This document shows, in pieces, positions 1-34,702 of a stretch of DNA of 34,702 nt. The stretch's first letter is position 1, and the number at the start of each line of letters is the position of its first letter. The position numbers and the translations under genes were made by a program. The stretch lies in NCBI GenBank assembly GCA_020437545.1, contig JAGQWH010000019.1:1-34702 (forward strand). The letters run 5' to 3'. Source of the DNA: Ignavibacteriota bacterium (GTDB lineage Bacteria > Bacteroidota > Ignavibacteria > Tepidaquicellales > Tepidaquicellaceae). Below the pieces are notes generated by a model. It made no database searches. It had not been told where the DNA came from and saw only the letters and a list, made by a program, of their open reading frames with translations.

Positions 1-87
1 TGCTTCTTTCTTTTGATCGTTCAAAAGAAAGAAGGTAAATCTGAGTATAGTTGAAATTTATTCTATAATTTTATAAATCGTTTTGGA
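1..87. repeat. Dispersed palindromic element, right half plus core (copy 1)
   Basis: The core at 3-34 is a perfect inverted repeat with 14-base arms (CTTCTTTCTTTTGA and its complement) around a 4-base loop. The flank at 35-87, reverse-complemented, aligns base for base with the left flank of the copy at 22207-22292, so the two copies point in opposite directions. It also matches the right side of the complete copy at 31762-31905. The element may continue to the left of the window. No transposase is associated with it. Confidence 0.75.
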
Positions 88-149
88 TAGAGTTTATACA
101 ATACAGAATTTGACAAAATTTTATCATAAATCTTTATTTGCAAATTAAC

Positions 150-157
150 TATTTTTG
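150..157 (+). promoter_or_regulatory. Bacteroidota-type -7 promoter element before murI
   Basis: TATTTTTG fits the TAnnTTTG word used by the primary sigma factor of Bacteroidota. It ends 30 bases before the TTG start of murI. No convincing -33 TTTG was found at the right distance, so this is a motif match only. Confidence 0.4.
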
Positions 158-187
158 TGAAAAAATAACTGACACTTTAACATATTA

Positions 188-1003
188 TTGAAAAAAAATA
201 ATTCCTCAAAAAATCCTATCGGTGTTTTTGATTCCGGAATAGGAGGACTGACAGTTGCAAAATCGTTATTTGAAATTCTGCCAAATGAAAATATTATATA
301 TTTAGGTGACACGGCAAGACTTCCTTACGGAACAAAGTCCAAGGCAACAGTAACCGGATATTCAGTTGAAATTACAAAATTTCTTTTGAATAAGAATGTT
401 AAAATGATCGTCGTTGCATGCAATACAGCTTCTTCAGTTGCGTTGCCCTCTTTAAGAAGAATATCACCAGTTCCCGTAATAGGCGTGATAAAGCCCGGAG
501 CTAAAGCAGCAGTCAGTATTACAAATAATTTTAAAATTGGAGTGATAGGAACTCTCGGAACCATCCAGAGTTCTGCATATAAAACTCAGATCCATAAGAT
601 TGAAAGAAACATAGAAGTATTTTCAAATGCCTGCAGCTTGTTTGTTCAGCTTGCCGAAGACGGATGGACTGAAAATAAAATTGCTGAAATGGTTACAAAA
701 GAATATCTGACGGGATTTAAAGATCATAAAATAGACACTTTAATTCTCGGATGTACACATTACCCGATCCTGAAAAATACCATTTCTAAAGTTATAGGAA
801 AGAAGATCAGATTAATTGATTCGGGTGAAGAGACAGCTAAAGAAGTTAAGAGAATACTTGAACAGGAACATCTGCTTAATACTCAAAAGAAAAAAGGTAA
901 ACATAAATTCTATGTAACCGATTTTCAGAAAAAATTCAAAGAGATAAGCGAAAGATTTTTAGGACAACCGTTGCATGATGTGAAGAAAGTTAAATTGAGT
1001 TAG
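188..1003 (+). CDS. murI: Glutamate racemase
   Basis: Interconverts L- and D-glutamate in the cytoplasm, supplying D-Glu for peptidoglycan. The 271-residue length is usual for the family. The N-terminal GVFDSGIGGLTV (residues 12-23) and DTARLPYG (41-48) are family signatures. Both catalytic cysteines are present: C78 in VACNTAS and C189 in LGCTHYP, with H191 beside the second. The start is TTG; the next in-frame Met is residue 73, beyond essential motifs, so TTG is the only sensible start. There is no Shine-Dalgarno sequence, but a TAnnTTTG promoter word lies 31 bases upstream. The stop is followed directly by a 9-base tandem repeat. Confidence 0.97.
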   Translation: MKKNNSSKNPIGVFDSGIGGLTVAKSLFEILPNENIIYLGDTARLPYGTKSKATVTGYSVEITKFLLNKNVKMIVVACNTASSVALPSLRRISPVPVIGVIKPGAKAAVSITNNFKIGVIGTLGTIQSSAYKTQIHKIERNIEVFSNACSLFVQLAEDGWTENKIAEMVTKEYLTGFKDHKIDTLILGCTHYPILKNTISKVIGKKIRLIDSGEETAKEVKRILEQEHLLNTQKKKGKHKFYVTDFQKKFKEISERFLGQPLHDVKKVKLS

Positions 1004-1231
1004 TAGAGTGTATAGAGTGTATAGAGTGTATAGAGTGTATAGAGTGTTTAGAGTGTATAGAGTGTATAGAGTGTATAGAGTGTTTAGAGTGTTTAGAGTG
1101 TATAGAGTGGTTTGAGTGAATAGAGTGAGTAGAGTGAGTAGAGTGGTTTGATTGAATAGAATGGTTTGAGTGAATAGAGTGGTTTGAGTGAATAGAGTGA
1201 GTAGAGTGGTAGAGTGAGTAGAGTGATTATT
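1004..1231. repeat. 9-base tandem repeat (TATAGAGTG family)
   Basis: About 25 imperfect units of TATAGAGTG, with variants such as TTTAGAGTG, GAATAGAGTG and GGTTTGAGTG, run from the murI stop codon. The first part is the most regular and units become more mixed downstream. The same 9-base unit occurs at 12638-12702 inside the lptE reading frame. Open frames read through this repeat on the minus strand encode only TLYTLYTL-type runs and are not genes. Confidence 0.9.
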
Positions 1232-1243
1232 CCGCCGCGGCGG
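1232..1243. repeat. GC-rich palindrome CCGCCGCGGCGG
   Basis: A perfect 12-base palindrome made entirely of G and C in a very AT-rich spacer. An identical copy lies at 15670-15681 and near copies at 3401-3414 and 11190-11202. Confidence 0.7.
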
Positions 1244-1265
1244 GGTGTTGAGTGATAGAGATAAG

Positions 1266-1323
1266 TTAAAAAAATCAAAAATCAAAAATCAAAAATCCCA
1301 AATCAAAAAAATCCCAAATCAAA
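1266..1323. repeat. 7-base tandem repeat (AAAAATC) abutting pyrE
   Basis: Runs of AAAAATC with a few CCCAAATC variants end at the base before the pyrE ATG, so the 5' leader of pyrE is made of repeat. One of many heptamer arrays in this window. Confidence 0.75.
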
Positions 1324-1905
1324 ATGACCAGCGAACAAATTTTAGACATATTCAAAAAGACCGGTGCAATGCTTGAAGGACATTTTGTTCTTACATCCGG
1401 TTATCACAGTCCGCATTATTTTCAGTGCGCAAAGGTTTTACAGTATCCTTACTGCAACAGTATGTTTGCCAGCGCTATTGCCGAAAAATTTTATGATAAA
1501 AATATCAATGTTGTAATATCTCCGGCTGTAGGCGGGATCGTATTCGGAACTGAGGTTGGAAGGCAACTTAATGTCAGAACGATTTTCAGTGAAAGAGAAA
1601 ATAATGTCATGACTTTAAGAAGAGGATTTGAACTCGGTAAAGGTGAAAATGTACTTATCTGCGAAGATGTAGTGACGACAGGCGGAAGTGTTTTTGAAGT
1701 GATCGATCTTGTAAAAAGGAGTGAGGCTAATTTATGCGGAGTGGGATTTATAGTTGACAGAAGCAATGGTGAAGTAGATTTCGGAACAGAGCAGTTTTCT
1801 CTTGCAAAAACCGAAGTTATAAAATATAAAGAAGATGAATTACCGGAGTGGCTGAAGAATATTCCGGTTACAAAACCCGGAAGCAGAGATATTAAAGGTA
1901 AATAG
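1324..1905 (+). CDS. pyrE: Orotate phosphoribosyltransferase
   Basis: Transfers the phosphoribosyl group of PRPP to orotate, giving OMP in pyrimidine synthesis. The PRPP-binding loop reads VLICEDVVTTGG (110-121), preceded by the substrate-binding LTSGYHSPHYF region near residue 23. The SPAVGGIVFG stretch (66-75) and the FSERE segment near 88 also fit PyrE. At 193 residues it is the length of the compact bacterial form. It starts with ATG immediately after a heptamer repeat, with no Shine-Dalgarno sequence. It stands alone, with a 196-base spacer before the next gene in which nothing recognisable was seen. Confidence 0.96.
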   Translation: MTSEQILDIFKKTGAMLEGHFVLTSGYHSPHYFQCAKVLQYPYCNSMFASAIAEKFYDKNINVVISPAVGGIVFGTEVGRQLNVRTIFSERENNVMTLRRGFELGKGENVLICEDVVTTGGSVFEVIDLVKRSEANLCGVGFIVDRSNGEVDFGTEQFSLAKTEVIKYKEDELPEWLKNIPVTKPGSRDIKGK

Positions 1906-2101
1906 TAATTGTATAATCATTTTTCACTTCACATTTCAAATAATTTAATCATTCAGGAATTAAGAAAACTTAAATGAATAATTTATAGGTTAGAATGATT
2001 ATTTCAGTAAAATTTATATAAGACAAAAATTTAATATTTAACCCAAAAATTAATATAACTATATTACAAGACTTTTTAACTAAAAATTAATAAACATATA
2101 A

Positions 2102-3247
2102 ATGGATTTTAACTTATCAGAACAGGAACTTGCGGTACAAAAGCTTGCAAGAGACTTTGCACAAAATGAGATCGCACCTTATATAATGGAGTTTGATGAA
2201 TCACAGGAATTTCCGATGGAAATTGCCCGGAAAATGGGTGAAATGGGTTTTCTCGGAATTATTTTTCCGGAAGAATACGGCGGAGCGCATTTCTCTACTG
2301 TAGAATATGCTTTGATTGTCGAAGAGATCTCTAAAGTCGATCCTTCAATGGGACTTACTATTGCTGCTCATAATGGATTATGTACAAATCATATTTACAG
2401 TTTTGCAAATGACGATTTAAAGAAAAAGTATCTTCCCGATCTTACTTCAGGGAAAAAGTTGGGTGCTTGGGGACTTACTGAAAATGTTTCAGGTAGTGAT
2501 GCAGGCGGTATGGCAACTACTGCGGTAAAGAAAGACGGCCATTATATACTTAACGGCAGCAAACTGTTTATCACACACGGAAGTGTCGGAGAAACATTTG
2601 TCGTGACTGCTGTAACTGATAAATCAAAAAGAAATAACGGTATATCCGCGTTTATTTTAGAAAAAGGTATGAAAGGATTTACAACCGGTAAAAAAGAAAA
2701 TAAACTCGGTATGAGATCATCTGATACTGCCGAATTAATTTTTGATAATGTAGAAGTTCCGGCTGAAAATCTGATCGGTGAAGAAGGACAGGGATTCAAA
2801 CAGTGCATGCAGATACTTGACGGCGGAAGAATTGCAATAGCGGCTCTTTCTCTCGGAATTGGTCAGGGTGCTCTTGATGCTTCAATTAAATATTCTAAAG
2901 AAAGAAAACAATTCGGAAAGTCACTTTCTGATTTTCAGGGAATACAGTTTAAATTATCCGATATGGCAACAGAACTTGACGCAGCTAGATTACTGGTAAT
3001 GAAAGCAGCATGGACAAAGGATCAGGGTAAAGAAATAAACCTGGTGGCTGCAATGGCAAAATATTATGCCAGTGAAGCAGCAACAAGAGCGACGAATGAA
3101 GCAATTCAGGTTCATGGCGGATACGGATTCATTAAAGAATTCCCTGTAGAGAAATTATACAGAGATGTTAAACTTATGACAATTGGTGAAGGTACTTCGG
3201 AAGTTCAGAAAATGGTGATCGCAAGGAATATTTTGAATATGTTTTAA
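2102..3247 (+). CDS. Acyl-CoA dehydrogenase (short/medium-chain type)
   Basis: An FAD enzyme that introduces the alpha-beta double bond into acyl-CoA and passes electrons to ETF. The 381 residues match the butyryl-CoA dehydrogenase class. The flavin-binding WGLTENVSGSDAGG segment is near residue 123, and RKQFGKSLSDFQGIQF near 268 is the family signature. The catalytic base is E363 in IGEGTSEVQ near the C terminus, the usual position for short-chain enzymes; the isovaleryl-CoA type has it elsewhere. VHGGYGFIKEFPVEKLYRD is also typical. No ETF or other beta-oxidation gene is adjacent, so the exact substrate is unknown. The 85 bases before the ATG are AT-rich with no clear ribosome site. Confidence 0.93.
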   Translation: MDFNLSEQELAVQKLARDFAQNEIAPYIMEFDESQEFPMEIARKMGEMGFLGIIFPEEYGGAHFSTVEYALIVEEISKVDPSMGLTIAAHNGLCTNHIYSFANDDLKKKYLPDLTSGKKLGAWGLTENVSGSDAGGMATTAVKKDGHYILNGSKLFITHGSVGETFVVTAVTDKSKRNNGISAFILEKGMKGFTTGKKENKLGMRSSDTAELIFDNVEVPAENLIGEEGQGFKQCMQILDGGRIAIAALSLGIGQGALDASIKYSKERKQFGKSLSDFQGIQFKLSDMATELDAARLLVMKAAWTKDQGKEINLVAAMAKYYASEAATRATNEAIQVHGGYGFIKEFPVEKLYRDVKLMTIGEGTSEVQKMVIARNILNMF

Positions 3248-3366
3248 TTAGTAGTGAGTAGTGAGTAGTGAGTAGTGAGTATTGAGTAGTGAGTAGTGAG
3301 TAGTGAGCATTGAGTATTGAGTATTGTGTAATGTGTATTGTGTATTGAGTAGTGCGTATTGAGTAT
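3248..3366. repeat. 7-base tandem repeat (AGTAGTG / ATTGAGT family)
   Basis: About 16 heptamers follow the acyl-CoA dehydrogenase stop, first AGTAGTG, then grading into ATTGAGT, ATTGTGT and similar. The gradual change of unit along the array suggests local duplication with drift. Confidence 0.85.
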
Positions 3367-3400
3367 TATTTTTTAAAAAGTTTTTAGCTTTAAACTTTTA

Positions 3401-3414
3401 TCCGTCGCGGCGGA
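3401..3414. repeat. GC-rich near-palindrome TCCGTCGCGGCGGA
   Basis: Differs by one base from the TCCGCCGCGGCGGA form. It sits between two different heptamer arrays. Confidence 0.6.
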
Positions 3415-3415
3415 T

Positions 3416-3521
3416 CAAACTTTTAACTTTCAACTTTTAACTTTCAACTTTTAACTTTCAACTTTTAACTTTCAACTTTTAACTTTCAACTTTTAACTTT
3501 CAACTTTTAACTTTTAACTCA
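3416..3521. repeat. 7-base tandem repeat (CAACTTT / TAACTTT)
   Basis: About 14 alternating CAACTTT and TAACTTT units end just upstream of the ftsY start, so any leader of ftsY consists of repeat. Confidence 0.85.
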
Positions 3522-3526
3522 AGAAT

Positions 3527-4471
3527 TTGTCTTTTCTGGATAAAATAGGTCTAAAAAAACTCAAAGACGGTTTAAATAAAACCAAGGAAAATCTGGTCGG
3601 TAAAGTAAACCGTCTGGTAAATGCTCGTGGTGTAATTGATGATGATTTTCTTGTTGAACTTGAGGAAATTTTACTCGCTTCTGATATTGGATTTGAGACT
3701 TCGGAAAAGCTTATAGAAAAGATAAAGGAACGAACTCTTACGGATAAATATGTCGATCAGGATGAACTTAATAAACTGATCAATGATGAATTAAAACGGG
3801 TATTTTATGATACGACCTCTGAGTTTAAGACATTTGATTTTAAATCAGAAATAAAGCCATTTGTAATAATGGTTGTAGGAGTGAACGGAGTCGGAAAAAC
3901 CACTTCAATTGGCAAGCTTGCATATAATTTTAAGAATGCAGGTAAATCGGTGCTCATCGGCTCGGCTGATACTTTCCGTGCAGCGGCAAACGATCAGCTT
4001 GATATATGGGCAAAGAGAGCAGGTGTTGAGATCATTCAGAGTAACAGTTCCTCTGATCCGGCGTCTATAGCTTTTGATACTATCAAATCCGGGTTATCAA
4101 AAAATACAGATGTCATTATAATTGACACTGCAGGAAGACTTCATAATAAGACCCATCTGATGGAAGAATTAAAAAAGATCAAACGCGTCATGCAGAAGGT
4201 AATTCCCGATGCGCCGCATGAGATCTTTATTGTCATAGATTCCACTACAGGACAAAACGGATTAAATCAGGCAAAGGAATTTTCCAATGCACTCAACGGA
4301 CTCACCGGTATAATACTTACCAAACTCGACGGTACCGCCAAAGGCGGCATCGTACTTAAGATCAATAAAGAAATGAAACTGCCTGTGAGATTTATCGGAG
4401 TAGGCGAACAAATAGACGATCTGCAGGTTTTTGAAAGTGAAAAATTTGTTGAAGCGATGTTTGGTAAATAG
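3527..4471 (+). CDS. ftsY: Signal recognition particle receptor FtsY
   Basis: The SRP receptor GTPase that docks SRP-ribosome complexes at the membrane. It is a short form (314 residues): an N-domain helical bundle followed by the G domain, with no long acidic A domain. The P-loop is GVNGVGKTT (118-126), then DTFRAAA (148-154), DTAGR (200-204) and TKLDG (265-269) followed by TAKGG. The start is TTG; in-frame stops in the upstream repeat exclude a longer protein, and the first Met (residue 115) is too far in. Upstream sequence is all heptamer repeat, with no ribosome site visible. Confidence 0.96.
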   Translation: MSFLDKIGLKKLKDGLNKTKENLVGKVNRLVNARGVIDDDFLVELEEILLASDIGFETSEKLIEKIKERTLTDKYVDQDELNKLINDELKRVFYDTTSEFKTFDFKSEIKPFVIMVVGVNGVGKTTSIGKLAYNFKNAGKSVLIGSADTFRAAANDQLDIWAKRAGVEIIQSNSSSDPASIAFDTIKSGLSKNTDVIIIDTAGRLHNKTHLMEELKKIKRVMQKVIPDAPHEIFIVIDSTTGQNGLNQAKEFSNALNGLTGIILTKLDGTAKGGIVLKINKEMKLPVRFIGVGEQIDDLQVFESEKFVEAMFGK

Positions 4472-4517
4472 TATTGAGTATTGAGTATTGAGTATTGAGT
4501 ATTGAGTATTGAGTATT
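4472..4517. repeat. 7-base tandem repeat (ATTGAGT)
   Basis: Six near-perfect ATTGAGT units start right after the ftsY stop codon. Confidence 0.85.
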
Positions 4518-4554
4518 CTGTCTTCTCTCGCAGCTATAATAACTTTCTTAATTT

Positions 4555-4586
4555 TACTATTAACTATTAACTATTAACTATTAACT
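4555..4586. repeat. 7-base tandem repeat (ATTAACT)
   Basis: Four and a half ATTAACT units end six bases before the mutL TTG start. Confidence 0.8.
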
Positions 4587-4592
4587 GTCTTC

Positions 4593-6437
4593 TTGTCTGA
4601 CAATAAAATTAAAATATTACCCCAGTCCCTTTCAAATAAGATTGCAGCAGGTGAGGTTGTTAACCGGCCTGATTCTGCCGTGAAAGAACTTATTGAAAAT
4701 TCCATTGATGCAAAGGCTGATCACATTACTTTGATAATCCGGGATGCAGGCAAGAGTCTCATACAGATTATTGATAATGGGCAGGGAATGACGGAAGATG
4801 ATGCTGTAATGAGTCTTCAGAGACATTCTACAAGCAAGATCAGCAGTTATGAGGACATTGAGAATATTCTTACACTTGGTTTCCGTGGTGAAGCTCTCGC
4901 TTCCATCTCTTCGGTTTCTCAGATCGAACTAAAGACAAAAACCGCTTCTGAAGATGTAGGAGTTTTATTAAAGGCAGAGGGTGGTGAAGTTACGGAAATT
5001 TCCAAGACTCAATGCGAAACCGGTACTTCGATTGCAATCAGAAATCTTTTTTACAATACACCGGGAAGAAGAAATTTTCTGAAATCAGATCAGACGGAAT
5101 TCCGTCACATTTATGAAACATTTATCAGACTGGCAGTTTCAAATCCCGATACAGGTTTTAAATTTATTAATAATGACGAAGAGGTTTTTGATCTTAAGCC
5201 ATCATCTCTCAGGGAAAGACTGATAAATGTTTTCACAAACAAGATGTCTGAATCTCTTATTGAAGTTGATTATGGTAATGAGCTTATAAAGATCAAAGGT
5301 TTTATTTCCAAACCGAATTTTACAAAAAAATCAAAACAGGATCAGTACTTTTATCTTAACAACCGATTCTTTGTAAGTAAGTCTCTTAACTTTTCCGTCT
5401 ATACCGGCTATGATGATCTGATCGAGAAAGGGGACTATCCTTCCTTTTTTCTTTTTATTGAAATTGATCCGAAGAAAGTTGATGTCAATGTCCATCCCTC
5501 AAAGATGGAAGTTAAATTTGAAGATGAAAGCGCTGTCTTTGGTTTTGTAAGAAGAGCCGTAAAGGAAGCACTTAAAAAAGCTGATCTTGTCTTCGAGGTT
5601 GGATTTGATTCCAAACTTGATCTTCCGGACACGCAGGAAAGTTTTCATTACAAACAGTCGGGAAATACATCAGGTCAGAAATTTTCCGGGAGTTCAAATT
5701 ACCAGAGAAGAGATTTTGATATCCCCAAAAGGGAAAATACTTCAAATATACATTCTATTTTCGAAGCATCAAGAAAGCCTGAAGAGATTGAAGAAAATGA
5801 TGAGTTTGCAATCCCGCAGGCAGACGAACAAAAAAATATATTCGAGCATACAAAAAAATCTGATTCCGAATCATTTAATGTATGGCAGTATCAGTATAAA
5901 TATGTAATGTGTCAGACTGAGACCGGACTTATGATCATTGATCAGCATGCAGCTCACGAAAGGATCCTGTATGAAAAAGCCCTGCTCTGGATGGAATCTC
6001 AATCATCTTTTTCACAACAGCTTCTTATTCCCATTAAATTGAATCTTACAAAAATTGATTATCACATAGCCGAATCATTAAAGGATGATCTTCAGAATCT
6101 TGGATTTAATTTTGTACTTACATCCGGTGATAACATTCAACTAACGGGAATTCCTTCAGATGTAAAAATCGGAAATGAGAATAAAATATTTCAGGAGCTT
6201 ATTGATCAGTACAAGGAATATGAACTCAAATTAAATCTTGCCAAAAGAGATAATCTTGCAAAATCTTTTGCCTGCAGAAGCGCCATCAAAACAGGCGACA
6301 AACTCACTTATCAGATGATGATCGGCTTAATAGATAATCTGTTTGCTTCAAAGATGCCTTATGTCTGTCCGCACGGCAGGCCGACTGTGATAAGGATCAC
6401 TACAGACGAACTTGATAAGAGATTCAGCAGAACCTGA
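4593..6437 (+). CDS. mutL: DNA mismatch repair protein MutL (endonuclease type)
   Basis: Couples mismatch recognition by MutS to strand incision. The N-terminal GHKL ATPase has KELIENSIDA (31-40; E32 general base, N36 magnesium ligand), DNGQGM (61-66) and GFRGEALASISSV. A poorly conserved linker spans roughly 345-430. The C-terminal dimer domain carries the metal-binding endonuclease motif DQHAAHERILYE (450-461), plus ACR near 560 and CPHGRPT (592-598), so this MutL should nick DNA, unlike E. coli MutL. The start is TTG, four codons before the conserved IKILP; there is no ATG alternative. No mutS is in the window. Confidence 0.97.
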   Translation: MSDNKIKILPQSLSNKIAAGEVVNRPDSAVKELIENSIDAKADHITLIIRDAGKSLIQIIDNGQGMTEDDAVMSLQRHSTSKISSYEDIENILTLGFRGEALASISSVSQIELKTKTASEDVGVLLKAEGGEVTEISKTQCETGTSIAIRNLFYNTPGRRNFLKSDQTEFRHIYETFIRLAVSNPDTGFKFINNDEEVFDLKPSSLRERLINVFTNKMSESLIEVDYGNELIKIKGFISKPNFTKKSKQDQYFYLNNRFFVSKSLNFSVYTGYDDLIEKGDYPSFFLFIEIDPKKVDVNVHPSKMEVKFEDESAVFGFVRRAVKEALKKADLVFEVGFDSKLDLPDTQESFHYKQSGNTSGQKFSGSSNYQRRDFDIPKRENTSNIHSIFEASRKPEEIEENDEFAIPQADEQKNIFEHTKKSDSESFNVWQYQYKYVMCQTETGLMIIDQHAAHERILYEKALLWMESQSSFSQQLLIPIKLNLTKIDYHIAESLKDDLQNLGFNFVLTSGDNIQLTGIPSDVKIGNENKIFQELIDQYKEYELKLNLAKRDNLAKSFACRSAIKTGDKLTYQMMIGLIDNLFASKMPYVCPHGRPTVIRITTDELDKRFSRT

Positions 6438-6469
6438 TAAATTAAGTTTTTCTTTTACAATCATTTCAT

Positions 6470-6477
6470 TAATTTTG
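6470..6477 (+). promoter_or_regulatory. Bacteroidota-type -7 promoter element before the DUF4126 gene
   Basis: TAATTTTG fits TAnnTTTG and ends 13 bases before the ATG, which would leave only a few bases of leader. Confidence 0.4.
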
Positions 6478-6490
6478 AAAAAAAATTAAA

Positions 6491-7090
6491 ATGGAAATAG
6501 GTCTTGGAATTTTACTTGGAATAGGACTTGCCGCTAGCTGCGGCTTCAGAGTTTTCCTTCCGATGCTTGTAACTAATATCGCTTCTTTGCTCGGATATCT
6601 TGATCTCGCTCCCGGATTTGAATGGATGGGGAGCTGGGTTGCATTTGCTGCATTTCTTGTGGCAGCCATTGTTGAAGTTGGTGCTTATTATATTCCATGG
6701 CTAGATAATGCTCTTGATACGATATCAGGTCCGCTTGCTATGATAGCCGGAACAGTTCTTACAGCTTCATTTCTGACAGATATAAATCCTCTTGTTCAAT
6801 GGACTCTTGGGATAATTGTCGGAGGAGGAACTGCGGGGATTGTAAAAGTTGGAGCAAGCGCTGCAAGACTTACTTCATCTGCAACTACAGGCGGTCTGGG
6901 AAATCATGCCGTCGCAACTACCGAAAATGTAATGTCTGTCGTAACTTCCATTCTTGCATTCATATTACCTTTCATTACTGCATTTATCGTGATCGTAATT
7001 ATTGTTTATCTCATCAGAAAATTTAATGAACTCAGAAGAACAAAATGGCTCTTCAGAAATAAACATGAAAGCATTCCACCGATGAATTGA
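6491..7090 (+). CDS. DUF4126 family membrane protein
   Basis: A hydrophobic 199-residue protein with about five membrane segments: roughly 5-35, 45-68, 80-98, 103-120 and 148-175. The N-terminal GIGLAASCGFRVFLPML and the internal VEVGAYYIPWLDNALDTIS are what I recognise as DUF4126, a family without an assigned function. Glycine-rich GIIVGGGTAGIVK (near residue 108) is followed by a conserved small-residue stretch. The C-terminal tail, RKFNELRRTKW, is basic and likely cytoplasmic. It follows mutL by 53 bases but has its own promoter-like word. The gene ends inside the first unit of a heptamer repeat. Confidence 0.8.
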   Translation: MEIGLGILLGIGLAASCGFRVFLPMLVTNIASLLGYLDLAPGFEWMGSWVAFAAFLVAAIVEVGAYYIPWLDNALDTISGPLAMIAGTVLTASFLTDINPLVQWTLGIIVGGGTAGIVKVGASAARLTSSATTGGLGNHAVATTENVMSVVTSILAFILPFITAFIVIVIIVYLIRKFNELRRTKWLFRNKHESIPPMN

Positions 7091-7166
7091 GTATTGAGTA
7101 TTGAGTATTGAGTATTGAGTATTGAGTATTGAGTATTGAGTATTGAGTATTGAGTATTGAGTATTG
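7087..7166. repeat. 7-base tandem repeat (ATTGAGT)
   Basis: Eleven near-identical ATTGAGT units, among the most uniform arrays in the window. They fill the space between two convergent genes and begin within the stop region of the DUF4126 gene. Confidence 0.9.
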
Positions 7167-7170
7167 TTGG

Positions 7171-7213
7171 AAACTATCAACTATCAATTATCAACTATCA
7201 ACTATCAACTATT
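7171..7213. repeat. 7-base tandem repeat (CAACTAT)
   Basis: Six CAACTAT/CAATTAT units. On the minus strand they supply the stop codon and the last few codons (IVDS) of the DinB-like gene, so the repeat reaches into coding sequence. Confidence 0.8.
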
Positions 7214-7638
7214 CTTCTGTGATAATTTATCTGACCGATGTGATATGACAGATGTGATATAAGTCTTGAGAAAATAAAACCGTAAGTGACATTTTTACCA
7301 AATTTATCGATCGGGTAAATTTTATTTACATCTTCCAAAGTCAGTCCGTCAAATACTTTTTCCATCACGATAATTGTTTCATCAACTTCTCTTATCAGTT
7401 CTTCCCTGCCGACATTTTTCCGGGAAAATTCAAGATCTCTTTCTCTGATATATCCGGTATTTCCAAGAATGGCACCGTAGAAATGTTTTAAGTTGCCGCA
7501 TAAATGCAAACATAAATTTCCGGGAGTATTTGAAATTTCACCTTCGAGTTTCCATATATTCTCTTCGTTTTTGTATAAAGATATCTCGTTCTTCAGAGCA
7601 TTTAAAAAATCTATGTATAATTGTATATAAGAATTCAC
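7198..7638 (-). CDS. DinB-like (DUF1572-type) metal-binding protein
   Basis: A 146-residue four-helix-bundle protein of the DinB/YfiT-like superfamily, often linked to thiol-dependent transferases or damage-induced functions, but no reaction can be assigned. The likely metal ligands are all present: H45 in LCLHLCGNL, and H129 and H133 in SHLSYHIGQINYH. It lies 19 bases downstream of the E1 dehydrogenase on the same strand and may be co-transcribed with it. Its last residues and stop codon are encoded by a heptamer repeat, so its natural C terminus may have been altered by repeat growth. Confidence 0.82.
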   Translation of the reverse strand: MNSYIQLYIDFLNALKNEISLYKNEENIWKLEGEISNTPGNLCLHLCGNLKHFYGAILGNTGYIRERDLEFSRKNVGREELIREVDETIIVMEKVFDGLTLEDVNKIYPIDKFGKNVTYGFIFSRLISHLSYHIGQINYHRRIVDS

Positions 7639-7657
7639 AATAAAATAACTTTATAAA

Positions 7658-10081
7658 CTAATAAAAGATCGGATACTTAGCTGGTTCAGCTTCATTCATC
7701 ATTTCATAAACATATTCAAAAATATCTTCGGAATTAGGTTTGGTAAAATAATCTCCGTCAGTTCCGTAAGGAGGTCTGTGTGCATAAGCCGAAAGACATT
7801 TTGGCGGTGAATCAAGATATCTGTAACCGCCGTCTCTGTCCAGCACATTCTGCATCATGAATGCAGATGCGCCTCCGGGTACGTCTTCATCAAGGAAAAG
7901 AATCCTGTTGGTTTTTTTAAGGGATTCAAGTATGATCTTATTAATATCAAAAGGAAGAAGTGTCTGAACGTCTATCAGTTCGCAGCTGATATCAAAATCA
8001 GAAAGTTTGCCTATTGCATCACGTGCAATATCAACGCAAGCTCCGTAAGTAACTATCGTCACATCACTTCCTTCCGTAAGTATCTCAGGGATACCAAGGG
8101 GAACACATACTTCGCTTAGATTTTCCGGTAATCTTTCCTTTAATCTGTATCCGTTAAGTCTCTCTACTATCAGCGCAGGTTCATCTGATTGCAACATTGT
8201 ATTGTAAAAACCTGCGGCGCGTGTCATATCTCTCGGAACACATACTCGCACACCTCTGAAACAATTTATGATCGTTCCCATCGGCGAACCCGAATGCCAT
8301 ATTCCCTCGAGTCTGTGTCCTCTGGTTCTTACTATGACAGGGGACTTCTGACCGCCAACTGTTCTGTATTGCAGACAGGCAAGGTCATCACTTATGATCT
8401 GAAGCGCGTAAAAAAGATAATCAAGATATTGGATCTCAACAATCGGTCTGAGTCCTCTTAAAGCAGCGCCGATTCCCTGACCTGCTATGGTAGCTTCCCG
8501 GATACCGGTATCAGTTAGTCTGAGTTCACCGTATTTTTCCTGAAGTCCTGCCATACCCTGATTCACATCACCGAGTTTACCAAGATCTTCACCGATTGCA
8601 AATATCCTCGGATCTCTTTCAAATGCTATATCAAAGAATGCATTCAGAACTTCTCTTCCGTCAAGGACTTTGGAGAATTCATTATAAACCGGCTTGACTT
8701 CTTTTACATTTAATGCGGATTCCTTTGATTCGCTGTGCAAATGTGAACAGTATCTTCGTCTGTTTTCTTCGTAAAAATTATTTCTCCATTTTTTAAGTTT
8801 GTCCTTCTCAGCTATATTTTCACCTGCTGTAATTCGTAGTACATCGTTAATTGCTTCAGATATGACCCTGCGGTTATTGTCCAGTGTTTTCTTTAATGAA
8901 TCAGATATAGTCTTGATCTTTGCAGAATGTTCACTCTTTGAAGAGATCTCATCTATTATCTCTCTGGCTTCAGTATTTTCTTTTTTGATTGGTGTAACAT
9001 AATCCATCCAGGCTTCTTTCTGAACCTTCTTTACATATTCTTTTGCATTATTTTCTATCTCATCCAGCTCTTCCTCAGTTGCAATTGCTTCCTCTATCAT
9101 CCATTTTTTCATCTGGACAATACAGCAGTATTCTTTTTCCCATTCGAGTCTTTCGGCTGATTTATATCTTTCATGTGAACCCGATGTAGAATGTCCCTGC
9201 GGCTGTGTTACTTCCTGCACATGAAACAATGCAGGGATGTGATCTCTCCGGGTAATCTCAATTCCTTTCTGATACATGGCAACCAACTCCTGATAATCCC
9301 ATCCTTTTGCTGTATAAATATTAAATCCCTGACCTTTTTCCTGATCATATTCAAAACCTTTTAACAGTTCGGATATATTCTCTTTGGTGATCTGATATTT
9401 GCTCGGTACCGAAATTCCGTATCCGTCATCCCAAACAGAAACAGCCATTGGCACCATCAGTACTGATGCTGCATTCATTGCTTCAAAGAATAAACCCTCA
9501 GCGCAACTTGCATTTCCTATAGTTCCGAATGCAACTTCATTTCCTTTATTTGAAAATGAGGTCATATCCTGAATTTGTTTATTGTTTCTGTATAGTTTTG
9601 ATGCATAAGCAAGGCCAACAAGTCTGATCATCTGACTGGCGGTAGGGGAGATATCGGCAGCTGAGTTTTTTGATTCCATTAGATTCTTCCATTCGCCGTT
9701 ATCATCCAAAAGTCTGTTTGAAAAATGCCCGTTCATAGATCTTCCGCCGGAAGAAGGCTCAAGTTCTACATTAGTATCAGCATAAAGCTGAGCAAAAAAC
9801 TCCTTGATAGTTGACATTCCTGTCGCAAAAGCAAGTGTCTGATCTCTGTAATATCCGGATCTGAAATCACCATTCTGAAAAACTTTTGCCATGGCAATCT
9901 GAGCAACTTCTTTTCCGTCGCCGAAAATTCCGAATTTTGCTTTACCGGTGAGAACTTCTTTTCTTCCGAGAAGGCTGGCCTGTCTGCTTTCGCAGGCAAG
10001 TTTGAAATCTGCTAATACTTCTTTTTTATAATCTTCAAATGTGGATTTACCGTTAGTTGATATCTTTGACTGTTTTTTCAT
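7658..10081 (-). CDS. 2-oxoacid dehydrogenase E1 component, alpha/beta fusion
   Basis: A thiamine-diphosphate enzyme that decarboxylates a 2-oxoacid and acylates the lipoyl group of E2. At 807 residues it joins both E1 subunits. The alpha part (about 20-370) contains YRDQTLAFATGMS, the GGRSMNGHFS loop and a TPP-site segment starting GNASCAEG (189-196). The beta part (from about 480) has AIGEDLGKLGDVNQG, RLTDTGIREATIAGQG and VEIQYLDY, followed by a transketolase C-terminal domain with VTIVTYGA and LLPFD. The organisation resembles branched-chain (2-oxoisovalerate) E1 fusions common in Bacteroidota, though pyruvate cannot be excluded. E2 and E3 genes are not nearby. A TAnnTTTG word sits 14 bases before the ATG. 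Confidence 0.92.
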   Translation of the reverse strand: MKKQSKISTNGKSTFEDYKKEVLADFKLACESRQASLLGRKEVLTGKAKFGIFGDGKEVAQIAMAKVFQNGDFRSGYYRDQTLAFATGMSTIKEFFAQLYADTNVELEPSSGGRSMNGHFSNRLLDDNGEWKNLMESKNSAADISPTASQMIRLVGLAYASKLYRNNKQIQDMTSFSNKGNEVAFGTIGNASCAEGLFFEAMNAASVLMVPMAVSVWDDGYGISVPSKYQITKENISELLKGFEYDQEKGQGFNIYTAKGWDYQELVAMYQKGIEITRRDHIPALFHVQEVTQPQGHSTSGSHERYKSAERLEWEKEYCCIVQMKKWMIEEAIATEEELDEIENNAKEYVKKVQKEAWMDYVTPIKKENTEAREIIDEISSKSEHSAKIKTISDSLKKTLDNNRRVISEAINDVLRITAGENIAEKDKLKKWRNNFYEENRRRYCSHLHSESKESALNVKEVKPVYNEFSKVLDGREVLNAFFDIAFERDPRIFAIGEDLGKLGDVNQGMAGLQEKYGELRLTDTGIREATIAGQGIGAALRGLRPIVEIQYLDYLFYALQIISDDLACLQYRTVGGQKSPVIVRTRGHRLEGIWHSGSPMGTIINCFRGVRVCVPRDMTRAAGFYNTMLQSDEPALIVERLNGYRLKERLPENLSEVCVPLGIPEILTEGSDVTIVTYGACVDIARDAIGKLSDFDISCELIDVQTLLPFDINKIILESLKKTNRILFLDEDVPGGASAFMMQNVLDRDGGYRYLDSPPKCLSAYAHRPPYGTDGDYFTKPNSEDIFEYVYEMMNEAEPAKYPIFY

Positions 10082-10095
10082 AAAAAAATTAGATT

Positions 10096-10103
10096 CAAAA
10101 TTA
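10096..10103 (-). promoter_or_regulatory. Bacteroidota-type -7 promoter element before the E1 gene
   Basis: On the minus strand this reads TAATTTTG, fitting TAnnTTTG, 14 bases before the ATG. Confidence 0.4.
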
Positions 10104-10159
10104 TTGTGATGAATTTACTCATTATTGCTATAAGGTAAAATATAAAAGATAGGTTACTG

Positions 10160-10195
10160 TAAATTTTTGATTTTGGATTTTTGATTTTGGATTGC
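10160..10195. repeat. Short 7-base repeat (TTTTGAT / TTTTGGA)
   Basis: Four to five units, the reverse complement of the AAAAATC array before pyrE with single-base changes. The 333-base spacer 10082-10414 otherwise holds the E1 promoter word, a TTTGTGG-rich stretch at 10292-10325 and the terminator at 10354-10388. Confidence 0.55.
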
Positions 10196-10353
10196 TGCTT
10201 CTCAAATTTCATTCTGATCTAAAAAATGTTTTTCTCATTAATAATAGTCTTTATGTAATGTGAAATGACTTTGTGAAACAGTATTATTAAAAAACCTTTG
10301 CGTCTTTGTGGCTTTGTGGTGAAAAGTGTAATGAAAAAGTGCTATAATGAGGC

Positions 10354-10388
10354 AAAAAAAGACCGGCAGAAAAAACTTACCGCCGGCT
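10354..10388 (-). terminator. Rho-independent terminator after the LysM gene
   Basis: Read on the minus strand, a GCCGG arm (10386-10382), a spacer and a CCGGC arm (10367-10363) are followed by TCTTTTTTT. The stem is short, but the T run and its place 27 bases past the stop codon at 10415 support it. Confidence 0.7.
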
Positions 10389-10414
10389 TGGTATTGAATT
10401 GTGAAGAATAATTA

Positions 10415-10822
10415 TTAAGGAATAATGAGTTCCTGTCCTACATTGATGTGATCAGGATTTGCAATATTGTTTGCTTTTGCAATTTCCATATATCTGCCTG
10501 CATCTCCGTACATTTCTTTAGAGATTCCGCTTAAAGTATCACCGGATTTTACTGTATAAGTTCTACTTCCGACACCTTTTTCGCCGCCGGCTGTTGGTCC
10601 TGCTGCAACTTCAGGATTGTCCATTGTAATATCAGCAGCTATGTCACTGGGATTTTCTCCGCCTATTTCCTTGATCTTGTTCCAAACGTTATTCTTTTCA
10701 GCAGGTCCGGTAACGGTAGCTATGACTTTTAACACTCCGCCTTCTTCGTTAACTGTTACATTTCTTCCGCCTGATTGATTGATCATATCTATGACCGGTT
10801 GGTATTTTTCCTGTAATGCCAT
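10415..10822 (-). CDS. BON-like/LysM protein, Kbp (YgaU) type
   Basis: A 135-residue protein without a signal peptide. The N-terminal 75 residues look like a divergent BON domain (alternating strands, with VTVNEEGGVLKVIATVTG). A Gly/Ala-rich linker follows. Residues 88-134 form one LysM domain: YTVKSGDTLSGISKEMYGD to HINVGQELIIP. The order and length match E. coli Kbp, a cytoplasmic potassium-binding protein, but potassium binding here is inference. It has a strong Shine-Dalgarno sequence, unusual in this window, and follows the GlsB-type gene by 43 bases, so the pair is probably an operon ending at the terminator downstream. Confidence 0.88.
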   Translation of the reverse strand: MALQEKYQPVIDMINQSGGRNVTVNEEGGVLKVIATVTGPAEKNNVWNKIKEIGGENPSDIAADITMDNPEVAAGPTAGGEKGVGSRTYTVKSGDTLSGISKEMYGDAGRYMEIAKANNIANPDHINVGQELIIP

Positions 10823-10830
10823 GTCTCTTT

Positions 10831-10839
10831 ACTCCTTTT
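10831..10839 (-). promoter_or_regulatory. Strong Shine-Dalgarno sequence for the LysM gene
   Basis: AAAAGGAGT on the minus strand, eight bases before the ATG. Most genes here lack any such site, so this pair may be translated at a high level. Confidence 0.75.
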
Positions 10840-10865
10840 GTGTTTTATTTATTAAAAAAAATTTA

Positions 10866-11138
10866 TTAATCTTTAACAGCTTTTGCTGCACCTTTGCCTT
10901 TAAATAATCTGTAAATGAGAAGTAAAACCATAGCCCCTAAAATTGATGCTATAAATCCTGCAGAGTCTCCTTCGGAATACCATCCGATAGCTCTTCCGAG
11001 GAAAGTAAATAAAACCGATCCTGCTATTCCAAGTAATATAGTCATTATTATTCCGCCGCCATCTTTGCCCGGCATAAATAATTTTGCTAAAGCTCCGGCT
11101 ATACCGCCGATGATTATTGCCCATAATATTGCGAACAT
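10866..11138 (-). CDS. GlsB/YeaQ/YmgE-type stress-response membrane protein
   Basis: A 90-residue protein of the 'transglycosylase-associated' family: three membrane helices at about 3-19, 28-48 and 60-81. Conserved features are IIIGGIAGALAKLFMPG at the N terminus, GIIMTILLGIAGSVLFTFLG in the middle and GFIASILGAMVLLLIYRL at the end, then a basic tail. Family members are induced by general stress; the molecular role is unknown. It is the first gene of a probable two-gene operon with the Kbp-like LysM gene, another stress-type protein, which supports a shared envelope or osmotic stress role. Confidence 0.9.
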   Translation of the reverse strand: MFAILWAIIIGGIAGALAKLFMPGKDGGGIIMTILLGIAGSVLFTFLGRAIGWYSEGDSAGFIASILGAMVLLLIYRLFKGKGAAKAVKD

Positions 11139-11144
11139 GCTTTT

Positions 11145-11151
11145 ACTCCTT
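11145..11151 (-). promoter_or_regulatory. Shine-Dalgarno sequence for the GlsB-type gene
   Basis: AAGGAGT on the minus strand, six bases before the ATG. Confidence 0.7.
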
Positions 11152-11189
11152 ATCTTTAGTTTAAAAATATTATTTGAAAGAAAAATTAA

Positions 11190-11202
11190 TCCGCTACGCG
11201 GA
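11190..11202. repeat. Short palindrome TCCGCTACGCGGA
   Basis: Five-base GC-rich arms around TAC, resembling the TCCGCCGCGGCGGA palindromes elsewhere. It lies upstream of the GlsB-type gene in the divergent spacer 11139-11515. Confidence 0.5.
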
Positions 11203-11319
11203 CTGTAGATTTTTGTACTTTAATTTTTACAATATAAAAATTATCGGTGTAAAAAAGTATAAACTTTTTTGTATTAATGAAGTTCTGTAAAATTTTATAT
11301 TTCAGGTTTTAATCAGATC

Positions 11320-11465
11320 AACTTTCAACTTTGAACTTTCAACTTTCAACTTTGAACTTTGAACTTTCAACTTTGAACTTTCAACTTTGAACTTTCAACT
11401 TTCAACTTTGAACTTTGAACTTTCAACTTTGAACTTTCAACTTTCAACTTTCAACTTTCAACTTT
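11320..11465. repeat. 7-base tandem repeat (CAACTTT / GAACTTT)
   Basis: About 20 heptamers in which CAACTTT and GAACTTT are mixed irregularly. It occupies the divergent spacer between the GlsB-type gene and the sigma-54 activator gene. Confidence 0.9.
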
Positions 11466-11493
11466 ATATGTTTAATAAAGATCTCTATAATGT

Positions 11494-11501
11494 TATATTT
11501 G
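11494..11501 (+). promoter_or_regulatory. Bacteroidota-type -7 promoter element before the sigma-54 activator
   Basis: TATATTTG fits TAnnTTTG and ends 14 bases before the ATG, which implies a very short leader. Confidence 0.45.
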
Positions 11502-11515
11502 TAAAAATTTTTTAA

Positions 11516-12640
11516 ATGTCATTCAGGCTTTTAGGCGACTCCATTCAGATAAAAGAGATAAACGAAACTATCAAACAGGTTGCTCCTACTGATGTCAGCA
11601 CTCTTATTACAGGTGAGAGCGGCACCGGTAAGGAAGTTGTCGCTGTGTCCATTCACGAATTAAGCAAACGTAAAGACGAGCCGTTCATAGCAGTCAACTG
11701 CGGTGCGATTCCCGAAGGTATTATCGAAAGTGAACTCTTCGGACATCAGAAAGGCGCTTTCACGGGAGCTATTGATGACAGACGGGGTTACTTTGAGCTT
11801 GCCGATAAAGGTACTATATTTCTTGATGAGATCGGTGACATGCCGCTTGCGACTCAGGTGAAATTTCTGAGAGTTCTCGAGACAGGAGAATTCATGAGAG
11901 TCGGCGGGAATAAAAACATAAACGTCGATGTAAGAGTTTTAGCTGCTACCAATAAAGATCTGTCCGGAGAAGTGCTTAATAAAAATTTCAGGGAAGATCT
12001 GTATTACAGATTACGTTCGGTAAATATATTCATACCGCCATTACGCGAAAGAAAGTCAGATATTAAAATTCTTTTTGATAGTTTTATCAAAAGTTATTGT
12101 GATGCAAATAATATTGAGTTCAAAGGCATTGAAGAAGATGCAATGGCTTTTTTACTGAATTATAACTGGCCGGGAAATGCCCGTGAACTCAAGAATTTCT
12201 GCGAGAGTATTGTTGTACTTTATCCTGATAATATTCTGACTTATGATAACGTAAAAAAACTGCTTCATCTCGAATCAGATGTTACCCCCAGATCCCTGCC
12301 TATTTTATTCAGTCAGCAAAAAGAATCTTCAGAGAAAGATTTTTTATTCAGGGCATTACTTGAATTAAAGTCGGATATTATAGATATTAAGAATTATCTT
12401 GGCTCTAAAAAATTTCATTCTGATCATTCCTCAGATGAGAATGAAGATTTTGTTATTAGTAAAGAAAGATTTTCTGACATTACAATGAATGATATTGAAA
12501 AAGAAGTATTGCTTTATTTACTCGAGAATAATTACTGGAATGTCGAGAAGGTTTCGGGAATTCTTCAGCAAACACCTAGAAATGTTTACAGAAAAATGAA
12601 ACTTTACGATATCAGCAGGGATGGCAAATGGAAAGAATAA
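11516..12640 (+). CDS. Sigma-54-dependent transcriptional activator without a receiver domain
   Basis: An AAA+ enhancer-binding protein that uses ATP to open sigma-54 promoters. It begins directly with the AAA+ domain: Walker A GESGTGKE (33-40), the sigma-54 contact loop GAFTGA (80-85), Walker B IFLDEIGD (101-108) and the WPGNARELKN segment in the C-terminal part. A variable linker (about 255-320) leads to a Fis-type helix-turn-helix near residues 335-370 (EKEVLLYLLENNYWNVEKVSGIL). There is no N-terminal sensory domain, so any signal must come from partners or from its own level. Its stop overlaps the proposed lptE start, an arrangement I associate with Bacteroidota genomes. Confidence 0.93.
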   Translation: MSFRLLGDSIQIKEINETIKQVAPTDVSTLITGESGTGKEVVAVSIHELSKRKDEPFIAVNCGAIPEGIIESELFGHQKGAFTGAIDDRRGYFELADKGTIFLDEIGDMPLATQVKFLRVLETGEFMRVGGNKNINVDVRVLAATNKDLSGEVLNKNFREDLYYRLRSVNIFIPPLRERKSDIKILFDSFIKSYCDANNIEFKGIEEDAMAFLLNYNWPGNARELKNFCESIVVLYPDNILTYDNVKKLLHLESDVTPRSLPILFSQQKESSEKDFLFRALLELKSDIIDIKNYLGSKKFHSDHSSDENEDFVISKERFSDITMNDIEKEVLLYLLENNYWNVEKVSGILQQTPRNVYRKMKLYDISRDGKWKE

Positions 12641-13200
12641 ATAGAGTGTATAGAGTGTATAGAGTGAATAGAGTGAATAGAGTGAATAGAGTAAATAGAG
12701 TGCTGAGTTTGACTTTATTGTTTTTAATGTGTCTGAGTTTTTCGGACTGCGGGGTTTATGGATTCAGAGGCAATAATCCGCCACCAGGGATAAATTCAAT
12801 TGCAGTTCCTACATTTAAGGATGTAAGCGGATTCTCAGCGCCTGATCTTGCGGAGAGTATGACTCAGCAGCTAAAGTCTAAAATTACAAGTGACAATACT
12901 TTCAGAGTAGCTGATAAAAATATAGCCGATGCAGTTCTCAATTGTACTATTACAAGTGTGAGGGATGAAGCTCTTGTCGTCTCATCGGGAGAAACTGTTA
13001 CTAGAAGAAAAATCACCATAACTGTAAAAGTAGATTTTGAAAATCTCAAAAAACAAAAAAAGATCTGGGATAAGTCATTTGAAAATTTCGGAGAGTATGA
13101 ATCTTCAAATGATGCATTCTCACAACGTACAAACGGGCTGTTAATAGCATCCGAAAGGATCACTGAAGATATTATAAATGATCTTACATCAAACTGGTAA
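12628..13200 (+). CDS. lptE: LptE-type LPS-assembly lipoprotein
   Basis: The outer-membrane lipoprotein partner of LptD in LPS transport. After a hydrophobic stretch (LSLTLLFLMCLSF) comes a lipobox-like SDC, then CGVYGFRG, the usual LptE opening, and conserved SIAVPTFKD and NNAF-type strands. The aspartate before the cysteine is unusual. The ATG at 12628 overlaps the preceding gene by 13 bases, but residues 4-25 (INRVYRV followed by NRV units) are encoded by a 9-base repeat and are not part of a normal signal peptide. In-frame GTG codons occur in almost every unit; GTG at 12700 would give a normal lipoprotein signal, so the true start is uncertain. Confidence 0.85.
   Translation: MERINRVYRVYRVNRVNRVNRVNRVLSLTLLFLMCLSFSDCGVYGFRGNNPPPGINSIAVPTFKDVSGFSAPDLAESMTQQLKSKITSDNTFRVADKNIADAVLNCTITSVRDEALVVSSGETVTRRKITITVKVDFENLKKQKKIWDKSFENFGEYESSNDAFSQRTNGLLIASERITEDIINDLTSNW
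12638..12702. repeat. 9-base tandem repeat inside the 5' end of lptE
   Basis: Seven units of TATAGAGTG or AATAGAGTG, the same family as 1004-1231. Because the unit is three codons long, any change in copy number keeps the lptE frame. Each unit offers a GTG codon in frame. Confidence 0.9.
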
Positions 13201-13282
13201 ACTTGTTTTCAGAATAAAAAAATTTATATAATTTAAATTCATGAATGAAAATTTATTTTCTAATTTTTTTTAAAGGCGGTTC

Positions 13283-14794
13283 ATGTCAATAGAAAGCATA
13301 ATCATAGCCGCATACATAATTTCCCTATCAATCCTTTTCTTTTTCGGATCACACGGATTTAACATGATCTACTACTACTTCAAGACATTCCATATGAGGA
13401 CTGAAGATCTTGATGAAAAGGATTTTTTTATGCAGGATTATCCTGTTGTAACAATACAGATACCTCTTTATAATGAACAGTATGTCATTACAAGACTTAT
13501 AGACTCAGTGATTAGGATGGATTACCCTAAAGATAAACTTGAAATTCAGATACTTGATGATTCGACTGATGAGACCACATCAATTATAACCGGTCATATT
13601 CAAAAATATCTGGATGACGGATATGATGTTAAGCACATTCACAGAACCAATCGTGAAGGATTCAAAGCAGGGGCTTTAAAGATCGGACTGGAGACAGCGA
13701 GAGGGGAGTTTGTTGCCGTGTTTGATGCTGATTTTATTCCAAGAAAGAAATTCCTCAAAAGAACTATTCCTTATTTTTACAAAGAGGAAAAGCTCGGTCT
13801 TGTTCAGACGAGATGGGAACATCTGAACCGCGAATATTCTCTTATGACTAAAACACAGGCTATTGCACTCGACGGACATTTTGTGATCGAGCAGGCAGTC
13901 AGAAACCGTGCAGGTTTCTTTATTAACTTCAACGGAACCGGCGGTGTTTGGAGAAAAGAATGTATTTTTGATGCAGGTAACTGGGAAGCTGATACACTAA
14001 CCGAAGATCTTGATCTTTCTTACAGGGCTCAGATGAAAGGTTGGAGATTTAAGTATCTTGTGAATTTTACTTCGCCTGCCGAACTTCCTTCTGATATTGG
14101 CGCTTTGAAATCACAGCAGTTCAGATGGACCAAAGGCGCTATCGAAACTGCTAAAAAGATCTATCCGAAAGTTCTAAGATCAGACATGTCATTTAAACTG
14201 AAAGTTCAGTCTTTTATACATCTATACAGTAATCTTGCCTATCCTTTTATTCTGATGGCAGCAATACTCAATCTTCCGGTAATGCTTATCAAGCTGACCG
14301 GAATGTATGATACTGTTTTCAAATTCATGTCGCTTTTCATATTTGCTTTTATAAGTTCATTTATATTTTATCTGTATTCACAGAAGGATGTTTATCCCGA
14401 CTGGCAAAAGAGGATCATCTATTTTCCTGTATTCCTCGCGGGCAGCATGGGCTTTTCCGTGAATAATACCAAAGCCGTATTCGAAGGTTTGCTGGACAAG
14501 AAAAGTGAATTTGTGAGAACACCTAAGTATCATATCAGAGATAAAAAAGATTCATGGGAAGGTAAAAAATATGTCAATAAGAAATTGAGTTTCACGACTT
14601 ACATAGAAGCATTCCTCGCTGTCTATTGTTTTGCGGGCGTTGTTATCGCAATAGCAACTGCGCAGGTAGCAGCATTGCCTTTTCAGTTAATGTTCTGCGG
14701 AGGTTTCTCTATAATTTCCTATCTTTCCATCAGGCAGGTAGTAGTTACAAACAGGATCAATGCAAAAAATAAACTAGCAATGGAAACAAATTAA
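13283..14794 (+). CDS. Processive family 2 glycosyltransferase (cellulose/mannan synthase-like)
   Basis: A 503-residue membrane beta-glycosyltransferase. It has an N-terminal membrane helix (about 5-25) and a cytoplasmic GT-A domain with LDDS (91-94), DAD (148-150), the catalytic-base motif TEDLD (240-244) and QQFRW (278-282), which together mark processive enzymes such as cellulose synthase. Four or more membrane helices follow, at about 305-325, 335-360, 380-398 and 438-480. There is no PilZ domain, so direct c-di-GMP control is unlikely. The sugar and product cannot be told from sequence. A weak AAAGGCGG ribosome site precedes the ATG. Its stop codon shares a base with the next start (TAATG), indicating translational coupling to the TPR protein. 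Confidence 0.92.
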   Translation: MSIESIIIAAYIISLSILFFFGSHGFNMIYYYFKTFHMRTEDLDEKDFFMQDYPVVTIQIPLYNEQYVITRLIDSVIRMDYPKDKLEIQILDDSTDETTSIITGHIQKYLDDGYDVKHIHRTNREGFKAGALKIGLETARGEFVAVFDADFIPRKKFLKRTIPYFYKEEKLGLVQTRWEHLNREYSLMTKTQAIALDGHFVIEQAVRNRAGFFINFNGTGGVWRKECIFDAGNWEADTLTEDLDLSYRAQMKGWRFKYLVNFTSPAELPSDIGALKSQQFRWTKGAIETAKKIYPKVLRSDMSFKLKVQSFIHLYSNLAYPFILMAAILNLPVMLIKLTGMYDTVFKFMSLFIFAFISSFIFYLYSQKDVYPDWQKRIIYFPVFLAGSMGFSVNNTKAVFEGLLDKKSEFVRTPKYHIRDKKDSWEGKKYVNKKLSFTTYIEAFLAVYCFAGVVIAIATAQVAALPFQLMFCGGFSIISYLSIRQVVVTNRINAKNKLAMETN

Positions 14795-15579
14795 TGGCAG
14801 CCGTCAACAGTAAAATTGACAAGTATATACTTGAATTGAAATCAAAGCTCAACAGAAATTATCTGTCGCCGCATTTCATCAGGTATGCTAATTTATTGTT
14901 TGCCAATGAGCAGTATGAAGAATGCATATCTGTCTGCATGACCGGTCTGCAGATCTATCCGAATTATCTGACAGCTAAACTGATACTGCTGAAAGCTTAT
15001 ATGAAAGCTGAATACCTTAATGAAGCAGAGATACTTTTCGGTGAGATCAAATCCAGGATCACAAATAAGGATATGAAACAAAAGCTGGAAAGTAATATCA
15101 GAAATCTTAAATCCATTTCCAAACAGGAAAAGATCTATTATCCGACATCGGCAAGAAATAAAATTGATTTTAAAAATTTCAACAGTAGCTTTCAGCTTCA
15201 GGAGAATTTATTTTCCGAATTCACACTGAATGATTTTTTTTCTGCTGAAGATGAAAATATTATAAATGATAATAAAGATTATCTGAATTATCAGTATCAG
15301 TTTGAGAATTTTCATTTCAGGAAGTCAAAGAAAGATACAGAGAAAAAAAATCAGCAGCTTTTAGAAACAGAAAATAAAAATACACCGGATCCTGAAAGTG
15401 AATTATTTAATAAAATAAAGATAGTGACTGAGACACTTGCCGATATTTATGCCAGTCAGAAAAACTATAAAGAAGCTTTTGATGCTTACAATTTTTTGTT
15501 AAGAGCCGGATCGGGAAACACTAAACGTATTGAAGAAAAACTTCAGGAGCTTGAAAGAAATATGATGAATCCGGACTGA
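14794..15579 (+). CDS. TPR-repeat protein coupled to the glycosyltransferase
   Basis: A 261-residue soluble protein without a signal peptide. Tetratricopeptide-like helices lie at about 20-110 (RYANLLFANEQYEECISVC, then LILLKAYMKAEYLNEAEILF) and at about 210-255 (LADIYASQKNYKEAFDAYN). The middle (110-205) is low-complexity and rich in Asn, Lys and Phe. The start overlaps the glycosyltransferase stop, so the two are made together; a scaffold or regulatory role in the same polysaccharide pathway is inference. The 190-base spacer that follows has a GC-rich palindrome and no gene. Confidence 0.8.
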   Translation: MAAVNSKIDKYILELKSKLNRNYLSPHFIRYANLLFANEQYEECISVCMTGLQIYPNYLTAKLILLKAYMKAEYLNEAEILFGEIKSRITNKDMKQKLESNIRNLKSISKQEKIYYPTSARNKIDFKNFNSSFQLQENLFSEFTLNDFFSAEDENIINDNKDYLNYQYQFENFHFRKSKKDTEKKNQQLLETENKNTPDPESELFNKIKIVTETLADIYASQKNYKEAFDAYNFLLRAGSGNTKRIEEKLQELERNMMNPD

Positions 15580-15669
15580 CTATTATCCGCTTCCGCGAAT
15601 GAATGATCTGAATGAATACTATGATTACATTTATATCTAAGAAACATTTTGATTCTTAGTGTCTTTGCT

Positions 15670-15681
15670 CCGCCGCGGCGG
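15670..15681. repeat. GC-rich palindrome CCGCCGCGGCGG
   Basis: Identical to 1232-1243. It interrupts a CTTTGC/TTAGTGG stretch that resembles the TTTGTGG-rich stretch at 10292-10325. It lies between the convergent TPR and rqcH genes. Confidence 0.7.
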
Positions 15682-15769
15682 ATTAGTGGTAAAAGTAAAA
15701 TGATTCTGAAGAGAGTTAAACTGGTTATCATTTTTACTTCTAGCCTTAGAGCCTTTGAGGCAAAGGAAA

Positions 15770-17374
15770 TTAGCCTGGCGACTCCGGCAACATAGGTTTC
15801 ACAAACACAACCTTCTCCCGTTCCATTACAACGCTACCCTGCTTGAATCCTTTTTTCTTCTTCACATATTTCTTCTCACAGTATGCTACAGGCACGTTCG
15901 AAGCATTTCTCGCTTTGCTGTAATATGCAGCAATTGCTGCGGCTTTCAAAATAAATTCCTTACCGACTTCTTCCTTTTTATTATTTACTTTAAGAACTGT
16001 ATGCGAACCGCTTGCTCCCCTGACGTGAAACCAAAGATCATTCTGCGCTGCATATTTCGTTGTGAGAGTATCATTTGACGCACTGTCTTTTCCGACCCAG
16101 ACCTCGAACTTTTCATTCAATACAAATTTTCTGAATCTGGATGTCTCGTCATTCTTAGCATCTTCGGTCTTCTTTTCTTCTTTGATAAGGGATTTATATT
16201 CTGTCATATTCTTTACTCTTTGTAATTCAGCTTCAGCGGCGGCTTTATCTGATTGTAATGATTTAAGTTTTGCTTTTAATGTGTCAATGGAATTTTTCTG
16301 TTTCTTGTATTTATCAAAATAATAACCGGCATTCTCAGCAGGGGAAAGATCTTTTTTTAATTTTATAATAATTTCGTCTGAATTTTCATTTGTATATTTA
16401 AATTCCGTATTGCCTTTTTTGATCAGATAAATATTCTGTAAAATAATATCACCTGTTCTCTTAAGAGATTCAGAATCTTCACAGTGACTAAGCTGAATTT
16501 CAATCCCCATCAGCTTTTTTACAATATCAGCTATCTTTTTCTCAACAACGGCTATGTTCCTGTCTTTCAGATCCTCCGTTTTTTCTGTTCTGAATTTTAC
16601 TTTTAAGAATTCAATTATCAGTTCGTTGATATTTTTGAACTCTGACTTTTCTGAATTATTTAAGTGTTCAATTTCAATAAGAGAAAGGCGAACCGAATCT
16701 TCATCTCTGTAAATATAATAACCGGGCGTCTCTAATTGCTTATAAATTTTATCAAATTCATTTTCAATATTGTCTCTGATAATTTCATCTGCAATCATAT
16801 CTTTTGTTAAATTGAGCCTGTTCAATATTTCCGAAGTATACAGATTCCCAAACCGCTTATATCTCATTTTTAAAATATCCGAGACTTTTGAATTATCCGG
16901 TATTTCATTCGCAGGAGATTTTGGAGCGGGTAAAATATCATTTAAGTTCTTGCCTGAATATTCTTCTTTGTTTTTAAAAGCGTTTATGACTAAATCATAT
17001 TTCATCAGGAAGCAATTTGCCTTAGAGGAATACATAATGAAAACTATATTCACATTATTCTCCAATTCAAAACAAACAGCTCTGTCATTATTAAACAGCT
17101 TTACTTCACTGATCTTACTTCCAACGATCTCTTCAAAAAGTGATGCAAAATTTCTCTTAGCTTTAGAATACTGGTTTTTGATGATAAGATAGTTGTAATC
17201 TTTTTCGATAGAGAATTCAAGCATGAAGGAATCACTTTCAGAATTTGAAACACTGGAAATCTCAAAAAGCAGTTTATTCTTCTCCTGAGTATAGCAGTCT
17301 TCAATGATCTTTCCTGAAAGCTCTTTATTCAGAAAGCCCGCAGTTTCTTTAATAGTAAAGTAATTATTCAGCAT
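15770..17374 (-). CDS. rqcH: RqcH/NFACT-family ribosome quality-control protein
   Basis: The bacterial homologue of Rqc2/NEMF. It binds stalled 50S subunits carrying peptidyl-tRNA and recruits Ala-tRNA to add C-terminal alanine tails. The order is NFACT-N (1 to about 180), helical middle, coiled coil (about 345-410, KYKKQKNSIDTLKAKLKSLQ) and NFACT-R (about 415-525) with NDLWFHVRGASGSH. The Asp-Arg pair needed for tRNA binding in B. subtilis RqcH is present as D97-R98 in NNDRAVCFE. The C terminus is basic (KKYVKKKKGFKQGSV). The 534-residue length is typical. It was formerly annotated as fibronectin-binding protein. It stands alone on the minus strand. Confidence 0.94.
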   Translation of the reverse strand: MLNNYFTIKETAGFLNKELSGKIIEDCYTQEKNKLLFEISSVSNSESDSFMLEFSIEKDYNYLIIKNQYSKAKRNFASLFEEIVGSKISEVKLFNNDRAVCFELENNVNIVFIMYSSKANCFLMKYDLVINAFKNKEEYSGKNLNDILPAPKSPANEIPDNSKVSDILKMRYKRFGNLYTSEILNRLNLTKDMIADEIIRDNIENEFDKIYKQLETPGYYIYRDEDSVRLSLIEIEHLNNSEKSEFKNINELIIEFLKVKFRTEKTEDLKDRNIAVVEKKIADIVKKLMGIEIQLSHCEDSESLKRTGDIILQNIYLIKKGNTEFKYTNENSDEIIIKLKKDLSPAENAGYYFDKYKKQKNSIDTLKAKLKSLQSDKAAAEAELQRVKNMTEYKSLIKEEKKTEDAKNDETSRFRKFVLNEKFEVWVGKDSASNDTLTTKYAAQNDLWFHVRGASGSHTVLKVNNKKEEVGKEFILKAAAIAAYYSKARNASNVPVAYCEKKYVKKKKGFKQGSVVMEREKVVFVKPMLPESPG

Positions 17375-17590
17375 GGCTCAAAATAGATTCAATCGATCAA
17401 CAATGAAATAATAAAATCAGTGTACAAAAAATTATGTTGTCTATCGCTGTTGTGAAATGAACATTGCCTCTTTCACTTTTACGGCGGATTGTCATCCCTG
17501 CAATCTTTTGAGCGGGGATCCAGGAATTGAATAAACGCCTTAAGTATTAATGCAAAAAAAAATCAATAAATACCTAACTTCCAAAATTAT

Positions 17591-17657
17591 CATCCCGTAG
17601 GGATGAGATGTCGGTAGCAATGTTATTTTATATCATCCATCCCGAATGGATGGGAGG
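17591..17657. repeat. REP-like palindromic unit, minus orientation, plus second hairpin
   Basis: CATCCCGTAGGGATG is followed by AGATGTCGGTAGCAATG, the reverse complement of the unit at 17792-17822 with small changes. A separate hairpin with CCATCC/GGATGG arms follows at 17638-17654. Confidence 0.7.
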
Positions 17658-17758
17658 TTCATTGAATGTATAAAGGAATAAAAGCACATCAGATTTATTG
17701 GCAAATTTTAAAAAATTTTATTAACAGGAAATATTATTGATGAGCAAATAGAACATCC

Positions 17759-17822
17759 CGTCCCTACGGGACGAACCTTAGATTGCTTCAAATTGCTACC
17801 GACATTTCGTCCCTACGGGACG
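17759..17822. repeat. REP-like palindromic units, plus orientation
   Basis: CGTCCCTACGGGACG occurs twice (17759-17773 and 17808-17822). The second copy is preceded by ATTGCTACCGACATTT, which matches the complement of the unit at 17591-17622. Together they make an inverted pair spanning about 230 bases. Confidence 0.7.
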
Positions 17823-17844
17823 GATTATTCATATGCATAGCTGC

Positions 17845-17892
17845 ACTATCAACTATCAACTATCAACTATCAACTATCAACTATCAATTATC
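17845..17892. repeat. 7-base tandem repeat (CAACTAT)
   Basis: Six to seven CAACTAT/CAATTAT units, the same unit as at 7171-7213. Confidence 0.85.
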
Positions 17893-17963
17893 TACAGTCA
17901 ACTGATTTCGAAATTGATTCTCACAAATAAGTTCTTTACGTTACAGCAACATCTCAAATAGGA

Positions 17964-19323
17964 ATGAATAAAAATAAATTCTATATTAAACTTACCTCGG
18001 GAATATTTTATCTCAGTATTCTGCTTTTTATTATTGCTTTCAACTTTTCAGATAATGGAAATGGTGGCTGGCAGTTACAGAACTTGCCTTTTTTAAATGA
18101 CAGACCTTTAAGAGATATGACATTTACTGATAGTCTGACAGGATACGGAATCACAAAAGGCGGAAATAATGGGGATTCTGATTATATAATCAAAACTTAT
18201 AACGGTGGTGATAATTGGTCGATTTTGAATTCATTCTATGCAGAGCTTAATCACATAAAATTTATTAATTCAAACACCGGATATATTTGTGGAGGAGATC
18301 GATTGGGACATGGATTGTTTTTAAAGACTACTAAATGGAGGTGTAAATTGGAATCAAATTAATACTCCTGAGGTATTGCAAATAATCGATATGAGTGTAA
18401 TCAGCGAAGATAGTTTATGGATTACAGGAAGCTTTTTTACATATTCACTTTATAGTTCTATAAATGGTGGAGCAAGTTGGGATTTAAAATTTACTACCGG
18501 AAACGGTATTGATAAAATATATTTTGATAAGAATTTTGGATTTTTTGGAAATAATTTTGAATTATGGAAAACTACAAATTATGGAAATAACTGGTTATTA
18601 ATACCTGGTCAGAATGGATTTATAGATATATTCTTCATTGATAGCCTAAAAGGTTGGAAATCATATGATAGTATGAGAGTGACTACGGATGGTGGTTTTT
18701 CCTGGAAAAGACAAAATATATTAGTTCCTAATAGCAATATGACCGGATCATTTGCATCTTTTTCAAATATAGGTAGAGATACTATTTGGGGTGGAGGAGT
18801 TATATATCAATTTCCAAATTTGCAAAGAAGAGGAGTAGTACATTTAACTACAAATGGAGGTTTAAACTGGTTTTATCAAATACCTGATACTTCATTAAAA
18901 TTATCTAGATTATACTACTCTGATTTTTATAATTCTGATTCAGGTTGGTTTTATAGTGTTTCAAAAGGAATCAAAACTATTACAGGAGGTGATAGTATTT
19001 TCAATCCAATTTTAAGCATTGGGAATGAAAATAATTTTATCTCTGATCAATTTCATTTACACCAAAACAATCCCAATCCCTTCAACCCGTCTACAAGAAT
19101 ATCATATGAATTAAAACAAAGAGGAAAAGTTTTATTAAAAGTCTATAATTCAATAGGTAAAGAAATCGCAACTTTAGTTGATCAGTCACAAATTTCCGGA
19201 AATTACAAAGTTGATTTTTACGCCACAAGCGGAGGAAGCGGATTATCAAGCGGAGTATATTTTTACAGTTTGTACATAGATGATGAAATAATGGATACTA
19301 AAAAAATGTTATTTTTGAAGTGA
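17964..19323 (+). pseudogene. T9SS-secreted Ycf48-like repeat protein, frameshifted
   Basis: One gene split by a single-base shift. Bases 17964-18362 encode a signal peptide (residues about 7-28) and the first repeats; 18376-19323 continues in the next frame. Removing one A at 18333-18335 joins them so that the reading becomes KTTNGGVNWNQINTPE, restoring a repeat of the type seen about six times (KTYNGGDNW, SINGGASW, KTTNYGNNW, VTTDGGFSW, LTTNGGLNW). These are Ycf48/BNR-like beta-propeller repeats. The last 85 or so residues are a type IX secretion sorting domain (NPNPFNPSTRISY to SGVYFYSL). The intact product would have about 450 residues and be exported to the cell surface. A sequencing error would explain it equally well. 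Confidence 0.85.
18333..18335 (+). other. Frameshift site
   Basis: The AAA here has one base more than the continuous frame allows. The run is short, so it is not an obvious long-homopolymer error. Confidence 0.75.
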
Positions 19324-19446
19324 TATTTTGGAGATTCCATAAGTTGGAAGTTCACAAAGTATGTTTAATAAAAATTACCAACTGAGTGAAAGTAGATTAT
19401 TAATGTTGAAATTTCTAATCTGAAAATTTATTTTATTACCAGAGAG

Positions 19447-19454
19447 TATATTTG
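19447..19454 (+). promoter_or_regulatory. Bacteroidota-type -7 promoter element before the toxin gene
   Basis: TATATTTG fits TAnnTTTG, 31 bases before the TTG start. Confidence 0.4.
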
Positions 19455-19485
19455 AACATATAAGATACTATGCGAAGGGAATGAA

Positions 19486-19794
19486 TTGACTAAAATTATA
19501 AGGGAAATATTCTATTACAAAAACTATTATCTTGATTTCTTTGAAACACTTAAACCGGATGTGAAGAAAAAATTTAACTGGACTTTACAGCTAATCAGTA
19601 CCGTGAATAGAATTCCGGAAAAATATTTTAAACATATTACAGGGTCAACAGGGCTCTATGAAATAAGAGTAAAAGTTGGTTCAGACATTTACCGGGTATT
19701 CAGTTTTTTTGACAAAAGACAATTAGTAGTTTTAGTTAATGGATTTCAAAAGAAGTCTCAAAAGTCACCAAAGAATGAAATAGTATTTTGCTGA
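19486..19794 (+). CDS. HigB/RelE-superfamily (Gp49-like) toxin
   Basis: A 102-residue small basic protein of the phage-derived Gp49-like/HigB group, whose characterised members cut mRNA on the ribosome. The pattern FFETLKPDVKKKFNWTL, then FKHITGSTGLYEIRVKVGSDIYRVFSFF and LVVLVNGFQKKSQKSP, matches this fold: a helical pair followed by a beta sheet with conserved Arg and the final KKSQKTP-like motif. Start TTG; the ATG at 19481 is in another frame and stops at once. The antitoxin-like gene follows by 23 bases, giving the toxin-first order of higBA. Confidence 0.85.
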   Translation: MTKIIREIFYYKNYYLDFFETLKPDVKKKFNWTLQLISTVNRIPEKYFKHITGSTGLYEIRVKVGSDIYRVFSFFDKRQLVVLVNGFQKKSQKSPKNEIVFC

Positions 19795-19817
19795 AAATTT
19801 AAAAAAACAATATTTCG

Positions 19818-20060
19818 ATGAAAAAGATAAATAAAAATTTAACCTCATTTTCTGATCATTTAGATCAGCAGTATGGAAAGAAAGATACAGCAGCAAGAAA
19901 GAAATTTGAACAGGAGTTTGAAGTTTTCAAACGTGAAGTTATGTTGCAGGAAAAAGTTAATGAAAATTTAAAGCAAGGAGATGATTTGAAATCTATAGCT
20001 AAGGAACAAAAAAATAAAAATAGTCAACAAAACAAGAATCTGAAATTGAAAGTAATTTGA
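19818..20060 (+). CDS. HigA-like antitoxin, apparently shortened
   Basis: An 80-residue protein. Its N-terminal 45 residues (FSDHLDQQYGKKDTAARKKFEQEFEVFK) match the region that precedes the XRE helix-turn-helix in HigA-type antitoxins. After LQEKVNENLKQGDDLKSIAKEQ the expected HTH core does not appear and the protein ends in a Lys/Asn-rich tail. In another frame, bases 20034-20093 encode KQESEIESNLIRYSLIIQK, which resembles the end of such an HTH (SRIEN...IRxSTLxxIIQ). That suggests a frameshift with some loss of sequence. It could still neutralise the toxin through the N-terminal part, or the pair may be decaying. Confidence 0.6.
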   Translation: MKKINKNLTSFSDHLDQQYGKKDTAARKKFEQEFEVFKREVMLQEKVNENLKQGDDLKSIAKEQKNKNSQQNKNLKLKVI

Positions 20061-20194
20061 TACGCTATAGTTTAATTATCCAAAAATAACATTTTAGTTT
20101 CAGTGTTCCCGCCGACGTTATATATTTTGATTTATTTTTAAATCCAAAATCAAAAATTTCTAAAATTTATCTGTTAGTTAAACAATAAAATCCA

Positions 20195-20202
20195 TATTTT
20201 TG
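20195..20202 (+). promoter_or_regulatory. Bacteroidota-type -7 promoter element before the HD-PycTM gene
   Basis: TATTTTTG fits TAnnTTTG, 21 bases before the ATG. Confidence 0.4.
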
Positions 20203-20223
20203 AAAAAATAATTTTTACACTAT

Positions 20224-21462
20224 ATGGAACCTGTTAATTTAAGTATTACTGAAGAGGCATCTGATTTTGTTTTTCATTTAATGAAAAGTAATTTGCCGGG
20301 AGTATATGTATATCATAATTACAGACATACAACTGAAGTTGTGGACAATGTCAGGAAACTCAGCAAAAAATCCGGATTGTCCGACGAGGATACTGAGATC
20401 GTAACACTGGCTGCATGGTTTCATGATTCAGGGTTTATAAAACAATGTGATAACCATGAAGATGTAAGTATTGAAATTGCAACGAAATTCCTGAAAGAAA
20501 AAAATTATCCGGAAGAAAAACTTGACAAAGTGATAGACTGCATTAACGCTACAAGATATCCTACAAATCCGCAGAATGTGCTGGAAGAGATAATCTGTGA
20601 TGCGGATCTTTTTCATCTCGGAACTGAAAATTACGAAGATAAAACTGATCTTCTCAGACTTGAATGGGAAAAATCAAAAGATAAGATCTATACTGAACTC
20701 GAATGGCTCAAACTTAATATTGATTTTCTTACCAATCATAAATTCTACACCAGATACGCCAAGAAAAATCTTGAAGAGAATAAACTGAATGCATTACTGA
20801 AAATGCAGAAAGCTTATCGTAAGAGGATTGAAAAGAAAGAGGACGATATAAAGAAGAAAGAAAAAATGGAAATTGATAAACTAAAGATCGAATCAAAAAA
20901 GGATTCCGGGACAAAAGCTGACAGGGGAATTGAAACTATGTTCAGGAATACCGTCAGAACTCATGTAGAGTTCAGCGGTATGGCCGACAATAAAGCCAAT
21001 ATCATGATCAGTATAAACACTTTGATAATTGGCGGGATTGTAACTGTTCTTCTGAGAAAACTTGATACTAATCCGCAGCTCATTATTCCGACTTTAATGC
21101 TTGTACTTGTGAGTCTTGTCTGTATTGTATTCGGTGTACTTGTCACAAGACCAAATATAACTTCCGGTAAATTCACAACAGAAGATATAAAACAGAAGAG
21201 AGCTAATTTATTATTCTTCGGTAATTTTTTCAATATGGGTCTGAAAGAATTTCAGTGGGGGATGCAGGAAATGATGAACGACAAAGAGTTTCTTTACGGG
21301 AGCATGATAAAAGATTTTTACTTTCTCGGACAGGTACTGGGTAGAAAATACAAGTATCTCAGAATTTGTTACACGATCTTTATGTATGGATTAATAGCTT
21401 CGGTGATTGCATATATAATTGCGTTTATGTTTATACCTGTTCAGGATTTTGAAGTATTCTGA
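20224..21462 (+). CDS. HD-domain phosphohydrolase fused to a Pycsar-type transmembrane effector (PycTM) domain
   Basis: A 412-residue, two-part protein. Residues 25-185 are an HD metal-dependent phosphohydrolase with H35 (YRHTTEV), the H67-D68 pair (WFHDSGF), H78 and a late Asp in CDADLFHLG. A charged coiled coil (about 190-235) follows. The C-terminal 175 residues look like the Pycsar effector membrane domain (PF18967, formerly DUF5706): VEFSGMADNKANIMISINTL, helices at about 259-278 and 286-307, a soluble hairpin and a last helix at about 383-404. In Pycsar defence, PycTM disrupts the membrane when a cyclic pyrimidine nucleotide accumulates. An attached HD domain could destroy such a signal. 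Similar fusions are, as I recall, widespread in Bacteroidota, so a housekeeping role is possible. Confidence 0.82.
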   Translation: MEPVNLSITEEASDFVFHLMKSNLPGVYVYHNYRHTTEVVDNVRKLSKKSGLSDEDTEIVTLAAWFHDSGFIKQCDNHEDVSIEIATKFLKEKNYPEEKLDKVIDCINATRYPTNPQNVLEEIICDADLFHLGTENYEDKTDLLRLEWEKSKDKIYTELEWLKLNIDFLTNHKFYTRYAKKNLEENKLNALLKMQKAYRKRIEKKEDDIKKKEKMEIDKLKIESKKDSGTKADRGIETMFRNTVRTHVEFSGMADNKANIMISINTLIIGGIVTVLLRKLDTNPQLIIPTLMLVLVSLVCIVFGVLVTRPNITSGKFTTEDIKQKRANLLFFGNFFNMGLKEFQWGMQEMMNDKEFLYGSMIKDFYFLGQVLGRKYKYLRICYTIFMYGLIASVIAYIIAFMFIPVQDFEVF

Positions 21463-21465
21463 TAG

Positions 21466-21544
21466 AGCAGTTGAAAGTTGAAAGTTAAAAGTTAAAAGTT
21501 AAAAGTTAAAAGTTGAAAGTTGAAAGTTGAAAGTTGAAAGTTGA
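21466..21544. repeat. 7-base tandem repeat (GTTGAAA / GTTAAAA)
   Basis: About eleven heptamers, the reverse complement of the CAACTTT/TAACTTT array at 3416-3521. It starts right after the HD-PycTM stop. Confidence 0.85.
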
Positions 21545-21570
21545 TAGGAATACAAATTTTCCGGACGAAA

Positions 21571-21603
21571 TACACAATACACAATACTCAATACACAATA
21601 CAA
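21571..21603. repeat. 7-base tandem repeat (ACACAAT)
   Basis: Four to five ACACAAT/ACTCAAT units immediately before the sixA start. A longer frame through them encodes an IHNTQYTIQ-like leader that is not expected in this family. Confidence 0.75.
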
Positions 21604-21609
21604 AAGAAT

Positions 21610-22113
21610 ATGAGCAAAACACTATATCTTATCCGACATGCCAAATCAAGCTGGGATGATCCTTCATTAAGGGATCACGACAGACCTTTGAATAAAAGAG
21701 GCAAGAGAGATGCGCCATTTATGGCAAAAATATTAAAAGAGAAAAATTTAAAACCTGATCTTATGATCTCAAGCACAGCCGAAAGAGCAGTTGAGTTTGC
21801 AAAGGTGCTGGCTGAAGAACTGGATTATAAGAAAAAAGATATTATAGCAGAAAAAGAGATGTATATGGCAGGGGAGTCGGAGATGCTTGAGATACTGCAG
21901 GGAGTCGATGACAAACACGATACAGTTTTCATGGTTGGTCATAATCCCTATATTACTTCTTTTGCTGTAAGATTGAGCGGACATCCAATTGATAATATAC
22001 CGACCTCCGGCATAGTTGGAATAAGTTTTGATATTGATAAATGGAGTGACGCTGAAATTGGAAAGGGGAAGTTTGAATCTTTTGATTATCCTAAAAAATA
22101 TTCTCAGGAATGA
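21610..22113 (+). CDS. sixA: SixA-type phosphohistidine phosphatase
   Basis: A 167-residue histidine-phosphatase superfamily protein. LYLIRHAKSSWDD at the N terminus holds the catalytic RHG-like RHA motif; SSTAERAVEFAKVL and FMVGHNPYITSFA supply the second arginine and the second catalytic histidine. Short length and the RHAKS motif fit SixA, which removes phosphate from phosphohistidine in phosphorelay or PTS-type proteins; the substrate here is unknown. A TTG at 21541 in the same frame would add 23 residues made from an ACACAAT repeat; the ATG at 21610, next to the conserved core, is the better start. It ends convergent to the cyclase gene. Confidence 0.88.
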   Translation: MSKTLYLIRHAKSSWDDPSLRDHDRPLNKRGKRDAPFMAKILKEKNLKPDLMISSTAERAVEFAKVLAEELDYKKKDIIAEKEMYMAGESEMLEILQGVDDKHDTVFMVGHNPYITSFAVRLSGHPIDNIPTSGIVGISFDIDKWSDAEIGKGKFESFDYPKKYSQE

Positions 22114-22206
22114 TTAGTGTTTTTTGAATTTAATCGCATAGGGTTAAATTCCCTGCTTCTTGCGGCGAAATAATAGATAATATTTAATTATGTTACCTCC
22201 ATTTAT

Positions 22207-22292
22207 TTCCAAACCGTTTTATAAAATTATTGATTGGAATCTAAACTTACTCTGATGTACTTTCTTTCTTTTGAACGATCAAAAGAAAGAAA
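22207..22292. repeat. Dispersed palindromic element, left half plus core (copy 2)
   Basis: Left flank with TTTATAAAATTATTGATTGG at 22218-22237, then the 14-base-arm core at 22261-22292 (TTTCTTTCTTTTGA, loop ACGA, complement). It is the reverse complement of copy 1 and matches the left half of copy 3 at 31762. Confidence 0.75.
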
Positions 22293-22305
22293 CAAAGAAA
22301 AATCG

Positions 22306-22458
22306 CCCGCTGATGATAAATTGCCGGAAATTCTGAGTATTGGCGGCAAAAATTTCAACTCACCGACCGTCAGAAAAGCACTGACGGTCGGCTCAGACAG
22401 GAAATTTTTGCTTCTCGCCAATACTCTGAATTTCTTTCGGCAATTTATCAAAGGCGGG
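22306..22458. repeat. 153-base imperfect hairpin
   Basis: Nested paired segments: CCCGC 22306-22310 with 22454-22458; ATAAATTGCCG 22316-22326 with 22438-22448; TTCTGAGTATTGGCG 22331-22345 with 22416-22430 (one mismatch); GCAAAAATTTC 22346-22356 with 22401-22411; CCGACCGTCAG 22363-22373 with 22381-22391 around a 7-base loop. It starts 14 bases after the dispersed palindromic element and may be part of a composite element. Confidence 0.85.
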
Positions 22459-22540
22459 TTACTTCATTATAAATTTTTAAGGCATCATTTGATTATTGTG
22501 ATATGTAATTTTTAGTATAATTAAATTATTTTGGATTCAA

Positions 22541-23641
22541 CTAAGATACCTGGCTGCTTGCGACGAGGTTATTCATTTCAGGCTGAATTTCTTCAACTGA
22601 TATTAATTCAAGTTCTTTTTCTTTTCCTCTTAAAATTATATTACCCATGCTTTCGGTACTGTAGTATCCTTTCAGATCAAGTTCATTATTCAGATCTTCA
22701 GAGATCAAAACTCTTTTTCGGAAATTATTGCATTCAGCCTGAATGCGTGCTGCTGTGTTTATTGTATCACCGTGATATACAATATCTTTCTTGATCTCTC
22801 CCATTTCTCCGGTTATGACAGGTCCTATATGAAGTCCCGCTTTGAATTCAGGATAGACACCGTAGTTATTCAAATAGTAATCTTTCTTTAATAATATCTT
22901 GTTTTGAATTGCAAAAAAACAGTTTATGCAATTATTGTATTCAATTCCTTCCTGCGGCTTCCAGGTCAGAACAACTTCATCTCCAACATATTGATAGATG
23001 TTTCCTTTATATTCAAGAATCGGTTCGGTCATATCATGAAAAAAATCATTCAGAAATTCATGGTTCTTTACAAGACCAAGTTTTTCGGCTATTGTAGTTG
23101 ATGATTTAAGATCAAGAAACATGAATATAAGTTCTTCTTCAAGAGGCGTTTGATATTTTCCTCTCAGGTAATTCAGCATTACATTCTGACCTAATAGCTT
23201 GTTGATCTGAAGAATGAAATTTATGATAAAGCTCAGTAAAATAAGATAAATAATAATGTCAGAGAATTCCTCGCTTTTAATATAATCCATCATCGTACCG
23301 CCGTTATCTCTGATTACGTCATAATATTGTTTCCCGAATCTTGCACCCAGATTGAGTATTCCTACAAGTATTATTAAAATTGCTGCAACTAATGTAAAAA
23401 AAGCTGTTCTGATAATCAGGGTTGCAGTAAAAGATAATCTTCTGAATCTTTTTGAGAAAAAATATATATCTACCGATGAAATTATAAATCCGAATAAAAA
23501 TCCGATTATTATATCATCCAGCATCGCAAAGGGTTTCAATCCGTGATCAATTAATGCGAGGAAAAATGCACCTATTGAAGTTGTTATAGTGAAGTATTTA
23601 ATTGACTTAAGATTTCTTTTCGTCTGTCTGGAAAGTTTCAT
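22541..23641 (-). CDS. Membrane-bound class III nucleotide cyclase
   Basis: A 366-residue protein with four predicted membrane helices (about 16-35, 41-62, 71-98 and 127-150) and a C-terminal class III cyclase domain (about 165-345). The metal-binding aspartates are D177 (MFLDLKSST) and D221 (YVGDE). Transition-state residues N295 and R299 are present in HGDTINTAAR. The usual purine-recognising Lys four residues before D221 is Q217 (IYQYVGDE), so the base used is not clear from sequence; cAMP, cGMP or a cyclic pyrimidine product are all possible. It starts 31 bases after the Omp85 fusion gene on the same strand, so the two probably share a transcript. The neighbouring PycTM gene is convergent and separated by sixA. 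Confidence 0.9.
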   Translation of the reverse strand: MKLSRQTKRNLKSIKYFTITTSIGAFFLALIDHGLKPFAMLDDIIIGFLFGFIISSVDIYFFSKRFRRLSFTATLIIRTAFFTLVAAILIILVGILNLGARFGKQYYDVIRDNGGTMMDYIKSEEFSDIIIYLILLSFIINFILQINKLLGQNVMLNYLRGKYQTPLEEELIFMFLDLKSSTTIAEKLGLVKNHEFLNDFFHDMTEPILEYKGNIYQYVGDEVVLTWKPQEGIEYNNCINCFFAIQNKILLKKDYYLNNYGVYPEFKAGLHIGPVITGEMGEIKKDIVYHGDTINTAARIQAECNNFRKRVLISEDLNNELDLKGYYSTESMGNIILRGKEKELELISVEEIQPEMNNLVASSQVS

Positions 23642-23672
23642 TGTGGTTGTTAAGAATACTTACATTTATTTG

Positions 23673-26207
23673 TTACAGAAAAAGTCCGCTTCCGACAAAT
23701 ACTTTATAACCCTCATCAGACTTTGCAACCGTTACGCCTATATTCATCGATCTTTGAAGATATGTGATCCACATTGTTGCACCAAAAGAACTGTGCCATC
23801 TTTTGGAATCTTCTCCATTCAGAAAAACCCTGCCTGTGCCGCCGAATAATGAAAGTCCTAATGTGCCCGGAATTATAACATTAATTCTTGTTAATCCCAT
23901 TCTTACTTCAGCCTCGCCCAGCAATACACCGTCTCCTGCAAATCTTTCTCTTGAGAAACCTTTTAAAGAATTAGCTCCGCCGAGAAAAACTGATTCATAG
24001 AAAGGAAAATCACCCCATACTTTTCCGGCACCGCCCCTGAAGGCAAACGTAACTCCTTTTACGGTATCAGTTGTAACATAGGCTCTGATATCAATCCCTG
24101 CTTTACCGAACCCGTAATTGTTCGGAAAAAGATCAGGAGTCCAGTTTCCAAGTGCCTGAGCATAAATCCCTGAATATGGCTCCATTATATTATCCCTGCT
24201 GTCATACTGAAATATTGTATTGATACCGGCATAACTTATTCTACCTATTCCATAAGTATTCGTATCCTGTCCAAGCAATGTATTCTGATCATAACTTACA
24301 TTTGCATGTTTATAAAAAGGTGTAAGTCTTAATTCTGATTTTTTTCCAAATGGAATATAAAAAGTAGGAGCGACTCTGAATAATTCCTGCTTCACATCAT
24401 AATATTTTATGTCCTGAAGACTGTCGCTGTATGGAGTTTCATTTCCTTCTCCGAAATATCTGGTTATGGCAAGCTGTGTTTGTTCTATAGCAAGATTGAT
24501 GTGAGTGTTTTTTATTATTGTATAAAAGTCACCGTAGTATTTAAAATTATAACTTTCAGCATTGAATGCGTAGCTGCCTGTGAGTTCCATTCTGTAGACA
24601 TAAGGCATTGCCCGGAATCCATATTTATAAAAAACCGGTCCGCCTCCTATCTCAAGACCATTATCAGTATCGAAATTTAACACAGGAGTGAATCTCCATT
24701 CCGTACCTCTGTCTTCCACTGCCGGCTCGTACCTTTCTTTGAGATCTTTCTTTGGTCTTATATCTGTATAATAATCTATACTGTTATCTTTATTTCCTTT
24801 TACCCTTAGCTTTTGTTTGTCTTTAATGACTCGTATATCAATTCCGCTGTTATCTTCGCCGTTTATCTCCAGTATGTCTTTTCCTTCATTGAGATAAATT
24901 CTGATCTCATCTGTATATTCTTCGTCAAACACTTTCTGAAAAAACGGCTCTCCTTTTCTTTCATTGGTTTCTTTGTCAAGCTTGAACATTTTGACTTCCA
25001 CTTTGTCATCACCGATATTGTTTATTTCAATGAATTCGCTTTTATCGCTTGCATAGACATCTGCTGTTTGATTTATCAATTCATAATATTCATCTACAAT
25101 ATCTTTAAGCTGATTCTTTCTTGAAATTATCATGTCAGTTAAATACTTACCTTCTTTTTTATAAAGATTATCCGGCAATTGTTTGACTGACTTTCTGATA
25201 ATGTCGTCGGTAATAGTATTTTGTATAAGAACTGCTATAGAGTCAAATTGTTCTTTTGAAGCTTCCGGTAAAAATCTTCTGTCCACATATCGTCCGTTCC
25301 ATGAAAGATCATATATTCTCGGATAATTTTTCCCGTAGCCTTCGATCTGAGTCACATATTCACCGACAAAGAAAGGTATCACACCATCATACAAACAAAA
25401 CGCCTGATCCCTGTCCCTCGGTATTGGTTTATAGATCAGTTTACCGTCTTCTTCAAATCCTGCCCATACCCACTGATCAGAATGTCTGTCCCAGTCGCCG
25501 ATCATAAGATCAAACATCCGGGCTTTCAGAAATTCTACTGGATCAACCTTTACGTCATTATCCTTTTCTAATTTTTTATAAAGTTTAAATGACTTGGTTA
25601 TCTTATCTGACTCACCAAAACCTTTTTCACCTTCTTCATTTCCGTCTTCCGGATTTTCTTCAATGGTTCCGAGTACATTTCCAAAATCTTTTCTGTATTC
25701 TCCTAATTTTTCATCATCCGGCATATACACTATTGTAGGAACTGAATTTATGATACCGAGCTGATTCAGCATTGAAGCAACAATCACTGCAGCAAATGGA
25801 TTTGATGTACTTATCTGATCCTGAAATGCATCAGCGACTATTGTATTCTTAAGATCATCCGGCAGTATCTTGGAAGGATCTTTGTCTATGGATCTGAATT
25901 TATAAACCTTTCCGTCTTCACCTTTCAATCTTAAAGATTTGGTCTGCAGACCGCCTCCCCGTTTAAACGGAGTCAGTCCTCCGGCATATTTATCAAGATT
26001 TAATATGTCCGCTTCAAAAGGAGTTGTCCAGAGATCGCGCCAGTGCTTTCCGAGAAATATCTCAGCAAATCCGCTGATTTCGTATTCACTGCCGGCTACA
26101 ACTTTTTTCTTTCCCGAATAATAATCAGCAGTTGCTCCTGTGTCCGGCTGAGAAAATACCGGACGGATCGATATGCAAAAAATAAAAAGTAATAACTTTA
26201 ATTTCAT
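23673..26207 (-). CDS. Omp85-family outer-membrane barrel with an N-terminal kinase-like region
   Basis: An 844-residue exported protein with a signal peptide (1-19, ending VFS). The C-terminal 350 residues are a BamA/TamA-type barrel: SRDNIMEPYSGIYA, then VFLGGANSLKGFSRERFAGD and a final aromatic strand ending GSGLFL. There are no clear POTRA domains. Instead residues 75-275 resemble a HipA/FAM20-like kinase: an N-lobe-like strand pair (LQTKSLRLKG, VYKFRSIDKDP), a helix at 122-150, the loop GDWDRHSDQW (237-246) and PIPRDRDQAF (261-270), which match the catalytic DRHxxN/E and metal-binding Asp motifs. Kinase activity is inference, and the domain would sit in the periplasm, where ATP is scarce. 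It is followed by the cyclase gene. Confidence 0.78.
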   Translation of the reverse strand: MKLKLLLFIFCISIRPVFSQPDTGATADYYSGKKKVVAGSEYEISGFAEIFLGKHWRDLWTTPFEADILNLDKYAGGLTPFKRGGGLQTKSLRLKGEDGKVYKFRSIDKDPSKILPDDLKNTIVADAFQDQISTSNPFAAVIVASMLNQLGIINSVPTIVYMPDDEKLGEYRKDFGNVLGTIEENPEDGNEEGEKGFGESDKITKSFKLYKKLEKDNDVKVDPVEFLKARMFDLMIGDWDRHSDQWVWAGFEEDGKLIYKPIPRDRDQAFCLYDGVIPFFVGEYVTQIEGYGKNYPRIYDLSWNGRYVDRRFLPEASKEQFDSIAVLIQNTITDDIIRKSVKQLPDNLYKKEGKYLTDMIISRKNQLKDIVDEYYELINQTADVYASDKSEFIEINNIGDDKVEVKMFKLDKETNERKGEPFFQKVFDEEYTDEIRIYLNEGKDILEINGEDNSGIDIRVIKDKQKLRVKGNKDNSIDYYTDIRPKKDLKERYEPAVEDRGTEWRFTPVLNFDTDNGLEIGGGPVFYKYGFRAMPYVYRMELTGSYAFNAESYNFKYYGDFYTIIKNTHINLAIEQTQLAITRYFGEGNETPYSDSLQDIKYYDVKQELFRVAPTFYIPFGKKSELRLTPFYKHANVSYDQNTLLGQDTNTYGIGRISYAGINTIFQYDSRDNIMEPYSGIYAQALGNWTPDLFPNNYGFGKAGIDIRAYVTTDTVKGVTFAFRGGAGKVWGDFPFYESVFLGGANSLKGFSRERFAGDGVLLGEAEVRMGLTRINVIIPGTLGLSLFGGTGRVFLNGEDSKRWHSSFGATMWITYLQRSMNIGVTVAKSDEGYKVFVGSGLFL

Positions 26208-26295
26208 ATAGTATTTTTTAAAAAATTTTATTTAACTTACTTTTGGAAAGAGCTTTTTTTGAATTCAATCTGCCACGGTAAATTAAAAGGGAATC

Positions 26296-27219
26296 TTATT
26301 TTACCAAAGGGTAAACAACTAAATTTGCACGATCTTTTTTACCTTCATTACTGATATACATTGTACCGTCCTGAAGAAAGGTGATTCCTTCCGGCTGAGC
26401 ATGGATCTTACCGGGAAGTTTTTCATTTCCCATAACTATCCCTTCATTTGAGACTTCAACTATCTCATTCCCGTTTGCTGCGATCACAAAAAATGTTCCC
26501 GTGAGATGATTATATTCAATTCCTGACGGATTAAAATAGTCTTTTATTTCAGATCTCTTTAACACAAATCTTGGCTCCGGATTAAACTTCATGTCTGATA
26601 ATGAAAATGAATAAACAGCTTTATCATCCCTGTTATTTGTTCCTGATTTTCCTTTTGTTATCAGTAACAATGTGTTTGTTTTTGGATCAAAACACATTCC
26701 TTCCACATCATTCTCTTTTGAGAGATCAGTTTTGTATAATTTATAATTGACTGCCTCTCCGTCAACCCCTTCGCTGAATTCATAAATATCTCCATTGCTG
26801 TGAAGCATGTAAAACTTATTATTGGCAAATGCAATATCTTCAAAGTCCTTTCGTAAAGGTGGTTCTCCGAGATAAAATCTCTTGATCACTTCACCGGTCT
26901 CTGTATTCAGCTGATAAACAATTCCGTCTTCATCCTGCTGTGCAAACATTCTTCCGTCCGGAGTCATGGTCAGACCGGATATTTCTTTTAATTCTTTTGA
27001 AAGTTCTATTATGCGGGGATCGTTTGAACTTATGTCATATTTTGATAATTCACTGTTTGAAATTTTATCGGATGAACTTTTTTTTTCTTCGGTGAACTCT
27101 TTTTCAGATGATGAATTAACTTTAGCAGTCTTATCCTTTGAACATGAACTGAAGATAAGAAGAATCAATAAAAATAATATTAATTTGTATTTTATCAGCA
27201 TAATAAATGAATGTTCCAA
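26296..27219 (-). CDS. SdiA-regulated-family lipoprotein (beta-propeller)
   Basis: An exported lipoprotein of up to 307 residues. The lipobox is FSSC after a hydrophobic run; the in-frame ATG at 27201 (Met7, MLIKYKLILFLL) gives a more normal signal peptide than the ATG at 27219. A Ser/Lys-rich linker follows, then a six-bladed-propeller-like domain: LKEISGLTMTPDGRMFAQQDEDGIVYQL, FEDIAFANNKFYMLHSNGDIYEF, DVEGMCFDPKTNTLLLITK, PSGIEYNHLTGTFFVIAANG and QPEGITFLQDGTMYISNEG. This repeat style matches the SdiA-regulated (YjiK) family; its function is unknown. It follows nothing on the same strand closely and lies 88 bases upstream of the Omp85 fusion, so it could be the head of that operon. Confidence 0.82.
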   Translation of the reverse strand: MEHSFIMLIKYKLILFLLILLIFSSCSKDKTAKVNSSSEKEFTEEKKSSSDKISNSELSKYDISSNDPRIIELSKELKEISGLTMTPDGRMFAQQDEDGIVYQLNTETGEVIKRFYLGEPPLRKDFEDIAFANNKFYMLHSNGDIYEFSEGVDGEAVNYKLYKTDLSKENDVEGMCFDPKTNTLLLITKGKSGTNNRDDKAVYSFSLSDMKFNPEPRFVLKRSEIKDYFNPSGIEYNHLTGTFFVIAANGNEIVEVSNEGIVMGNEKLPGKIHAQPEGITFLQDGTMYISNEGKKDRANLVVYPLVK

Positions 27220-27341
27220 TAATGTTAAAAATTTTTTTAATTTAATATAGTAAAATTCTTATTATTGAATGCCGGAAGCTTGTTAAATGAATAAATATTT
27301 TAAACATTTAAAAAAAACTTTAATGTTAATATGTATTCAGT

Positions 27342-27349
27342 TAATTTTG
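27342..27349 (+). promoter_or_regulatory. Bacteroidota-type -7 promoter element before the exported-protein gene
   Basis: TAATTTTG fits TAnnTTTG, 16 bases before the ATG. Confidence 0.45.
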
Positions 27350-27365
27350 GTGAAAATCAAATTTA

Positions 27366-29162
27366 ATGAAAATACTTTACTCAATCCTTTTTTTGCTGTC
27401 TGTTCAGATTGCATTCTCTCAAACAATTACGGAAACCGAAATTTTTAATCTGACTTATAAAGGTGAAGCAGATCCGTATTTCCTGAAATATGATAAAACA
27501 GGAACAAATTATGCCTATGTTTACAGAATAAATGATGAAAATAAAAATTTCATCATTTCTCCAAAAAATCTGTCAGATAAGTATGATTATATTGAACCTT
27601 TACAGATAGTGTTTGATAATGAAGGTAACTATTATACAATAGCTACTGACTATAAAGAGGACTACGGAGCGGATAATTATTTTCTTATCGTAAACGGCGA
27701 ACAGATAAAAAATTATAATTACATTGAACAATACAGTACATTTCTGAATAAACAAAATGAATATGTGTTTATTTTCAAAACAGGGGAGATGTACAGGATA
27801 GGTTATTACAGCATTAAAACCGGATTCAGACAGTCGGAAGAATATGATAACATCAGACCGGCATTTAATTCCCTCATGCTTTCTAATCAGATGGAAGGTG
27901 ATATGGTTGCCTATGATGAAAAATATTTCTTCAAAAATAATAAAGACGAGAGAGTCTTCCTTGCTACAAAAAACGGAAAGACATCCATTATTTCAGGTTC
28001 GGAAGAGATCAAAACTGATTACGGAGATATCAATGAAGGAAGTCTTGTTTACAATAAAAATAATGAACTCAGTTATATAGCGAAAAAGACCGGAAGATTT
28101 TATGAATATACCGGTGGTGAACTTGTCGTATCAGGAAATAAGACATACAATAGTTTTCCAATGGTCAGCATGCCGCTGGTGTTTGATCAAAACAATGAAC
28201 CCGTTTATGTAGCTGCAGATTCCATTGGCGATTACAAGTTTTCCTATTATGTGGTGAAAGGTAATGAAAAACAACCTGTTCCTTCAGACAGAAACTCTTC
28301 TGACGCTCCTCTTAATTTCAGCAACGGAATTTCTGATCTTAAAGTAAGTGCTGACGGCGTAATATCTTACATCGGAAACAGTGAAATAATTGTACCTGCA
28401 TCAAATATAAGTGATGATGGAAATTCTTATGATGATTATTATACAAAATCATATCTTGTAGAAAATAATAAAGCATATGAACTCGGATATAATATCGGTT
28501 CGATTTTGTATAATTCAAAAGGTGATATGCTGTATTCGGGTATAGCCAATACCGGTAAAAAGGAAAGACTTCTTATGATGAATTACGGCGAAAGCAGGAT
28601 AATCTTAAATAAAAAGAAATATGATGATATTTATGATTATGGATTTACACCTAATGAAGAAATTTTTTATGGCGGGCAAACTTATGATGAAAAAGCTTTG
28701 AACAATAATTATCAAACAACTTTATTTATAGGTGATAAAAAGATCGGTTCCTATGCATTTCTTGCTTATCAGTATTATAAGGATTCTTCTTATATTTTAG
28801 CTTACGGACCGGGTAATAAATTTGCATTTGCTGCTGCAGAGTATTTGGATTCCGTAAACAATAAATATATAGTTGTTACAAATGATGGTGTCCTTCCGTT
28901 TCCATCCAATGTCTCCGGATCTGATTTTTTTCTTTATATATCCAATCTGATATATACCGAAAATGATAAGATCTTTTATACAGCCGATACAAAAATGGAA
29001 CCTGAAACTTATGCTATGACCAGAGAAGCATTCGTTGATAATGTATCACTCGGAAAAACGTATGATAATATATTTGATTTTGATTATGATAAATCGATCA
29101 ATGAAGTTTCGTTTGTCGGATCAAGAGGAAAGGTGATTTATCAGGTCAGGGTGAAATTTTAA
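27366..29162 (+). CDS. Exported protein of unknown function, possible propeller
   Basis: A 598-residue protein not recognised as a named family. It has a clean signal peptide (1-18, ending AFS, then Q). The rest is rich in Tyr, Asn, Asp and Lys, with many short beta-strand blocks of the type YVYRINDENKNF, YYTIATDYKEDYG, YVFIFKTGEMYRIGYYS and ILYNSKGDMLYSG, suggesting a WD40/propeller-like all-beta fold in the periplasm or on the surface. There is no type IX sorting domain and no lipobox. Its stop codon directly abuts the comEC stop (convergent, no spacer). Confidence 0.75.
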   Translation: MKILYSILFLLSVQIAFSQTITETEIFNLTYKGEADPYFLKYDKTGTNYAYVYRINDENKNFIISPKNLSDKYDYIEPLQIVFDNEGNYYTIATDYKEDYGADNYFLIVNGEQIKNYNYIEQYSTFLNKQNEYVFIFKTGEMYRIGYYSIKTGFRQSEEYDNIRPAFNSLMLSNQMEGDMVAYDEKYFFKNNKDERVFLATKNGKTSIISGSEEIKTDYGDINEGSLVYNKNNELSYIAKKTGRFYEYTGGELVVSGNKTYNSFPMVSMPLVFDQNNEPVYVAADSIGDYKFSYYVVKGNEKQPVPSDRNSSDAPLNFSNGISDLKVSADGVISYIGNSEIIVPASNISDDGNSYDDYYTKSYLVENNKAYELGYNIGSILYNSKGDMLYSGIANTGKKERLLMMNYGESRIILNKKKYDDIYDYGFTPNEEIFYGGQTYDEKALNNNYQTTLFIGDKKIGSYAFLAYQYYKDSSYILAYGPGNKFAFAAAEYLDSVNNKYIVVTNDGVLPFPSNVSGSDFFLYISNLIYTENDKIFYTADTKMEPETYAMTREAFVDNVSLGKTYDNIFDFDYDKSINEVSFVGSRGKVIYQVRVKF

Positions 29163-31604
29163 TTATTTCCAGTCTTTAATATCAATATCCTTACCGTCAC
29201 ATTCCATTAATATGGCAGCATCAGTGTCTGTCCGGAATACTTTTGTTCCGGATCTTTCAAGGCGATTGAGAACTATGTCTGAGGGATGATTGAACTTATT
29301 GAATTTTCCGCAAGAGATCACAGCCAGATCAGGTTTGTTTTTTAATATAAACGGAATTGTCGTTGATGTAATGCTTCCGTGATGAGCTACCTTTAATACA
29401 TCGGATTTAAGGAAATCCGAATATTGATTTACCATTGTTTGCTCTGATTCCTTTTCAGCATCACCCGTAAAAAGAAAATCCTTTTCGCCGTATTTCAGTA
29501 AAAATGTTACAGAGCCATTGTTAAGATTCTCTTTCTGAAAATTCAGATCTTTGTCTCTGTAATTTTTCTCAGGATATAAAAAGTAAATTCTAATGTCTTT
29601 AAGTTCATCTATAAGATCTCCGCAAGAGACAATTTCCCGTTTAATATTTTTAGCTGATATCAGACTATCCATGGTATTTATAAATACGCTGTTATATTTC
29701 TGACCGCTGTCGATTATCTTTCCGATCTCAATTTTTTTCAGTATTGAATTTATTCCGCCGATATGATCCATATGAAGATGGGTGATAATTAAAAGATCTA
29801 TTTTACTTATCCCGCATCTTTCCAGATAAGGAATTATCGTCCGCTCACCGCTGTCAGATGTAAAGGATGATTGACCGCTGTCTACGAGTATGTTCCTCCC
29901 GTCCGGAGTCTGAATAAGAGCGCAGTCGCCCTGACCTATGTCCATAAAAGTGATTCTGAGCTTCTTTGTCATATCAAAATTGTATATGAGATTTCCGCCG
30001 GCAAGCAGCAGACATAAGATGATTCTTGTAAAAATATCCCTTGCATTTTTTATGCTGAATATTAAGATCACGGATCCGTAGAAAAAGATCATGTCAGCAA
30101 AATTAAAATCCCTTACCTTTATAAATGCAAACTCAAATGAAGCGCACCATTTAATAAATGAAAGCTGACAATATAACAGAAGACCATTGGTCTCTGCTGT
30201 TAGTGCAGAAAGATTATCAGATATTACAGAGAAGATTATCTGAAGAAATCCTATTGCAAGTGACAGATTCGCCAGCGGAACTGCTACGACATTTGCTAAA
30301 AGTGAAATGATTGAGATCTTGCCGAAGTAGTTTGCCGTAATGGGAATGGTTCCGATCTGAGCTGCAAGAGAAGTAAAGAGTAATACAATCAGGGCAAGTG
30401 AGATTTTTTTAAAAGGTGATCTGTACTGCGCTAATTTGGTTATAAATAATTGTTCAAACCTGGAATATAATATTACCATTGAGAATGTCGCAGAAAAGGA
30501 AAGTATGAATCCGGCATCGAATAACTGCTTCGGGTCATACAGCAGTATAAGCATGGCAGCGACTCCGAGTGAATTGTAAAACAGTATCTTCCTTTCTATA
30601 AGTAATGCAGTCAGAACGAGTATTCCCATTATACTCGCTCTCACGATGGATGCAGAGCTGCCTGTAAACATGCAGTAAAATATCAGAAAGTTTATTGTTA
30701 TTATTACTTTGGGAAATAAAGACACTCTCATAACAGTTAATGTGAGCATTACAAAAATAATTATGTATGCAACATTAAGTCCTGAGACTGCTATCAGATG
30801 CATCACTCCGGCATTGACGAAATCATTTTTCATATCTTCAGTAATGCCGCTTCTCTCTCCCGTGACAAGTCCTTTTAAATAAGATGCTTCATTTGAATCA
30901 TAATTTTTATCAATGATCCTGAGTACATAAATTTTGGCCGGATATATCAATTTCTGAAATAGAAAATTCAGATTATTCTCTGAGATCACAGAGACATTAT
31001 TGTATCCGTTTGTGTAAAATAGTTTGTGAATATCATGAATTTCAAGATATCTTTTATAATCAAATTCACCGGGATTCCTTTTACCTGCCGGTTCGGATAG
31101 TTTCCCTTTAAGCATAATTTTATCTCCAGCAAAGAGTGCGGGAGGTTTATCTTCCGTTTTACTGAACATATTCTTTCTGATGGTGCATCTGACATCTCCT
31201 GAAACATGGAATGTATCTGAGTCAGATATGATATTTTCACATATCAATGTAAATTTAATACTCAATGAATCTGATTCAGGGATATCATTGATAATTCCGG
31301 TCAGAAACACAAGATCGTTTCTTTTAGTCTCAGGAAAGAATTTTACTGAATTTCCGGGTATGAAAAAAAATCCTATATTTGCTCTGTAAATGCCTGTAAT
31401 AAAGATCAATAAGAATGTTAAAAAAACAAAAATATTTAATTCAGTATTTTCTCTTATCAAACAATATACTGTGAGGAATATCAGAATTGATAAAATTACA
31501 ATTGTTAAAATAAAAGTATCAAAAAGGATCTGCGAGCCGGTGAGAATGCCAAGTGAAAGTATTATTGCAAATTTTAAAGCAGGTATATTACTCAATGTGT
31601 TCAT
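29163..31604 (-). CDS. comEC: ComEC/Rec2-family DNA-uptake protein
   Basis: The inner-membrane channel for transforming single-stranded DNA. At 813 residues it has the full architecture: two N-terminal helices, an OB-like DUF4131 region (about 30-190), the competence domain with FVNAGVMHLIAVSGLNVAYI and many helices (about 225-540), and a C-terminal metallo-beta-lactamase domain from about 550. That domain has MDIGQGDCALIQ, the metal motif HLHMDHIGG (about 606-614), FTGDAE and VAHHGS (about 739). It implies the host can take up DNA or did so recently, although no pilus genes are present here. The stop abuts that of the convergent upstream gene. Confidence 0.95.
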   Translation of the reverse strand: MNTLSNIPALKFAIILSLGILTGSQILFDTFILTIVILSILIFLTVYCLIRENTELNIFVFLTFLLIFITGIYRANIGFFFIPGNSVKFFPETKRNDLVFLTGIINDIPESDSLSIKFTLICENIISDSDTFHVSGDVRCTIRKNMFSKTEDKPPALFAGDKIMLKGKLSEPAGKRNPGEFDYKRYLEIHDIHKLFYTNGYNNVSVISENNLNFLFQKLIYPAKIYVLRIIDKNYDSNEASYLKGLVTGERSGITEDMKNDFVNAGVMHLIAVSGLNVAYIIIFVMLTLTVMRVSLFPKVIITINFLIFYCMFTGSSASIVRASIMGILVLTALLIERKILFYNSLGVAAMLILLYDPKQLFDAGFILSFSATFSMVILYSRFEQLFITKLAQYRSPFKKISLALIVLLFTSLAAQIGTIPITANYFGKISIISLLANVVAVPLANLSLAIGFLQIIFSVISDNLSALTAETNGLLLYCQLSFIKWCASFEFAFIKVRDFNFADMIFFYGSVILIFSIKNARDIFTRIILCLLLAGGNLIYNFDMTKKLRITFMDIGQGDCALIQTPDGRNILVDSGQSSFTSDSGERTIIPYLERCGISKIDLLIITHLHMDHIGGINSILKKIEIGKIIDSGQKYNSVFINTMDSLISAKNIKREIVSCGDLIDELKDIRIYFLYPEKNYRDKDLNFQKENLNNGSVTFLLKYGEKDFLFTGDAEKESEQTMVNQYSDFLKSDVLKVAHHGSITSTTIPFILKNKPDLAVISCGKFNKFNHPSDIVLNRLERSGTKVFRTDTDAAILMECDGKDIDIKDWK

Positions 31605-31995
31605 AAAGTCTGAAATATCTTCAGCAAAATATCTCTAACCTCAGGAATAATCAAATGGTAATATCTGTTGATTGTGAAAATGATTTTATTTGATTATGCT
31701 TATATATACCCCGACGGTTACTGCGAAAGTATAAAAAAAAGTTATTAATGATACCTCAATACATTCCCAAAAAGTTTATAAAATTATTGATTGGAATTGA
31801 ACCATGCTCTGATATACTTTCATTCTATTGATCTTTCAAAAGGGTGCAGGTAACTCTGAGTACAGTTCAAATTTATTCTAAAATTTTATAAATTTATTTA
31901 GCGGGAAATGTTATTTTATTTGTAAAGTGAACAGCAAGGACTTTAAATAACGGATGAATTTTCATAATTTGCACAATACTATTTAATCAATATAA
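31605..31995. other. Divergent spacer with a complete dispersed palindromic element
   Basis: A 391-base spacer between comEC and the first DUF6056-type gene. The only structure I see is the palindromic element at 31762-31905. No TAnnTTTG word sits near either start. Confidence 0.6.
31762..31905. repeat. Dispersed palindromic element, complete copy (copy 3)
   Basis: Left half 31762-31816 matches the left flank at 22207-22260; right half 31850-31905 matches the right flank at 35-87. The central CTTTCATTC...CTTTCAAAAG region (31817-31843) is a worn version of the core palindrome. It shows the element is about 145 bases with imperfectly inverted halves. Confidence 0.75.
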
Positions 31996-33435
31996 TTGAA
32001 AAATTTTTTCAGTAATAGATTTTACGAGAATACTTTTCCGGCATTTTTATTGCTGATGATCATACCTTTCTTTGTATTATTTATTTTCAATCACCCTTCG
32101 GCAGATGACTGGGGAATGGCTGAAAATACTGTGATCAAAGGTTTTGCCGATACACAGATCCATTATTATAAAAACTGGACAGGCAAATATTTTTCAAATG
32201 CGGTAATGAGTTATAATCCACTTTACTTCAATTCCATTACGGGTTACAAGATCGTTACTTTTCTTCTCATGGTTTTATTCTGTGTAACACTCTATTCTCT
32301 TTTTTCAAGACTGACTTCCGCCATTATTTCAAAAAAGGAAAAGATCTTATTCACATTGTCTTTTATTTTTTTATATCTTTACGCAATGCCATCTCTGTCA
32401 CAGAGCTTTTACTGGCTGACTGCATCCGTGGTGTATCAGGCCGGTATTATTCTTATAATGCTTTTTGGAATAATTTATTCAAAGATCACAGATCCGGAGG
32501 ATGTTTCCTCCAAAAAATTACTTACATTTACAGGAGCTGTCATAATTGCATCTATAGCTGGATGCAGTGAAATGTCTATGGTCTCAGGGGTTCTGATGAT
32601 GTCTGTTTTGATATTGTATGAAATTATCACAAAGAAAAAATTAAATGGTAGGCTGATATTGTTTGCTGTCGTCTGCGCAGCGGGTTCATTCATACTTATC
32701 ACGGCTCCGGGTAATAAAGTCAGAGGATCGCTGTATCCGGACAGTCATAAGCTCATCCCATCTTTGATCACAACCGCCAAAACATTTTCGGATTATCTGA
32801 TCTCCTGGATACTGGTTTCACCTCTGCTTTTTGTTACAGTATTGCTTATCCCGGTTTTTGTAAAAATTATAAACACTAAAAGATCCGGATTGAAAGGACC
32901 TGCATTTGATCCAAAGTTTGTAGGTATAACGTCTCTCGTGATTTTATTTGTTCTGTTTTTCACTCCGGTGTGGAGTCTTGGAAGATCTCCTTTCAGCAGA
33001 ACCGTAAACATTATATATTTTATGTTTCTTGCTGCATGGTTTTATAATGTGTTTGTGCTTTGTGTTTATATCTATGACAGAAAAGAAAGTTTCAGAATAA
33101 AATTTGAAAAGGTACCTGGTTATGTTTATATTATCTCGCTTATAATAATATGTCTATTCCTTTTGAAGAAAAACAATGTGAAAAATGTATATGCGGATCT
33201 TCTACTCGGAAATGCTTCGAAGTATAACATTGAATTGAATGAAAGATATGAGATGATAAAAAAGAGCAGTTCTGACAGCCTTGTTGTGACGGAAGTAGAA
33301 ATGCAGCCAAGAACGATCTTCTTCACTGACATTACATCTGATCCCGAACTGGAGTTTAACAAAATGTATGCCCACTATTTTAATAAAAAAAGCATTGCGG
33401 TTTTTAAAAAGGATACTTTGAAATCAGAAGAATAA
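31996..33435 (+). CDS. DUF6056-type polytopic membrane protein (first of tandem pair)
   Basis: A 479-residue protein with roughly ten membrane helices. It shares a set of motifs with the next gene: HPSADD near residue 33, NWTGKYFS near 60, SFYWLTASVVYQ near 137, GCSEMSM near 188, APGN near 237 with PDSHK after it, and LNERY near the C terminus. The acidic DD in the first loop and the WTGKY segment recall lipid-linked sugar glycosyltransferases of the GT-C type, so sugar transfer at the membrane is a plausible but unproven role. The start is TTG; there is no ATG at the N terminus. Confidence 0.72.
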   Translation: MKNFFSNRFYENTFPAFLLLMIIPFFVLFIFNHPSADDWGMAENTVIKGFADTQIHYYKNWTGKYFSNAVMSYNPLYFNSITGYKIVTFLLMVLFCVTLYSLFSRLTSAIISKKEKILFTLSFIFLYLYAMPSLSQSFYWLTASVVYQAGIILIMLFGIIYSKITDPEDVSSKKLLTFTGAVIIASIAGCSEMSMVSGVLMMSVLILYEIITKKKLNGRLILFAVVCAAGSFILITAPGNKVRGSLYPDSHKLIPSLITTAKTFSDYLISWILVSPLLFVTVLLIPVFVKIINTKRSGLKGPAFDPKFVGITSLVILFVLFFTPVWSLGRSPFSRTVNIIYFMFLAAWFYNVFVLCVYIYDRKESFRIKFEKVPGYVYIISLIIICLFLLKKNNVKNVYADLLLGNASKYNIELNERYEMIKKSSSDSLVVTEVEMQPRTIFFTDITSDPELEFNKMYAHYFNKKSIAVFKKDTLKSEE

Positions 33436-33438
33436 AAT

Positions 33439-34702
33439 ATGGATCTGAACGGTAAAAAATTAAAAGAGGTAATATTTGAGAACAGCATTCTGCTGTTTCT
33501 GATATTCACAATACTCCCATTCATTATTCTGACTTATTTCGTTCATCCGAGCTGGGATGATTTTGAATATACAGGAATTGCATCTGAGAACGGGTTTTTT
33601 CAGTCTCAGTATATATGGTATGTCACCTGGTCGGGAAGATACTTCTCGCAGGCATTTCTGAGCAGCATCAATCCTCTTATCTATGGAAGCATAGCAGGCT
33701 ATAAGATCCTTTCCTTTTTAATGTTGATTGCATTTATATTTGCAGTGTATATAACAGTAGAGAAAATATCTTCCGGATGTCTGACTTTAAAGCAAAATCT
33801 GATCTGCACCCTGTCATTTTGTTATTTGTTTGTTTACGGATTGCCAACTGCCGGACTTGCGCTTTACTGGATGGCATCATCTGTAATTTATCAGCTTGCA
33901 AATATCCTTATGGTATTTCTTGCATACTTTTATATCGGTTTTCTGAGAGGAGAATCTGTAAGCAGAAAGAATGTCATCATAATATCACTTCTTATTTTTG
34001 CAATTATCGGATGCAATGAAGTTTCAATGCTAATGACAGTCGTGTTTTTCACCGGATCATTTTTGTATAACAGTGTGGTCTCAAAAAGTATAAATAAAAA
34101 TTTACTCATATTCGCTTTGGTTGCGGTAGTATCATTTTTAATTGTTTATCTTGCTCCGGGCAACAGTTACAGATTATCCACTAATCCTGACAGTCATCAG
34201 TTATTGTTCTCAATAAAAAACTCTTTAATCGATCTGATAAAGTTCATCATATACAGATTATATGATCTGCCTTTAATAATATTCACTGTTCTGTTTATTT
34301 CTTTCTATTTGAAATTCGTACTGAATAAAAAGCCCTGGACAAATACCGTAATAATAAATCCATACTATTCTGTCGGAATTTATTTACTTGCAATGTTTTC
34401 AGGAATTTTTGTTTCATACTGGAGCCTGGGTACTTCGACACCGTACAGGACATTAAACGTTATTTATTTTATCTTTCTTGCCGGATGGTTTATTAATATT
34501 ATTATCATTCTGAATTACATAAATATTAAAAAACAATTACCTGAAAATCCGATACCCGGTTATGTACTGGTGCTTCTTACAATTGCTGTATTTATCTCAT
34601 TTATGAAAGAGACCAACAGTGTAAAGACGGCTTATAAAGATCTGAAGAACGGTACTGCGGCCAGATTTAATTCGGAATTAAATGAAAGATACGACAAAAT
34701 AA
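33439..34702 (+). CDS. DUF6056-type polytopic membrane protein (second of tandem pair, cut by window end)
   Basis: Starts at ATG 33439, three bases after the previous stop, and stays open for 421 codons to the end of the window. Checked codon by codon, there is no internal stop. It is a paralogue of the preceding gene: HPSWDD, TWSGRYFS, ALYWMASSVIYQ, GCNEVSM, APGN followed by PDSHQ, YRTLNVIYFIFLAGWF and LNERY are in the same order and spacing. About ten membrane helices are visible. By comparison with its neighbour about 50 residues are missing at the C terminus. Confidence 0.75.
   Translation, partial: MDLNGKKLKEVIFENSILLFLIFTILPFIILTYFVHPSWDDFEYTGIASENGFFQSQYIWYVTWSGRYFSQAFLSSINPLIYGSIAGYKILSFLMLIAFIFAVYITVEKISSGCLTLKQNLICTLSFCYLFVYGLPTAGLALYWMASSVIYQLANILMVFLAYFYIGFLRGESVSRKNVIIISLLIFAIIGCNEVSMLMTVVFFTGSFLYNSVVSKSINKNLLIFALVAVVSFLIVYLAPGNSYRLSTNPDSHQLLFSIKNSLIDLIKFIIYRLYDLPLIIFTVLFISFYLKFVLNKKPWTNTVIINPYYSVGIYLLAMFSGIFVSYWSLGTSTPYRTLNVIYFIFLAGWFINIIIILNYINIKKQLPENPIPGYVLVLLTIAVFISFMKETNSVKTAYKDLKNGTAARFNSELNERYDKI

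Follow-up and report, generated by a model that had tools for sequence, protein, structure and literature searches.

An Omp85 barrel protein with a predicted kinase-like domain in the position of POTRA domains, from an uncatalogued family of Ignavibacteria and other bacteria

A gene in the window, the 34,702-nucleotide stretch of an Ignavibacteriota contig (JAGQWH010000019.1) analyzed here, encodes an Omp85 barrel preceded by a conserved, kinase-like domain. The protein is probably an extracytoplasmic, periplasm-facing phosphotransferase with a CotH/PI4KII-type fold, anchored in the outer membrane by its barrel, a reading that was given a probability of about 0.6. The domain belongs to a large family that is missing from Pfam and NCBIfam, and what this family brings to the outer membrane is a conserved kinase-like domain, in many members as part of one chain with a phosphatase. 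A literature search, with preprints and most subscription papers outside its reach, returned no description of a kinase-Omp85 fusion. Kinases dedicated to phosphorylation outside the cytoplasm are well established in animals (Fam20C), and to our knowledge such extracytoplasmic kinases are hardly known in Gram-negative bacteria. If active, the family would open up periplasmic phosphosignalling or envelope modification in Bacteroidota, and would raise the question of the phosphate donor.

Domain layout and predicted fold

The open reading frame with a signal peptide described in the first-pass annotation was recovered on the minus strand, and the motifs GDWDRHSDQW (237–246) and PIPRDRDQAF (261–270) and the N-lobe-like block (86–111) that it listed were confirmed by direct reading. 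Its claim of an Omp85 barrel devoid of POTRA domains was also borne out. The full-length AlphaFold2 model (residues 23–844; pLDDT 91.3, pTM 0.86) had 16 long strands starting at about residue 502, and comparison of the barrel with Sam50, BamA and TamA structures gave Z scores of about 25 over ~305 residues. PF01103 matched residues 539–805 above its cut-off (E = 1e-10), and the NCBIfam model Omp85_fam matched at E = 1e-25, under the curated cut-off of that model. The barrel, with 16 strands and an Omp85 profile, is a member of the Omp85 superfamily. No POTRA domain was recognized by Pfam or present in the model, in which the kinase domain and an all-beta linker stand before the barrel; POTRA domains are not obligatory in all Omp85 subfamilies (PMC4104836). 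The family consensus of the linker has a GGxGxD-like pattern reminiscent of RTX calcium-binding repeats, and PF00353 matched one member at a non-significant E of 0.022.

Table 1. Features of the kinase-like/Omp85 gene and of its neighbors in the window.
Feature	Residues	Positions	Strand	Details
Kinase-like/Omp85 fusion gene		23673..26207	-	844 aa, open reading frame
Signal peptide MKLKLLLFIFCISIRPVFSQ	1-20	26148..26207	-	typical; read directly from sequence
Protein-kinase-like domain (predicted)	~30-385	25053..26120	-	AlphaFold2 model; Foldseek/VIA-align 2 matches
N-lobe block GGGLQTKSLRL...YKFRSIDKDP	84-111	25875..25958	-	alignments; R105, K109 nearly invariant
Putative catalytic-loop motif GDWDRHSDQW	237-246	25470..25499	-	conservation; aligns with CotH GNWD, CtkA GNFDRHNGNW
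Putative metal-binding DxD motif PIPRDRDQAF	261-270	25398..25427	-	conservation; aligns with CotH IPYDYD
All-beta linker domain	~386-497	24717..25052	-	model secondary structure; between kinase domain and barrel
Omp85 beta-barrel, 16 strands	~502-844	23676..24704	-	PF01103, model, structure comparison
SdiA-regulated family lipoprotein		26296..27219	-	PF06977, E=1.4e-13; directly upstream of kinase-Omp85 gene
Class III adenylate/guanylate cyclase		22541..23641	-	PF00211, E=2e-12; directly downstream, 31-base gap
SixA-like histidine phosphatase		21541..22113	+	PF00300
HD + PycTM membrane protein		20224..21462	+	PF18967 and PF01966

No Pfam or NCBIfam family was recognized in residues 20–510 of the window protein, and in the 81 homologues searched no Pfam model convincingly spanned the kinase-like domain. 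The AlphaFold2 model of this domain, made from the family alignment (pLDDT 92.9, pTM 0.92), predicted a two-lobed protein-kinase-like (PKL) fold, in agreement with the earlier guess of a kinase. A Foldseek search against the PDB placed CtkA first (E 3.9e-6) and PI4KIIalpha second (6e-5), and the lower matches were mainly kinases, with HipT and Fam20C near 5e-3. When VIA-align 2 was run on Foldseek's matches, CotH (5jd9) ranked top (Z 14.9, rmsd 3.8 Å over 243 residues), tied with PI4KIIbeta (Z 14.7) and followed by CtkA (13.8), with VPS34, HipA and Fam20C (Z 10.4 for Fam20C) below. A chance resemblance of the motifs within an unrelated fold is extremely improbable. Such a reading would suit a domain that is unrecognized by Pfam and NCBIfam and for which phmmer of the single sequence against PDB sequences found nothing convincing (matches to HDAC6 and similar proteins were weak and unrelated), but it is already contradicted by the high-confidence model and by the top ranking of kinases in two programs.

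At the sequence level, hhalign against 25 CotH proteins scored 36.5, compared with a maximum of 27.0 in a null of 60 column permutations, and paired DWD..IPRDRD of the family with NWD..IPYDYD of CotH. The single-comparison E was 0.0016 and the HH-suite probability just 16%, so that the fold carries most of the weight and the link at the level of sequence is suggestive. HipA (PF07804) was rejected as the nearest sequence relative, because its score of 21.2 fell inside the permuted null (up to 22.9). The kinase interpretation of the first-pass annotation was supported, as neither of the outcomes that it named as refuting, an unrelated predicted fold or poorly conserved Asp, Arg and His residues, was observed; the refinement concerns the nearest kin. 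Together, the comparisons support CotH or PI4KII rather than HipA as nearest relative, with CotH closest by sequence profile and CotH, PI4KII and CtkA about tied by fold. The CotH model PF08757 itself had no matches in 81 members at E up to 0.1, none in the window kinase domain even at E 10, and none in the window genome at 1e-10. Against PDB sequences the family profile matched only CtkA (E = 0.17), which is not significant by itself. The CotH mutants D228Q and D251A were reported inactive (PMC7821199), and profile and motif, rather than superposition, point to D240 and D265/D267 as the probable equivalents of these CotH residues.

Residue conservation, distribution and architectures

Across 151 homologues from several phyla, R230 and D233 were invariant (151 each), and the residues that the first-pass annotation had singled out were almost so (141–150 of 151): D238 was kept in 150, D240 in 141, R241 in 143, H242 in 145, and the DxD pair D265 and D267 in 148 and 147, respectively. 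The N-lobe and hinge residues R105 (147 of 151), K109 (149) and E183 (148) were conserved, whereas K103 was not, and no conserved classical beta3 Lys was apparent. In 20 close homologues (39–93% identity), GDWDRHxDQW and PxPxDRDQAF were invariant at nearly every position. The alignments confirmed that the motifs are not a chance feature, and the putative catalytic and metal-binding Asp residues are conserved, as a PKL fold demands. The position of the metal-binding Asn of CtkA and HipA is mostly Gln (Q245 in 140 of 151), which counts against the kinase reading, as do the apparent lack of a conserved beta3 Lys and the D240 substitutions described next.

Some small groups departed from these motifs. 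Two lipoprotein paralogues carry D240S/H242R and read DWSRREDQW, and four degenerate sequences, including L174 and L196–L198, have lost several motif residues; both sets may be pseudokinases. Most of the family appears equipped for catalysis, with a small number of probable pseudokinases. Six phosphatase-kinase-barrel proteins of Hymenobacter (L052, L058, L059, L061, L063, and L095) read DFGKHxDNW, with Gly for D240; D238 may substitute in this group, or its members may be pseudokinases. Their genes adjoin a Ppx/GppA gene, and PPK1 too in most. Loci L156 (629–5648) and L157 (636–3975) hold clusters of barrel-free, lipoprotein-like kinase-domain paralogues, one per cluster being DWSRREDQW.

A genome search of relatives found homologues of the domain in 22 of 59, and 112 of the 296 sampled genomes of the window's phylum (about a third) contained it. 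A scan of genome contigs yielded at least 583 coding stretches with the domain, and the 80 that were kept came from Ignavibacteria, other Bacteroidota, Gemmatimonadota, Calditrichota, Acidobacteriota and a deltaproteobacterial MAG. A virus-borne origin of the family was rejected, since IMG/VR held no viral relatives detectable with the two patterns used.

The family occurred as kinase-barrel proteins, as phosphatase-kinase-barrel proteins, and as barrel-free lipoprotein or membrane-anchored forms. Complete members varied little in the distance that separates the catalytic motif from the C-terminus (~605–660 residues). An extra N-terminal calcineurin-like domain (PF00149) was present in half of the 80 loci and in 25 of an additional 40, each taken from a different genome, and a few genomes (L023, L024) encode the PF00149 phosphatase in a gene of its own, directly upstream. 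In L024, two same-strand kinase-barrel genes (1313–3958 and 6001–8622) flank an SdiA-regulated gene and a phosphatase gene. Barrel-free proteins of ~430 aa consist of the kinase domain and an N-terminal membrane segment, and several of the barrel-free forms of ~500–590 aa have a lipobox-like cysteine. In the cases read, the domain was always accompanied by a barrel, a lipobox-like Cys, a signal peptide or an N-terminal membrane segment. A tree of 151 domains required 13 changes between architectures, a count that includes some contig-end fragments, implying that gain or loss was repeated.

These distributions bear on whether the domain might be a pseudokinase adaptor, which would transfer no phosphate but bind nucleotide, metal or a partner and, in the manner of POTRA domains, handle clients for the barrel while outer-membrane proteins are assembled or transported. 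This role appears unlikely, even though the domain occupies exactly the POTRA position, Omp85 proteins generally act in assembly or translocation (PMC4104836), Q245 is non-canonical, no conserved beta3 Lys is apparent, and a few sequences show clear degeneration. Well over 90% of the 151 divergent homologues retain the catalytic-type Asp and His residues, unlike in drifting pseudoenzymes, and the domain also exists barrel-free, which argues that serving a barrel is not its main role.

Gene neighborhood and the polyphosphate link

The kinase gene had an SdiA-regulated gene as its direct upstream neighbor in 21 of the 80 and 11 of the 40 loci, and nearby in 18 of 40 genomes. The cyclase gene, 31 bases downstream on the same strand, is probably co-transcribed with the kinase-Omp85 gene, and a cyclase was found near the kinase gene in 15 of the 80 loci; the window cyclase has apparent membrane helices. 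The SixA-like orthologue in L022 matched TIGR00249 (sixA) at E = 6e-19, under the cut-off. HD-PycTM genes were near the kinase gene in 34 of the 80 and 28 of the 40 loci. PF18967 is named after Pycsar defence effectors, and because this gene stands beside kinase-Omp85 in most genomes examined it looks housekeeping, so that the defence label may mislead here. Searches of PDB sequences with the neighboring phosphatase and SdiA-regulated proteins gave no matches.

The gene set of the window recurs in other Ignavibacteria and beyond with polyphosphate kinase 1 (PPK1) inserted, the identity of which is secure (TIGR03705, 794 bits). Of 53 genomes compared, 17, representing 10 families, had PPK1 no more than 10 kb away from the domain, whereas copy number and genome size would predict ~0.4; the genomes counted are related by descent, so that such neighborhood counts are not independent. 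Ppx/GppA, PAP2 and SixA were also among the neighbors. The window's own genome has PPK1 on another contig than the kinase-Omp85 gene, and the polyphosphate link is therefore a family-level clue rather than a fact about the window gene. That the family is often fused to a phosphatase and often beside polyphosphate genes suggests a phosphorylation system outside the cytoplasm.

PKL folds also perform other chemistry, which counts against the kinase reading. An enzyme of this fold with another chemistry or target, such as AMPylation, or phosphorylation of a lipid or polyphosphate instead of a protein, is possible, if doubtful: the lipid kinase PI4KII is tied with CotH in fold, the domain adjoins a membrane, and PPK1, Ppx/GppA, PAP2 and SixA are neighbors, but the substrate cannot be read from the fold, and the sequence profile favors CotH, a protein kinase.

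Proposed role and relation to known systems

The fold, conservation, architecture and neighborhood are results of the computation, and the activity, topology, donor and substrate proposed here are inferred. The protein would be exported by Sec and its barrel inserted by BAM, the barrel serving mainly as an anchor that holds the kinase domain at the inner face of the outer membrane. This domain would face the periplasm, because the N-termini of Omp85 proteins are periplasmic, as is the enzymatic domain of PlpD (PMC11116518). A surface-exposed kinase that the barrel would let through to the outside, in the way originally suggested for type Vd secretion, is very unlikely. It would follow the older type Vd model for PlpD and the passengers exported by some Omp85/TpsB proteins (PMC4104836), but newer work puts the enzymatic domain of PlpD in the periplasm (PMC11116518), and relatives that lack the barrel are either lipoproteins or proteins with a membrane segment at the N-terminus.

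In the periplasm-facing phosphotransferase, D240 would act, together with H242, as the Asp of the catalytic loop and D265/D267 as the metal-binding pair, and R105, K109 and E183 would bind nucleotide. The target may be a cell-envelope substrate, whether protein, lipid or glycan, and in many relatives the calcineurin-like phosphatase domain of the same chain would oppose the phosphorylation. The polyphosphate-related gene island suggests a link between the reaction and the status of phosphate or polyphosphate. Because ATP is regarded as absent from the periplasm, the phosphate donor is the main difficulty of the kinase reading; exported nucleotide or polyphosphate is a possible donor. A more far-reaching reading is that the outer membrane widely carries a kinase-phosphatase system: envelope substrates in the periplasm would be phosphorylated by the CotH-like domains and dephosphorylated by the calcineurin-like domains fused to them, with polyphosphate or exported nucleotide instead of cytosolic ATP as phosphate source and a tie to the adjacent ppk1/sixA/cyclase island. 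As a whole, this reading is quite unlikely.

Among known systems, the CotH kinases (PF08757; Bacillus spore-coat kinase, 5jd9/5jda) were the best VIA-align 2 match, with the catalytic Asp and DxD aligned. In contrast to CotH, the family has an extra Asp two residues earlier (D238), a DRHxDQW loop, another N-lobe motif (RSxxKDP) and an outer-membrane barrel, and is not recognized by PF08757. CtkA of Helicobacter pylori was the best Foldseek match, and its GNFDRHNGNW aligns with GDWDRHxDQW; however, CtkA/HipA-type proteins are cytoplasmic toxins or effectors without a barrel, and the family has Gln for their metal-binding Asn. The PI4KII lipid kinases and Fam20C secretory kinases have the PKL fold in common with the family, and Fam20C also works outside the cytosol, but both are eukaryotic and without an Omp85 domain, and no sequence-level match to them was found. 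Riemerella OMP76 was set aside as an unrelated TonB-type receptor. The Omp85 'Metallo' subfamily combines PF00149 with a barrel (Heinz and Lithgow, 2014; PMC4104836), and since in about half of the homologues the kinase-like domain lies between PF00149 and an Omp85 barrel, many are probably 'Metallo' proteins, although the window protein is without the phosphatase domain; a kinase is not mentioned in that paper (0 occurrences). Patatin-like PlpD has an enzymatic domain N-terminal to its barrel and facing the periplasm (PMC11116518), the arrangement proposed here, although that domain is a phospholipase rather than kinase-like and one POTRA domain is retained.
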